In this document: one piece after another, positions 1-45,505 of the stretch
Layout: the number at the start of each line of letters is the position of its first letter
Position numbering within the stretch: the first letter of the stretch is position 1
The notes under the pieces: generated by a model
Databases searched by the model: none
What the model was told of the DNA's origin: nothing
The model's input: the letters and a program-made list of their open reading frames with translations, nothing else
Assembly: GCA_029907475.1 (NCBI GenBank)
Contig: JARYLU010000022.1
Location: 1-45,505, forward strand
Direction of reading: 5' to 3'
Source: Bacillota bacterium
Lineage (GTDB): Bacteria; Bacillota; DSM-12270; Thermacetogeniales; Thermacetogeniaceae
Length of the DNA stretch: 45,505 nt
Made by a program: the position numbers and the translations under genes

Positions 1-783
1 GATGTCACGGAAAGGATCAAAATCCAGGCGCAGCTCCTCCAGGCTGCCCGGCTTGCCGCCCTGGGGGAGATGGCGGCCGGGGTTGCCCACGAACTGAACA
101 CCCCCCTTGCCGTGATTCTTGGTGATGTACAGCTTTTAATGCGTAACTTTACGAAAAATGACCAGAAACAAAAGCTCCTGGAGGACATCAAAACCTGCGG
201 CCTGCGCTGCAAGCAGATCGTCCAGGGCCTCCTTACCTTCTCCCGCCAGGAACAGTACGTTTTTCATGTTCTTTCTGTCAATGATGTGGTCCGCGAGGCC
301 TTGAAGCTCGTCTCCTACCAGATCGAAACCGATAACATCCAGATCGAGCTCGACCTGGATCCAAAAGTCCTTTCAATTTCAGGAAACACCCGCCAGCTGG
401 AGCAGGTAATAGTAAACCTCCTCCTTAACGCCAAGCAGTCTTTCGAGGGCCATGGGGGGAAACGGCCGCGCCTGATCGGGGTAAAGACGGGGTATGATCC
501 GGAACGAAACCGGGTTTTTATTAAGATCTCCGACACGGGCAAGGGGATTCCGCGGGAAAACTTGACCCAAATTTTTGACCCCTTCTTTACAAGCAAAGGA
601 GGGGGGAAAGGAACGGGACTTGGACTCTCCGTCAGCCTGGGCATCGTCCAGTCGCACAACGGAACCATCAGTGTAGAAAGTGAAGCCGGAAAAGGGAGCA
701 CCTTTGCCGTATACCTCCCTCCTTACCAGAACAGCCAAAAGGAAGGGACTGACGAGACAGATGAGCCCTTGCTTACTTCTTGA
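1..783 (+). CDS. Sensor histidine kinase, C-terminal part (5' end outside window)
   Basis: The reading frame is open from base 1, so the gene begins upstream of the window; the ATG at 70 lies inside the kinase core and is not the start. The visible part holds the HisKA dimerisation helix with the H-box (AHELNTP, phospho-acceptor His at visible residue 30). The HATPase_c domain follows with its N box (VNLLLNAKQ), G1 box (SDTGKGIP), F box (FDPFF) and G2 box (GTGLGLS). This is an NtrB/AtoS-like membrane or cytosolic kinase; the sensing domain is not visible. The sigma-54 response regulator at 848 is its evident partner. The 64-nt gap to that gene shows no terminator, so the two are probably co-transcribed. 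The stimulus cannot be deduced. Confidence 0.93.
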   Translation, partial: DVTERIKIQAQLLQAARLAALGEMAAGVAHELNTPLAVILGDVQLLMRNFTKNDQKQKLLEDIKTCGLRCKQIVQGLLTFSRQEQYVFHVLSVNDVVREALKLVSYQIETDNIQIELDLDPKVLSISGNTRQLEQVIVNLLLNAKQSFEGHGGKRPRLIGVKTGYDPERNRVFIKISDTGKGIPRENLTQIFDPFFTSKGGGKGTGLGLSVSLGIVQSHNGTISVESEAGKGSTFAVYLPPYQNSQKEGTDETDEPLLTS

Positions 784-847
784 AAGATTTTGTGGAAGTT
801 TTCTCTCGTGCCTGGCACCTGGAAGTTTGTGATTAGGGGGGTCAAGT

Positions 848-2317
848 GTGCAAGCAAAAGTTTTGGTAGTTGATGACGAGTTGGAGATGTGCAACTTTTT
901 TCAATTTTTGTTCGAGAACAAGGTTGAAGAGGTAGTTGTTGCTCAGAATGGGCGGGAGGCGAGGGAGGCCTTCCGAAAACCCTTTCACCTCGTTTTGTTG
1001 GACCTTAAATTACCCGATACCGACGGCCTGACTTTGCTGCGCGAGGTTAAGGAGCAACACCCCAGGTGCGAAGTGTTAGTAATGACGGGCTACGCGACGG
1101 TAAAGTCGGCGGTGGAAGCGATCCAACTGGGGGCCTTTGATTACTTAGAGAAACCTTTTGCCGATCTGGATGCCCTTGAGGTTGTAATCGACCGCGCCCT
1201 CGCCCGGGCGCTGGCTCAAGGAGAGCCTCTGGACGAAGCTCTTACACAAAGGAGAGAGGTTTTAAAGAGCATCGGCTTTGTGACAGGAAGAAGCGAAAAA
1301 ATGCAGCGCCTTTTGATGATTGCCGAGAAGCTGGCGCAAAAAAACATCACCCTGCTCATTCGGGGGGAAACAGGGACGGGCAAAGAACTGCTGGCGCGTT
1401 ACATCCACGCCGTGAGCCCCCGTGCCGGGCAGCCCTTCCTTGCCGTCAACTGCGGGGCCTTGCCGGAAAGTCTCCTGGAAAGCGAATTGTTCGGCCACGA
1501 AAAAGGAGCCTTCACCGGCGCCGCCGGACAGCACAAAGGGATCTTTGAACTGGCCCACCAGGGCACGCTTTTTCTTGATGAGATCGGGGAAGCAAGCCCG
1601 GCGATCCAGGTTAAATTGCTGCGGGTGCTGGAAACCGGCGAAATCCTGCGTGTCGGAGGAGAAAAACCGATCCGCGTTAATACGAGGGTGATCGCAGCAA
1701 CAAATGCCCCCCTGGAAGAGCTGGTAGAACAGAAGAGGTTTCGGGAGGACCTCTTCTACAGGCTGGATGTGGTAACTTTAAGCCTTCCCCCGCTCCGGGA
1801 CAGGCGCGAGGACATCGGCCTGCTTGCGGAGCACTTTCTGGGACAGCACTACCAGCCGGGTGAGGCTCCCCGCCTGAGTCCTGGAGTAATCGGGGCGCTT
1901 ACAAACTACGACTGGCCGGGTAACATTCGGGAGCTCGCCAATGTCATGGCCCAGGTTGCGGCGATCTGCGACGGGCCTGTAGTATTAAGGGAGCATCTGC
2001 CCGCTAAAATCTCGGAGGGCACCTCGGAAGACATGGGAAAAAATCCTGGCGCCCAGGCGGAAACTCCCAGGGTCGAGCAGCAGTGGCTTGCCGAAATCAC
2101 GGCATACCTTGAAAATTTTGCAGAGCAGGTCGATTTTACGACGGGGTTTGAACTTCCCTATTTCCTGGAAGAATTAAAGAAAGCTGTCGCGCGGAGTACG
2201 CAGCATCTCATCAAGCGCGCACTCAAAGAAGCGGGCGGAAGCTACCCCCGGGCGGCGGAGTGGTTCCAGACAACTCCCCGCGTGCTCCGCTATCTTAATA
2301 AGGAAAAGCGCTGCTAA
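848..2317 (+). CDS. Sigma-54-dependent response regulator, NtrC/AtoC family
   Basis: 489 residues, GTG start. The receiver domain (about 1-120) has the acidic pair D9/D10, phospho-acceptor D52, T80 and K102. The AAA+ domain carries Walker A GETGTGKE (173-180), the sigma-54-contacting GAFTGA loop (220-225), Walker B LFLDEIGE (241-248) and WPGNIRE (356-362). The C-terminal tail resembles a Fis-type helix-turn-helix with an unusually long acidic or helical linker before it. When phosphorylated by the adjacent kinase it should remodel sigma-54 RNA polymerase at enhancer-dependent promoters. The alcohol dehydrogenase 34 nt downstream is probably in the same transcript. I found no convincing -24/-12 element in the flanking gaps, so its targets may lie elsewhere. 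Confidence 0.95.
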   Translation: MQAKVLVVDDELEMCNFFQFLFENKVEEVVVAQNGREAREAFRKPFHLVLLDLKLPDTDGLTLLREVKEQHPRCEVLVMTGYATVKSAVEAIQLGAFDYLEKPFADLDALEVVIDRALARALAQGEPLDEALTQRREVLKSIGFVTGRSEKMQRLLMIAEKLAQKNITLLIRGETGTGKELLARYIHAVSPRAGQPFLAVNCGALPESLLESELFGHEKGAFTGAAGQHKGIFELAHQGTLFLDEIGEASPAIQVKLLRVLETGEILRVGGEKPIRVNTRVIAATNAPLEELVEQKRFREDLFYRLDVVTLSLPPLRDRREDIGLLAEHFLGQHYQPGEAPRLSPGVIGALTNYDWPGNIRELANVMAQVAAICDGPVVLREHLPAKISEGTSEDMGKNPGAQAETPRVEQQWLAEITAYLENFAEQVDFTTGFELPYFLEELKKAVARSTQHLIKRALKEAGGSYPRAAEWFQTTPRVLRYLNKEKRC

Positions 2318-2351
2318 AAACATCCCCTCTGGGAGATCTGGAGGTAATCAG

Positions 2352-3500
2352 ATGCAAATATTTAAATTTATGGTTCCAGAAATTATTTTCGGGAAAGGAA
2401 CGCTCCGGCTCATCGGGGAAAGCGCCCGCCGGTTGGGAGCAACAAAGGTTTTTCTTGTCAGCGACGAAGGCGTTGCCCGGGCAGGCTGGATTGATCAGGC
2501 AGTCCGGCACTTAAAAGACGTAGGCCTCGAATATCAGGTTTGGACCGAACCCACGCCCAACCCCAAGGACTACGAAGTGGAGCGCGGCAAAGAGCTTTAC
2601 CTGGAGGGCAGGTGTGACGCCATTATCGGTTTAGGGGGCGGGAGCGCCATCGATGCGGCGAAGGCGGTAGCAATCCTGGCGACAAATGGAGGCAAGATTC
2701 AAGACTACGAAGGGGTAGATAAAATTGAAAAGCCCATCCCCCCCCTGATCTGCGTCGCAACAACCGCAGGGTCAGGAGGAGAAGTAACGCAGTTTACCAT
2801 TGTTGTCGACAGCAAAAGAAAGGTAAAGATGACGATTGGCTCGAAATCACTTGTTCCTGATATCGCGATCATCGACCCCTTGCTCTTGAGTACCATCGAT
2901 GCCGTCCTCACTGCAAATACGGGCATGGACGCCCTCACCCACGCCATTGAGGCTTACGTTTCGGTGGCCGCCACGCCGATTACAGACGTTCTGGCATACC
3001 GCGCCATCCAGATGATCGGTTCTTCCCTCAGGGCTTCGGTGGCTTCCCGCACCAACATGGAGGCCAAGATCGCGATGGCGATGGCAAGTCTCCTGGCAGG
3101 GATTGCAATGTCAAACGCCATTTTGGGTGCTGTTCACGCGATGGCCCACCCGCTGGGAGGGCTTTTGAATCTCCCGCACGGGGAAGCAAACGCCATTCTT
3201 CTGCCCCACGTGATGCGCTTTAACCTGATCGCCTGTACGGAACGCTACGCCGAAATTGCACAGGCAATGGGAGAGAAAGTCGAAGGGCTGAGCACACGGG
3301 AAGCCGCGGAAAAAGCCATCGAAGCGGTGGAGCGCCTTTGCAGCGATATCGGTGCTAAACGGCATCTTTCAGAAATCGGGCTTCAGGAGGAACACATCTG
3401 GGAGCTCAGCCGGGTGGCGGCTGAGGATGTCTCCCTGATTACGAACCCGCGGGATGCTACGGTGGAGCAGATTGCGGAGATCTACCGCGCCGCGCTCTGA
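2352..3500 (+). CDS. Iron-containing (group III) alcohol dehydrogenase
   Basis: 382 residues, full length for the family. NAD(P)-dependent oxidation of alcohols or reduction of aldehydes in the cytoplasm. The nucleotide-binding GGGSAID motif is at 95-101. Metal ligands align with those of FucO: D193, H197, H262 and H276, in the GMDALTH and LPHGEAN contexts. A Shine-Dalgarno (ctggaggtaatcag) precedes the ATG. It follows the sigma-54 regulator by 34 nt and ends at a strong terminator, so it is the last gene of that operon. In syntrophic or acetogenic Clostridia such enzymes oxidise methanol, ethanol or propanediol-type substrates; the substrate cannot be read from sequence. Confidence 0.95.
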   Translation: MQIFKFMVPEIIFGKGTLRLIGESARRLGATKVFLVSDEGVARAGWIDQAVRHLKDVGLEYQVWTEPTPNPKDYEVERGKELYLEGRCDAIIGLGGGSAIDAAKAVAILATNGGKIQDYEGVDKIEKPIPPLICVATTAGSGGEVTQFTIVVDSKRKVKMTIGSKSLVPDIAIIDPLLLSTIDAVLTANTGMDALTHAIEAYVSVAATPITDVLAYRAIQMIGSSLRASVASRTNMEAKIAMAMASLLAGIAMSNAILGAVHAMAHPLGGLLNLPHGEANAILLPHVMRFNLIACTERYAEIAQAMGEKVEGLSTREAAEKAIEAVERLCSDIGAKRHLSEIGLQEEHIWELSRVAAEDVSLITNPRDATVEQIAEIYRAAL

Positions 3501-3561
3501 TTCGTGCCCACCTAGTTCCCCTCTCAACTACCCCAAGTCTTCATGGTTTTATCTGAATAAG

Positions 3562-3589
3562 AACCAGGTTTTTACAACCTGGTTTTTTT
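3562..3589 (+). terminator. Rho-independent terminator after alcohol dehydrogenase
   Basis: A 9-bp perfect stem (AACCAGGTT at 3562-3570, AACCTGGTT at 3576-3584) with a 5-nt loop runs into a T tract. It closes the kinase-regulator-dehydrogenase operon. Confidence 0.9.
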
Positions 3590-3620
3590 AATTAACTTCA
3601 GTTTCCGGCATGCAATTTGC

Positions 3621-3661
3621 ATGTTAATTTTTTCACAAAAACTATGTTAAATTTTTCACAA
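3621..3661 (+). promoter_or_regulatory. Two tandem Rex-like operators upstream of fhs
   Basis: Two copies of a 7-4-7 motif are visible: ATGTTAA-TTTT-TTCACAA (3621-3638) and ATGTTAA-ATTT-TTCACAA (3644-3661), spaced 23 nt start to start. Read on the minus strand they are TTGTGAA-N4-TTAACAT, close to the clostridial Rex consensus TTGTTAA-N4-TTAACAA. Just upstream (3608-3623) is a near-palindrome GCATGCAATTTGCATG. Rex is the NADH/NAD+-responsive repressor of fermentative and Wood-Ljungdahl genes, so redox control of fhs is inferred. Rex itself is not in the window. Confidence 0.6.
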
Positions 3662-3842
3662 AAGCTCTACCGGCATACTCTGAGCCCGAATTCAACCCGG
3701 AATCGAAGCTGGAATTTTTCCAAAAGGGGGTGTTTCGGAGAGAAGTTTTCAAGGGATAAGGGCCGGGGTTTTAGTGCGTAAGGTTAATTGAAAATCCAAA
3801 CTGAAAATTAAAAGAAATGTTAATCGAAGGAGGATGCAAAGG

Positions 3843-5603
3843 ATGGCTTGGGATCCCACGAAAATGGCGGACTGGGAGATTGCCCAGGAAGCGGAAAAGA
3901 CGATACCGACTGCCGATGAGTGGCGGGAGAGACTGGGGCTTGAAAAAGACGAAATTATTCCCTTCGGCAGGACGCCGAGGCTTGATTTTCTCAAGATCAT
4001 AAACCGTCTCAAGGACAGGCCGGACGGTAAGTATATCGAAGTCACGGCAATCACTCCAACCCCCCTCGGGGAAGGCAAGACAACGACTACCATGGGGATC
4101 ATGGAAGGTCTTGGGAAGAGAGGAAAGAACGTGGGCGGCGCAATTCGCCAGCCTTCCGGCGGGCCCACAATGAACATCAAGGGGACGGCAGCCGGGGGAG
4201 GAAACGCCCTCCTCATCCCGATGACCGAATTTTCGCTCGGCCTGACGGGCGACATTAACGACATCACAAACGCCCACAACCTGGCAATGGTCGCCCTCAA
4301 TGCCCGGATGCAGCACGAGGCAAACTACAACGATGCAGAACTTGCAAAGCGAAACTTGAAGCGGCTGGACATCGACCCCAAGAACGTAGAAATGCGGTGG
4401 GCAATCGACTTTGCCGCCCAGGGCCTGCGCAATATCATCATGGGCCTCGGCGGTAAAAAAGATGGCTACATGATGGCTTCCGGGTTCCAGATCACGGTAA
4501 GCTCGGAGCTGATGGCAATTCTTGCCATTGCGCGGGACCTGCAAGACCTCAGGGACCGCATTGCCCAGATTACCGTTGCTTACGACAAGAATGGCAACCC
4601 GGTCACGACTGCCGACCTGGAAGTTGCCGGCGCAATGACCGCCTGGATGCGCAATACCATCAACCCAACCCTGTGCTGCACAGTTGAGCACCAGCCGTGC
4701 ATGGTCCACGCCGGTCCCTTCGCAAACATCGCGGTAGGCCAATCGTCCATCATTGCCGACCGCATCGGCCTGAAGATGTTCGATTACCATGTCACCGAAA
4801 GCGGATTTGCCGCCGATATTGGTTTCGAGAAATTCTGGAACGTGAAGTGCCGGCTAAGCGGTCTTGTCCCCAACGTATCCGTCCTGGTAGCCACGATCAG
4901 AGCGCTGAAGATGCACGGCGGCGGCCCCACCGTTATCCCGGGACGCCCGATTCCGGAAGAGTACAAGACCGAAAACATCGCGCTGGTAGAAAAAGGTGTA
5001 GAAAACCTGCTGCACCTGATCAACGTTGTGAAGAAGTCCGGCATTTCGCCTGTTGTCTGCATTAACAGTTTCGCAACAGATACGAAAGAAGAAATCGCCC
5101 TGGTACGCAGGCTCGTCGAGCAAGCGGGGGCCCGCTGCGCGGTTTCCGAACACTGGCTCAGGGGCGGAGAAGGCGCGCTTGAATTGGCCGACGCTGTCAT
5201 AGACGCCTGCAACGATCAAGTTGACTTCAAATACCTCTACCCGCTTGAAATGCCGCTCCGGCAGCGTGTTGAGACAATCGCAAAAGAGGTCTACGGAGCT
5301 GACGGTGTCTCCTGGACGCCGGAAGCCGAGGCCAAGGCGAAGAAATTCGAGTCCGACCCCGCTTTCCGGGATTACATGACCATGATGGTGAAAACCCACT
5401 TGAGCCTGACACACGACCCAACCCTCAAAGGGGTACCGAAGGGCTGGATCCTCCCGGTCCGGGACGTCCTGATCTTCTCCGGTGCAAAGTTCCTCTGCCC
5501 CATGACCGGAATGATCAGCCTGATGCCGGGTACCAGTTCCGACCCCGCCTACAGGAGAATTGACGTTAATGCCGAGACCGGTGCCGTGAAGGGTCTCTTC
5601 TAA
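3843..5603 (+). CDS. fhs: Formate--tetrahydrofolate ligase (divergent type)
   Basis: 586 residues. Catalyses ATP-dependent formylation of tetrahydrofolate to 10-formyl-THF, the second step of the methyl branch of the Wood-Ljungdahl pathway (reversible in acetate oxidisers). P-loop TPLGEGKT lies at 73-80 and the second family signature [12 protein letters not shown] is present. The first signature is altered: QPSGGPT and [11 protein letters not shown] replace the usual EPSLGP and GIKGGAAGGGY. The downstream [19 protein letters not shown] block and the [10 protein letters not shown] stretch resemble the C-terminal domain of eukaryotic C1-THF synthase. I start at 3843: the in-frame ATG at 3834 abuts the GGAGG (3829-3833), whereas 3843 has 9-nt spacing. 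It appears to be a single-gene unit between terminators; no folD or fchA is nearby. Confidence 0.95.
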
Positions 5604-5629
5604 AACAACTCATCATTAATTAATAAAAA

Positions 5630-5659
5630 GGGAGGCACGGCCCCGCCTCCCTTTTTTTT
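5630..5659 (+). terminator. Terminator of fhs
   Basis: GGGAGGC (5630-5636) and GCCTCCC (5645-5651) form a GC-rich stem followed by eight T residues. Confidence 0.93.
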
Positions 5660-5691
5660 AAAAAAGTAATTCTAAGTTAGATCTGCGTTTG

Positions 5692-5724
5692 AAATCAGGG
5701 AGGTTCTAAGCTCCTCCCTGATTT
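5692..5724. terminator. Second hairpin between fhs and the convergent transporter gene
   Basis: A perfect 12-bp inverted repeat (AAATCAGGGAGG and its complement, 9-nt loop) lies between two convergent genes. Its A/T ends give weak U tracts on both strands, so it can serve as a bidirectional terminator, chiefly for the minus-strand gene ending at 5806. Confidence 0.7.
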
Positions 5725-5805
5725 TATTTGCAGTAACTTTAACATCTTTACGGAAGATATTACGTGCTTTCGGAAAAAATTACGAAACTCCGGCACTATA
5801 TTTTT

Positions 5806-6522
5806 TCAATGTTTTTTCCTGCCTTCCTCCTTACCAGAAGACCTCTCCAAATCCTTCAAAGAAACCGCAAAGGGATTAAAGTTGGTCCCTACATCAAAGT
5901 AGTCCTCCTGCTCCACCCTTTTCAGCCAGTTAACAATTCCGTAGGTAACAGGTGTCGCCGCAATCTCGTAAAGTGTCTTGAATACGTAATTACTGCCGGT
6001 CATCACGACCAGTGCAGGGAACGGGATGATCCCCGTAAAGGCAATTGCAACGAAGAGAACCGAATCGATGAATTCCCCGACCAGGGTGGAACCGATGGTC
6101 CGCGTCCAGAGCCACCGGCCGCCTGTCAGGATTTTCATTCTTGCAAGCACGAACGAGTTGGTGAACTCCCCACTAAAATAGGCAATCAAACTGGCCAGGA
6201 CAATGCGCGGGGTTTGCCCTAAAATCGCTTCGTAGTCCTTTTGGCGGTACCAGTCGGGAGCCGGAGGCAGTTCCCCTACAAACCAGTAGACAAACGCCAT
6301 AAAGATACACGCGGCGAACCCGGACCAGATCGCAATCCTGCTCCTTTTGAAACCGTAGACCTCGGTCAACACATCACCAAAAATGTAAGCCAAAGGAAAT
6401 AAGATAGTAGCGCCATCGAAGTAGAAGGGTCCCAGTTGCGTAACCTTAACCGCCACAGTGTTTGACACCAGCAGTACGACGACAAAGGCCACCATGACAA
6501 AAGAAAAGAACCTGTACTGCAC
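5806..6522 (-). CDS. Queuosine precursor transporter (YhhQ/VUT family)
   Basis: 238 residues from the GTG at 6522. A TTG 20 codons upstream (6582) is also in frame, but AAGGAG sits 8 nt before the GTG and hydrophobic sequence starts right after it. It is a polytopic membrane protein with about six hydrophobic segments. Family hallmarks are the early SNTVAVK stretch, the GDVLTEVYG motif and the late GEFIDS segment. The family takes up 7-deazaguanine precursors (preQ0/preQ1) for queuosine in tRNA. A truncated, diverged second copy of its N-terminus lies at 8480-8618 in the same orientation. A possible promoter is TTTCAA-N17-TATACT around 6590-6620. Confidence 0.88.
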   Translation of the reverse strand: MQYRFFSFVMVAFVVVLLVSNTVAVKVTQLGPFYFDGATILFPLAYIFGDVLTEVYGFKRSRIAIWSGFAACIFMAFVYWFVGELPPAPDWYRQKDYEAILGQTPRIVLASLIAYFSGEFTNSFVLARMKILTGGRWLWTRTIGSTLVGEFIDSVLFVAIAFTGIIPFPALVVMTGSNYVFKTLYEIAATPVTYGIVNWLKRVEQEDYFDVGTNFNPFAVSLKDLERSSGKEEGRKKH

Positions 6523-6693
6523 TTTTTCTGCTCCTTCCCGCAAAGAAGGGGTGAGTGCTTCCCGTCCGGATGATTTTTTCAACCAGTTATAGTATACCAG
6601 CCTTTAACCAGCTTTGAAACCGGTAAACAAGGCGCACCCGTTGTTATGCCGGCATTAATCGGTCACCATTCCCTCCCGCCCGAAGACTGTGAA

Positions 6694-6722
6694 TTCACGT
6701 GGCAGTCCACCCGTGGTATAAT
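6694..6722 (+). promoter_or_regulatory. Sigma-A type promoter of khtTU
   Basis: TTCACG (6694-6699), 17-nt spacer, TATAAT (6717-6722) with an upstream TG giving an extended -10 (TGGTATAAT). The leader that follows holds a 15-bp tandem duplication (6729-6743 and 6744-6758). Each copy contains a GGAGGT Shine-Dalgarno; only the second is correctly spaced (7 nt) from the ATG at 6758. Confidence 0.75.
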
Positions 6723-6757
6723 CAAGCTCGGAGGTCATTCTTTCGGAGGTCGTTCTT

Positions 6758-7249
6758 ATGGAGATCAGAAGCGTTGAGCTGCCCGGTATCGGCAAAAAAT
6801 ATACCCTGCATACAACAGAAGGGTGCATCATTGTCATCATTATTCATCATAGCGGGCGAAGAGAGCTTTACTTCATGTACAGTGAAGACAGCGATGAACC
6901 GGGGTTTACTTTTGACCTGAACGACGAAGAGGCGAGGCGGATGGGGGCCATCCTGCTGGGAGCCGATTACCAACCAATGAGCGACGAGCGGATGGAGTTC
7001 ATGCTCAAGAACATTCTTGTGGAGTGGATCAAGGTAAACCCGCACTCTCAAGTTGCCAACCAAAAGATTAGGGACGCGGCCATCAGGACCAAAACGGGAT
7101 CGACTATTATCGGGATTCAAAGAAAGGATGAAATAATCGGGAGCCCCGACATTAATGAGGTGCTGCTGCCTGGAGATGTGTTGATGGCAGTCGGCAAAAA
7201 AGACCAGTTAAAGGTGCTGGAGAAACTCTGCTCGGGGAAGGAGTCATGA
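6758..7249 (+). CDS. khtT: K+/H+ antiporter regulatory subunit, KhtT-like (RCK_C domain)
   Basis: 163 residues, the usual length of KhtT (YhaT). It has an N-terminal half of about 80 residues and a C-terminal RCK_C (TrkA-C) domain from about 85, ending in the LLPGDVLMAVG strand typical of that domain. In Bacillus subtilis KhtT is the cytoplasmic peripheral subunit that gates the KhtU potassium/proton antiporter in response to pH and c-di-AMP. The gene is followed within 9 nt by the KhtU-like membrane subunit. Symbol assigned by domain order and operon context, not by a database search. Confidence 0.85.
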   Translation: MEIRSVELPGIGKKYTLHTTEGCIIVIIIHHSGRRELYFMYSEDSDEPGFTFDLNDEEARRMGAILLGADYQPMSDERMEFMLKNILVEWIKVNPHSQVANQKIRDAAIRTKTGSTIIGIQRKDEIIGSPDINEVLLPGDVLMAVGKKDQLKVLEKLCSGKES

Positions 7250-7258
7250 TTTAGCCCA

Positions 7259-8468
7259 ATGGAACACGGGCCGTTTCTCTTGTTGGGCGGCTTGGTGGTG
7301 CTCTTCTTTTTCGTCCTCGGCTTTGTTTCCCATAAGACCAGGCTTCCTTCGGTCTTGATATACATGGTTTTCGGGATTATCCTGGCCGGATCCCTTACGC
7401 AGGATCAAGCCCTTTCTTTCGTCGCTCAAACCGGGATCGTTTTGCTGTTTTTTCTCCTGGGATTAGAATTCCCTTTAAAAAGAATGACAGAGCTCTTCAG
7501 CAAAGTCTGGCCTGCCGGCCTGCTGGACGTAGTGCTCAATCTTGGAGCCGGGTCTTTGCTTGCCCTGGCTTTCGGCCTGAACCTGGCGACCGCTTTTCTC
7601 ATCGGGACGGTAGTTTATGCCACAAGTTCATCCATTACCGCGAAAATGCTCGAAGAGAAGAAGCGGCTGGCCAACCCGGAAGCAGAGTTCATCCTGGCAC
7701 TGCTGATCTTTGAGGACCTTGTGGCGCCCCTGCTTGTCTCGTTCCTGGCCGGTCTCAGTTCCGGAGTGAACATGACAGGAGCACAAGTTGCAGTGCTCAT
7801 CTTGAAAATTTTTGGCGTAACGCTGGGGGCCGTGTTTACCGGACGGTGGGGCTTCAGGAGGCTTTCCCATTTCGTGGAAAAGCATTTCGAAAAAGACTTC
7901 ATGCCGCTGTTCGCCGCTGGCATTGCCTTTTCCTACGCCGGTCTCGCCCTCGCTTTAGGTTTGTCGGAGGTGCTCGGTGCGTTCCTGGCCGGGGTGATGC
8001 TGTCCGAAACCGGGCAATCCGAGAAATTGGAGCACCTGATCTTGCCGGCGCGCGATCTCACCCTGCCCTTCTTTTTTTTCTGGTTCGGCACGTCAATAAC
8101 ACTTCGAGAGGGTGTTCCTATGACCGCCCTGCTGGCCCTGCTTGTCCTCTGGTCACTGCTTGGAAAACTGATCGTGCTTCTACGGAGGCCAGACTTTCGG
8201 CCTCACTCCAAAGGCTGCGCTCAGAGCGGGTCTTTCTCTCGGGCAGAGAGGAGAGTTTTCGGCCATTGCCGCCTCCCTGGCATCACCTCAGCTCCGGTCC
8301 TTCAGCGGCGTCTACATCCTGGCGACGGCCTCCCTCGGGCTGTTCCTGTTTAACAGAGCACCCGGTTTATCACGAAAGATCTACGACATCTGGCTGCACA
8401 GGAAATTAAAAGCCGGCGGTACGGGAGCCAGCCAAACCCCCGGCGGCAAGGCTACTGTCAACCAGTAG
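7259..8468 (+). pseudogene. khtU: KhtU-like K+/H+ antiporter membrane subunit (CPA2), frameshifted
   Basis: A CPA2/Kef-type cation:proton antiporter with about ten visible hydrophobic segments. The primary frame reads normally to about 8170 (GKLIV) and then runs into unrelated sequence, stopping at 8353. The family C-terminus continues in the +1 frame from about 8175 (FYGGQTFGL, then LSLGQRGEFSAIAA) to a TAG at 8466-8468. The shift fits a single inserted base or a two-base loss near 8175. It is either a real loss-of-function mutation or a sequencing error; the downstream frame remains clean for about 95 codons, which favours a recent event or an error. The ATG at 7259 follows AAGGAG by 15 nt, a loose fit. 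Confidence 0.85.
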
Positions 8469-8479
8469 AAGTATTTTTG

Positions 8480-8618
8480 GGGAAGTAAAAAGGCCCAGCT
8501 GCGTGACCTTCACCGCGACGGTGTTGGACAGCAGCAGCACAACCACAAAAGCCACCATCACAAAAGGGAATAACCTTACGGCACCTTTCCTGCTCCTTTT
8601 TTTCTTGTGCAGTCCCAC
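8480..8618 (-). pseudogene. N-terminal remnant of a second YhhQ-type transporter
   Basis: The minus strand encodes a stretch matching the beginning of the gene at 5806-6522 (VMVAFVVVLLLSNTVAVKVTQLG), with many silent differences, so it is a diverged paralogue and not a fresh copy. Homology ends abruptly at about 8480, where the tail of the antiporter gene on the other strand begins. Only about 45 codons remain and no continuation exists. This suggests an old duplication of the transporter flanking khtTU, later cut down. Confidence 0.8.
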
Positions 8619-8684
8619 TTTCCAGTATTCCAGCTTTCCCCTGATAAGAAAAGCAGCTCAGGAACATGGCATGAGCGAGATAAA

Positions 8685-8719
8685 GGCAGGGCGCCCGCGT
8701 GACTCACGGGCGCCCTGCC
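8685..8719 (-). terminator. Hairpin downstream of the SLH protein gene
   Basis: A perfect 13-bp GC-rich inverted repeat (8685-8697 with 8707-8719, 9-nt loop) lies 73 nt past the stop of the minus-strand SLH gene. It is followed on that strand by a short TTTA. It is probably the operon terminator, although the U tract is weak. Confidence 0.6.
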
Positions 8720-8791
8720 CGTCCTGCAGAAACTCGCACAATTTGCGGCTGAACCCGCGCGGGCCCGGAAGCGCCCCGGGCCGTCCCCCGC

Positions 8792-10825
8792 CTACTTCCC
8801 GCCCAGGACGTCGACGAGGCGGAGCACCATTGTGGCGGCCTCCGCGCGCGTGACCCGCTTCTCGGCCCGGAAGGTGTTGTCGGGATAGCCGGTGACGATG
8901 CCCTTCGCCACCGCCACCCCGATCCCTGCCCGTGCCCAGACCGGAATCCTGGCAGTATCGCCAAACTTAAGCTCTGCCGGAGCGACCGTCCCGAGCTCCT
9001 TCTCGAGAATCCGCGCCACCAGGACGGACAGCTCGGCCCTGGTGACGGAGCGCCCGGCCTCAAAGGTCGCCGTGCCGTCCGGCTGCGGGTAGCCCTTCAC
9101 CAGACCCTCCTTTACCGCTGCCGCCACCGCGCCCCTCGCCCAGGGGGGGATGGCGGTGTTGTCCTTGAACTCGAGCTCCTGCTCGCTGCCCGGCGTGAGC
9201 TTCAGAGCGCGCACCAGAATCGCCGCGACCTCGGCGCGCGTTACTTCTCTCTCAGGACCGAAGGTACCGTCCGGATAGCCGGAGATGACGCCCATTCCCG
9301 CCAGTTTCCCAACAGCTTCTGCCGCCCAGTGGCCCTGCATGTCCTTGAAGGTGACAACCGGCGTGGGAGTTGGGGGCGGCGGCACCTCCTTGGCCACGGC
9401 GAACACCGCAAACAGCGTGTGGTGGTCAACCGTCACCGTCACGATTCCCTTCTCCAGATCCACGGTGCCTCCGAGGCGCACCCACTTGCCGGCCTTCTCG
9501 TCGTAGTAGAAGGCGGCCGGCTCCTGGTCCTCGCCCAGCTTGCCCTTGTCGAAGTAGAGGGTGATGGTGATCTTCCCGGTCAGGGTGCCGTCCTTGAGGG
9601 TGACGTCCACGACCCTGCTCAGAAGCGGCATCCCCGCGCCGGAGGCCTTTTCGTCGCCCAGGACCTCAACCTTGATGGCGGCGTTCGCCCCGGTCACGGC
9701 GCCCGCCGGCAGTTCGACCTTTACCCTGCCGGAAATCTCGGCCACGGTGGTCGTTCCAGCCTGCACGAGCTTCTCGATCTTATCGGCAGGTGGCGTTATA
9801 GGACCACCGCCGCCTCCGCCGCCTCCGCCTCCGCCACCACCGCTGCCGGGCGCAGCATCAGTAGTTACGCTTACCTCGTTCGACCAGCCGGACCCATTCC
9901 CCGCTACGTCAACGGCCTTAACGCGGAAGACATAGGTCGTAGAAGGGGCGAGGCCCGACTTTGTGAACGAGTTGGTAGTAACCTCGCCAGCCACCTGAAA
10001 CTGGCCGCCGCTTTGCTTCATCTCCACCACGTATTTGGCAACGCCCCCACTGTCGGCAGAGGCGTCCCATGCCAGGCGGGCGCTCGACGAGGTCTTTGCC
10101 GTTACCTGCAGGTTGGCCGGAGCCGTGGGCGGCACAGTGTCAAGCAGGATGTTGGCCTGGGCAGTGGCCGTGTTTCCCGCACTGTCTTTAATCTGCACGT
10201 ACACGGTCTTTTGACCATCACCAGGAGATAGCGTCCAGCTTTTGGTCGACGCGTAAGGCTCCCCATCGCTCCATGACTGACCGTCGTTGGAGAAGCGCAC
10301 CGTTAACTGCGCTTGCGGCGTCTGGTCGTCGCTCGCCTCCAACCGGAGGGTCACTGATGTGCTGTTGGTCGCCGCCGCACCGTTGTTGATTGTAAAGCTT
10401 TCGATGACGGGCGGCGTGGTATCCTGCGGCACCTCGCTCACGGTGAGATCGAGCCTCGTTTTCTCTCCCGGCGTGAACTTCGCCGTCTCGTTGGCCTTGA
10501 CGCCGTTGACGTAAAACTCAATAGTCTTCCCTGCATCTTCACTCGTCCCCTGCACGACGAGCCTCTCGTCGAACCCTCCGGGGCCGCCGTACTGCCCGTT
10601 GACGATAGCGATGCTGTCCTGCTTCACGCCGTTCATCCAGGCCTCAACGGTGCCGGAAAGAATCAGGTTGCCGCTTGCGTCCTTCACGCTGCCCCAAAAG
10701 CTCTGCGGCAGGACAGGCGCGGGGGGCGTGCCCTGCGCGAGGGCCAGCCCCCCAGCCACAACTGCCGAGAGCAGGGCAGCGACCGCCAGGATGCTCAGAA
10801 TTTTCAGATAGCGCTGCCTCTGCAT
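8792..10825 (-). CDS. Secreted SLH-domain surface protein with FN3 domain
   Basis: 677 residues. Signal peptide 1-30 (cleavage near LALA/QG); beta-rich region 35-230; fibronectin type III domain about 233-322; a run of 13 glycines at 329-341; a ZU5/autoproteolytic-like beta domain about 345-478; a proline-threonine linker; and three S-layer homology repeats at about 493-536, 553-600 and 618-665. SLH triplets bind pyruvylated secondary cell-wall polymer, so the protein should be anchored to the wall by its C-terminus. The Shine-Dalgarno GGGAGGT is well placed. It starts 15 nt after the large surface protein gene and is clearly in its operon. Confidence 0.93.
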   Translation of the reverse strand: MQRQRYLKILSILAVAALLSAVVAGGLALAQGTPPAPVLPQSFWGSVKDASGNLILSGTVEAWMNGVKQDSIAIVNGQYGGPGGFDERLVVQGTSEDAGKTIEFYVNGVKANETAKFTPGEKTRLDLTVSEVPQDTTPPVIESFTINNGAAATNSTSVTLRLEASDDQTPQAQLTVRFSNDGQSWSDGEPYASTKSWTLSPGDGQKTVYVQIKDSAGNTATAQANILLDTVPPTAPANLQVTAKTSSSARLAWDASADSGGVAKYVVEMKQSGGQFQVAGEVTTNSFTKSGLAPSTTYVFRVKAVDVAGNGSGWSNEVSVTTDAAPGSGGGGGGGGGGGGGPITPPADKIEKLVQAGTTTVAEISGRVKVELPAGAVTGANAAIKVEVLGDEKASGAGMPLLSRVVDVTLKDGTLTGKITITLYFDKGKLGEDQEPAAFYYDEKAGKWVRLGGTVDLEKGIVTVTVDHHTLFAVFAVAKEVPPPPTPTPVVTFKDMQGHWAAEAVGKLAGMGVISGYPDGTFGPEREVTRAEVAAILVRALKLTPGSEQELEFKDNTAIPPWARGAVAAAVKEGLVKGYPQPDGTATFEAGRSVTRAELSVLVARILEKELGTVAPAELKFGDTARIPVWARAGIGVAVAKGIVTGYPDNTFRAEKRVTRAEAATMVLRLVDVLGGK

Positions 10826-10840
10826 CCTTCGTCTACCTCC

Positions 10841-13800
10841 CTACTGCACTGGCGGCATGGCCAGACCGGCCAGCGTGTCGGCCTGGCGCATGTAGACCCA
10901 GTAGCCGCGGAAGTCCATCATCACATAGTTCTCAGGATTCGGTGTCTGCGGCGTGTAGACCCAGGCAGGCTGGTTGCACCCGGCCGGGCTGATCACCACT
11001 GCGTAGCTGCCGCTGATACTGGAGAGGGCCTCGTTAGCGCCCATCCCCTGGTCCGCCGGGTTGCCGACCAGGTTCCAGCCGGCAGGCAGGCCACGCATCG
11101 GCGGTGTCCCGAGTCCCGGCTGCGCGCACGAGACCGCCCGAGTCTGACCCTTGACCTTCACGTAGAGCGCCTCCAGCGGCCGGAGCTTCATGCTCTCGGG
11201 ATTCGCCGGGGTCACCTGGTACCACTGGCCGTCCTTGTAGCCCCAGGCCTGCTCGACGTACTCCGGATTCTCCAGGCTCTCGTCTATGGTGTCCCTCCCA
11301 TCAGCCAGCGCCCACGGCGTGGAAATAATGTTCCAGCCGCGGAACAGGGGCGTGACAAGGTCCGGGCCCCTGCCGATGAAGATGGTCGCTTCAGCCGTCA
11401 GGTCGAGGTCGGCGATCTCGGCGGTGAGCTCAACCCCGGTGCCCAGCGGGTCGTCGCTCTCGAGGTAGACGGTGACTTCGTCGTTATATGCGGGGATGAT
11501 TGCCTGAGTGATCGGCTCAGCTGCTTGGTCGTCAGCGTAGAAGGCGCTGTTTGGTGTGCTGGTGGCAAGATCCACCGTCAGGGCGCGGCAGGAGGCCCAG
11601 AGGTTGGTGAGCCTGACCGTCACCGGCACGCGGGTGTCGGGAAGCGCCGCAGCCGGAGCATCGATCACGAGGGACGGCTCCTCAAAGACGACCTGCTTCG
11701 AGACGGCTTCGAAGCCGCCCGCGGAGGCCGTCACGGTGTAGGTGCCCGGCGCGGTGACGACGAACCAATAATCGGTGTAGGCCCACATATCATTCTCGAA
11801 GAAAGCACAGTCAGGCACCAGGAAGGCCGACGGCGAATCGTCCTTTAGCGAGATTAACAGAGAAGTATTCTGCGGCACGGGGTTGCCGTACTGGTCCACG
11901 ACGACGACAATTATCGTAGCGAAGCCGATCAGGTCAGTGGCGTCGATCTGCGAACCGACCTGGGTGAAGACCTCGTCTGGCACTGCCTCCACGTCCTGGT
12001 GCACACCGTCGAGGGTGATGGCCGTAGCCTCGGCCGGGTCGACGATTGCCTGACCGATGAACCCGAACACGCCCTCGGAGCGGAAGGCGACCGTGTAGCT
12101 GTAATCGGCCGGATTCAGTCCAAATGCTGAAAGCTTGCCATCTTCAAAGGCCTTCTTCGTCCAACTCCCGGTGTCAACGTAGTAGATGGTGGCGCTCACC
12201 GAACCCGCCGGAATGGTCACCTGGGTGATCGGGTTCTGGTTCGTCGCGGTAAGATAGAACGCGCCGGTCGGGCTGTTCGTTTCCAGGTAGACCACGCGGC
12301 CGTTCTGCCCTGCTGGCACCGGGTTCGAAAAGACATCGCGGACGGTGATGGTGACCTCGCCCCGCCCGCCGACGGTGAAGGTCGGGAGATCAACGTCGAG
12401 CCGGAGTTCTGCTCCGGTGCCCACATTAATGGTGGCCCCGGCGGTAACGGTATCACCAAGCAAGACACCCGTGCTCGTCACCCGCGGCGCGGCGAAAGTG
12501 AGGGTGTGCGCGCCCACTGCGTCGGGAGCGGGCACGTAGTAGACCTTGATGCTGCTCTGGCCCTGGGGGACGGTGACTTCATTGATGTCGCTACCGTTTG
12601 CGGGTCTGTCGTAGAAGGTACCGTCACTGTCCGTATCCAGGTCAATAGTCACGCCGCCCTGCGGGGCCGCGAAGTTGTTGCCGAACTGGTCCTTGAGGGT
12701 GATGGCGATCTCGCTGGCGATGCCCACCTCGCCGGTCTGGGGCGCGGTGATGTCAAGCGCGGTCAGGACCGTCACGCCCACGGCCACGGTTATCTGGTCC
12801 TGCGTAAGTCCAGCGGCGCTAGCCGTGACGGTGTAGAGGTTAGCCTGTGTGCTGCGGAAGCGGAACTGAGCGCTGCTCTGGCCCTGCGGAACGGTAAGCT
12901 GGTTGTTCTGGAGGGGATTGCCCTGCGCGTCGCTGAACTCCGCGCCCTGGGCGGGGTTAGCGGCAAGGGTCACGGTGACACCGCCTGCTCCCGCAGGAGC
13001 CACGTTGCCGAAATCATCCCTCAGGGTGATGGTGTAGGTCCCCCAGGTGTTGGTGGCGAGGTAGCTCGGTCCGGCAAGCTCGAGTGCCGCGGGCTCACCA
13101 GGCAGGACCTCGAAGGTAACGGAGCCGGACTCCAGCCCGGAAGCAGTGGCGGTGATGGTGATGTCGCCCGCGGTCATGGGGGTCCAGGTTACCTGCTCAG
13201 ACTCACTGGCATTCTGCGGAATTGTTGCCTCAGCAGTCTCCTGCTCGCCTTCAAAGTTCGCCTGCGGGTCGTTGTCGCTGAGGGTTACGGTGATGCCCTC
13301 CGCCGCAACGGCGCCCAGGTTGCCGTGCTGGTCCGCGAGCACAACCACCAGACTCTGGGGAGTGCCCGCCGTCACCTGGGTGCCGTCGGCAATGGGGGTG
13401 CCGCTCTCATCGGCTATCACCAGGCTGGCGGGGGCAGCAGGAACGATCGTCACTGTCCCTGTCTGACCGGTATCGCCCGTGTGCGAGGTGCGGACGGTGA
13501 TGTTGTAGTCACCAGCAGTGGTGGGGTTGACGACGCCGGAGATGGTGACGGTCACGGTAGAGTTCTCCGGAATCCCCGCTCCCGTGTAGAAGAGTTGGAA
13601 GACGCGCGGAGTGGGGTGGTTTACCTCAAAGTCGGGCGTGACCTCCCACGCGTCGGGGTACACGGCGTACACCACGCTCGTCACCTGCGCGTCCTGCGGG
13701 TTGAAGCCCGCCGGGAAGGTGATGGTCACGCTGTCGCCGGTAGCCAACCCGTCACTCTCAAACCCAAAAGCCACTTCGTACTCCGCCGTTGCGCCCGCGG

Positions 13801-13936
13801 CCGTGTCGTCCGCCACCACGGTTACGTTGCCCACGTGCGCCAGCGCAGGTACCGCCGGCAAAAGCGCCACGAGCAAAGCAAGAAGAGCAATGATAGAAAT
13901 TACCTTACGCCTGGCTTTCTTGGAAGAAATAGCCAT
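10841..13936 (-). CDS. Large secreted S-layer-type protein with repeated Ig-like domains
   Basis: 1031 residues with a signal peptide (about 1-33, cleavage near ALA/H). The body consists of about six repeated Ig-like (Big_1/invasin-type) modules, recognisable by the recurring strand L-x-D-x-[FHY]-G-N and the V-[TVI]-x-L-x-[TDS] turn (DQHGN, DDFGN, DQFGN, DVFSN, DQYGN). The C-terminal domain has paired GWN[IL][IV]S/GNP motifs and four cysteines. It carries no SLH repeats. First gene of a two-gene operon with the SLH protein, so it may be the main lattice protein or be retained by its partner. Composition is rich in T, V, A and poor in K and C, as in S-layer proteins. Expression is probably controlled by the leader at 14080-14150. 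Confidence 0.88.
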   Translation of the reverse strand: MAISSKKARRKVISIIALLALLVALLPAVPALAHVGNVTVVADDTAAGATAEYEVAFGFESDGLATGDSVTITFPAGFNPQDAQVTSVVYAVYPDAWEVTPDFEVNHPTPRVFQLFYTGAGIPENSTVTVTISGVVNPTTAGDYNITVRTSHTGDTGQTGTVTIVPAAPASLVIADESGTPIADGTQVTAGTPQSLVVVLADQHGNLGAVAAEGITVTLSDNDPQANFEGEQETAEATIPQNASESEQVTWTPMTAGDITITATASGLESGSVTFEVLPGEPAALELAGPSYLATNTWGTYTITLRDDFGNVAPAGAGGVTVTLAANPAQGAEFSDAQGNPLQNNQLTVPQGQSSAQFRFRSTQANLYTVTASAAGLTQDQITVAVGVTVLTALDITAPQTGEVGIASEIAITLKDQFGNNFAAPQGGVTIDLDTDSDGTFYDRPANGSDINEVTVPQGQSSIKVYYVPAPDAVGAHTLTFAAPRVTSTGVLLGDTVTAGATINVGTGAELRLDVDLPTFTVGGRGEVTITVRDVFSNPVPAGQNGRVVYLETNSPTGAFYLTATNQNPITQVTIPAGSVSATIYYVDTGSWTKKAFEDGKLSAFGLNPADYSYTVAFRSEGVFGFIGQAIVDPAEATAITLDGVHQDVEAVPDEVFTQVGSQIDATDLIGFATIIVVVVDQYGNPVPQNTSLLISLKDDSPSAFLVPDCAFFENDMWAYTDYWFVVTAPGTYTVTASAGGFEAVSKQVVFEEPSLVIDAPAAALPDTRVPVTVRLTNLWASCRALTVDLATSTPNSAFYADDQAAEPITQAIIPAYNDEVTVYLESDDPLGTGVELTAEIADLDLTAEATIFIGRGPDLVTPLFRGWNIISTPWALADGRDTIDESLENPEYVEQAWGYKDGQWYQVTPANPESMKLRPLEALYVKVKGQTRAVSCAQPGLGTPPMRGLPAGWNLVGNPADQGMGANEALSSISGSYAVVISPAGCNQPAWVYTPQTPNPENYVMMDFRGYWVYMRQADTLAGLAMPPVQ

Positions 13937-14079
13937 AGACAGGTTTCACCTCTCCTTTCCTTAATAAAATTTCACAATTGGGTGTTCACGGAAAGCTTTC
14001 AAGCACTGGGTTTCGAAAAACCACCTCCTCGCTGCGGCTTTTTAAAGAGCGAGTACCACCTCCCGGAGCGAAAAATGCG

Positions 14080-14150
14080 AAAAAAGCAAGAAGAGGAGGC
14101 CAAAAAAGACCTCCTCTTCAATTGCCTCTCAAGGGCTTTTGTTGAGTTGC
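14080..14150 (-). promoter_or_regulatory. Leader element 1 with terminator, ahead of the S-layer operon
   Basis: On the minus strand a conserved block (AAAGCCCTTGAGAGGCAATT) is followed by a 10-bp terminator stem (14110-14119 with 14090-14099) and TTGCTTTTTT. The same block-plus-stem occurs in elements 2 and 3. It lies between com-like gene 1 (stop at 14171) and the S-layer gene (start at 13936). It could be a plain terminator or a leader attenuator; conservation of the block upstream of the stem suggests more than a terminator. Confidence 0.6.
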
Positions 14151-14170
14151 AGGAACCTGCAGCCGGCAGA

Positions 14171-14374
14171 CTAGCAGAAATGAACCCCTTTTATCCCGGC
14201 CGTCTCGATCCTCACCAGCCTCTTGCACTTGGAGCACTTGATCTCGATCACGTCCCCCGCCACGACGCAGATGAGGCGGTTGCAGACGCATCTCAGCTCT
14301 CCTTGGGGCACCTCGCCCCTTTCCGGGGCGCAGGCAAGGCCCGCTTTCAGGCCCCCCAAATCTCTCTCTCGCAT
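14171..14374 (-). CDS. Com-like zinc-finger small protein, copy 1
   Basis: 67 residues from the ATG at 14374, which has AAAGAGGT 7 nt upstream; a longer frame to 14452 would run through the terminator of element 2 and is rejected. The core LRCVCNRLICVVAGDVIEIK and then CSKCKRL matches the zinc-finger core of phage Mu Com (RCxxCNKLL...IEIRCPRCKR). Mu Com is an RNA-binding translational activator of mom. About 60 percent identical by eye to copy 2 (14743-14916). Tucked between two leader elements upstream of the S-layer operon. Function here is unknown; RNA or DNA binding is inferred from the family only. Confidence 0.75.
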   Translation of the reverse strand: MRERDLGGLKAGLACAPERGEVPQGELRCVCNRLICVVAGDVIEIKCSKCKRLVRIETAGIKGVHFC

Positions 14375-14442
14375 ACCTGAGACCTCTTTCCGGCAGCAAA
14401 ATCCCCCAGCGCGGCAAAATTCGACAAGTGAGACACAGGACG

Positions 14443-14512
14443 CTAAAAACAAAACGAAGAGGAGTGCTTTTGAGTCTCCTCTTCGATTGCCTCTTAAGGG
14501 CTTTCGTGGAGT
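14443..14512 (-). promoter_or_regulatory. Leader element 2 with terminator, ahead of com-like gene 1
   Basis: Conserved block GAAAGCCCTTAAGAGGCAAT, then a perfect 10-bp stem (14476-14485 with 14455-14464) and TTTTGTTTTT, on the minus strand. It ends about 70 nt before the start of com-like gene 1 and about 230 nt after the stop of copy 2, a position that fits a leader attenuator better than the terminator of the preceding gene. Confidence 0.6.
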
Positions 14513-14742
14513 GGTCCTCGCCGGGCGGCTCCGCTCTGCTGCCTGCCGCTCCGGGCCGGACGCTCCTCCGGCGGCCGCACTGGCCCTGGTTCTAAACTAA
14601 TATATACGCCAACTTTCCCATTTTTCCTCCCTGATTCCGCAAAGTTTTTTGTGTAATGATTCTTCGAATTCTGTCGAAGCCGCGCCGGCACCTTCTCCAT
14701 TCAGCTGGGAAATTTAAAGATATTCAGATTTATCATACAAAA

Positions 14743-14916
14743 TTAGAGGTACTCGATTTGCTTAATGCTGGAAACGGAAATTTTTATTAATCTTTTGCAC
14801 TTCGGGCATTTGATCTCGATCGCCCCGTCCTGAACCTTACAAATTAAACGGTTACAGATGCATCTCAACTCTCCCTGCAACTCGCTGTTCTTTTCCGCTG
14901 CACTTATTATACTCAT
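14743..14916 (-). CDS. Com-like zinc-finger small protein, copy 2
   Basis: 57 residues from the ATG at 14916, with AGGAG 13 nt upstream, rather distant. The frame is open further upstream to 15051 but that extension lacks family resemblance. The core LRCICNRLIC and IEIKCPKCKRLIKI gives a Com-type zinc finger. It shares the QGELRC[IV]CNRLIC stretch with copy 1, so the two arose by duplication, probably together with their leader elements. Confidence 0.75.
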   Translation of the reverse strand: MSIISAAEKNSELQGELRCICNRLICKVQDGAIEIKCPKCKRLIKISVSSIKQIEYL

Positions 14917-15141
14917 TTTCGAACTCAAACTCCTTTTTAGGCTTCCTGGACTCTTCCCTTCCCCTCCTATAAGATAACGAACCCTCTTTTTGACAAGAAA
15001 TTTTCTGAGTTGTATTCTGCCAATTCCATTATAAACCAGGGACCCCGACATATACGGTCGGTTAAATCCAAAAAACTAAAAATTTAATATGCTTGAAACT
15101 AAGAAACCACCACCTCCTTTCCGGCAACAATCTCAACTTCG

Positions 15142-15240
15142 TAAAAAACAAAAGAGGAGTCAGAAGTATAAACGTACTTCTGATCTCCTCTTCGGTGGCC
15201 TCTCGGGCTTCCGTTCTTCTGCGGCCTCTGGGGCTTCCGT
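15142..15240 (-). promoter_or_regulatory. Leader element 3 with terminator, ahead of com-like gene 2
   Basis: On the minus strand two tandem copies of a block (AACGGAAGCCC..AGAGGCC) precede a long stem (15175-15192 with 15152-15168, one mismatch) and TTTGTTTTTTAC. No gene lies upstream on this strand; the next gene is divergent. The terminator therefore sits in a leader and cannot be ending an upstream gene, the best evidence that the elements are regulatory. Another inverted repeat (CCGGAGA/TCTCCGG, 15306-15341) lies further upstream. Confidence 0.6.
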
Positions 15241-15573
15241 TGAGTTTGGTTCAGTATGGGTAGCGAAAAGAAATAAAATAAAAGAAATAAAAAAGATATG
15301 TTTCATCCGGAGACGCGAGAGTAGACGCTGGATTTCTCCGGGAAGGGATTTGGGCTTTATATTATTATACATTATGGAGTATTCGCTAAAGTTCCGGCAA
15401 TTCCTGCCCCAAAATTGACGTGTACTATATAAATTAATGTCGAATAGTGTCGTTAGATCCTGATTTCGCCCCTAGCAGGAAACAGGAGGCCTGCAGGAGA
15501 AATAAAAGAGTGGTTTGTAATTTAAAAATCGTCTTAAATGGGCGGCTTAAAAGTGTTCCGGGGAGGCAGGGAA

Positions 15574-16833
15574 ATGACGGCACCGGATACGCACAGAGAA
15601 GGAAACAGAGAAAATCGGGACAGAAAAAGACCGGAGGGGGAAAGCCGGAGGTGCGAAACCCGCAGCCCGGGGAAGCTGGAAAACCAGGAGATTATCTGCA
15701 TTTCTTCAGTGGATTGGGACCCCATCTGGACGCGGAAGCAGCAGGTGATGTCCCGCCTGCCTAAATCAAACCGGATTCTCTACGTGGAGCCGCCGATTTC
15801 CCTCCTTTCGCCTTTCAAGGACCCGGCCTGCTGGAAGAAGTGGAGAACCTGGCGAGAGGGCTTGCGCCGGTGGAGCGAGAACATCTACCTTTACTCTCCC
15901 CCTGTGGTCCTCCCCTTTGGGAACATTTACCGTCCCGTGAACTGGCTGAACCAGGCCTGGCTCGCCCCGGCCCTGCGCGCCGCAGCCCGTGCCCTCGGGT
16001 TCAAGCGCCCCATTCTCTGGACATACCTCCCCAATACCGCGGACCTTGTGGGAAAGCTGGGAGAAAAGCTGGTGGTTTACGACTGTGTGGACGAGCACGC
16101 CGCCTATACCGGGTTTCGCCCGGAGACGGTCAACACCCTGGAGCAAAAGCTCCTGAAGCTCGCCGACATTGTTTTCGTGACGGCAAGGGGCCTTTACGAG
16201 GCAAAAAAACCTTACTGCCGGGAAATCCACCTGATCCCCAACGCCGCCGATGTCGCCCATTTCAGGCGCGCCCTTGACCCGGAAACACCCCTGGCCCCGG
16301 AATTAAAGGGGCTCCCCCGCCCTGTTATCGGTTTCGTAGGCGTAATCCAGGACTGGATCGACCTTGACCTGATTGCCGAACTTGCCCGGAGGCGGCCCGC
16401 CTGGTCATTTGCTCTGGTGGGGCCCGCAGGGCCGGGGGTAAACCTGAGTTCCCTCCAGGGCATGGCTAACGTCCACCTCCTGGGGAGGCGGGAGAAAGAG
16501 GTCCTCCCCAGCTACTTTAAAGGTTTCGACCTCTGCCTGAACCCTTTTCGCCTGAACAAACTGACGGCAACGGTCAGCCCGCTCAAATTCTACGAGTACC
16601 TGGCCTCAGGAAAACCGGTGGTTTCCGTTCCCCTACCGGAGGTGGAACCCTTTTCCGGCGCGGTGGAGATCGCCCGGACGCCGGACGAATTCCTGCAAAA
16701 AATCGAAAAAGCACTCACCTCGGAAGCGCCGGAGCAGCAGGCGGCCCGCCTGAATCTTGCCGCCGCAAACTCCTGGGAGCAGCGGGTGGCAGAAATAATG
16801 GCGAAAATCGCCACCCACCTCAAAGAAAATTGA
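15574..16833 (+). CDS. Glycosyltransferase, GT4-like (TuaH-related)
   Basis: About 419 residues from the ATG at 15574, which has GGGGAGG at 7-nt spacing; an in-frame ATG at 15538 lacks one. The fold is GT-B: an N-terminal half with the VVYDCVDEH motif typical of TuaH-like transferases, and a C-terminal half with GFVGVIQDW, then NPFRLNKLT and SPLKFYEYLASGKPVV for nucleotide-sugar binding. It should act at the inner face of the membrane in teichuronic-acid or secondary cell-wall polysaccharide synthesis. The nearby nucleotide-sugar dehydrogenase supports this, as does the SLH protein that needs a wall polymer ligand. The first 45 residues are highly charged and unlike the family. Confidence 0.85.
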   Translation: MTAPDTHREGNRENRDRKRPEGESRRCETRSPGKLENQEIICISSVDWDPIWTRKQQVMSRLPKSNRILYVEPPISLLSPFKDPACWKKWRTWREGLRRWSENIYLYSPPVVLPFGNIYRPVNWLNQAWLAPALRAAARALGFKRPILWTYLPNTADLVGKLGEKLVVYDCVDEHAAYTGFRPETVNTLEQKLLKLADIVFVTARGLYEAKKPYCREIHLIPNAADVAHFRRALDPETPLAPELKGLPRPVIGFVGVIQDWIDLDLIAELARRRPAWSFALVGPAGPGVNLSSLQGMANVHLLGRREKEVLPSYFKGFDLCLNPFRLNKLTATVSPLKFYEYLASGKPVVSVPLPEVEPFSGAVEIARTPDEFLQKIEKALTSEAPEQQAARLNLAAANSWEQRVAEIMAKIATHLKEN

Positions 16834-16835
16834 CC

Positions 16836-17000
16836 TCACCGGCCTATCCAGAGGGTTTCGCCTTCGCCAATTTTCTTGAGCTCCGGATCACCTGTCATCA
16901 ACAAACTTCCAGCGGCCCTGGCGGTGGCCAGGGCAAAAGCATCCCCGTAAGGATCAAGAAACAAAAAACAGGCTGCTTTGGAAGGAACTCCAGGGGCATC
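16836..17000 (-). pseudogene. C-terminal remnant of a PIN-domain (VapC-type) protein
   Basis: The minus strand reads about 55 codons ending at a TGA at 16836-16838, with DAFALATARAAG and LLMTGDPELKKIG, the third and fourth acidic motifs of PIN-domain ribonucleases. An in-frame stop lies just upstream, and neither the N-terminal half nor an antitoxin gene is present. A dead toxin fragment left between two polysaccharide genes. Confidence 0.7.
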
Positions 17001-17098
17001 TGAAGAAATTATGGAGTTGAAGAATTACCGGCAGGAACAGCAGAGGTCACGGCTCGCTGCCAGCTATTCAGAAAGTAAGGAAGAAAGGAAGGAAGCTT

Positions 17099-18397
17099 AT
17101 GGAAACGGAAAGAAGAATTGCAATTTTCGGGCTCGGTTTTGTCGGACTACCCCTCGCCCTCAGCTTCGCCCTAAGGGGCTGCCGGGTAACCGGCGTTGAC
17201 GTTGACGAAAAACTGGTGGGCAATTTGAACGAGGGCATCACCCACCACCTGGAAGCTTACCGGGGCACGCCGATTCAAGAAATCCTCAAGGAGCAGTTGC
17301 AAACCGGAGGGTTCAAGGCGACGACCGACCCGGGTCCCGCCCTCGCCGCCTGCGACAACATCATCGTCACGGTAGGAGTTCCTGTCACCAACGGCGTCCC
17401 GGACCCCAACCCCGTGAGAATGGCTGTAACAGCCATCGCCCGGGGCCTGCGGCCCCGCCAGCTTGTCCTGATCCGCAGCACCTTAACACCGGGGACGACC
17501 CGGCGGGTGCTCCAGCCCCTCCTTGAAGCCTCGGGGCTGAAAGCTGAAGAGGACTTCTATCTTGCTTACGCCGCGGAGCGCATTGCCGAGGGGCGCGCCT
17601 TCGACGAATTCGAAAACATGCCCACCGTCGTTTCCGGGGTGGGCCCGCGCAGCTTGCAGCGCGCCCGGGAAGTTCTCGGAATTGTAACACAGGCGGAATT
17701 AGTGGAGGCCAGCTCCATTGAAGTGGGAGAAGCGGCCAAGGTTTTGGAAAACATCGCCCGGGACGTGGACATCGCCCTGGTCAACGAGTTCGCCCGTTTC
17801 ACAAAAGCGCTGGGGATCGACATTTTTGAAGTAGTAAAAGTCGCCAACACCCACACGAGGGTGAACCTCCTTCTCCCCGGTCCCGGAGTCGGCGGCTACT
17901 GCGTGCCCAACGCTCTTTACTACCTGCTGCCCCGGGCCCTGGAGTTCAACCTCAACCTCCGCATTTTTCCAACGGCCCGGCAGATCAACGATGAGGCTCC
18001 TGTTTACGTGGCAGGGCTGGTCTTAAAAAATCTACCGGTTCCCCCGGCCCGGGCAAAGGTAGCCATCTTCGGCATCGCAATGAAAGATTATTCCAACGAC
18101 GACCGGCTCAGCCCCGCGCATACCGTCATCAAGGTGCTTCAAACGGCGGGAGTGGAGGTCAAGGCCTTCGACCCGGCAGTTCCTACCCGCTACCCCTTTT
18201 CGGCCGCAACCCTGGAGGAGGCCCTGCGAGGCGTCCATGGTATTGTAGTGCTCGCCAGGCAGCGGGATCTTGACTACCAGAATCTCGCTTTCTTCAGGGA
18301 ACTGATGAGCAACGAGGGGCCCTTCATCGTGGACACGCGGCATATTTACAGCCGCGCCGCTGTAGAACAGGCGGGCTTCCACCTGGAAACCCTGTAA
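17099..18397 (+). CDS. Nucleotide-sugar dehydrogenase (UDP-glucose/UDP-ManNAc dehydrogenase family)
   Basis: 432 residues. NAD-binding GLGFVGLP near the start, the central dimerisation helices (SSIEVGEAAKVLENIARD) and the catalytic cysteine in GPGVGGYCVPNA. The C-terminal UDP-binding domain has FGIAMKDYSND and DTRHI. Two successive NAD-dependent oxidations convert a UDP-hexose to the uronic acid. The AKVLEN variant and spacing look closer to UDP-N-acetylmannosamine dehydrogenase (WecC/TuaD-like) but the substrate cannot be fixed. Good Shine-Dalgarno (AAGGAAGGA). Likely works with the glycosyltransferase at 15574 to build an acidic wall polymer. Confidence 0.93.
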   Translation: METERRIAIFGLGFVGLPLALSFALRGCRVTGVDVDEKLVGNLNEGITHHLEAYRGTPIQEILKEQLQTGGFKATTDPGPALAACDNIIVTVGVPVTNGVPDPNPVRMAVTAIARGLRPRQLVLIRSTLTPGTTRRVLQPLLEASGLKAEEDFYLAYAAERIAEGRAFDEFENMPTVVSGVGPRSLQRAREVLGIVTQAELVEASSIEVGEAAKVLENIARDVDIALVNEFARFTKALGIDIFEVVKVANTHTRVNLLLPGPGVGGYCVPNALYYLLPRALEFNLNLRIFPTARQINDEAPVYVAGLVLKNLPVPPARAKVAIFGIAMKDYSNDDRLSPAHTVIKVLQTAGVEVKAFDPAVPTRYPFSAATLEEALRGVHGIVVLARQRDLDYQNLAFFRELMSNEGPFIVDTRHIYSRAAVEQAGFHLETL

Positions 18398-18488
18398 ACC
18401 GCCCCCTTCTCCCCTGAGGCGGGTTTCCTGAATTCGAGTAAACCCACAAAAAATAAAACGGGAACCTGTTCTTACCCAGATCTGACAA

Positions 18489-18524
18489 GAGAGAGCCTGC
18501 ACGGAAGCAAGGCTCTCTCGTCGT
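18489..18524 (+). terminator. Terminator after the dehydrogenase
   Basis: GAGAGAGCC (18489-18497) pairs with GGCTCTCTC (18511-18519); it is followed by an interrupted T tract (gtcgtttt). Confidence 0.65.
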
Positions 18525-18660
18525 TTTCATGTCCCCTATCGAAGTCTCTCCTCATAGTCGCTGTAAGGACCTTTCGCTGTTTAATTCTTCTCTCTTTTAT
18601 CCATATTAAGAAAGAAACCCGGACCGGAAAGGGTACAATTTTTTAAAGGAGGCAGGCAGG

Positions 18661-18852
18661 ATGGATGTCTTTGTTGACCCTGATCTCTGCATCAGTTGCG
18701 GCACGTGCATTGACCTCTGCCCGGAGGTATTCGACTGGGACGAAGACGGAAAGGCCCGCGGTCTTTACGACGAAGTCCCGAACGACCTCGAGGACTGCGC
18801 CAAGGAGGCTGTCGAAAACTGCCCGGTCTACGCCATCAAAGAGACCAATTAG
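18661..18852 (+). CDS. Ferredoxin, single [4Fe-4S] cluster
   Basis: 63 residues. C10-x2-C13-x2-C16 and C54 (NCPV) are the expected cluster ligands. C20 and C46 match the extra pair that forms a disulphide in Desulfovibrio gigas-type and Thermotoga-type ferredoxins, so this is a one-cluster Fd and not a 2[4Fe-4S] clostridial type. Acidic throughout. A low-potential electron carrier in the cytoplasm. Strong Shine-Dalgarno (AAAGGAGG). It appears monocistronic, convergent with the polymerase gene that follows. Confidence 0.95.
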   Translation: MDVFVDPDLCISCGTCIDLCPEVFDWDEDGKARGLYDEVPNDLEDCAKEAVENCPVYAIKETN

Positions 18853-18890
18853 CCTAGCCGGTAAAGACCCGGGGGTGCCTGGGTTTCGGC

Positions 18891-19796
18891 CTAAATCGGG
18901 AGTTTCTGTTTCAGGGTGAGCACCGGCGCGAAGAGGTCGCCGAACCGTTCAAAGCGCCGGAAAACCTGCCCGGCATCAAAGACAAGCAATTCCGGGTCTT
19001 TTTTTGCAAGGGCGGACGCGACCTCCGCCCAGGTTACTGGTGTGGATACGGTGGGGCGTTCCTGGGCCCGGAGGGAGTAGACGCAGATGGTCGTCTTGTG
19101 GTCGTCATTTTGGCTCCAGTCAATGAAGACCTTGCCGGTCCGTAGTTTCTTATTCATCTTCGAAACCACCAGGTTGGGATGCCGCTCTTCCAGGAGTTCA
19201 GCGCACGCCTTCGCGAAGTTCTTCGTTTGTTCATAGGTGGCCGGGGCTTTGAGCGGGACGTAAACCTGCAGGCCTTTCAAGCCTGATGTTTTCGGAAAAC
19301 TCTGCAGTCCCAAGTGCTCGAAAAAATCGCGCAGCCACATTCCGACCTGTGAACATTCAATAATGGTGGCCGGGGGGCCGGGGTCAAGATCGAAGACCAG
19401 AACCGTAGGGGTAAGGGGGTCGCGCGCGAGGGAGAGGGAGGTGTGCAGCTCGAGGGCGGCCAGGTTAACCGCCCAAACCAGGGACGGCAGATCATTAAGG
19501 ATGCAAAAATTAATCTTCCGGTCATTGCTTTCGCTCCAGACAGGTGCCGTGCGCAGCCAGTCGGGCCGGTAATCCGGGCATTCCTTTTGATAAAAAAATT
19601 TGCCCAGCACCCCGTCAGGGTAGCGCTTAAAAGTAACCGGGCGATCCTTAAGGTGCGGCAGCAGCGCCGGGGCAATCCGGCTGTAGTAATTAATGACCTG
19701 CGCCTTGTTAAAGCCGCTCAACGGATACAATACTTTATCGAGATTCGAAAGCTGGAGGTTTTTACCTTCAACAATCACCGTTGTTTTGTTTAACAT
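18891..19796 (-). CDS. Stand-alone LigD-type NHEJ DNA polymerase/primase
   Basis: 301 residues, the length of an isolated LigD polymerase domain (archaeo-eukaryotic primase superfamily). The first catalytic acidic pair is in FDLDPGP. Other hallmarks are the substrate-binding TSGLKGLQVYVPL (family: SGGRGLHV), FIDWSQND with the third acid, and the ARDPLTPTVLVF lead-in. Bacterial versions fill gaps and prefer ribonucleotides during Ku-dependent end joining. No ku and no ligase domain or gene is visible within the window, so the partners are elsewhere or absent. In Firmicutes such genes are often linked to spore DNA repair; that link is inference. Confidence 0.92.
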   Translation of the reverse strand: MLNKTTVIVEGKNLQLSNLDKVLYPLSGFNKAQVINYYSRIAPALLPHLKDRPVTFKRYPDGVLGKFFYQKECPDYRPDWLRTAPVWSESNDRKINFCILNDLPSLVWAVNLAALELHTSLSLARDPLTPTVLVFDLDPGPPATIIECSQVGMWLRDFFEHLGLQSFPKTSGLKGLQVYVPLKAPATYEQTKNFAKACAELLEERHPNLVVSKMNKKLRTGKVFIDWSQNDDHKTTICVYSLRAQERPTVSTPVTWAEVASALAKKDPELLVFDAGQVFRRFERFGDLFAPVLTLKQKLPI

Positions 19797-19864
19797 CTCT
19801 TCCTAAGAAACCCTACCTTGAAAATATGTCCCGATTTATCCTTGCGCTTGCTCCCGGACTCCGG

Positions 19865-20085
19865 TCGGTTGCCAGGCAAGCACTTCCACTCGCTCCTGAT
19901 TCCGCACCCAGCACTCACTGTTGCTTTCGTGAGCCAAGAAAGACACAAAACGGAAGATCAAGACAAAGGCTAATTATGTTCAGAGTTCCTCGGTGAGTGC
20001 TGGGCTTGCTTCGGGCGCAAGGATAACCCTTTATTTTCGTCCTTCTGGTGGTGCCGCCTGGGCGGCATGAGTGTCTGCCCTGCAA
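19865..20085 (+). repeat. Dispersed non-coding repeat, copy A
   Basis: Contains TTGCCAGGCAAGC with a CTCGCTCC box, GCAAGGATAACCC and GGTGGTGCCGCC blocks shared with copy B (22070-22203) and copy C (35690-35765). It also carries a 12-bp inverted repeat (CCCAGCACTCAC at 19907-19918, GTGAGTGCTGGG at 19993-20004) around a 74-nt loop that the other copies lack. No coding potential is seen. It fills most of the 411-nt gap between the polymerase gene and the DUF1657 gene. Confidence 0.6.
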
Positions 20086-20137
20086 GGAATAGTTCGCACG
20101 GCTATAGTATGGCAGCAAGAGGCGAAAAATTATACTG

Positions 20138-20167
20138 GTCATATATTTGCTTTGATTGTACATACTA
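20138..20167 (+). promoter_or_regulatory. Candidate forespore (sigma-F/G type) promoter
   Basis: CATACTA (20161-20167) is the typical -10 of forespore sigma factors; GTCATA (20138-20143) sits 17 nt upstream and matches the TGMATA -35 at four of six positions. It lies 41 nt before the DUF1657 start, a family found in mobile spoVA operons. Confidence 0.4.
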
Positions 20168-20207
20168 AGATTGTGAAAACCAAAACATTAATGAAAGGAT
20201 GGTTCTG

Positions 20208-20429
20208 ATGACAATCGGAGTAAAAATTAACCAGGTTTTGGCTTCTTTAGAAAGCGCGGCTGCAGAACTCAAAACTTTTGCGCTGGATACGCAGGACAGT
20301 AATGCCAAAACAATGTTTTCTCAGTATGCGTCCCAACTAGAGGATATAGCAAACGGTCTCAAAGGACGCGTTAGTTATATTGAACAACAGGAGCCGCAGT
20401 ACAAGGTTTTTGAACAGGAAAATCTCTAA
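20208..20429 (+). CDS. DUF1657 family protein (probable spore-associated)
   Basis: 73 residues from the ATG at 20208 (GAAAGGA 8 nt upstream); a second in-frame ATG at 20199 overlaps that Shine-Dalgarno. The MTIGVKINQVLASLESA opening, the TFALDTQD stretch and the closing QQEPQYK are family hallmarks. It is predicted to be all-helical. DUF1657 genes usually accompany spoVAC/AD/AE and DUF421 genes in the spoVA2mob operon; none is adjacent here, so this is an isolated copy. Molecular function unknown. Confidence 0.85.
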   Translation: MTIGVKINQVLASLESAAAELKTFALDTQDSNAKTMFSQYASQLEDIANGLKGRVSYIEQQEPQYKVFEQENL

Positions 20430-20476
20430 CAATACAAGGTTCTCGAGAAACTGAGGGCCCCTTTGGTTGGGAAGTT

Positions 20477-20502
20477 GCCGGGTGGATCCGGCTTTCTCTT
20501 TC
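20477..20502 (+). terminator. Possible terminator after the DUF1657 gene
   Basis: GCCGG/CCGGC stem (20477-20481 and 20488-20492) with a 6-nt loop followed by TTTCTCTTTC. Short stem, moderate U tract. Confidence 0.45.
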
Positions 20503-20568
20503 AATTTCGTGGAACCGGCCTGAACTCAAGCGCACGTAAGATTATTTTAACAGGGATGAATAACTGCT

Positions 20569-21465
20569 TTGAATTACCTGACCCTGTACAGGACCGGTGA
20601 ATTGCAGCACAAGATTAAGGAACTTAAGAAACTCCTGAACCCGTGCAAACTGTGCCCCCGGGAATGTGGAGCTGAAAGACTGGCCGGGGAGAGAGGAGAA
20701 TGTGGAGCCGGGGAACAGGCAGAGATATCCGGCTCGGGCGCGCATTTTGGGGAAGAACCCCAACTCGTCGGGCAAGGGGGTTCGGGGACGATATTTTTTG
20801 CCTTTTGCAGTCTCCGCTGCGTCTTCTGCCAGAACTACGAAATCAGCCGGGGAAAGGAAAAATACGGGGTAAGCACGAAAAAATTGGCTCATATAATGAT
20901 CGGGCTGCAGGAGAAGGGGTGTGTCAACATCAACCTGGTCACCCCCACCCACTACGTACCACAGATTATCGAAGCATTAGAGGTGGCCTGCGACTTGGGG
21001 CTGCACCTGCCACTGGTCTATAACTGCAGCGGATACGAGAGAGTGAGCGTCCTGCGTAAATTAGATGGAATCATCGACATTTACCTGCCCGACATCAAGT
21101 ATGCCAGTGCTGAGATCGCCCGTAAATATTCTCGCATTTCGGATTACCCCCGGGTCGCAAAGGCAGCTCTGAAAGAAATGCACCGCCAGGTAGGCGATCT
21201 GGTTCTTGACGACAGGAGAGTAGCCGTACGCGGGCTGATCATCCGGCATTTGGTGATGCCGGGTGGCCTGGGCGGAACAGCAGAGTTGATGCGTTTTATC
21301 GCGCGGGAAGTCTCCCCCAGCAGTTGGATCAACATTATGGACCAGTACTATCCAACTTATCTGGCGTACAGGTTTCCCGAAATTGCCCGCCGGATCACGC
21401 CGCAAGAATTTAAAGAGGCTTTAACGGCAGCCCACAAAGCCAGTCCCCAATTTCACCTCGTGTAA
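20569..21465 (+). CDS. Radical SAM protein, PflA-like (PflX/AmmeMemoRadiSam-related)
   Basis: 298 residues with a TTG start; an in-frame TGA at 20557 excludes a longer form. The AGGGA 12 nt upstream is a weak Shine-Dalgarno. An N-terminal zinc- or cluster-like CKLCPRECG precedes the radical SAM motif CSLRCVFCQN (C-x3-C-x2-C) that binds the [4Fe-4S] cluster for S-adenosylmethionine cleavage. It then follows a TIM-barrel pattern (TPTHYVPQI, YNCSGYE, IYLPDIKY, RHLVMPGG). Often named putative pyruvate formate-lyase activating enzyme, but no glycyl-radical enzyme is nearby and the true substrate is unknown. Confidence 0.88.
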   Translation: MNYLTLYRTGELQHKIKELKKLLNPCKLCPRECGAERLAGERGECGAGEQAEISGSGAHFGEEPQLVGQGGSGTIFFAFCSLRCVFCQNYEISRGKEKYGVSTKKLAHIMIGLQEKGCVNINLVTPTHYVPQIIEALEVACDLGLHLPLVYNCSGYERVSVLRKLDGIIDIYLPDIKYASAEIARKYSRISDYPRVAKAALKEMHRQVGDLVLDDRRVAVRGLIIRHLVMPGGLGGTAELMRFIAREVSPSSWINIMDQYYPTYLAYRFPEIARRITPQEFKEALTAAHKASPQFHLV

Positions 21466-21678
21466 GGATTACTTCCTGATTTTCGAGGATTTTTCCGAAA
21501 AATCGGCAGATATAACAAAAATGCGGAGGATAAATTCCCTAATAAGCCTTTCCGTAAGCATATACCCGGTGCGAACAAACCGGCTGCCCCTTGATATACA
21601 GTGGCATGATTTATGCATGTATCTATATGGTGAAAAGAAAATAACCAGGCCAGAAAGGCCGGGAAGGGGGTAATCAAA

Positions 21679-21852
21679 ATGGTAGCCGGATTGAGGAAAC
21701 TCCAGGAGGAAACCGGGAAAATCAGAGGTATGGAACTGAAAGTGGTACCGGGCGGAAAGAGAGTAGAGGCTCAAACAGAAGAGTACGAATTCCCTTACGA
21801 TGACCTCAAACTCCTCTACGATTACATCAGACAGGAATTCCGTGTACAATAA
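21679..21852 (+). CDS. Small hypothetical protein, 57 residues
   Basis: ATG at 21679 with a GGGGG Shine-Dalgarno 8 nt upstream, ending TAA at 21850-21852 and followed by a hairpin. The protein opens MVAGLRKLQEETGK and ends LYDYIRQEFRVQ; it is charged, with two probable helices around a short beta hairpin. I do not recognise the family. A good ribosome site, balanced codon use and its own terminator argue that it is a real gene. The 213-nt gap before it holds a TTGATA-like -35 near 21592 but no clear -10. Confidence 0.6.
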   Translation: MVAGLRKLQEETGKIRGMELKVVPGGKRVEAQTEEYEFPYDDLKLLYDYIRQEFRVQ

Positions 21853-21900
21853 AAACTCAACGGGGGGTAAGGAGGGTTGAAGCCACATAACTCAAGCGGG

Positions 21901-21952
21901 TGACCGCCGGAAATCAAAGATGCCGGCGGTCACTCTATTTGAGAGAATTTTT
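21901..21952 (+). terminator. Terminator after the small ORF
   Basis: Perfect 10-bp stem TGACCGCCGG (21901-21910) with CCGGCGGTCA (21923-21932). A second small CTC/GAG hairpin follows and runs into AATTTTTTT at about 21947. Confidence 0.7.
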
Positions 21953-22069
21953 TTGAACCGGCGATTTGCCACTGCTTGATTCGCTTCCGCCGTGTTGAAA
22001 GTCCTCGCAGCCTGAACTGTCAACCTCGCGGCGCCGGGTGCCGTTACCCGTCGCTCCATATGTCGCTTG

Positions 22070-22203
22070 TCAGAAGGCTTGCCTGGCTTAGTAGCGAGGG
22101 TAACAACCTCCGTAAGGTCGCTGCGCCTGCAAGGATAAACCACTGTTTTCATTCTTGCGGTGGTGCCGCCGGAGGCGGCGTGGTGGTCTGCCATGAAAGA
22201 ATA
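22070..22203 (+). repeat. Dispersed non-coding repeat, copy B
   Basis: Shares GCAAGGATAA..CC, the TTTCATTCTT stretch, GGTGGTGCCGCC and the terminal GTCTGCC..GAA block with copy A, and GGCTTGCCTGGC in reverse sense with copies A and C. It lies in the 481-nt gap between the small ORF and the EEP-family gene, which otherwise shows nothing coding. Confidence 0.6.
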
Positions 22204-22333
22204 AAGGGGGTTAATTAAAAGGAATCCGATATAATATATTTTATTGGGAAAAAAACGCGCCAGAAAATAAAACCAATCGAAAGTCCCCGGGAAAACTGTT
22301 ATTAACCGGAAAAAGCGGAGGAAGGTGAAGTCC

Positions 22334-22993
22334 ATGAGAATTGGCACTCTCAATATTCAGCGCTGTAAACGCGCTTCACCTCAAACGATCGGTCAGCACC
22401 TCAGAGAGATGGGAGTACAACTAGCGGTTCTCCAAGAAGTTGACAGAAATACCAGGAGGTCTCAATATCAGGATCAAATTGTCGAGCTAAGAGAAGCTTC
22501 CGGCATGAAAAATTATCACTTTTACAGGACAATTCCGTTTTTGGGCGGCGGCGAGTATGGAATAGCAGTCATGACGCAAAATGACAAAGATGAAGTTAGG
22601 TTCATAGATTTAACATACTTTGGCGATCGCGAACCTAGGGGTGCAATTATCTTACACACAGTCTTTCAAAAGACTGAATTCCTTTTAGTTGGAACGCATT
22701 TATCGCAAAAACCCCGTTTTGCGAAATTACAATTTAGAGACATCCTGAAGTTTGTTCGCAGTTCGGGCTTGCCGTGGTTGATCGCGGGCGATCTCAACCT
22801 AGAAGAAGTCAAAAGCGAGGCGCAGGATTATTTTGAAGACGATGACGCGCCAACCTGGCCTTCAGAAGCGCCAAAAAAAAGATTTGACCACATCCTGTGC
22901 GACAACTTTTTTAAAGGGAAGACTGCGACTTATGTGCACTGTCTCCCCGCGCTCTCTGACCATTGTATGGTAATAGCAGACATTTTTTTATAA
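22334..22993 (+). CDS. Endonuclease/exonuclease/phosphatase (EEP) family protein
   Basis: About 219 residues from the ATG at 22334 (AGGAAGG 8 nt upstream); a GTG at 22325 overlaps that site. EEP motifs appear in order: GTLNIQR, VLQEVDR (metal-binding Glu), VGTHLS, AGDLNLEE (catalytic Asp/Asn), KRFDHILCD and ALSDHCMV (catalytic His). Metal-dependent phosphodiesterase; substrate could be nucleic acid or a phospholipid or inositol phosphate. No signal peptide, so cytoplasmic. Compact for the family. It ends 42 nt before the hairpin at 23035 shared with the ssrA relic. Confidence 0.88.
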   Translation: MRIGTLNIQRCKRASPQTIGQHLREMGVQLAVLQEVDRNTRRSQYQDQIVELREASGMKNYHFYRTIPFLGGGEYGIAVMTQNDKDEVRFIDLTYFGDREPRGAIILHTVFQKTEFLLVGTHLSQKPRFAKLQFRDILKFVRSSGLPWLIAGDLNLEEVKSEAQDYFEDDDAPTWPSEAPKKRFDHILCDNFFKGKTATYVHCLPALSDHCMVIADIFL

Positions 22994-23034
22994 AGGTGAT
23001 GTTAGACCAGTCCACCGCATCACTCGCAATAAAA

Positions 23035-23062
23035 AGCAGACCCCCCACCAAAGAGGTCTGCT
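23035..23062. terminator. Terminator shared by the EEP gene and the ssrA relic
   Basis: AGCAGACC (23035-23042) pairs with GGTCTGCT (23055-23062), with A-rich and T-rich flanks on both sides, so it can work in both directions. The same hairpin follows the intact ssrA gene (29346-29370). Confidence 0.75.
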
Positions 23063-23071
23063 TTAATTTTC

Positions 23072-23567
23072 TGGTGGAGGCGAGGGGACACGTTATTCTA
23101 CAGGTTTCCCTGCAGCGTGGACTATATCTTTACCCGTCCGTAAACGGGTACCTGGCGTCTTATGGAGAGCAAAATTTTATAGCATCTCTCTCCATCCAAG
23201 GCCGAAGCCTTAAGTCTCTACAGGGCTTGCTACCCCTCGGTGTTGCCATATAGCCTTTTGAGCTACTTAGGTTTCACCGATGTAAGCCAGGTTTTCACCT
23301 GGATGTTGCCACCCAGGGCGACCCATTGATCGAACCCCTGTCCGAAAGAACGGCTACAAAGGCTTCTCCGAGCACAGGCTGTAGTTTAGATTTCGCTCCG
23401 GGGGCGCTTACAGCCCAGCTCCATTGGAACTATCTTAATGAGTCTCGCTCAAGCATCCGAGAATTGGACTAAAAGCCAGCCCGTTTAGATGACTCCCTAA
23501 CCCGAGCCACGGGCCCAACGCGGGTAGAAGGTTAACTGCGGTGCCGTAGACCAGGCTTCGTCGAAAA
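23072..23567 (-). pseudogene. ssrA: ssrA (tmRNA) relic lacking the 5' domain, with intron in the T-loop
   Basis: The 3' end CGCCTCCACCA (to 23072) and about 50 nt of P2/PK4 region are identical to the intact ssrA at 29380-29729. Further 5' the sequence still folds as tmRNA: a PK2-like pseudoknot (ACCCG/CGGGT with GCCCGT/ACGGGC) and PK4 (GGCTGTA/TACAGCC with CGGAGC/GCTCGG), diverged from the other copy. It lacks the GGGGGCG acceptor strand, and no tag frame ending in a YALAA-like sequence is seen; only TTTCGACG survives at the 5' edge (about 23556-23567). The T-loop is interrupted by the group I intron. Probably a non-functional remnant brought by an element that used ssrA as attachment site. 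Confidence 0.75.
23089..23328 (-). ncRNA. Group I self-splicing intron (240 nt, no ORF) in the tmRNA T-loop
   Basis: On the minus strand the 5' exon ends GGGGTTCGAT (T at 23329) and the 3' exon begins TCCCC (23088), so splicing restores GGGGTTCGATTCCCC, a normal T-arm. P1 forms from exon CGAU and intron GUCG with the required U-G wobble at the splice site. P3 candidates are ACCTGGC and GCCAGGT; the 3' strand of P7 is the hallmark AAGATATAGTCC. A terminal hairpin CAGGGAAACCTG is present, and the intron ends in G (omega-G, 23089). The small size and lack of a homing endonuclease resemble tRNA introns. The family and subgroup need a covariance search. Confidence 0.85.
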
Positions 23568-23658
23568 AAATAATATTCAAATGTAGTATAATAGAAATGA
23601 TTGGAATTTTTGTTTTTTTGCTCTGAATTTAAAATTTTATTTTTGGGGGGAGTATAAT

Positions 23659-24147
23659 ATGGATAGGCTGAATTGTTATGAGGCTGAGGCAAAGGGTAAT
23701 ATGTTTAAATTTTCCCCGGGAATAAAAGTGGATAAAATATTGGAAGGAAGGATTTTTGTAAATGGTTTGGGAACAATGCTTTTATTTGATGAACCCAAAC
23801 CGGTAGAGAGTAATATAGAGGAAGTTTTTGCCGATGAGAAAGGAGTATGGGTAGGCAAGAAAGATGGTTGTGTATACATATATCAAGCTGGAATAACATC
23901 AGGAAATAACTACATAGTGCCGGCTTCTAGAGACCCTAGATATTCAAGGACCAAATATGTCAAATTAATTTGCAGCGAAGAAAATTTGGTTAAGATTTTG
24001 GGAGACGGACGTATACTGGCACGCTTATTTGAAGGTACGCAGCAAATTGTTTTACTTGAATTGGAAAAGGAAGCGGTTGTACATTTGGAAGGCCGAAACG
24101 GAGAAACGGCTTTATTTGAATCCGTAGATGACGGATTCAAAATATAG
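23659..24147 (+). CDS. Hypothetical protein, 162 residues
   Basis: ATG preceded by GGGGGGAG at good spacing; an own strong terminator follows. The product is mostly beta: repeated short strands separated by turns (VWVGKKDGCVYIYQ, LVKILGDGRILARL, VVHLEGRNGETALFE) suggest a small beta-propeller-like or sandwich fold. No signal peptide or membrane segment. The gene is visibly AT-richer than the flanking chromosome, consistent with recent acquisition in the ssrA-bounded block. I do not recognise the family and assign no function. A TATAAT at 23587-23592 may be its -10, without a clear -35. Confidence 0.7.
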   Translation: MDRLNCYEAEAKGNMFKFSPGIKVDKILEGRIFVNGLGTMLLFDEPKPVESNIEEVFADEKGVWVGKKDGCVYIYQAGITSGNNYIVPASRDPRYSRTKYVKLICSEENLVKILGDGRILARLFEGTQQIVLLELEKEAVVHLEGRNGETALFESVDDGFKI

Positions 24148-24154
24148 CAAAATC

Positions 24155-24195
24155 AATAATAGGAACTGGTTTTCAGTTCCTATTATTTGTTTCTG
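24155..24195 (+). terminator. Terminator after the hypothetical gene
   Basis: Perfect 14-bp stem (24155-24168 with 24174-24187) and a GTTTT loop, followed by TGTTTCT. Confidence 0.85.
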
Positions 24196-24243
24196 GAGTG
24201 ATTTGAATGCAAACCGGTAATTAGATATTAGACAACCAGCCGC

Positions 24244-24417
24244 CTACGACACCATCGGAAGGATGAAAACGCCCTCCTGTTGAATTTCTTTTCTGCGGCT
24301 GGCGATGAGGTCGAGTAACCTTGGTACTTCGAGTCCGATTATTAGACGGACCTCAGCGATCTGGTGCACCACGGAATGTTTCTCCCGTTTGGGAAGCACG
24401 CAGGGTAGAATATCTTT
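24244..24417 (-). pseudogene. Possible coding remnant of unknown identity
   Basis: The minus strand is open for about 57 codons between two stops and reads protein-like (HQIAEVRLIIGLEVPRLL, then DLIASRRKEIQQEG) but has no start codon in a sensible place or ribosome site. I do not recognise it. It lies in the 280-nt stretch before the broken transposase; it may be the tail of a lost gene or chance. Confidence 0.3.
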
Positions 24418-24468
24418 TTACGATTGCTGCACCAGCTGCAATTTTATGCCGCGGAAAGGACATGACGG

Positions 24469-24911
24469 ATGCAGATTATCCATGAGCGATGCTGCGGCCT
24501 GGATGTTCACAAAAAGACCATTACGGCCTGCATCATCACACCGAAAGGGAAGGTGGCCAGAACTTTTGGCACCATGACCGGCGAGATTCTAGAGCTTGTG
24601 GAGTGGATTAAAGAGCATCAAGTACCCATGTGGCCATGGAAAGCACCGGGGTGTATTGGAAACTGATTTATAACCTCCTGGAATTGGCGGAGATCAAAAC
24701 GATGGTTGTCAATGCACAACACATTAAGGCAGTCCCGGGTCGGAAGACGGATGTAAAAGATGCCGAATGGATTGCTGATCTTCTCAGGCACGGGCTGTTA
24801 AAAGGCAGTTACATCCCTTCACGGGAGCAACGGGAACTGCGGGAACTGGTACGTTACCGTAAAAGCCTGGGTACAATGTGCCCGGGCAGCGTCCCGCAGC
24901 ACTGTACCTAA
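24469..24911 (+). pseudogene. IS110-family transposase, frameshifted and truncated
   Basis: The N-terminal DEDD-type domain is recognisable: CGLDVHKKTITACII, then after a frameshift at about 24627-24632 AMESTGVYWK, VNAQHIKAVPGRKTDVKDAEWIA and ELRELVRYRKSL. The shift fits loss of one C in a CCC run (expected HVAMESTG). The sequence stops being transposase-like after RYRKSL at about 24870, so roughly 250 residues including the transposase_20 domain are missing. IS110 elements lack long inverted repeats, so the ends cannot be placed. A dead insertion-sequence remnant abutting an EcfT fragment. Confidence 0.88.
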
Positions 24912-25188
24912 AGCCGGGTTAATTTCTCAATCCATTTAACAAGCCTGGCGGTTTCCGTGGTAAGGAGTAACAAGTTGGCCGCTACTATAATACATAAAAG
25001 TTGCAGGACTGTAATAATGCCATAAGTGAATCCTTCTATGCCCACATAATAAATAAAAGTTTTGTTTTGTGGGTTAAACATAAGGTACTCGTGGCCTTTG
25101 CGTTCCAGGGTAGTTTTAAATATAACTCTTAACCGATTGCCGACAGCCTTGAATTTACCTGTGTTTTTAAAACTTCCCTATGCCATTC
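24908..25188 (-). pseudogene. C-terminal remnant of an EcfT-like transporter subunit
   Basis: The minus strand is open for about 93 codons to a TAG at 24908-24910 and reads YYVGIEGFTYGIITVLQLLC, IIVAANLLLLTTETARLVKW and a final leucine-rich segment. This matches the pattern of energy-coupling-factor T components (gly-rich membrane segment, then LLTTT and a coupling helix). No start codon or N-terminal half exists. Called from pattern only. Confidence 0.5.
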
Positions 25189-25239
25189 ACCCTAATTGGA
25201 GGAAGTTCTTCTTTTTTTGGAGGGAGAATTACCCAAAGC

Positions 25240-26550
25240 TTAACGGGAAATAAGCTCTGGGAGAAAAGTGACGATTTGCGGAAAAGCTATTAAGATTGCC
25301 ATACAGACGATTATGGCCAACAAGAACGGCCAGATCCCTTTGAAAATTACCTCAAGGGGTATTTCGGGAGCAACTCCCTTGACAATATATACATTCATCC
25401 CGACAGGCGGTGTAATCACACCCATCGCCACAACCAAAACAACTATTACACCAAACCAGATCGGATTATACCCAAGAGTCGTCACTACCACCGGATAAAA
25501 GATCGGGATCGTGAGCAGAATCAAAGCGAGAGCATCAATAAAACAGCCTAGTATTAAGTAGATTACGAGGATGATCCCAACGATCACAAAAGGGGGAAAA
25601 GGGAGGGAACTCGCCCAATTTGCAAACTCGAAAGGGACTCTACTCACTGCCATAAAGCGGCCAAAAATGATGGCGCCGGCAACCACCAACATGATCATGG
25701 CAGTAGTCCGGGTAGAATCATAAACAGACTTTTTAAAGCTGTCCCAACTTAAATGCTTCGTAATGAGTGATACCCCCAGAACACCGGCGGCGCCAATAGC
25801 CCCTGCCTCCGTTGGAGTAAACCAACCGAGAAAGAGACCACCGATCGACAAAGCAAATATTGCTAGTGCTTCTCCTAGTCCTTCCCGCATTGCATTAATC
25901 CGTTCCTTCCAACTGGCCTTTGTTCCTGCGGGACCCAAATGCGGTTTGCGCAAAGTGAGAATGTAGATAACTCCGATATAGAGCAACATGAGTAAAATAC
26001 CTGGTATAATCCCGGCGATAAAAAGCTTACCTATCGATTGCTCCGTAGCCATACCATATAAAATAAAGATTACACTGGGTGGAATTAGTACCCCCAGTAC
26101 ACCCCCGGCAGCAACACTTGCCGTAGATAGCGAGGGATCATATTTGTATTTTTTCATCTCGGGTAGCGCAATAGCACCCATGGTTGCTGCAGTAGCTGTA
26201 TTGGAACCGCAAATCGCCCCAAACACGCCGCAAGCTACCTGAGTCGCAATTGCCAGTCCTGCGGGAAAATGTCCAATCAGCTTATAGGCGAAGACATACA
26301 GTTTGGTACCTAACCCGGAGTAATAAGCCAAGAACCCCATCCAGACAAACATGGCGATAACGCTCAAGGAATAAGAGGAGAAGGTGGAATAGATTCCGTT
26401 AACCACAACATTAAAAGCCGCAGCAGGTGAGGTTAAGTAACTGAATCCTAAAAAGCCTACCACTGCCATCGCGTAAGCAATCGGCATGCGCAACGCTAAA
26501 ATAACCAGGAAAGCGAAGATGCCGATTATTCCAACAACGAATGGACTCAT
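25240..26550 (-). CDS. dctM: TRAP transporter large permease subunit, DctM
   Basis: 436 residues, about twelve hydrophobic segments, typical DctM size. Family blocks include ALRMPIAYAMAVVG, CGSNTATAATMGAIALPEM, LIPPSVIFILYG, FTPTEAGAIGAAG and ITPPVGMNVYIVKG. It is the sodium- or proton-coupled transport subunit that moves a carboxylate released by the binding protein DctP. Its start overlaps the dctQ stop by four bases (ATGA), so the subunits are translationally coupled. Last gene of dctPQM. Confidence 0.95.
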   Translation of the reverse strand: MSPFVVGIIGIFAFLVILALRMPIAYAMAVVGFLGFSYLTSPAAAFNVVVNGIYSTFSSYSLSVIAMFVWMGFLAYYSGLGTKLYVFAYKLIGHFPAGLAIATQVACGVFGAICGSNTATAATMGAIALPEMKKYKYDPSLSTASVAAGGVLGVLIPPSVIFILYGMATEQSIGKLFIAGIIPGILLMLLYIGVIYILTLRKPHLGPAGTKASWKERINAMREGLGEALAIFALSIGGLFLGWFTPTEAGAIGAAGVLGVSLITKHLSWDSFKKSVYDSTRTTAMIMLVVAGAIIFGRFMAVSRVPFEFANWASSLPFPPFVIVGIILVIYLILGCFIDALALILLTIPIFYPVVVTTLGYNPIWFGVIVVLVVAMGVITPPVGMNVYIVKGVAPEIPLEVIFKGIWPFLLAIIVCMAILIAFPQIVTFLPELISR

Positions 26551-27101
26551 TTATGTGCCACCTTTTTTACGGAATCAAGCAATTGGGTGAACAAGACCAG
26601 ACAGACCGCAACCAGGCTCAGGGCAACAAGATAGATAAAGGGGTAATAAGGTATTTTGGTTGTTGGGGAGACTACGTTATTTAAGGCCAGACTATTAGCA
26701 TATTTACCCATCTGCCAGGCAGCAAAGCTCCAAAATAACAGGGCAACAAAATTCATGATCATATCTACCAGGCCTTGCATTTTTGCTGGGAACTTCTCTA
26801 CGAGGCAGGTTACTGCAATATGGCCTTTTTGTACAGCACAGTTAGCTAAAGCAAGGGCAATCACTGCAGACATTAAATAACCGACGAATTCATAAGTGCC
26901 TAGAATAGGGCGATTGAGCAAGGTACGCAACAGGACATTTGTAATTACTAGGCCCATTAAGGCTACCATAAAGAACCCGGCTAATTTATCTAGGGAGCTG
27001 CTCAGGCCTGTAACAAGTCTTGTGAACTGCTGCAGGCCTGTTTGCAACTGCAGTGGAAGTAATATTCGATCACTAACCTGATTCTCAGTCAGTTGCTTCA
27101 T
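26547..27101 (-). CDS. dctQ: TRAP transporter small permease subunit, DctQ
   Basis: 184 residues with four hydrophobic segments and the DctQ pattern (NVLLRTLLNRPILGTYEFVG early, VALSLVAVC late). It forms the membrane complex with DctM and docks the binding protein. About 30 extra hydrophilic residues at the N-terminus precede the first membrane segment. It lies 21 nt after dctP and overlaps dctM. Confidence 0.93.
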   Translation of the reverse strand: MKQLTENQVSDRILLPLQLQTGLQQFTRLVTGLSSSLDKLAGFFMVALMGLVITNVLLRTLLNRPILGTYEFVGYLMSAVIALALANCAVQKGHIAVTCLVEKFPAKMQGLVDMIMNFVALLFWSFAAWQMGKYANSLALNNVVSPTTKIPYYPFIYLVALSLVAVCLVLFTQLLDSVKKVAHK

Positions 27102-27122
27102 GGCAGTGTGCCCCCTAACTGC

Positions 27123-28223
27123 TTATTGATCTTCCCGGTTGTATTGATCAGCCAGATTTTTTACTGTGTCCAATATTTCCTGCCCTTTAAATCCTTTCTC
27201 GTTCATCCTGGCGACAAAATCGTCTTGGATCGGCTTGACAAGGTTAATCCACTTAGCGGCTTCTTCATCCGACAGGTGAATAATTTGATTGCCCTTTTCT
27301 TCAACTGCCCACTTGATTGCATCTTCATTCTGTTTATCCCAGAGCCCCATCGCTACATCTTGAAAATACTGCTCATTTACATCCAGAATAGCTTGCTGGA
27401 CATCAGGTGATAATGAGTTCCACTTATCCAGGTTCATTGTCAAAAAGAATAAAGTATTATAAAGGAACGGTGTTTTTGTCACATATCCGGTAACCTCAGC
27501 ATTTTTCCAGCCTTTTAACACTTCAACAGGGCCAAGATTTCCTTTCACAACACCTTTTGATAAAGACTCGTAGGTTTCCGATTGGGGCATCGCCACCGGT
27601 GTCGCTCCCAATGTTTCGAGAGTTTTGGCACTGAGGCCGGTGGCTCTTATTGATAAGCCGCGCAGGTCGTTGAGACTTTTTACCGGAACTTTAGTCATCA
27701 AATCCCCGGGGCCGGTAGCAAGTACCATCATCAACTTGGTATCTTGGACTTCCGCCGGGTTAAGTTGCTGAACACCCTCCCAGGCAACTTGACTGGCGAC
27801 CTTGGAATTGTTGTAAGTAATCCCCGGCAATTCAAATGCCTCGAGCACCGGAAAACGGCCCCGCGTGTAAGCAAAACAAGAAAGCCCGAGATCCGCTACC
27901 CCGTTCACGACGCCATCATAAATTTCCGGCGCTTTAAGCAGGGTTTCATTTGAATAGCTGATAATTTTTACTTTTCCCCCGGTAGCTTCTTCAACAGCTT
28001 CAGCCCAGGGCTGGATCAAGTCAGTTTCAACCGGGTGGCTGCTGGGAAAGAAATGGGCCAATTTGAGTTCGACTGTTGTTTCGTTACTCTGCCCACCTGA
28101 ATTGTTAGCGGACGAACAGCCAACTAATGCAAGCAATAACATACCAAACATTAATAAGAGCATGCTCTTCTTGCCTGTTCCCAGTGAACCCAGTCCACCG
28201 TGGTTGCCTAGCAGTCTTTTCAC
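27123..28223 (-). CDS. dctP: TRAP transporter substrate-binding lipoprotein, DctP
   Basis: 366 residues. A lipoprotein signal (LALVGC, acylated C36) tethers it to the outer face of the cytoplasmic membrane. The DctP fold is seen from LKLAHFFPSSHPV on. The substrate-carboxylate-binding arginine is R193 in GLSIRATG, so a carboxylic acid ligand (C4-dicarboxylate, keto acid or aromatic acid) is expected; the ligand is not predictable. First gene of dctPQM, preceded by a leader with two terminator-like hairpins (28251-28340). Confidence 0.93.
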   Translation of the reverse strand: MKRLLGNHGGLGSLGTGKKSMLLLMFGMLLLALVGCSSANNSGGQSNETTVELKLAHFFPSSHPVETDLIQPWAEAVEEATGGKVKIISYSNETLLKAPEIYDGVVNGVADLGLSCFAYTRGRFPVLEAFELPGITYNNSKVASQVAWEGVQQLNPAEVQDTKLMMVLATGPGDLMTKVPVKSLNDLRGLSIRATGLSAKTLETLGATPVAMPQSETYESLSKGVVKGNLGPVEVLKGWKNAEVTGYVTKTPFLYNTLFFLTMNLDKWNSLSPDVQQAILDVNEQYFQDVAMGLWDKQNEDAIKWAVEEKGNQIIHLSDEEAAKWINLVKPIQDDFVARMNEKGFKGQEILDTVKNLADQYNREDQ

Positions 28224-28250
28224 CTATCTCTCCTCCTCTTGCTAATTAAT

Positions 28251-28340
28251 TAATAAAATAAAAAAACTCCCGTAGGAGTTGAGACAATGGATAAATTGTT
28301 TTGCTGCTTAAAAACAAGCGCCATGAATATCTAAGCGCTT
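28251..28340 (-). promoter_or_regulatory. Leader of dctPQM with two tandem terminator-like hairpins
   Basis: Read on the minus strand: CAAGCGC..GCGCTTG followed by TTTTTAA (28313-28340), then AACTCC-TACG-GGAGTT followed by TTTTTTATTTT (28251-28281), ending 28 nt before the dctP start. No intact gene lies directly upstream; only a MacB fragment ends at 28557. They may be attenuators in the dctP leader or terminators of a lost gene. The remaining 28341-28556 is AT-rich with no gene. Confidence 0.55.
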
Positions 28341-28556
28341 GAGGAAGCACAATTTAACTACCGTCTTACCATCCTACTCTTTTTCATGCCGTTTAATTTT
28401 TGATTTGCTACCGTGCTGCCCGTACCATTTACAAACAGAATGTTTACCACCGATATGGCAGCTTGTTAGCCATTTACTTTATCCCTTAATTATTAATTTT
28501 TATTTCGCTACGGTTTAACAATTTCCTTCAGGCTAAAAAAGATTTTGCGGATTTGT

Positions 28557-28800
28557 TTACAAATGCCGGATGGCTTCCGCCGGACTGAGGGCCGCGGCGC
28601 GGCTGGCAGGGTAAAGCCCGAAAAAGAGGCCGACGCAGGCAGAGAAACCGAAAGCTAACAACACCGTCCAGAAAGAGATCAGTGGCGGCCAGTGGGCAAA
28701 GTAAGCAACAATCAAGGCGCCCCCTGCTCCAAAAAGCACACCGAACGCTCCACCCACCAGGCAGAGAGCAATTGCCTTCACCCAAAAATTGCTGGAGAAT
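28557..28800 (-). pseudogene. C-terminal remnant of a MacB-type ABC transporter permease
   Basis: The last about 80 residues of a MacB/FtsX-family permease: ALCLVGGAFGVLFGAGGAL (last periplasmic-side helix pair), FGFSACVGLFFGLYPASRAA and LSPAEAIRHL at the C-terminus, exactly the family ending. Nothing upstream continues the gene. A decayed fragment at the edge of the accessory block. Confidence 0.8.
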
Positions 28801-29345
28801 GTTTAGATATTAGATTTATTTAGATAGGAATTTGCTTTTTTCATCTCAGCAATAATAAAGTATATTACTACCTGTCCAACATAAAATTGTAGCCGATTTA
28901 TGCATAATTTAATAACCTGGCTGTTTTACCAAAAAGGACAGGCATGCAGACTCTCATGCCAAAATGTGCGCACAATCAAACAAGCCATAACAGGATTCCA
29001 TGTAAACAACACATGAACAATCCTCATAGCCATATACTGTCCAAATCGTGAACCTATCTCGATAAGACCCCTAAATACAGTCCTCATAAGGTGTCAACTG
29101 GGAATATTCATCCTCATACGGCATTTAGTCTTATACACTAAATATAAGGTATAATGAAGCCATTTCGTTGCTTAATGTGATTGTTGAATATTTAGTCCTG
29201 CCAAGAAAGAAACAACGTGCCCTGCTCATAATATCAGAATATAAAAAGGTAACTCCCAGAAACGGGAGGTACTCAAAAGACTTACTTACCCAAAAAGAAC
29301 TTTTCTATCAGAAATTCATTTCACTCTAGCAAAAAAGTACAGAAA
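28801..29345. other. AT-rich stretch without recognisable genes
   Basis: No ORF with a credible start. An octamer TCCTCATA recurs at 29021, 29081 and 29111. An isolated TATAAT on the plus strand at about 29149 leads to nothing. It lies next to the 3' end of ssrA, where an integrative element would have its attachment end. Confidence 0.4.
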
Positions 29346-29371
29346 AGCAGACCGCATAACGAGGTCTGCTT
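29346..29371 (-). terminator. Terminator of ssrA
   Basis: AGCAGACC/GGTCTGCT stem (29346-29353 with 29363-29370) 10 nt past the tmRNA 3' end, followed on the minus strand by TTTCTGTACTTTTTT. Confidence 0.85.
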
Positions 29372-29379
29372 TAATTTTC

Positions 29380-29729
29380 TGGTGGAGGCGAGGGGAGTCG
29401 AACCCCTGTCCGAAAGAACGGCTACAAAGGCTTCTCCGAGCACAGCCGGTGTTTTCGCTTCACCATCGGAGCGCCCGCCGGCAGGCTCTCATCAGGCTAT
29501 CCCCGTGTATTTCCCGTTACATCCCCGGAGACCAGGATCTAACGGGTGAGCCTGCTGGATGACACCCGTTACCGGCCCGCAGGCGAGGCCGGGCGGGTGG
29601 GCTGCTTAATTAAGCAGCCAGAGCGTATTCGTTCTTGGCGTTTATTTGTTTTCCACCGTATTCCGGGCGGGTGGGACCCCGGCTCGCTACCTTTGCTCCA
29701 AATTCCCCCGTCGAAACCAGTACGCCCCC
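29380..29729 (-). ncRNA. ssrA: tmRNA (transfer-messenger RNA)
   Basis: About 350 nt. 5' end GGGGGCGTACTGGTTTCGACG and 3' end CGCCTCCACCA form the 7-bp acceptor stem. The T-arm GGGGTTCGACTCCCC is uninterrupted, unlike the relic at 23072. The tag frame GKQINAKNEYALAA followed by TAA (resume codon probably GGA or the preceding codon) matches the usual YALAA degradation tag. Pseudoknot-forming GC repeats follow. Works with SmpB (next gene but one strand-wise, 29910-30359) to rescue stalled ribosomes and tag proteins for proteolysis. Its own extended -10 promoter lies 13 nt upstream. Confidence 0.95.
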
Positions 29730-29741
29730 CTAATTCTTTAT

Positions 29742-29752
29742 ATTATACCACA
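29742..29752 (-). promoter_or_regulatory. ssrA promoter (extended -10)
   Basis: TGTGGTATAAT on the minus strand, with the -10 hexamer ending 12 nt before the mature 5' G. No good -35, as expected for an extended -10 promoter. The same TGTGGTATAAT occurs before smpB. Confidence 0.65.
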
Positions 29753-29909
29753 ACATATTATACCATAACTCCTTCGTCCCGCAAACACTTCGGAACCGCT
29801 GTAAAAATCAACCCCCCTGCTTTGTACCTGCGCGGCGGATATGGGTGGCTGTCTCGAAGCGTGACAAGAGTTCCTCCCAGGGAACCAGGTTCGCAGGGAG
29901 GTGGGCCGC

Positions 29910-30359
29910 CTAACGGTCACGCCCGCGCCATTCCCGCGCTATCTCCCGCGCCGCGTCCCGTTTCGCGATTTCTTCCCGCTTGTCGTACAATTTCTTCCCC
30001 CGCGCCAGCGCAAGCTCCACCTTCGCCTTTCCCCTTTTGAAATACAGGCGCAAAGGAATCAAAGTAAAGCCTTTCTGCGTTGTTTGACCCAGCAGGCGTT
30101 TAATTTCCCGTTTGTGCAGGAGGAGCTTCCGGGTGCGCTTGGGGTCGTGGTTGAACCGGTTCCCCTTTTCGTAGGGGCTGATGTGCATGTTGTGCAGGAA
30201 AACCTCGCCGCCGACCACTTCAGCGTAGCTGTCTCGCAAGCTTACTTTTCCGGCCCGCAGGGACTTTACCTCCGTCCCCACGAGAGCGATTCCGGCCTCG
30301 TATGTTTCATCGATAAAGTAATCGTGGCGCGCCTTCCTGTTTTCGGCAACGATTTTCAC
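29910..30359 (-). CDS. smpB: SsrA-binding protein SmpB
   Basis: 149 residues from the GTG at 30359, which gives the family start ([16 protein letters not shown]) and has AAGGA 7 nt upstream; the longer open frame to 30491 would cover the promoter and is rejected. Landmarks: [18 protein letters not shown], the HISPYEKGN loop and the basic C-terminal tail ([18 protein letters not shown]) that mimics the codon-anticodon helix in the ribosome. Binds the tRNA-like domain of tmRNA. Followed 180 nt later by ssrA, the standard arrangement. Confidence 0.96.
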
Positions 30360-30462
30360 CGCTCCTTCCTTCGCCCCGGGCACTCTCCTCACCTCGCAAT
30401 GCAACTCCTGTGGTCCCCGGCAAAGTACCGCCGACAACATTTTTAACAGTATTTTCGATAGA

Positions 30463-30473
30463 ATTATACCACA
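30463..30473 (-). promoter_or_regulatory. Probable smpB promoter (extended -10)
   Basis: TGTGGTATAAT on the minus strand, identical to the ssrA promoter core, just after the thioesterase stop and about 100 nt before the smpB GTG. It suggests smpB can be transcribed apart from the rnr operon. Confidence 0.55.
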
Positions 30474-30493
30474 AGCATCGCTTTCAGGCATCC

Positions 30494-30958
30494 TCAGGTA
30501 AGCGTCTCAAAAGGGCTTGCACCTGGTGTGCCGGGCAGGTCTTTTTGTTGAGCCGGAGGCAAAACACAGAACGTACCGGCCGCAGTGGCAATAAGCCGGT
30601 TTTCGCCATCCCGGATTTCCCCTTGAGCCTTGATCAAGCGCCCTTTTCGGTCTCCGGCCCGCCCCCTGGCCTCAAGAGGAACTCCAACCCGCGCCGGGCT
30701 GCGAAACCGCACCTCAATTTTTGCCGTTACTGTGAACTCGCCCTGCGCAAAAACCGCCTTGTACATCACCTCATCCAGCAGGGCAGCCAAAACGCCACCG
30801 TGTACCATCCCCGGGTATCCCTCCCAGCGTTCATCGGGGACAAAACCGGCGCGGACCTCCTCCCCATCAGCGTAAAAACGGACCCGGAGCCCCGCCGGAT
30901 TTGCGTCACCACATACAAAACACTTTTGATACAGCGGCAATTCCTTCAACCAGACCAT
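30494..30958 (-). CDS. PaaI-type hotdog thioesterase
   Basis: About 154 residues. Hotdog fold with the family lead-in [16 protein letters not shown] and the helix-cap motif [14 protein letters not shown] carrying the active-site acid. Likely hydrolyses acyl-CoA thioesters in the cytoplasm; substrate unknown. The ATG at 30958 abuts its Shine-Dalgarno (AGAGAGG), so the TTG three codons later, with 9-nt spacing, may be the true start. It lies 28 nt after rnr and is probably co-transcribed with it. Confidence 0.88.
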
Positions 30959-30986
30959 CCTCTCTTCGCCTGGCCCGTTGACACTA

Positions 30987-33200
30987 TTAATCGTGGGGCC
31001 AGGATTTAACCCCGGAGTTTTTGTCCCGGTTGGAAATCAACTCAAAGTCGATCTGCCGGTCTTCCAGGCTCGCCCGCGCCACCTGGACCCGCACCCGGTC
31101 GCCGATCCGGTAGACCTTCTTTGTATGCTCTCCGGTCAAGGTATAGTTTTTTTCATTGAAATGGTAGTAGTCATCAGTCATTGAAGAGACGTGAACGAGC
31201 CCTTCGATCCCCTTAGAAAGGGCAACGAACATCCCAAAATTCGTAACGCTCACCACGATCCCTTCAAAAATTTCTCCCAGATACTGACGAAGATACTCTA
31301 CCTTCTTGAGATCGACCGTTTCCCGCTCCGCCTCCTCGGCCACCAGTTCCCGCGCCGAACTCTGTTCCGCATAAACCGGCATCAGACTCTCAAGCTTTTT
31401 CTTGCCCTTCGGAGTAATGCTTCCATGGGCAAGAACCTCCCACAAAACCCGGTGGACGATCAGGTCCGGGTAGCGCCGGATCGGTGAAGTAAAATGGGTG
31501 TACAGCTGGACGGCCAGGCCAAAGTGCCCGAGGGGCCTGGGCTCGTAGCGGGCATGCTGCAGGGAACGGAGCATCACTGTGTGGACAACCAGCTGTTCGG
31601 GCCGGCCCTCGACCTTATGTAAAATATCTTGAAAAAAGCGGGGGTGAACGCCGTTATGATAAGGAATGTGAAAGCCAAAGCCGTGCAAAAACTCGTTCAA
31701 TTGGGCCAGTTTCTCCGGATTCGGTTCCTCGTGAACCCGGTAAAGAAGGGGGGCTTCAAGATGATACAAATGCCGGGCAACGGTTTCATTGGCAATTAAC
31801 ATAAACTCCTCGATTATTTGGTTTGCAATGGACTGCTCCAGGAGCCAGACATCTACAGGGCGCCCCCTTTCGTCCAGTGTCACTTTGCTTTCGGGAAAAT
31901 CAAAATCTAAAGCCCCCCGCTGTTGCCGCCGGTTCCGTAAAATCAGGCACAGGTCCCTCATCTGGTGGAAAGTCTCGACGAAGCAAGCGTAGCGGTGACA
32001 TAGCTCCGGATCCTCCTCCTCTAAAACCCGGCGCACATTTGTGTAGGTCATCCTTTCGTCAACCCGGATCACAGAGGGCCCAATCTCGTAGCGGATAACG
32101 TGGCCTTCCCGGTTGATCTCCATAAAAACAGTCAGGGCAAGACGGTCCTCCCCCGCGTTGAGGCTGCAAATCCCGTTCGAAAGTCGCGGGGGGAGCATCG
32201 GGATCACCCGGTCCACCAGGTAGACGCTGGTACCGCGCCGGAAAGCCTCTTTATCCAATTCGCTGTTCTCTTTAACGTAATAGGCGACATCCGCAATGTG
32301 AACCCCAAGCCGGTAGTTCCCGGTAGGAAGAACCTCCAGCGATACGGCATCATCGAGGTCTTTCGCATCTTCCCCGTCAATGGTTATCATCGGAAGCTCC
32401 CGCAGGTCCCAGCGCCCTACCAGATCCTCCCGGGAAAGGTCGAGGGGGATCTTTTCAGCCTCGCACAGAACGCGTGCCGGAAAATCTTCCGGTAGACCGT
32501 ATTTCTTCACAATTGCCAGGATATCAACCCCCGGCTCGCCTGTAGTTCCGAAACGCTCAACTATCTTCCCTTCAGGGCTGCGCCTTGCCCCGGGCCACTG
32601 CGTAATTTCTACAACTACCTTGTCTCCCCGGCGCACCCCTTTCATCCTGGCGCGGGGGATAAAAATGTCCCAGCCTAATCTTTTATCATCGGGGATCACG
32701 AAACCGAAGTGGCGCCCCTCCTCTTCCAGGGTTCCCACAACCCTCTCGTTGGCCCGCTTTAAGATCCTGATCACTTCCCCCTCAGGCCGTTTCCCCTTTA
32801 AACTGTAACCGAGGGGACGGACAATGACGCGGTCGTTATGCATCGCTCCGCCCAGGTTTTCTCTGGAGATATACAGGTCCCCGACCCTCTTGTTGTCAGG
32901 AACCAAAAAGGCGTACCCCTGCGGGTGGCCCTGGAGGGTCCCGACGTAAAGGTTCATTTTTTCGGGAATCCCGTACCTGTTTTTGCGGGTCCGAATAACC
33001 TCGCCCTCGGCCTCCATCTCCTCGAGGCAAAAGGCAAGGTCGCTGATTTCAATTTCATCAAACTGCCCGGCCAGCTCCTGAATGTTCAAGGGCCGGTTCG
33101 CTTTTGTTAATAAATTTAAGACCTGGTCTTTAAGGGTGGTTTCTTTTCTTTTTTTCTTGACCCCTTTTCGGGGCTCTTTTACCTGCCTCTGTTTCGCCAA
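30987..33200 (-). CDS. rnr: Ribonuclease R
   Basis: 737 residues, TTG start with AGGTGA upstream. Domains in order: basic tail and winged-helix HTH (about 20-75); two cold-shock/OB domains (about 80-230); RNB catalytic domain with the metal-binding aspartates in IDGEDAKDLDDAV and the HFTSPIRRYPDL block; and a C-terminal S1 domain (about 625-710, GEIFEGIVVSVTNFGMFVAL). A processive 3'-5' exoribonuclease that degrades structured and defective mRNA and partners tmRNA-SmpB in trans-translation. The rnr-thioesterase-smpB-ssrA order fits that role. Confidence 0.96.
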   Translation of the reverse strand: MAKQRQVKEPRKGVKKKRKETTLKDQVLNLLTKANRPLNIQELAGQFDEIEISDLAFCLEEMEAEGEVIRTRKNRYGIPEKMNLYVGTLQGHPQGYAFLVPDNKRVGDLYISRENLGGAMHNDRVIVRPLGYSLKGKRPEGEVIRILKRANERVVGTLEEEGRHFGFVIPDDKRLGWDIFIPRARMKGVRRGDKVVVEITQWPGARRSPEGKIVERFGTTGEPGVDILAIVKKYGLPEDFPARVLCEAEKIPLDLSREDLVGRWDLRELPMITIDGEDAKDLDDAVSLEVLPTGNYRLGVHIADVAYYVKENSELDKEAFRRGTSVYLVDRVIPMLPPRLSNGICSLNAGEDRLALTVFMEINREGHVIRYEIGPSVIRVDERMTYTNVRRVLEEEDPELCHRYACFVETFHQMRDLCLILRNRRQQRGALDFDFPESKVTLDERGRPVDVWLLEQSIANQIIEEFMLIANETVARHLYHLEAPLLYRVHEEPNPEKLAQLNEFLHGFGFHIPYHNGVHPRFFQDILHKVEGRPEQLVVHTVMLRSLQHARYEPRPLGHFGLAVQLYTHFTSPIRRYPDLIVHRVLWEVLAHGSITPKGKKKLESLMPVYAEQSSARELVAEEAERETVDLKKVEYLRQYLGEIFEGIVVSVTNFGMFVALSKGIEGLVHVSSMTDDYYHFNEKNYTLTGEHTKKVYRIGDRVRVQVARASLEDRQIDFELISNRDKNSGVKSWPHD

Positions 33201-33333
33201 TTTTTCTTCACCTTTGCTGAAATTTTAACATTTCGATTTTATCACGGGGTCTTTCCTAAAACAACCAGAATCGCAAATTAATTAACACATTTTTAACAAT
33301 CGTGACACATTTACTTATTATACCCCATCTTCG

Positions 33334-33362
33334 TTGACAAGATTAGAATAATTTGCTATGCT
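33334..33362 (+). promoter_or_regulatory. Sigma-A promoter of hppA
   Basis: TTGACA (33334-33339), 17-nt spacer, TATGCT (33357-33362). Near-consensus; the start codon is about 120 nt downstream. It lies in the 282-nt gap between the divergent rnr and hppA genes. Confidence 0.85.
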
Positions 33363-33482
33363 TTTTCTAGTCTCGAGAAAGGATACAAAATACAAAATCC
33401 AGTTTTAGCTGAAAAGGGGAGATGGCAGAGAAACTAAAAGGAAGGATCATTTTCTGAAATAACATGGAAAGGAGAAAGCCTG

Positions 33483-35597
33483 ATGTCTGGAATTGAAAAA
33501 CTACTTGTACTGGCACCCGTTGGATCAGTTCTGGCCGTGCTCTTTGCGGGATATCTCGCATACATCGTGATTAAGCGCTACGATGAAGGCCCGGCGGAAG
33601 TGGTCTTTATCGCCGAAGCGATCAGGGAAGGCGCAAAAGCTTATATCAAGCGCCAATACGGTGGAGTAGCCCTTTTCTTTGCTGTTATGTTCATTGTTCT
33701 TTTAATTATTGCCTGGAAGGGTTACCTCACTTTCTTCACGCCCTTCGCCTTTCTTACGGGAGGCTTCTTCTCCGGTCTTGCCGGTTTCATCGGAATGACG
33801 ATGGCCACCAATTCCAGCGCCCGGACGGCGATGGCCGCCCGGGAAAGCCTTAATAAAGCGCTCCGGGTTGCCTTTGCCGGAGGCGCAGTGATGGGCCTGG
33901 TAGTAGTCGGTCTCGGACTTCTCGACCTGAGCATCTGGTACTACGTACTCGATTATATCTACCGCGACCTCGATACCGCCGTACGGATCCAGAATATTAC
34001 CAGCACCATGCTGACATTCGGCATGGGTGCCAGCGCCCAGGCGCTTTTTGCCCGCGTTGGGGGCGGAATTTTTACCAAGGCCGCTGACGTGGGTGCGGAT
34101 CTGGTGGGGAAAGTGGAGGCCAACATTCCCGAAGACGACCCCCGTAACCCCGCTGTAATCGCCGATAACGTGGGAGACAACGTAGGTGACGTCGCCGGAA
34201 TGGGAGCCGACCTCTACGAATCTTACGTGGGTTCAATCGTAGCGACTGCGGCCCTTGCGGTGGCTGCCGGGCACGGCGTTGCCGGCGTGAGCGTCCCCAT
34301 GATTATGGCGGCAGTAGGTGTCCTTGCCTCGATCATCGGGACTTTCTTCGTCCGGTCCGGTGAGAACGCGGAGCAAGGAGTGCTGCTGGCAGCGCTGCGC
34401 CGGGGAATCTTTACCAGTGCTTTCATTATTGCGGTCGTTTCCTTCGTGCTCGTGTGGGCTGCCTTAGGTCTGGAACAAATCGGCGTCTACTTCTCGGTCC
34501 TCGCCGGTTTGATCGCAGGTGTCATCATCGGGTTGAGTACCGAGTACTTCACGTCGGGAGAATACCGTCCGACGCGGTTGGTTGCCAATTCCGCGGTAAC
34601 AGGCCATGCCACCGTCATCATCAGCGGGATGGCGACCGGAATGATGTCCACCGCAATCCCCGTTGTGGTTGTAGGTGCAGCAGTAATGTTAAGCTTTTTC
34701 CTTTCCGGTGGTGCAGTCAATTACAACGCAGGGCTTTACGGCGTAGGGATTGCGGCGGTCGGAATGTTGAGCACGCTGGGAATTACCCTGGCGACAGATG
34801 CCTACGGCCCGATCGCCGATAACGCCGGGGGGATTGCCCAGATGTCCCATCAAGATCCGGTCGTCCGGAAGCGGACAGACGCCCTCGACGCCCTGGGGAA
34901 TACCACCGCCGCGACCGGAAAGGGGTTCGCGATCGGTTCTGCGGCACTGACCGCCCTGGCTTTAATCGCCGCCTACCGCGACCAAATCGAAATCATCATG
35001 CAGCGGGATAATTTGCACCTGATCCTCAATTTCTCAATCTTAAATCCGAAAGTTCTGGTCGGGCTCTTCCTGGGGGCAATGCTGCCCTTCTTCTTCGGGT
35101 CCCTGACAATGAACGCAGTGGGGCGCGCGGCCCAGAAAATCGTTCTCGAGGTGAGACGCCAGTTTAAAGAAATTCCCGGCCTGATGGAAGGAAAAGCGCG
35201 CGCCAATTACGCAAGCGCGGTGGGGATCTGTACCCGCGCCGCCCAGATCGAAATGATCGCGCCTGCCTTAACTGCAATCCTGGCTCCTATAGTAGTTGGG
35301 ATCTTCCTGGGTGTAGAGGGAGTCGCCGGGTTGCTGGGGGGAGCAGTAGTAGCCGGATTTGTTCTCGCCGTGATGATGGCCAACTCCGGTGGAACCTGGG
35401 ACAATGCCAAGAAACACATCGAAGAAGGAGCCCACGGCGGGAAAGGTTCCGAACCTCATAAGGCAGCGGTTACGGGAGACACGGTAGGCGACCCGTTCAA
35501 AGATACCTCGGGCCCCTCTTTAAACATCCTCATCAAGCTGATGTCAATGGTTTCCATCGTTTTTACCGCGTTCGTCCTGCACAACGCCTTATTTTAG
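33483..35597 (+). CDS. hppA: Membrane-bound ion-pumping pyrophosphatase
   Basis: 704 residues with about 16 membrane segments, full length. Hydrolyses PPi and pumps H+ or Na+ across the membrane. Pyrophosphate-binding motifs: [31 protein letters not shown] and the C-terminal [14 protein letters not shown]. In [15 protein letters not shown] the alanine after GNTTA marks the K+-dependent subfamily (K+-independent enzymes have lysine there). Whether it moves H+ or Na+ cannot be decided by eye. Strong promoter, Shine-Dalgarno GGAAAGGAG and its own terminator: a single-gene unit inserted in opposite orientation between secG and rnr. Useful for energy-limited anaerobes. Confidence 0.96.
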
Positions 35598-35629
35598 GAA
35601 TACCTCACCTGCAATTCCAAAAAATGAAA

Positions 35630-35658
35630 GCCGGTAGCAACAGTACCGGCCTTTTTTT
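35630..35658 (+). terminator. Terminator of hppA
   Basis: GCCGGTA (35630-35636) pairs with TACCGGC (35644-35650), followed by seven T residues. Confidence 0.93.
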
Positions 35659-35689
35659 GTCGGTGACATCATCAGAGGATGAAAACTAA

Positions 35690-35765
35690 AGGGTTATCCT
35701 TGCAGGCGAAGCGCCATTGACCATCACTTTCCGGAGCGAGCTGAAAGGCTTGCCTGGCAATCAAG
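35690..35765 (-). repeat. Dispersed non-coding repeat, copy C (partial)
   Basis: On the minus strand it carries TTGCCAGGCAAGC, a CTCGCTCC box and GCAAGGATAACCCTTTA as in copy A, but lacks the GGTGGTGCCGCC half. It sits in the convergent gap between hppA and secG. Confidence 0.55.
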
Positions 35766-35829
35766 AACTTGAGGGCGGTCAGCTGTCGTCGGCAACGAGT
35801 TTTAGGGCGACCCGGCACTCAATGTGACC

Positions 35830-35859
35830 ATAACCGGATATTGTAGACAATAACCGGAT
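35830..35859. repeat. Direct repeat ATAACCGGAT x2
   Basis: Two identical decamers 20 nt apart (35830-35839 and 35850-35859) just downstream of secG. Same helical face; no gene start nearby, so a regulatory role is doubtful. Confidence 0.35.
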
Positions 35860-35888
35860 CACGGCAGTTAGGCGAGGGAGTCAAGGGC

Positions 35889-36113
35889 TTAAAGGATTGC
35901 GACCATTAAAGTTAAAAGCAGAAAACCAACGGCAAGAACAGTCGAGATTCTGTTCAGAAATTCATCAATCCCCTTTTTCTTGCCTAATAAAGACTGGGCT
36001 CCCCCGGCAATCACTCCGGATAAACCGGCGCTCCTCCCTGACTGCAGCAGGATCGTCGCAATCAAACCGAGACTGAACATGATTTGAAAAACAAGTAAAA
36101 TAGTTTTGAGCAA
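35889..36113 (-). CDS. secG: Preprotein translocase subunit SecG
   Basis: 74 residues, two hydrophobic segments separated by the conserved Q-S-G-R-x-x-G-L-S and GGAQSLLGKKK loop. Auxiliary subunit of the SecYEG protein-conducting channel. It lies 39 nt after eno as the last gene of the glycolytic operon, a common arrangement in Clostridia and Bacilli. Confidence 0.93.
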   Translation of the reverse strand: MLKTILLVFQIMFSLGLIATILLQSGRSAGLSGVIAGGAQSLLGKKKGIDEFLNRISTVLAVGFLLLTLMVAIL

Positions 36114-36152
36114 GCTGCCCTCCTCCTTCCCGTTTCCTTAAACAACTTTATT

Positions 36153-37466
<1,314 letters not shown>

Positions 37467-37472
37467 TTAAAG

Positions 37473-39029
37473 TTAAACACTTGCCCGTACAGGTAAAAGT
37501 AAAGAACGTCCGGTCATTTCCGGAGGCTGGGGAATTCCCAGGATCTCCAAAATCGTCGGAGCGAGATCCTCCAGGGCGCCCCCGTCTCTCAAGGGAGAAC
37601 CCCGGTACCTTTCCCCTACCAGGATCAACGGCACCTCATTCGTAGTGTGGGCCGTATGGGGCTCTTCTCCGCCCTCTTCCAGCATCTGTTCGGCATTACC
37701 GTGATCTGAGGTAATCAGGGCAACGCCCTCTTTGCCAATAATCGCTGTAACCACGCGCCCGAGACAGTCATCCACAACTTCGAGGGCCTTCACCGCTGCC
37801 TCCAGCACCCCAGTATGGCCGATCATATCAGGGTTGGCGTAATTCAAAACGATGACATCGTAGGTGTCCTTTTTGATTTCCGCAAGAACCCTTTCCGTCA
37901 CCTCATAGGCGCTCATCTCTGGTTTTAAATCATAAGTCGCCACCTTTGGCGACGGGATTAAAACCCGGTCCTCCCCGGGGTTCGGCTCCTCGACCCCGCC
38001 GTTAAAGAAGAAGGTTACGTGAGCGTATTTTTCCGTTTCGGCAATCCGCAACTGCCTTAAACCCCGTGCCGCCAGGACCTCGCCCAGGGTGTTTTTCAGG
38101 CTCTGGGGCGGAAAAGCGACCGGCGCCGGGATAGTCACATCGTACTGGGTCATGCAAACGAAATGGACTCCAGGGTATCCATTTTTCCTGGCAAACCCCT
38201 CGAACTCCCGGTCTGTGAAGGCGCGCGTGATTTCCCGCGCCCGGTCGGCCCGGAAATTGTAAAAAATAATGACATCCCCGGGTTCTACCTTTCCTTTTGG
38301 GTTCCCGTGGGCATCAACAATCACCGTGGGAAGCACAAACTCATCAGTGACCCCGGCCTCGTACGACCTTTCGACAGCAGCCCGGGGGAGGGTTGCCTTT
38401 TCCCCTTTCCCGTAAACGAGAGCGTCAAAGGCCTTTTCTACCCGGTCCCACCGCCTGTCCCGGTCCATCGCGTAGTACCGCCCCATGACCGTAGCAATCA
38501 CTCCGGTCCCGAGCTCGCGGCACTTCTTTTCTACAGCCTGGAGGTAATCTTTCGCACTGGCAGGAGGGACATCCCGTCCGTCGAGAAAGGCGTGGATGAA
38601 GACGCGGGGAAGCCCGTGTCTCTGTGCCATCTCCAGGAGGGCGAAGAGGTGCGTGAGGTGGCTGTGCACGCCCCCGTCAGAAACCAGCCCGAACAGGTGC
38701 AGGGAGGCTTCGCGCTCCCGCGCCTTTTGCATCGCCTCAACAAGGACCGGATTTGCGAAAAAATCCCCCGTCCGGATCGCCTTGCTGATTCTGGTAATGT
38801 CCTGATAGACCACACGGCCCGCTCCGATATTGAGATGACCCACCTCCGAGTTTCCCATTTGCCCCTCCGGAAGCCCGACCGCTTCTCCCGAAGCGACAAG
38901 GGTAGTAGCGGGATATTTTTCCCTCAACCGGAGAAAGTTCGGAATTCGGGCGAGAGAAACGGCATTACCCCTGATCTCCCCGGCACAACCCCAACCGTCC
39001 AAAATGATCAATGCCAGCGGGCGTTTCAA
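37473..39029 (-). CDS. gpmI: 2,3-bisphosphoglycerate-independent phosphoglycerate mutase
   Basis: 518 residues. Interconverts 3- and 2-phosphoglycerate by a Mn2+-dependent phosphoserine mechanism. Catalytic serine in [15 protein letters not shown]; metal ligands in the first block (ILDGWG) and in [11 protein letters not shown] near the C-terminus; the DGRDVPP loop is present. Its start overlaps the tpiA stop by four bases (ATGA), indicating translational coupling. Confidence 0.97.
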
Positions 39030-39811
39030 ACTGCCTGCCCCCTCACTCGCGCTGTACCGCGGATAATTTCTGCAAAGGAGTCCACCTTTAAACTTGCCCC
39101 TCCAACCAGTACTCCGTCAATTTCTTCTTCCTCCATAAAAGGAACGATGTATTCAGGCGTCATGCTTCCTCCGTACAGGAACCGAACCAAATCAGCCCAG
39201 GTTTTCCCGAATATGCGCCCGGTTTCCTCACGCAAGACCCGGATCACTGCAGCCGCATCCGCAGGAGTCGCCGTTTTTCCGGTTCCGATCGCCCAAACCG
39301 GTTCGTAAGCCACAACAAGATCGGAGGGATCCTCGACCCTCAGTCCGGCCAGACCCGCACGCAGTTGCCGGAGGCAGAAGGCTTCAGCCCGCCCGGCTTC
39401 TCTGGTTGCGAGGTCTTCCCCGAGACAAAAAATAGGGCGGAGGCCGCCGGAAAGAGCAGCTTCCAGCTTCTTGCGGACAAACTCGTCGCTCTCTCCAAAG
39501 TGCGTGCGGCGCTCTGAATGACCCAGAATCACGTAGCGGCAGCCCAGGGCGTGCAGCATGGGGGCGGAAACCTCCCCGGTGTAAGCGCCTTCGGGCGCCC
39601 AGTGCATATTCTGGGCGCCCCACCTGATTTCACTCCCTGCAAGCGCCTGGGCAACGGCGGGGAGGGCCGGAAACGGGGGACAGATTACCACCTCAACCCC
39701 GGCCAGAACCACCTCTTGACGCAAGAGGGAAGCGAAGACGCCCGCCTCCCCAGGTGTTTTGTACATTTTCCAGTTCCCGGCCACTAAAGGAACCCTGTTC
39801 TGATTTTCCAC
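39026..39811 (-). CDS. tpiA: Triosephosphate isomerase
   Basis: 261 residues, TIM barrel. Active-site residues: K in GNWKMYK, H in ILGHSERR, E in [12 protein letters not shown] and the phosphate-gripping loop IGTGKTA; YGGSM lies near the end. Interconverts glyceraldehyde-3-phosphate and dihydroxyacetone phosphate. Between pgk and gpmI in the operon. Confidence 0.97.
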
Positions 39812-39849
39812 TTCTCCTGCTCCTCTCTTGAGGCCAAAATCCCGCTAGC

Positions 39850-41073
39850 TTAGTTTTTGGCGAGAACGGCAACACCGGGAAGCTCTTTTCCTTCAAGAAA
39901 TTCCAGAGAGGCGCCTCCCCCGGTAGAGGCATGGGTAACCAGACCGGCTACCCCTGTTCTTTCTAAAACAGCCAGCGTATCTCCCCCGCCAACCACAGAA
40001 GTCAAACCCGGCCGGGCGAGGGCTCGCGCGACCGCCTCGCTCCCGCGGGCAAATTCCGGCTGCTCAAATACCCCCAGGGGTCCGTTCCAGAAAACGGTTT
40101 TTGCCTTTTGAATCAACCGGGTGAAGTGCTCTGTAGTCCGGGGGCCGATATCAAGAGCGCGCCACCCCTCAGGCACCTCCCCGGGTGAAACGATTCTGGT
40201 CTCACCTGCCCCGGAATTTTGAGAAATCACCAGGTCTACCGGGAGTTCCACCGCGACGCCCCCCGCGCGGGCGCGCCGGAGGAAGTCCCGCGCAAACCCG
40301 ACGCTTTCTTCATCTACCAGGGAATTCCCCAGCCCGTACCCTTCTGCCCGCAGGAAGGTATTCGCCATCCCGCCTCCCAGCAGAAGCTGGTCGACCTTGC
40401 CGAGGAGATTCTCCAGCACCCCGATCTTATCAGAGATCTTGGCCCCTCCGAGAACGGCCGCAAAGGGATGTTCGGGATCGGTCAAAATCCGGCCCAGGGC
40501 GTTAACCTCTTTTTCCATTAAAAAACCAGCCACGGCAGGAAGAAACTCCGCCACCCCGGCCGTCGACGCATGAGCCCGGTGCGCGGTGCCGAAAGCGTCG
40601 TTCGCATAGATGTCGGCCAGGGAGGCCAGTTTTCGTGCAAATTCGCGGTCATTGCCCTCTTCCTCGGGATGGAAGCGCAGGTTCTCCAGTAAAAGGACAT
40701 CGCCTGGACGGAGCCGCGCCACGGCGGCTTCCACGGCAGGTCCGACGCAATCATCCACCTTCTGCACTTCTTTCCCCAGCATTTCCCCCAGCTTCCGGGC
40801 TACCTCGTTCATGCGGAGTTTTTCTGCAACCTTTCCCTTAGGCCGGCCCAGGTGGCTCATTAAAATAACCTTCGCTCCTTGATCCAGCAGGTAACGAATT
40901 GTCGGCAGGGTCGCGGATATCCGGGTATCGTCTGTTATTTTTCCTGCTTCATCCAAGGGGACGTTAAAGTCAACCCGTACGAGTACCCTTTTTTCTCTCA
41001 CATCAAGATCCTTGATCGTCTTTAAGTTAAATTTGCCTCTCAATCTCCTGGCTACAATCGCTTTCGGACTCAT
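39850..41073 (-). CDS. pgk: Phosphoglycerate kinase
   Basis: About 407 residues from the ATG at 41073, which has AGGTGGGGGG 6 nt upstream; a GTG at 41118 is in frame but lacks a ribosome site. Substrate-binding RVDFNVPLD and SHLGRPKG, hinge region and the nucleotide-binding GGGDTLAVLE and STGGGASLEFLEGK are all present. Makes ATP from 1,3-bisphosphoglycerate. An N-terminal extension of about 15 residues before LKTIKDLDV is longer than usual. Second gene of the operon, 51 nt after gap. Confidence 0.96.
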   Translation of the reverse strand: MSPKAIVARRLRGKFNLKTIKDLDVREKRVLVRVDFNVPLDEAGKITDDTRISATLPTIRYLLDQGAKVILMSHLGRPKGKVAEKLRMNEVARKLGEMLGKEVQKVDDCVGPAVEAAVARLRPGDVLLLENLRFHPEEEGNDREFARKLASLADIYANDAFGTAHRAHASTAGVAEFLPAVAGFLMEKEVNALGRILTDPEHPFAAVLGGAKISDKIGVLENLLGKVDQLLLGGGMANTFLRAEGYGLGNSLVDEESVGFARDFLRRARAGGVAVELPVDLVISQNSGAGETRIVSPGEVPEGWRALDIGPRTTEHFTRLIQKAKTVFWNGPLGVFEQPEFARGSEAVARALARPGLTSVVGGGDTLAVLERTGVAGLVTHASTGGGASLEFLEGKELPGVAVLAKN

Positions 41074-41124
41074 TATAAACCCCCCACCTTTCTCAAAACC
41101 CGTGTTAACTTCCTGCACTTTTTG

Positions 41125-42150
<1,026 letters not shown>

Positions 42151-42307
42151 TTAAAAGAATCTTTCCGAGCCGGCAGACCCCGTGCCGCACCCCCGGCCGG
42201 TACCCAGCAAACTGGTCGCTCCCCCCCTTTTCGCCGGCACCGCCGTTGCAGGTCTTGAATCAGGCAAGAAGCCTCCGGGCTGTTGCAGTTTTAAAAAAGG
42301 TATGTGT

Positions 42308-42350
42308 AGTATAGTATACCGAGTTCGGACGGAATCTATAGGTCCGGAAC
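42308..42350 (-). promoter_or_regulatory. Promoter-proximal region of the gap operon with imperfect palindrome
   Basis: On the minus strand GGTATACTATACT gives two overlapping TATACT -10 candidates (about 42308-42320). Directly upstream lies an inverted repeat GTTCGGAC/GTCCGGAAC (42323-42330 and 42342-42350), a plausible operator. No good -35 is visible. It sits about 180 nt before the gap start. Regulator unknown. Confidence 0.45.
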
Positions 42351-42717
42351 GATGTTCCTTTCCAGCAGCCGCGAATGAACTTTCCAGGTAAACTTCCTGC
42401 AGAAGGGTCGTATCCAACCTTCCCGGCCGCTTGAAAATGCCGCAAAAAAACGAAGACGTCCCCTTTCGAATACAATAAATCTCTGTTTCTCTTCATTTAA
42501 GACATCATATTTATCTTTATTATATATAATATTCAACTGGAAATGCAATCCAATTACGTTTCCCTGCAAAAAATAGGCATAATCGAGCAGGAGAGGACGC
42601 ACATAATGCCGGCATGACAGGCAATTTTCTGCCTGTGTCTAGACACTCACGAAATTCTATACTCTTTTTTTAAAAAATATTGTAAAATATTACTGGTAAA
42701 ATAGTACTAAGATAGGT

Positions 42718-42732
42718 AATTGTTAAACAATT
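42718..42732. promoter_or_regulatory. Palindrome before the HD-GYP gene
   Basis: AATTGTTAAACAATT, a 15-nt palindrome perfect except for its centre, 22 nt before the HD-GYP start. It could be an operator or lie in the 5' leader. The rest of 42351-42717 is AT-rich; a 7-bp hairpin (ACAGGCA/TGCCTGT, about 42617-42636) is the only other structure seen. Confidence 0.4.
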
Positions 42733-42754
42733 CTAACTTAAAGGGGTGCCGTTT

Positions 42755-43813
42755 TTGGAGGAAGGTTTTATTACTCTTGTTCCACTGGACAAGGTTGCAC
42801 CCGGAATGAAAGCGGGGCGCACAGTATATGACGAAAAGGGCCGGGTGCTTTTGCTCGCAGGGCAGGAACTGGATAGTAAAATCATCAAGCGGCTGGCACG
42901 GTTTGGCGTGATGTCCATGTATCTTCAAATTCCGGTAGAGAACGAGAATGGTTGCCGCAACGGAGGTCATCCAGCGGATCTTATAAGGGGAGCGACCCGC
43001 CAAAAGGCTATTCATGAAGTAAAAAAGGTTATGTACCGAGTAATCAGGCAGAAGAATACATCCATCAGAAAACTGGAAAAGGTTGTACTTACAATCATCA
43101 ACGAATTGTTAGCCCTTGACGAAATCATCATTAATCTTATCGATATTCGCACCCTTAACCACTATGATTTTTGCCACTGCGTCAATGTATGTGTCTTTTC
43201 TCTGATAATTGGGATTTCTATGGGATACAACAGGGAATCCTTGCTGAATCTTGGCATGGGCGCGATTTTGCATGATCTCGGCAAACTCAAGATCCCGCGT
43301 AAAATTCTTTTGAAGCGGGAGCCATTAACCAGCGAAGAGTATGCTGCAGTGGTGCGACATACATGGTACGGGTACGAAGCGTTGAGCAGGTACCCGAATG
43401 TAGATCAAAGGGCGAAACAGGTTGTGCTGCTGCACCACGAAAGGTTTAACGGACGGGGCTACCCGTTTGGGTTGAGGGGAAAAGCAATTCCCGATTTTGC
43501 CAGAATCGCAGCTGTTTGTGATGTCTACGATGCGTTGATTACAGACCGCATTTACCGGAGGAGGTATTCTTTTGCAGAGGCGAATCGCATCCTGGTTGCG
43601 GATCAGGATTATTTCGATCCAGAAGTAGTTACCATACTGCTGGGGCATGTATGCAATTACCCTCCGGGAACACTTGTAAAGCTGGATTCCGGCCAGGTTG
43701 GAATCGTAACAGAGACATTGGCCTGGGAAAGACGCCTGCCGGCAACCCTTGAGTCTGGCATCAAAATCGTTGATCAGGGAATCGGGCAAAAATTGATCGA
43801 GGTATTCAAGTAA
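42755..43813 (+). CDS. HD-GYP domain protein, probable c-di-GMP phosphodiesterase
   Basis: About 352 residues from the TTG at 42755 (AAAGGGG 8 nt upstream); the in-frame GTG at 42746 overlaps that site. The N-terminal about 100 residues resemble a DUF3391-like or regulatory beta region (LVPLDKVAPGMKAGRTVYDEKG). The HD-GYP domain follows with ILHDLGKLKIP (HD metal ligands), HTWYGYEAL, HHERFNGRGYP (the GYP motif) and DVYDALITDR. Expected to hydrolyse cyclic di-GMP, lowering the signal for surface attachment. Followed 87 nt later by the DUF342 gene; the two may share a function in motility or surface behaviour. Confidence 0.9.
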   Translation: MEEGFITLVPLDKVAPGMKAGRTVYDEKGRVLLLAGQELDSKIIKRLARFGVMSMYLQIPVENENGCRNGGHPADLIRGATRQKAIHEVKKVMYRVIRQKNTSIRKLEKVVLTIINELLALDEIIINLIDIRTLNHYDFCHCVNVCVFSLIIGISMGYNRESLLNLGMGAILHDLGKLKIPRKILLKREPLTSEEYAAVVRHTWYGYEALSRYPNVDQRAKQVVLLHHERFNGRGYPFGLRGKAIPDFARIAAVCDVYDALITDRIYRRRYSFAEANRILVADQDYFDPEVVTILLGHVCNYPPGTLVKLDSGQVGIVTETLAWERRLPATLESGIKIVDQGIGQKLIEVFK

Positions 43814-43900
43814 TTTTATCATCAATCGTACTTTTTAAAAATGTTCAGGTTTGACCATTGGCATGGGAACTGCCTGAAAAAACAGGAGGTTGATTGGGCA

Positions 43901-44948
43901 ATGGAGTGGCTTGATAGGAAACCTTCCGATTGTAAGTGGACGCAAGTAATACACACACACACGGGGGGGGGGGGGGGGACCAGAAGATAGCGACGGCAAA
44001 GTTGCCGTCATCGGAGGCAAATTAAAAATTTGGAACCCCCGTGGCCGGGGACGCTACCCGACTGTTACCCCGGGAAAAGATGTTCAAATTTACCTGAACG
44101 GTTTACTGGTAAAAGATACCGTCGTGGTTTGCGAGGAAGACGAAATCGAAATTAGATTGCCGTCCGAACCGGCAGAACTCATATACCAGGTGAGAGTAAG
44201 TGAAGACAAGTTTACCGCCTTTATTAAGGTCGAAAAGAAGGCGGGTAACTGCTACTGTCTACAAGACACTGAACCAGGCACCAGTATTGTTTTAAGAACC
44301 ACTAAAAAAGAGGAAAAGGAAGCGGCGTTACCCCCGATTGACCACATCATCGAGGACATAAAGCGACAGGGGATAGTTTTTGGTATCGACAGAGACGCAG
44401 TATCCAGAGCCTTTACCGTAGATTGTGGGAAGGATGTAGTTATTGCACAGGGGATACCGGTTACGTCGCCTGTGGATGAAAAGGTCGAGTATATTTTTCT
44501 GAACAACCAGGAAGAAACTGAGGAGAAGATTACTCTGGAAAATGCAGATCGTGTCGATTACCGGGAGCGAAGAAAATATCTTTGCGTCGAGCCAGGCGAA
44601 GTTCTGGCCTTAAAGCATCCGCCACAGTTTGGGAAACACGGGATAAATGTTTACGGGGAAGTAATAGAACCCCCCTTGCCAAAATTCCAAGAGATTCGGG
44701 TAAAAGACAATGTCCGCCTGATAGAGGCGGGAAAAAAAGCGGTTGCCGTGAAGAGCGGGAGGCCGGTCCTGAAAAACAACTTCCTCTTTGTTTTGCCTTT
44801 ACTTGTAATTGAAGGCAATGTGGACATGACTACCGGCAACGTCAGTTTTAAAGGAGATGTGGTTATCAACGGTAATGTTCAGGAGGGAATGAAGGTACGA
44901 GCTACAGGAATGGTAGAAGTATTCATCCGTGATCGGTTTACCAGTTAA
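43901..44948 (+). pseudogene. DUF342/FapA-like protein, out of frame at a G16 tract and 3'-truncated
   Basis: An ATG at 43901 with AGGAGGT 10 nt upstream opens MEWLDRKPSDCKWTQV and runs into (AC)6-G16. With 16 Gs the frame stops a few codons later; with 15 or 18 Gs it joins the long frame PEDSDGKVAVIGGKL that continues to 44948 as a DUF342 protein (FapA N-terminal region, then beta-helix strands such as IEGNVDMTTGNVSFKGDV and VINGNVQEGMKV). The C-terminal part stops abruptly at about 44924, where IS sequence begins; FapA proteins are normally about 450-600 residues. Translation restart from a GTG at 44124 would make a partial protein. FapA-type proteins act in flagellar assembly, but the role here is unknown. 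Confidence 0.75.
43951..43978 (+). repeat. (AC)6 followed by G16: candidate phase-variation tract
   Basis: Simple-sequence tract at codons 17-26 of the DUF342 frame. The current length puts the gene out of frame; a change of -1 or +2 G restores it. Length read from an assembly may be unreliable. Confidence 0.8.
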
Positions 44949-45505
44949 TGTAATGTGCTACCATTAAATCCCTGGAAATTAGCCGCTTTCACCCAAGGTG
45001 ATAAGAGACGCTTACGGTTGACGTTAGGGTCGATTCCTTCACACATGAAGAAACAGATAGCCAAAAAGGGATCATCTTCTACCCCGGCAACATCAAGCAC
45101 ACGGTTCAGCAAAAAGGGAGCGGCAGAATAAAACGTCTCAGCCCAGCGCAGAGGAGTAAAGCGTTCGCTCTTTTCTGGAGCCAGCAACCGCATGTGGTTC
45201 AAAAGCCGGTGGCTGACCACCAGTGTCAGCATGGCCACCAGCACCAGCGCCTCTACCACATCATCCTCGCCGCTGGAGATCACATCAAGCTTATAGAGGC
45301 GCTTCAGCTCTTTGAAAACCAGTTCGATGCTCCAGCGTGCCCTGTAAAGGAGCGCCACATCCTCTGCCGCAAGCTGGTCCGGGGAGATGTTGGTGAGGTA
45401 GAGGTGATATGCCTTGGTTTCCTGGTTGAGTACTCCCACCAGGCGGTAGACCTCAGTTGCCTTTGAGGATTTGCCCTTGTAAGACCTGCGGTTGAAGGAG
45501 ACCTC
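44925..45505 (-). mobile_element. Insertion sequence, IS4-type (continues past window end)
   Basis: It replaces the DUF342 coding sequence from about 44925. Only one end is in the window, so terminal repeats and target duplication cannot be checked; the left boundary is inferred from loss of DUF342 similarity. Confidence 0.7.
44945..45505 (-). CDS. IS4-family transposase, C-terminal part
   Basis: The frame is open to the last base of the window (187 codons visible), so the N-terminus and first catalytic acids lie outside. The YREK signature is intact: YRARWSIELVFKELK (Y-x2-R-x3-E-x6-K), supplying the third catalytic acid of the DDE transposase. Ends in GFNGSTLH. Its stop codon overlaps that of the truncated DUF342 frame on the other strand. 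The intact reading frame suggests a potentially active copy. Confidence 0.88.
   Translation of the reverse strand, partial: EVSFNRRSYKGKSSKATEVYRLVGVLNQETKAYHLYLTNISPDQLAAEDVALLYRARWSIELVFKELKRLYKLDVISSGEDDVVEALVLVAMLTLVVSHRLLNHMRLLAPEKSERFTPLRWAETFYSAAPFLLNRVLDVAGVEDDPFLAICFFMCEGIDPNVNRKRLLSPWVKAANFQGFNGSTLH

Follow-up and report, generated by a model that had tools for sequence, protein, structure and literature searches.

Com of bacteriophage Mu is a translational activator that acts on the mom mRNA (PMC6483171). Its SELEX motif is 5'-CC(N)2-3GAG, presented in a hairpin with an invariable C-G closing pair, and its footprint covers the GA and the first C of the loop (PMC6483171). Control by competing RNA structures has been described for ANTAR proteins, whose RNA target consists of dual hairpins with six-nucleotide loops carrying A1 and G4, the second hairpin overlapping a terminator, and for LicT-type antitermination, in which a protein-stabilised hairpin competes with the terminator (PMC3369931).

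The window, a stretch of 45,505 nucleotides from a bacterium of the Thermacetogeniaceae (Bacillota; contig JARYLU010000022.1), carries on its minus strand a series of parts with some of the properties of each of these systems. Read in the direction of transcription, these are leader 3 (15143..15245), the com-like 2 gene (14743..14916), leader 2 (about 14444..14516), the com-like 1 gene (14171..14374), leader 1 (14080..14152), a gene for an S-layer-type protein of 1031 aa (10841..13936), which is the presumed target, and, as the second gene of the operon, a gene for an SLH-domain surface protein (8792..10825; SLH, 127 bits). The coordinates thus confirm the order up to the S-layer gene given in the first-pass annotation. 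Upstream of leader 3 there is no gene, and a glycosyltransferase gene is divergent from it. Com-like proteins probably bind the hairpins of these leaders and set how much transcription reads through the terminators that precede the com-like genes and the S-layer operon. More specifically, each leader could be a protein-responsive transcription attenuator, at which Com-like binding would lead to read-through into com-like 2, com-like 1 and the S-layer operon; based on sequence comparison, we put the probability of this reading at about 0.64.

Both com-like genes encode small proteins with conserved C.C and C..C motifs and KCKR, as in Com-type Cys4 zinc ribbons. The 57-aa com-like 2 protein scored 23.4 bits with PF10122 (cut-off 22.9), and the six-frame search with this family gave 22.3 bits. 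The 67-aa com-like 1 protein scored 15.1 bits, which is under the cut-off, and 84.6 bits with profile A2, of which the sequence itself is a member. Its AlphaFold model is a four-stranded ribbon with a core pLDDT >90, and no credible relatives were found among solved structures. Neither Pfam nor NCBIfam covers the Com-like group as a whole, and Pfam gave only weak Com or zinc ribbon matches; PF10122 matched 6 of 19 Com-like cores at E<0.1, and profile-profile comparison related the Com-like sets to phage Com with a probability of 93-94%. By using Com-like profiles, genes were identified in 45 out of 398 Bacillota genomes (the window's own type included), often with 2-5 per genome. A phage origin of these genes was considered and is without support, as a search of IMG/VR with one sister-clade query returned no relative.

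The system shares with Mu Com/mom the small Cys4 zinc ribbon, the C-G-closed hairpin with a C..GA loop, an inhibitory structure adjoining the target and a regulator gene beside its target. However, the Com-like genes are host-encoded in Bacillota, score weakly in Pfam and have a tandem, autoregulatory layout. Their putative target sites lie at transcription terminators upstream of the com genes and of surface or cytochrome operons, with unlinked sites in a sister clade, and their neighbours in the window are S-layer and SLH genes rather than the adjacent mom or dam DNA modification gene controlled in phages.

The first-pass annotation had described a conserved block followed by a terminator in each leader. 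The composite of the block, AAGCCC..AGAGGC, and GAAGAGGA is present in exactly three copies in the whole 3.0-Mb genome, all at this locus; no copies were expected from shuffles of the window, and the reversed composite, used as a control, had 0 copies in the genome. A covariance model of the leader also matched exactly three sites genome-wide, all at this locus (15143-15223 in leader 3). The description changes in two respects: leader 3 contains the AAGCCC..AGAGGC part in two copies (15236-15224 and 15210-15198), and the block forms a hairpin of its own, whose C(N2-4)GA loop is closed by a C-G pair. Its form in all leaders of the window is GCC-C(N2-4)GA-GGC, with N2 in leader 3 and N4 in leaders 1 and 2. 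Leader 3 contains two Com-type hairpin copies, 3a (15224..15234, GCC-CCAGA-GGC) and 3b (15193..15213, CGG-AA-GCC-CGAGA-GGC-CA-CCG, with a covarying lower stem), followed by a strong terminator with its T tract (15147..15193). In leader 2, the hairpin (14484-14506) is followed by a terminator (14455-14485) and a T tract to about 14445, and in leader 1 the hairpin (14119-14141) is followed by a terminator reaching into its GGCAA (14090-14119) and a T tract to about 14080. All three leaders folded better than their dinucleotide shuffles (z -4.2, -3.0 and -4.1; -4.07 for leader 3), and a generic promoter and terminator scan of the window was not above chance (3 terminators vs 2.8 expected). Some candidate signals were dropped. 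Genome-wide matches to the broad pattern AAGCCCN0-5AGAGGC were mostly due to chance, as the count was similar to that of the reversed control, and the additional match C7 in the same genome lies inside a coding frame. A conserved 5' ACTCMA element pairing with the terminator was inconsistent across sequences when checked by eye.

It had been suggested earlier that the leader should covary and be conserved beyond this genome, and both were found. Ten window-type leaders were aligned, from the same genome, G002 (same genus), G011 and Thermacetogenium phaeum (G006; both same family), and G162 and G240 (two other families). In the RNAalifold consensus, the C(N2-4)GA loop sits on an invariant GCC/GGC stem, which an AA/AA-type internal loop separates from a lower stem of 3 bp. 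Two-sided changes were found in the lower stem (CAA/UUG, CGA/UCG, CGG/CCG and GUA/UAU), and the upper stem is invariant in all ten leaders and is therefore uninformative on covariation. In these ten sequences, 96.7% of the hairpin cells were paired, with double changes in three pairs; the covariation score was attained by 0 of 500 shuffles, and slid structures paired at no more than 35%.

The Com-like gene and the block were kept together in other species, including three other families, ahead of S-layer, SLH or secA genes. Window-type modules are found ahead of S-layer or SLH genes in the window and in G011, G162, G240 and G002, and the S-layer homologue behind the matching module in G011 is 56% identical to that of the window. 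In G448 (locus L182), the Com-like gene and the block lie directly ahead of secA, followed by a surface-protein gene, and this layout suggests that accessory secretion could also be controlled. The hairpins of G011, G162 and G448 have N3 loops. The first leader of G162 has no U tract, a transposase remnant interrupts the com gene of G015, and the module of T. phaeum is not followed by an S-layer gene. In the latter genome, the end of a group II intron was also observed just 5' of the com-like gene (L037, 7579-7649, minus strand). A block match in G058 was set aside as a chance hit, since neither a com gene nor a leader context accompanies it.

These comparisons also bear on the possibility that the blocks are plain, unregulated terminators of the com genes, repeated because a com-terminator unit was duplicated. 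Leaders 1 and 2 do lie immediately behind com genes, and the two genes are paralogues (72% DNA identity across 86 nt). However, no gene lies upstream of leader 3, and in G002 this leader is retained immediately 5' of an SLH gene with no intervening com gene, which supports the earlier idea that leader 3 acts as an attenuator. Covariation in the hairpin is separate from that in the terminator, which counts against the block being a mere terminator, and the sister clade described below has module pairs with no gene between them and modules before unlinked operons. Plain termination is thus quite improbable.

The hairpins of the window fit the target form of Mu Com, CC(N)GAG with C-G closing, although the N4 spacing of leaders 1 and 2 and the N1 spacing found mostly in the sister clade lie outside the published N2-3. 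Such hairpins were also found at or near the mom or dam junction in 6 out of 7 phage com loci (Mu, Pseudomonas, Moraxella and another Escherichia phage), and 4 of those 6 have a close hairpin pair just 5' of the gene, for example aggc-CGAGA-gcct and gcgc-CGCTGA-gcgc. The closeness of the window block to the SELEX motif, together with the similar hairpins of the phage com-mom/dam loci, makes binding of the block by Com-like proteins more credible. Around 99 com genes, 123 CC(N)1-4GAG hairpins were counted on the sense strand and 19 on the antisense strand, with at least one such hairpin at 71 and 21 of the 99 genes, respectively. The density in the sense flanks was 1.69 per kb compared to a background of 0.34, an approximately 5-6-fold enrichment. 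The stems of these hairpins paired above column expectation on the sense strand (0 of 2000 shuffles, pairs 2 and 3), and no such excess was found on the antisense strand. About one quarter of com genes have no motif hairpin nearby, which would fit a situation where the hairpins are read by another ligand or protein and the Com-like genes are just co-regulated. As the loop agrees with what Com selects in SELEX and the sister-clade tandem motif was found only in com-bearing genomes, another reader is the least probable of the explanations considered.

This sister Com-like clade occurs in other Bacillota, and in most other Com-bearing genomes the com flanks carry tandem hairpins, GUC-CRGA-GAC and GUC-CAGA-GGC, with mostly N1 loops (CNGA). 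The tandem sequence pattern was found in 20 out of 398 genomes, all of them among the 45 with Com-like genes, and 11 of the 20 took no part in defining the pattern; the reversed pattern was found in 0 of 398. A model of the tandem motif matched 27 of the 35 genomes with com genes and none of the 9 without, where matches linked to com genes are so partly by construction and the unlinked ones are independent. At 76 of 77 sites, compared to 28.9 expected in shuffles, the 3' arm of hairpin 2 pairs again with downstream sequence to give a terminator-like stem, of which it is the 5' arm; a U-rich tail follows the re-paired stem at 67 of the 77. Without the three shared pairs, the mean energy of the stem rises from -14.9 to -6.7 kcal/mol, a loss of about 8. 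This terminator is 98% paired and covaries strongly, with double changes in five pairs. At its middle position the shared arm has G or A, which pairs with C or U in the terminator and with U (sometimes C) in hairpin 2. Selection on terminator pairing of this kind does not sit well with a post-transcriptional action of the Com-like proteins, on translation or mRNA stability, to which the terminator would be incidental. Such an action would follow the example of Mu Com, which activates translation, and of the phage hairpins, which lie shortly 5' of the mom or dam start; the leader 1 hairpin, however, is ~180 nt from the S-layer start and adjoins a terminator, and we give this explanation very little weight.

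As hairpin 2 and the terminator share bases in the sister clade, protein binding should oppose termination there, and antitermination is the most likely direction of control. Compared with the sister clade, mutual exclusion of hairpin and terminator is weaker in the leaders of the window. The terminators of leaders 1 and 2 run into the GGCAA of the hairpin, and hairpin formation costs 5-6 kcal/mol, leaving a core terminator stem of ~8-11 bp with the Com hairpin formed. In leader 3, the two structures coexist with hardly any overlap. The main rival is therefore that Com-like binding strengthens termination, in the direction of TRAP, so that negative feedback would cap the output of both S-layer and Com. 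RNA-binding proteins that control their own expression usually do so by negative feedback, and the intact terminator beside the Com hairpin of leader 3 and the strong core left in leaders 1 and 2 would suit this rival. The arm shared at nearly all sister-clade sites and the role of Mu Com as an activator speak against strengthened termination, which we consider unlikely.

Antitermination is the most economical model, in agreement with a Mu activator that opposes an inhibitory structure and with the layout of ANTAR leaders. The sister clade shares with ANTAR control (EutV, NasR, AmiR) two small hairpins before a terminator, the second of which overlaps it, at several operon sites; this overlap is partial in leaders 1 and 2 and not seen in leader 3. 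However, the loops are CNGA or C(N2-4)GA rather than hexanucleotides, leaders 1 and 2 have a single hairpin, and no ANTAR domain was detected by Pfam in the Com-like proteins. Competition of hairpin and terminator is also alike in LicT/SacY/BglG control at RAT elements, where both the protein family and the RNA differ. The Com-like system would appear to work like ANTAR or LicT control, yet outside ANTAR.

In the antitermination model, the nascent leader RNA would form either the Com-type hairpin (C(N1-4)GA, C-G closed) or the intrinsic terminator, which shares or abuts the 3' side of the hairpin. A Com-like zinc ribbon would bind the hairpin loop, in the manner of Mu Com on the mom transcript, and would hold this 3' side, and RNA polymerase could then continue into com-like 2, com-like 1 and lastly the S-layer operon, resulting in a self-amplifying cascade with the surface layer as output. 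Hairpin binding, antitermination over enhanced termination and any signal, which may be the zinc or redox state at the Cys4 site, are the parts of the model that we infer.

The modules of the sister clade lie ahead of com genes and of multiheme cytochrome c7, cytochrome b561 and NapC-type operons, and at some loci two modules occur in tandem with no gene between them. Modules unlinked to com genes were found 5' of AAA+/VWA operons, an MFS transporter, another cytochrome operon, a nuo-type run in Candidatus Frackibacter, and small membrane proteins behind ftsZ. At five loci (L166, L266, L269, L271 and L278, in G030, G147, G200, G248 and G176, respectively), tandem CNGA-hairpin attenuators precede an AAA+ (Mg-chelatase-like)/VWA operon and no com gene is nearby; these operons are likely trans targets. 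The membrane protein, observed in L273, L276 and L040 (4170-4370), ends in WPPHIW or WPPFWP and is encoded behind ftsZ and between com genes, with a Com-type attenuator in front each time.

The recurrence of these parts in dozens of other Bacillota suggests a widespread RNA-based control system. With odds only a little better than even, host-encoded Com-like zinc ribbons could make up a class of RNA-binding transcription antiterminators that spans the phylum Bacillota, with a defined C(N1-4)GA hairpin code, self-amplifying leader-com-leader cascades and regulons of multiple operons (S-layers, multiheme cytochromes and others), and with phage Com as an offshoot or an ancestor. If so, Com, so far a phage curiosity, would stand for a general class of RNA-binding regulators in bacteria, and natural variants would be available of an RNA-protein pair that already serves as a tool. 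S-layer and surface cytochrome proteins are costly and abundant in anaerobic Bacillota and the control of their level is poorly known, for which the system offers a concrete RNA code, a small regulator and predicted regulons.

Rfam, at gathering and relaxed thresholds, gave no match in the leaders or in the com loci of eight related regions, and no prior description of the system was found among open papers (subscription papers and preprints being outside the search), where only the Mu Com paper combines its elements. The first-pass annotation had raised a possibly undescribed circuit controlling itself and the surface layer; its novelty holds on these searches, and its extent proved wider, being limited neither to S-layers nor to this genome. 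By sequence, the Com-like group would be a new group of regulators and the leader hairpin a new RNA element, within protein-dependent attenuation.

Further observations were made around the leaders. A Shine-Dalgarno-like GGAGGTGGT element lies 3' of the terminator at 14065-14012 and 15118-15105 of the window, with no evident gene start, and it recurs after the terminators of S-layer leaders in G011, G002 and G162. Elsewhere in the window, a KefB-like antiporter frame (7259-8409, plus strand) seems broken near its 3' end, possibly by a frameshift, and a shortened repeat at 8406-8667 on the minus strand matches the N-terminal part of the VUT/YhhQ-like gene (5806-6582), with 74% identity over 39 aa.

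What the first reader, a model, noticed from the sequence alone, without database searches (positions are those of the whole stretch)
43901..44948. Candidate phase-variable DUF342/FapA-like gene with a G16 tract
An ORF with an excellent Shine-Dalgarno enters an (AC)6-G16 tract at codon about 17-26 and is out of frame by one base; -1 or +2 G restores a long DUF342 protein. Homopolymer contingency loci are typical of host-adapted bacteria and uncommon in environmental Clostridia. The neighbour is a c-di-GMP phosphodiesterase, so ON/OFF switching could affect surface or motility states.
Basis: partly seen in the sequence, partly recalled or inferred. Interest (0 to 1): 0.7.

Follow-up and report, generated by a model that had tools for sequence, protein, structure and literature searches.

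The report
Poly-G frame switch in FapA-like gene
A run of sixteen Gs near the start of a motility- and signalling-type gene looks like a random on/off switch built from slippery DNA, kept in a sister species of this environmental bacterium, although in this particular strain the gene is also cut in two by a mobile element.

Summary
In detail: G16 at 43963-43978, after (AC)6, lies between a Shine-Dalgarno/ATG (43884-43903) and a long FapA (DUF342) frame, out of register by one base. It is not chance: of 299 G-runs of 7 or more in the genome, only 7 reach 9, and 4 of those are 15-21 long. The decisive new evidence is comparative. The only other genome carrying the locus, a same-genus species (85% DNA identity), has G13 at the same site with an intact FapA gene behind it, out of register in the same way. 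Codons after the tract evolve under purifying selection (dN/dS 0.13-0.21), so the gene was used while carrying the tract. The genus lacks MutS1 and MutL, the repair that normally suppresses slippage. A slippage ON/OFF switch is therefore the best reading. Similar long G-tracts in the family (Thermacetogeniaceae) and beyond often sit beside c-di-GMP or chemotaxis genes. Mechanism: known kind. Host and target: unusual. No read data were available to show actual length variation.

The parts
42746..43813 (+). HD-GYP (predicted c-di-GMP phosphodiesterase) gene just upstream, 355 aa; HDLGK and HHERFNGRGYP motifs (N where the recalled consensus has D)
   Evidence: (PF13487 HD_5, E 4.6e-29)
43884..43889 (+). 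Shine-Dalgarno AGGAGG, 11 nt before the ATG
   Evidence: same feature 10 nt before the ATG in G001
43901..43990 (+). ORF as assembled: ATG, 20-codon leader, tract, stop (29 aa) = OFF frame
43951..43962 (+). (AC)6 dinucleotide run; absent in the sister species
43963..43978 (+). G16 tract, the proposed slippage switch; G13 at the same site in G001
43979..44923 (+). 5' part of the FapA/DUF342 gene (extra N-terminal domain, FapA_N, first 42 positions of the FapA solenoid), open frame
   Evidence: dN/dS 0.129 over 314 codons
44914..44923 (+). 10-bp target duplication TAGAAGTATT, repeated where the gene resumes on contig C50
44924..45505 (-). IS4-type element inserted in the gene; contig ends inside it; transposase C-terminal part 44945-45505
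   Evidence: PF01609; IS4 family, below NCBIfam cut-off

Best explanation
The tract is a translational contingency switch of the genus. Ribosomes start at the Shine-Dalgarno/ATG and cross the G-run. Replication slippage adds or removes single Gs, so that about one tract length in three (G12, G15, G18) joins the 20-codon leader to the FapA frame (ON) and the others end early (OFF). Absence of MutS1/MutL should make slippage frequent. When ON, cells would make a FapA-type protein (extra N-terminal domain, FapA_N, beta-solenoid) that works with the neighbouring HD-GYP protein in c-di-GMP-linked motility or surface behaviour. In the assembled strain the switch is OFF and the gene is additionally broken by a recent IS insertion, so the locus is functionally off here whatever the tract length. 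Shown: tract, frames, sister-species tract, selection, missing repair genes, IS. Inferred: slippage in the population, ON/OFF expression, cell function.
For: Same-site long G-tract in the only other genome with the locus (G13, G001) although the flanking leader has diverged (39 of 73 aligned columns identical) while the protein after the tract is 91% identical. Intact FapA behind the tract in G001. dN/dS 0.129 (314 codons) and 0.213 (259 codons) for the two gene parts, HD-GYP neighbour 0.150. No usable start codon between tract and 44124, though that stretch is conserved. Four tracts of 15-21 in one genome against a near-empty tail. MutS1 and MutL below cut-off in G000 (99.65% complete), G001 and G002. 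Nine of 30 FapA loci, these two included, carry an HD-GYP motif in the held flank.
Against: No reads or second isolate were available, so length variation is unproven. Both assemblies are OFF for the strong start. FapA homologues outside the genus have no tract (28 other loci examined, longest G-run seen 7). Loss of MutS1/MutL does not track tract number: G003 and G010 also lack both and have no tract, while T. phaeum (G006) has both genes and three tracts. Two of the other long tracts of G000 are short in G001 (G9TGG and G8), as generic drift in length would give. The gene is IS-disrupted here.
Confidence: 0.66

Rival explanations
1. Neutral slippage: a genus without mismatch repair lets G-runs grow anywhere; the FapA tract is a tolerated accident, not a selected switch. 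It would still flip the frame, without benefit.
For: MutS1/MutL absent; tracts also in places with no clear target (C31 intergenic, C43 near an IS110-type gene); G000 is longer than G001 at all three comparable sites.
Against: Only 4 of 299 runs of 7 or more have grown beyond 9; the FapA tract is long in both species with a conserved gene behind it; two MMR-lacking genomes of a related genus have no tract of 12 or more.
Confidence: 0.2
2. Dying gene: the tract and the IS are two lesions of a pseudogene.
For: IS insertion splits the gene in G000; the HD-GYP gene of G001 has a one-base shift near its end.
Against: dN/dS well below 1 on both sides of the IS site; no internal stop in about 600 codons in G001 or in either G000 part; perfect 10-bp duplication suggests the IS came late.
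Confidence: 0.07
3. The real tract length differs from the assembled one and the gene is simply in frame (homopolymer miscounted).
For: Long G-runs are hard to sequence; published work on Bifidobacterium found record and real lengths to differ (PMC9187656, passages). G000 also differs from G001 by one G in a G6/G7 run that breaks its GGDEF gene.
Against: Two separate assemblies both hold a long tract at this place and both are off by one. A miscount changes the state recorded, not the presence of a slippable tract.
Confidence: 0.1
4. Expression without DNA change: transcript slippage or ribosomal frameshifting on the G-run gives a fixed fraction of in-frame product.
For: A 16-G run could slip during transcription; alternative in-frame starts exist (GTG at G14/G17 in G000; ATG/GTG at G13 in G001).
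Against: The common -1 ribosomal slip moves to the wrong frame at G16 (a skip of one base, or two -1 slips, would be needed; my reasoning). Lengths differ between species.
Confidence: 0.08

Closest known systems
Poly-G contingency loci of Campylobacter, Helicobacter and Neisseria (in-frame tracts such as lgtG)
   Same: Long mononucleotide G-run inside a reading frame; length mod 3 sets ON/OFF; C. jejuni likewise lacks mismatch repair (PMC3928116, passages; PMC3639595, passages)
   Different: Host-adapted Gram-negatives with mostly surface antigens as targets; here a Clostridia-type anaerobe of the Thermacetogeniaceae and a FapA gene; switching not demonstrated
Bifidobacterium breve sortase-pilus G-tract switch (bbr_0113, bbr_1889)
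   Same: Gram-positive; G11/G12 run between an N-terminal and a main ORF; slippage joins them; shown by deep sequencing (PMC9187656, abstract and passages)
   Different: Pilin target, gut commensal; tract shorter
C. difficile pdcB/pdcC phase variation of c-di-GMP phosphodiesterases
   Same: Phase variation in Clostridia acting on c-di-GMP (PMC9286219, search listing; review PMC11868660, passages)
   Different: Site-specific DNA inversion of promoters, not slippage in a homopolymer
FapA of Vibrio / FapA of Borrelia
   Same: Same family name; FapA is described as a flagella assembly protein that binds dephosphorylated EIIA-Glc in V. vulnificus (PMC6877527, passages); gene in flagellar operons (PMC11607428, passages)
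   Different: Here a second FapA paralogue beside HD-GYP, not the one beside the flagellar-type sigma factor on C4

Membership tests
Simple-sequence-repeat (slipped-strand) phase-variable locus | Long pure mononucleotide tract, beyond chance, in or by a gene | tested here: met
   G16; 4 tracts >=15 in 3.01 Mb, tail otherwise empty
Simple-sequence-repeat (slipped-strand) phase-variable locus | Tract length decides whether the gene is read in frame | tested here: met
   ATG in frame at G12/15/18, out at G16 (G000) and G13 (G001)
Simple-sequence-repeat (slipped-strand) phase-variable locus | Tract differs in length between related genomes with the gene otherwise conserved | tested here: met
   G16 versus G13, 91% protein identity after the tract; n = 2 genomes
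Simple-sequence-repeat (slipped-strand) phase-variable locus | High-frequency, reversible length change within a clonal population | not testable with these tools
   no reads or sister isolates held
Simple-sequence-repeat (slipped-strand) phase-variable locus | Expression follows tract length | not testable with these tools
   needs bench work
FapA / DUF342 (PF03961 with PF20250) | FapA_N and FapA beta-solenoid domains over cut-off | tested here: met
   G001: 119.8 and 99.7 bits; window part: 121.1 and 55.9 bits, solenoid only positions 1-42 of 272
FapA / DUF342 (PF03961 with PF20250) | Acts in flagellar assembly | not testable with these tools
   this locus is next to an HD-GYP gene; the C4 paralogue lies behind a sigma-factor gene
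HD-GYP phosphodiesterase (neighbour) | HD and GYP motifs | tested here: met
   HDLGK at 176, HHERFNGRGYP at 230; one residue departs from the recalled consensus
IS4-type insertion sequence | DDE transposase, terminal inverted repeats, target duplication | tested here: met
   PF01609; ends CATCCGTGATCGG / CATTCGTGTTCGG read by eye; 10-bp duplication; NCBIfam IS4 score below cut-off

The most novel reading that the evidence does not exclude
Thermacetogeniaceae and some other environmental thermophilic Bacillota run a poly-G contingency system aimed at their second-messenger and chemotaxis circuits (FapA, PAS-GGDEF-HD-GYP, PocR-GAF-HD-GYP, chemoreceptors) rather than at surface antigens, so that a clone of free-living cells spreads its bets between swimming and settling. 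One genus has gone further and dropped mismatch repair.
Probability: 0.25. Interest if true: 0.75.

Novelty: new member of a known kind. Interest (0 to 1): 0.55.

Why it matters
Homopolymer switches are studied almost only in host-adapted pathogens and commensals, where immune escape is the usual explanation. A conserved example in an anaerobic, apparently free-living Clostridia-type lineage that lacks MutS1/MutL, placed on a gene next to c-di-GMP machinery, would show that bet-hedging by slippage also serves motility/settlement decisions outside hosts. The cultured relative T. phaeum, with three such tracts in a finished genome, makes this testable.

Tried and rejected
Promoter-spacer reading of the C43 tract (TTGACA-5-G17): no convincing -10 at any spacer length (best 3 of 6 matches); left as a weak lead. 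Defence-system reading of the C43 operon: only weak MzaA matches far below cut-off. MMR loss as the sole cause of the tracts: does not track tract number. Two-colour sequencing artefact: unlikely, since the run has matching flanks on both sides in two genomes; but 7 of the 27 tracts lie at contig ends and 4 beside N-gaps, and these were dropped. Reading the GGDEF-locus tract (C15) as an in-frame switch: rejected, the run ends at a GTG start and looks like leader/ribosome-site DNA. First protein scan of genome contigs found no relative. Solved-structure search: no match. Literature: the listings of searches showed no paper on homopolymer phase variation in Thermacetogeniaceae or of a FapA/DUF342 gene; the one paper holding both 'Thermacetogeni' and 'phase variation' is a methylation-tool paper (listing only).

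Full report
What is there. The window is contig C22 (bases 1-45505) of a 3.01-Mb, 99.65%-complete genome in 114 contigs. A Shine-Dalgarno AGGAGG (43884-43889) precedes ATG 43901; after 20 codons and an (AC)6 run the sequence enters G16 (43963-43978). As assembled the ATG frame stops at 43990. The long frame after the tract is shifted by one base and open to 44948. Its protein matches FapA_N (121.1 bits) and the first 42 of 272 positions of FapA (55.9 bits). In the ATG frame, tract lengths G12, G15 and G18 would join leader and FapA; a second, weakly placed GTG start fits G14 or G17.

Chance. In the whole genome there are 299 G-runs of 7 or more on either strand (155 + 144), 7 of 9 or more, and 4 of 15 or more: G21 on C15, G16 here, G15 on C31 and G17 on C43. 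The other three are exactly 9 long; nothing lies between 9 and 15. This two-humped distribution is what slippage-expanded tracts look like, not random composition. The 8-mer search inside the window alone would not have shown it (10 overlapping hits against 6.8 expected).

At 44923/44924 the gene is interrupted by an IS4-type element. The 25 bases 44924-44948 recur on two other contigs near their ends (C25, C35). The gene resumes on contig C50, directly after a copy of the 10-bp sequence TAGAAGTATT that precedes the IS here, and encodes the rest of the protein (86% identical to the sister species). So in this strain an in-frame tract would yield only a truncated protein (about 348 aa at G15, my arithmetic) without most of the solenoid.

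The sister species. Of 41 genomes searched by DNA, own included, 5 matched; apart from G000 itself only G001, of the same genus, matched over the locus (85% identity); the hits in the other three genomes were 49-60 bases. G002, the third genus member, is 76% complete and showed only the other FapA. G001 has G13 at exactly the same place, followed by an intact FapA frame. Leader and intergenic DNA have diverged (leader: 39 of 73 aligned columns identical), whereas the protein after the tract is 91% identical. G001 too is off by one for its Shine-Dalgarno ATG; unlike G000 it has weak in-frame alternative starts at its present length. dN/dS between the two genomes (Nei-Gojobori, own script) is 0.129 over 314 codons after the tract, 0.213 over 259 codons after the IS site, and 0.150 over 294 codons of the HD-GYP gene. 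The FapA frame was therefore under purifying selection while the tract was present. Since no ATG, GTG or TTG lies in that frame between the tract and 44124, while this stretch is conserved, translation must come through the tract.

Outside the genus. A protein search of 61 genomes found FapA-type relatives in 39. Thirty loci were fetched and examined; in the printed N-terminal regions only the two genus members have a G-run over 7 (for L089 and L094 the frame shown there was not the FapA frame, and L095 gave none). The tract is a genus-level feature. Nine of the 30 loci, the two included, have an HD-GYP motif in the held flank, eight with both motifs and one with the second only; a FapA/HD-GYP neighbourhood is thus recurrent.

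Mismatch repair. MutS1 (TIGR01070) is over cut-off in 16 of 21 genomes and MutL (TIGR00585) in 16 of 21. The five without both are the three of this genus (G000, G001, G002) and the two of genus g2 (G003, G010); G002 and G010 are incomplete (76% and 84%). In Neisseria, loss of mismatch repair raises mononucleotide switching 100- to 1000-fold (PMC3639595, passages), and C. jejuni, which lacks it, has frequent switching in homopolymers (PMC3928116, passages). Against a simple link: G003 and G010 have no tract of 12 or more, and G006, with both genes, has three.

Other long tracts. The pattern of 12 or more Gs was found in 15 of 61 genomes, 27 tracts in all: 18 in the 20 genomes of the family and 9 in the other 41. 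Dropping 7 at contig ends (G004 x3, G036, G038, G048, G051:C24) and 4 next to N-gaps (G012 x3, G007:C99) leaves 16: 11 in the family and 5 outside. Of these 16, 7 lie by c-di-GMP or chemotaxis genes: FapA in G000 and G001; PAS/GGDEF/HD in G000 (two ORFs split by a G6/G7 difference); PocR-GAF-HD-GYP in G006, where G18 lies near the 3' end of the frame; chemoreceptor genes downstream in G006 and G015; and HD plus chemoreceptor in G040. The G004 copy of the PocR-GAF-HD-GYP gene also runs into a G-run, at a contig end. The other 9 have other or unclear neighbours, including Spore_III_AA in G009. The background share of such genes was not measured, and the grouping was made after seeing the data. 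At two other G000 tracts the sister species has only G9TGG (GGDEF locus, 93% identity) and G8 (C31 locus, 97%); for C43 no counterpart was found in G001. The FapA tract is thus the only one seen long in both. G006 has exactly the published size of Thermacetogenium phaeum (2,939,057 bp; PMC3551663, passages), so the family is taken to be Thermacetogeniaceae (family name recalled).

Wider. Tracts behind a start codon are therefore not unique. They include an EAL-domain gene in a Kyrpidia MAG and repeated leader-G-tract loci in a Heliobacteriaceae MAG.

Mechanism and limits. Best reading: translational ON/OFF by replication slippage, established in the genus, with a later IS hit in this strain. 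Shown: sequence, frames, homologous tract, selection, missing repair genes, IS. Inferred: length heterogeneity, protein switching, effect on c-di-GMP-linked motility. The review of phase variation read here in passages gives inversion (C. difficile pdcB/pdcC) and epigenetic switching (E. coli) as links between phase variation and c-di-GMP (PMC11868660); a slippage-based one in free-living Clostridia was not seen in the listings of the searches named under Tried and rejected.

Noticed in passing
L011:10001-10021 (G000:C15:53037-53057): G21 directly before the GTG start of a PAS/GGDEF/HD-GYP gene; the sister species has G9TGG there; inside the gene G000 has G6 where G001 has G7, which splits the GGDEF part off.
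   Followed up: partly
L013:2814-2830 (G000:C43): G17, five bases after TTGACA, upstream of a 987-aa protein with a sigma-70 region 4 match (weak MzaA similarity) and a 238-aa protein without a Pfam match; no counterpart in G001.
   Followed up: partly
L012:9943-9957 (G000:C31): A9G15 between genes, near a PIN-type gene; A7G8 in G001 with flanks 97% identical, well above the 85% at the FapA locus.
   Followed up: partly
L061, L058, L064, L055, L056: Recurrent layout: Shine-Dalgarno, start, leader of roughly 11-14 codons, poly-G, short frame; three lie upstream of chemoreceptor genes, two end contigs. L055, L056 and L058 share an upstream box resembling GGAATTAAGnATnTTATGTCAAA. Unexplained.
   Followed up: partly
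L062:4002-4019 (T. phaeum) and L057 (G004): PocR-GAF-HD-GYP gene with a G-run near its 3' end (G18 in T. phaeum; G12 at a contig end in G004): length changes would swap the C-terminal tail.
   Followed up: partly
L119, L140, L155, L168, L175: In one Heliobacteriaceae MAG (isolate Gx481_bin9) several near-identical leaders (MREVFKNGCNAGTAPLS-like) run into G14-G18; an FTLAE/FTLVE prepilin-like motif follows in at least three. A possible phase-variable pilin family.
   Followed up: no
L161 (Kyrpidia MAG): G23 shortly upstream of an EAL-domain (c-di-GMP phosphodiesterase type) gene.
   Followed up: partly
G000, G001, G003 (whole genomes): No MutS1 and no MutL over cut-off in near-complete genomes of two genera of the family (G002 and G010, incomplete, agree).
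   Followed up: yes
[quoted passage not shown]
   Followed up: partly
L021 (G001), HD-GYP gene: One-base shift near the 3' end changes the last residues of the HD-GYP neighbour in the sister species.
   Followed up: no
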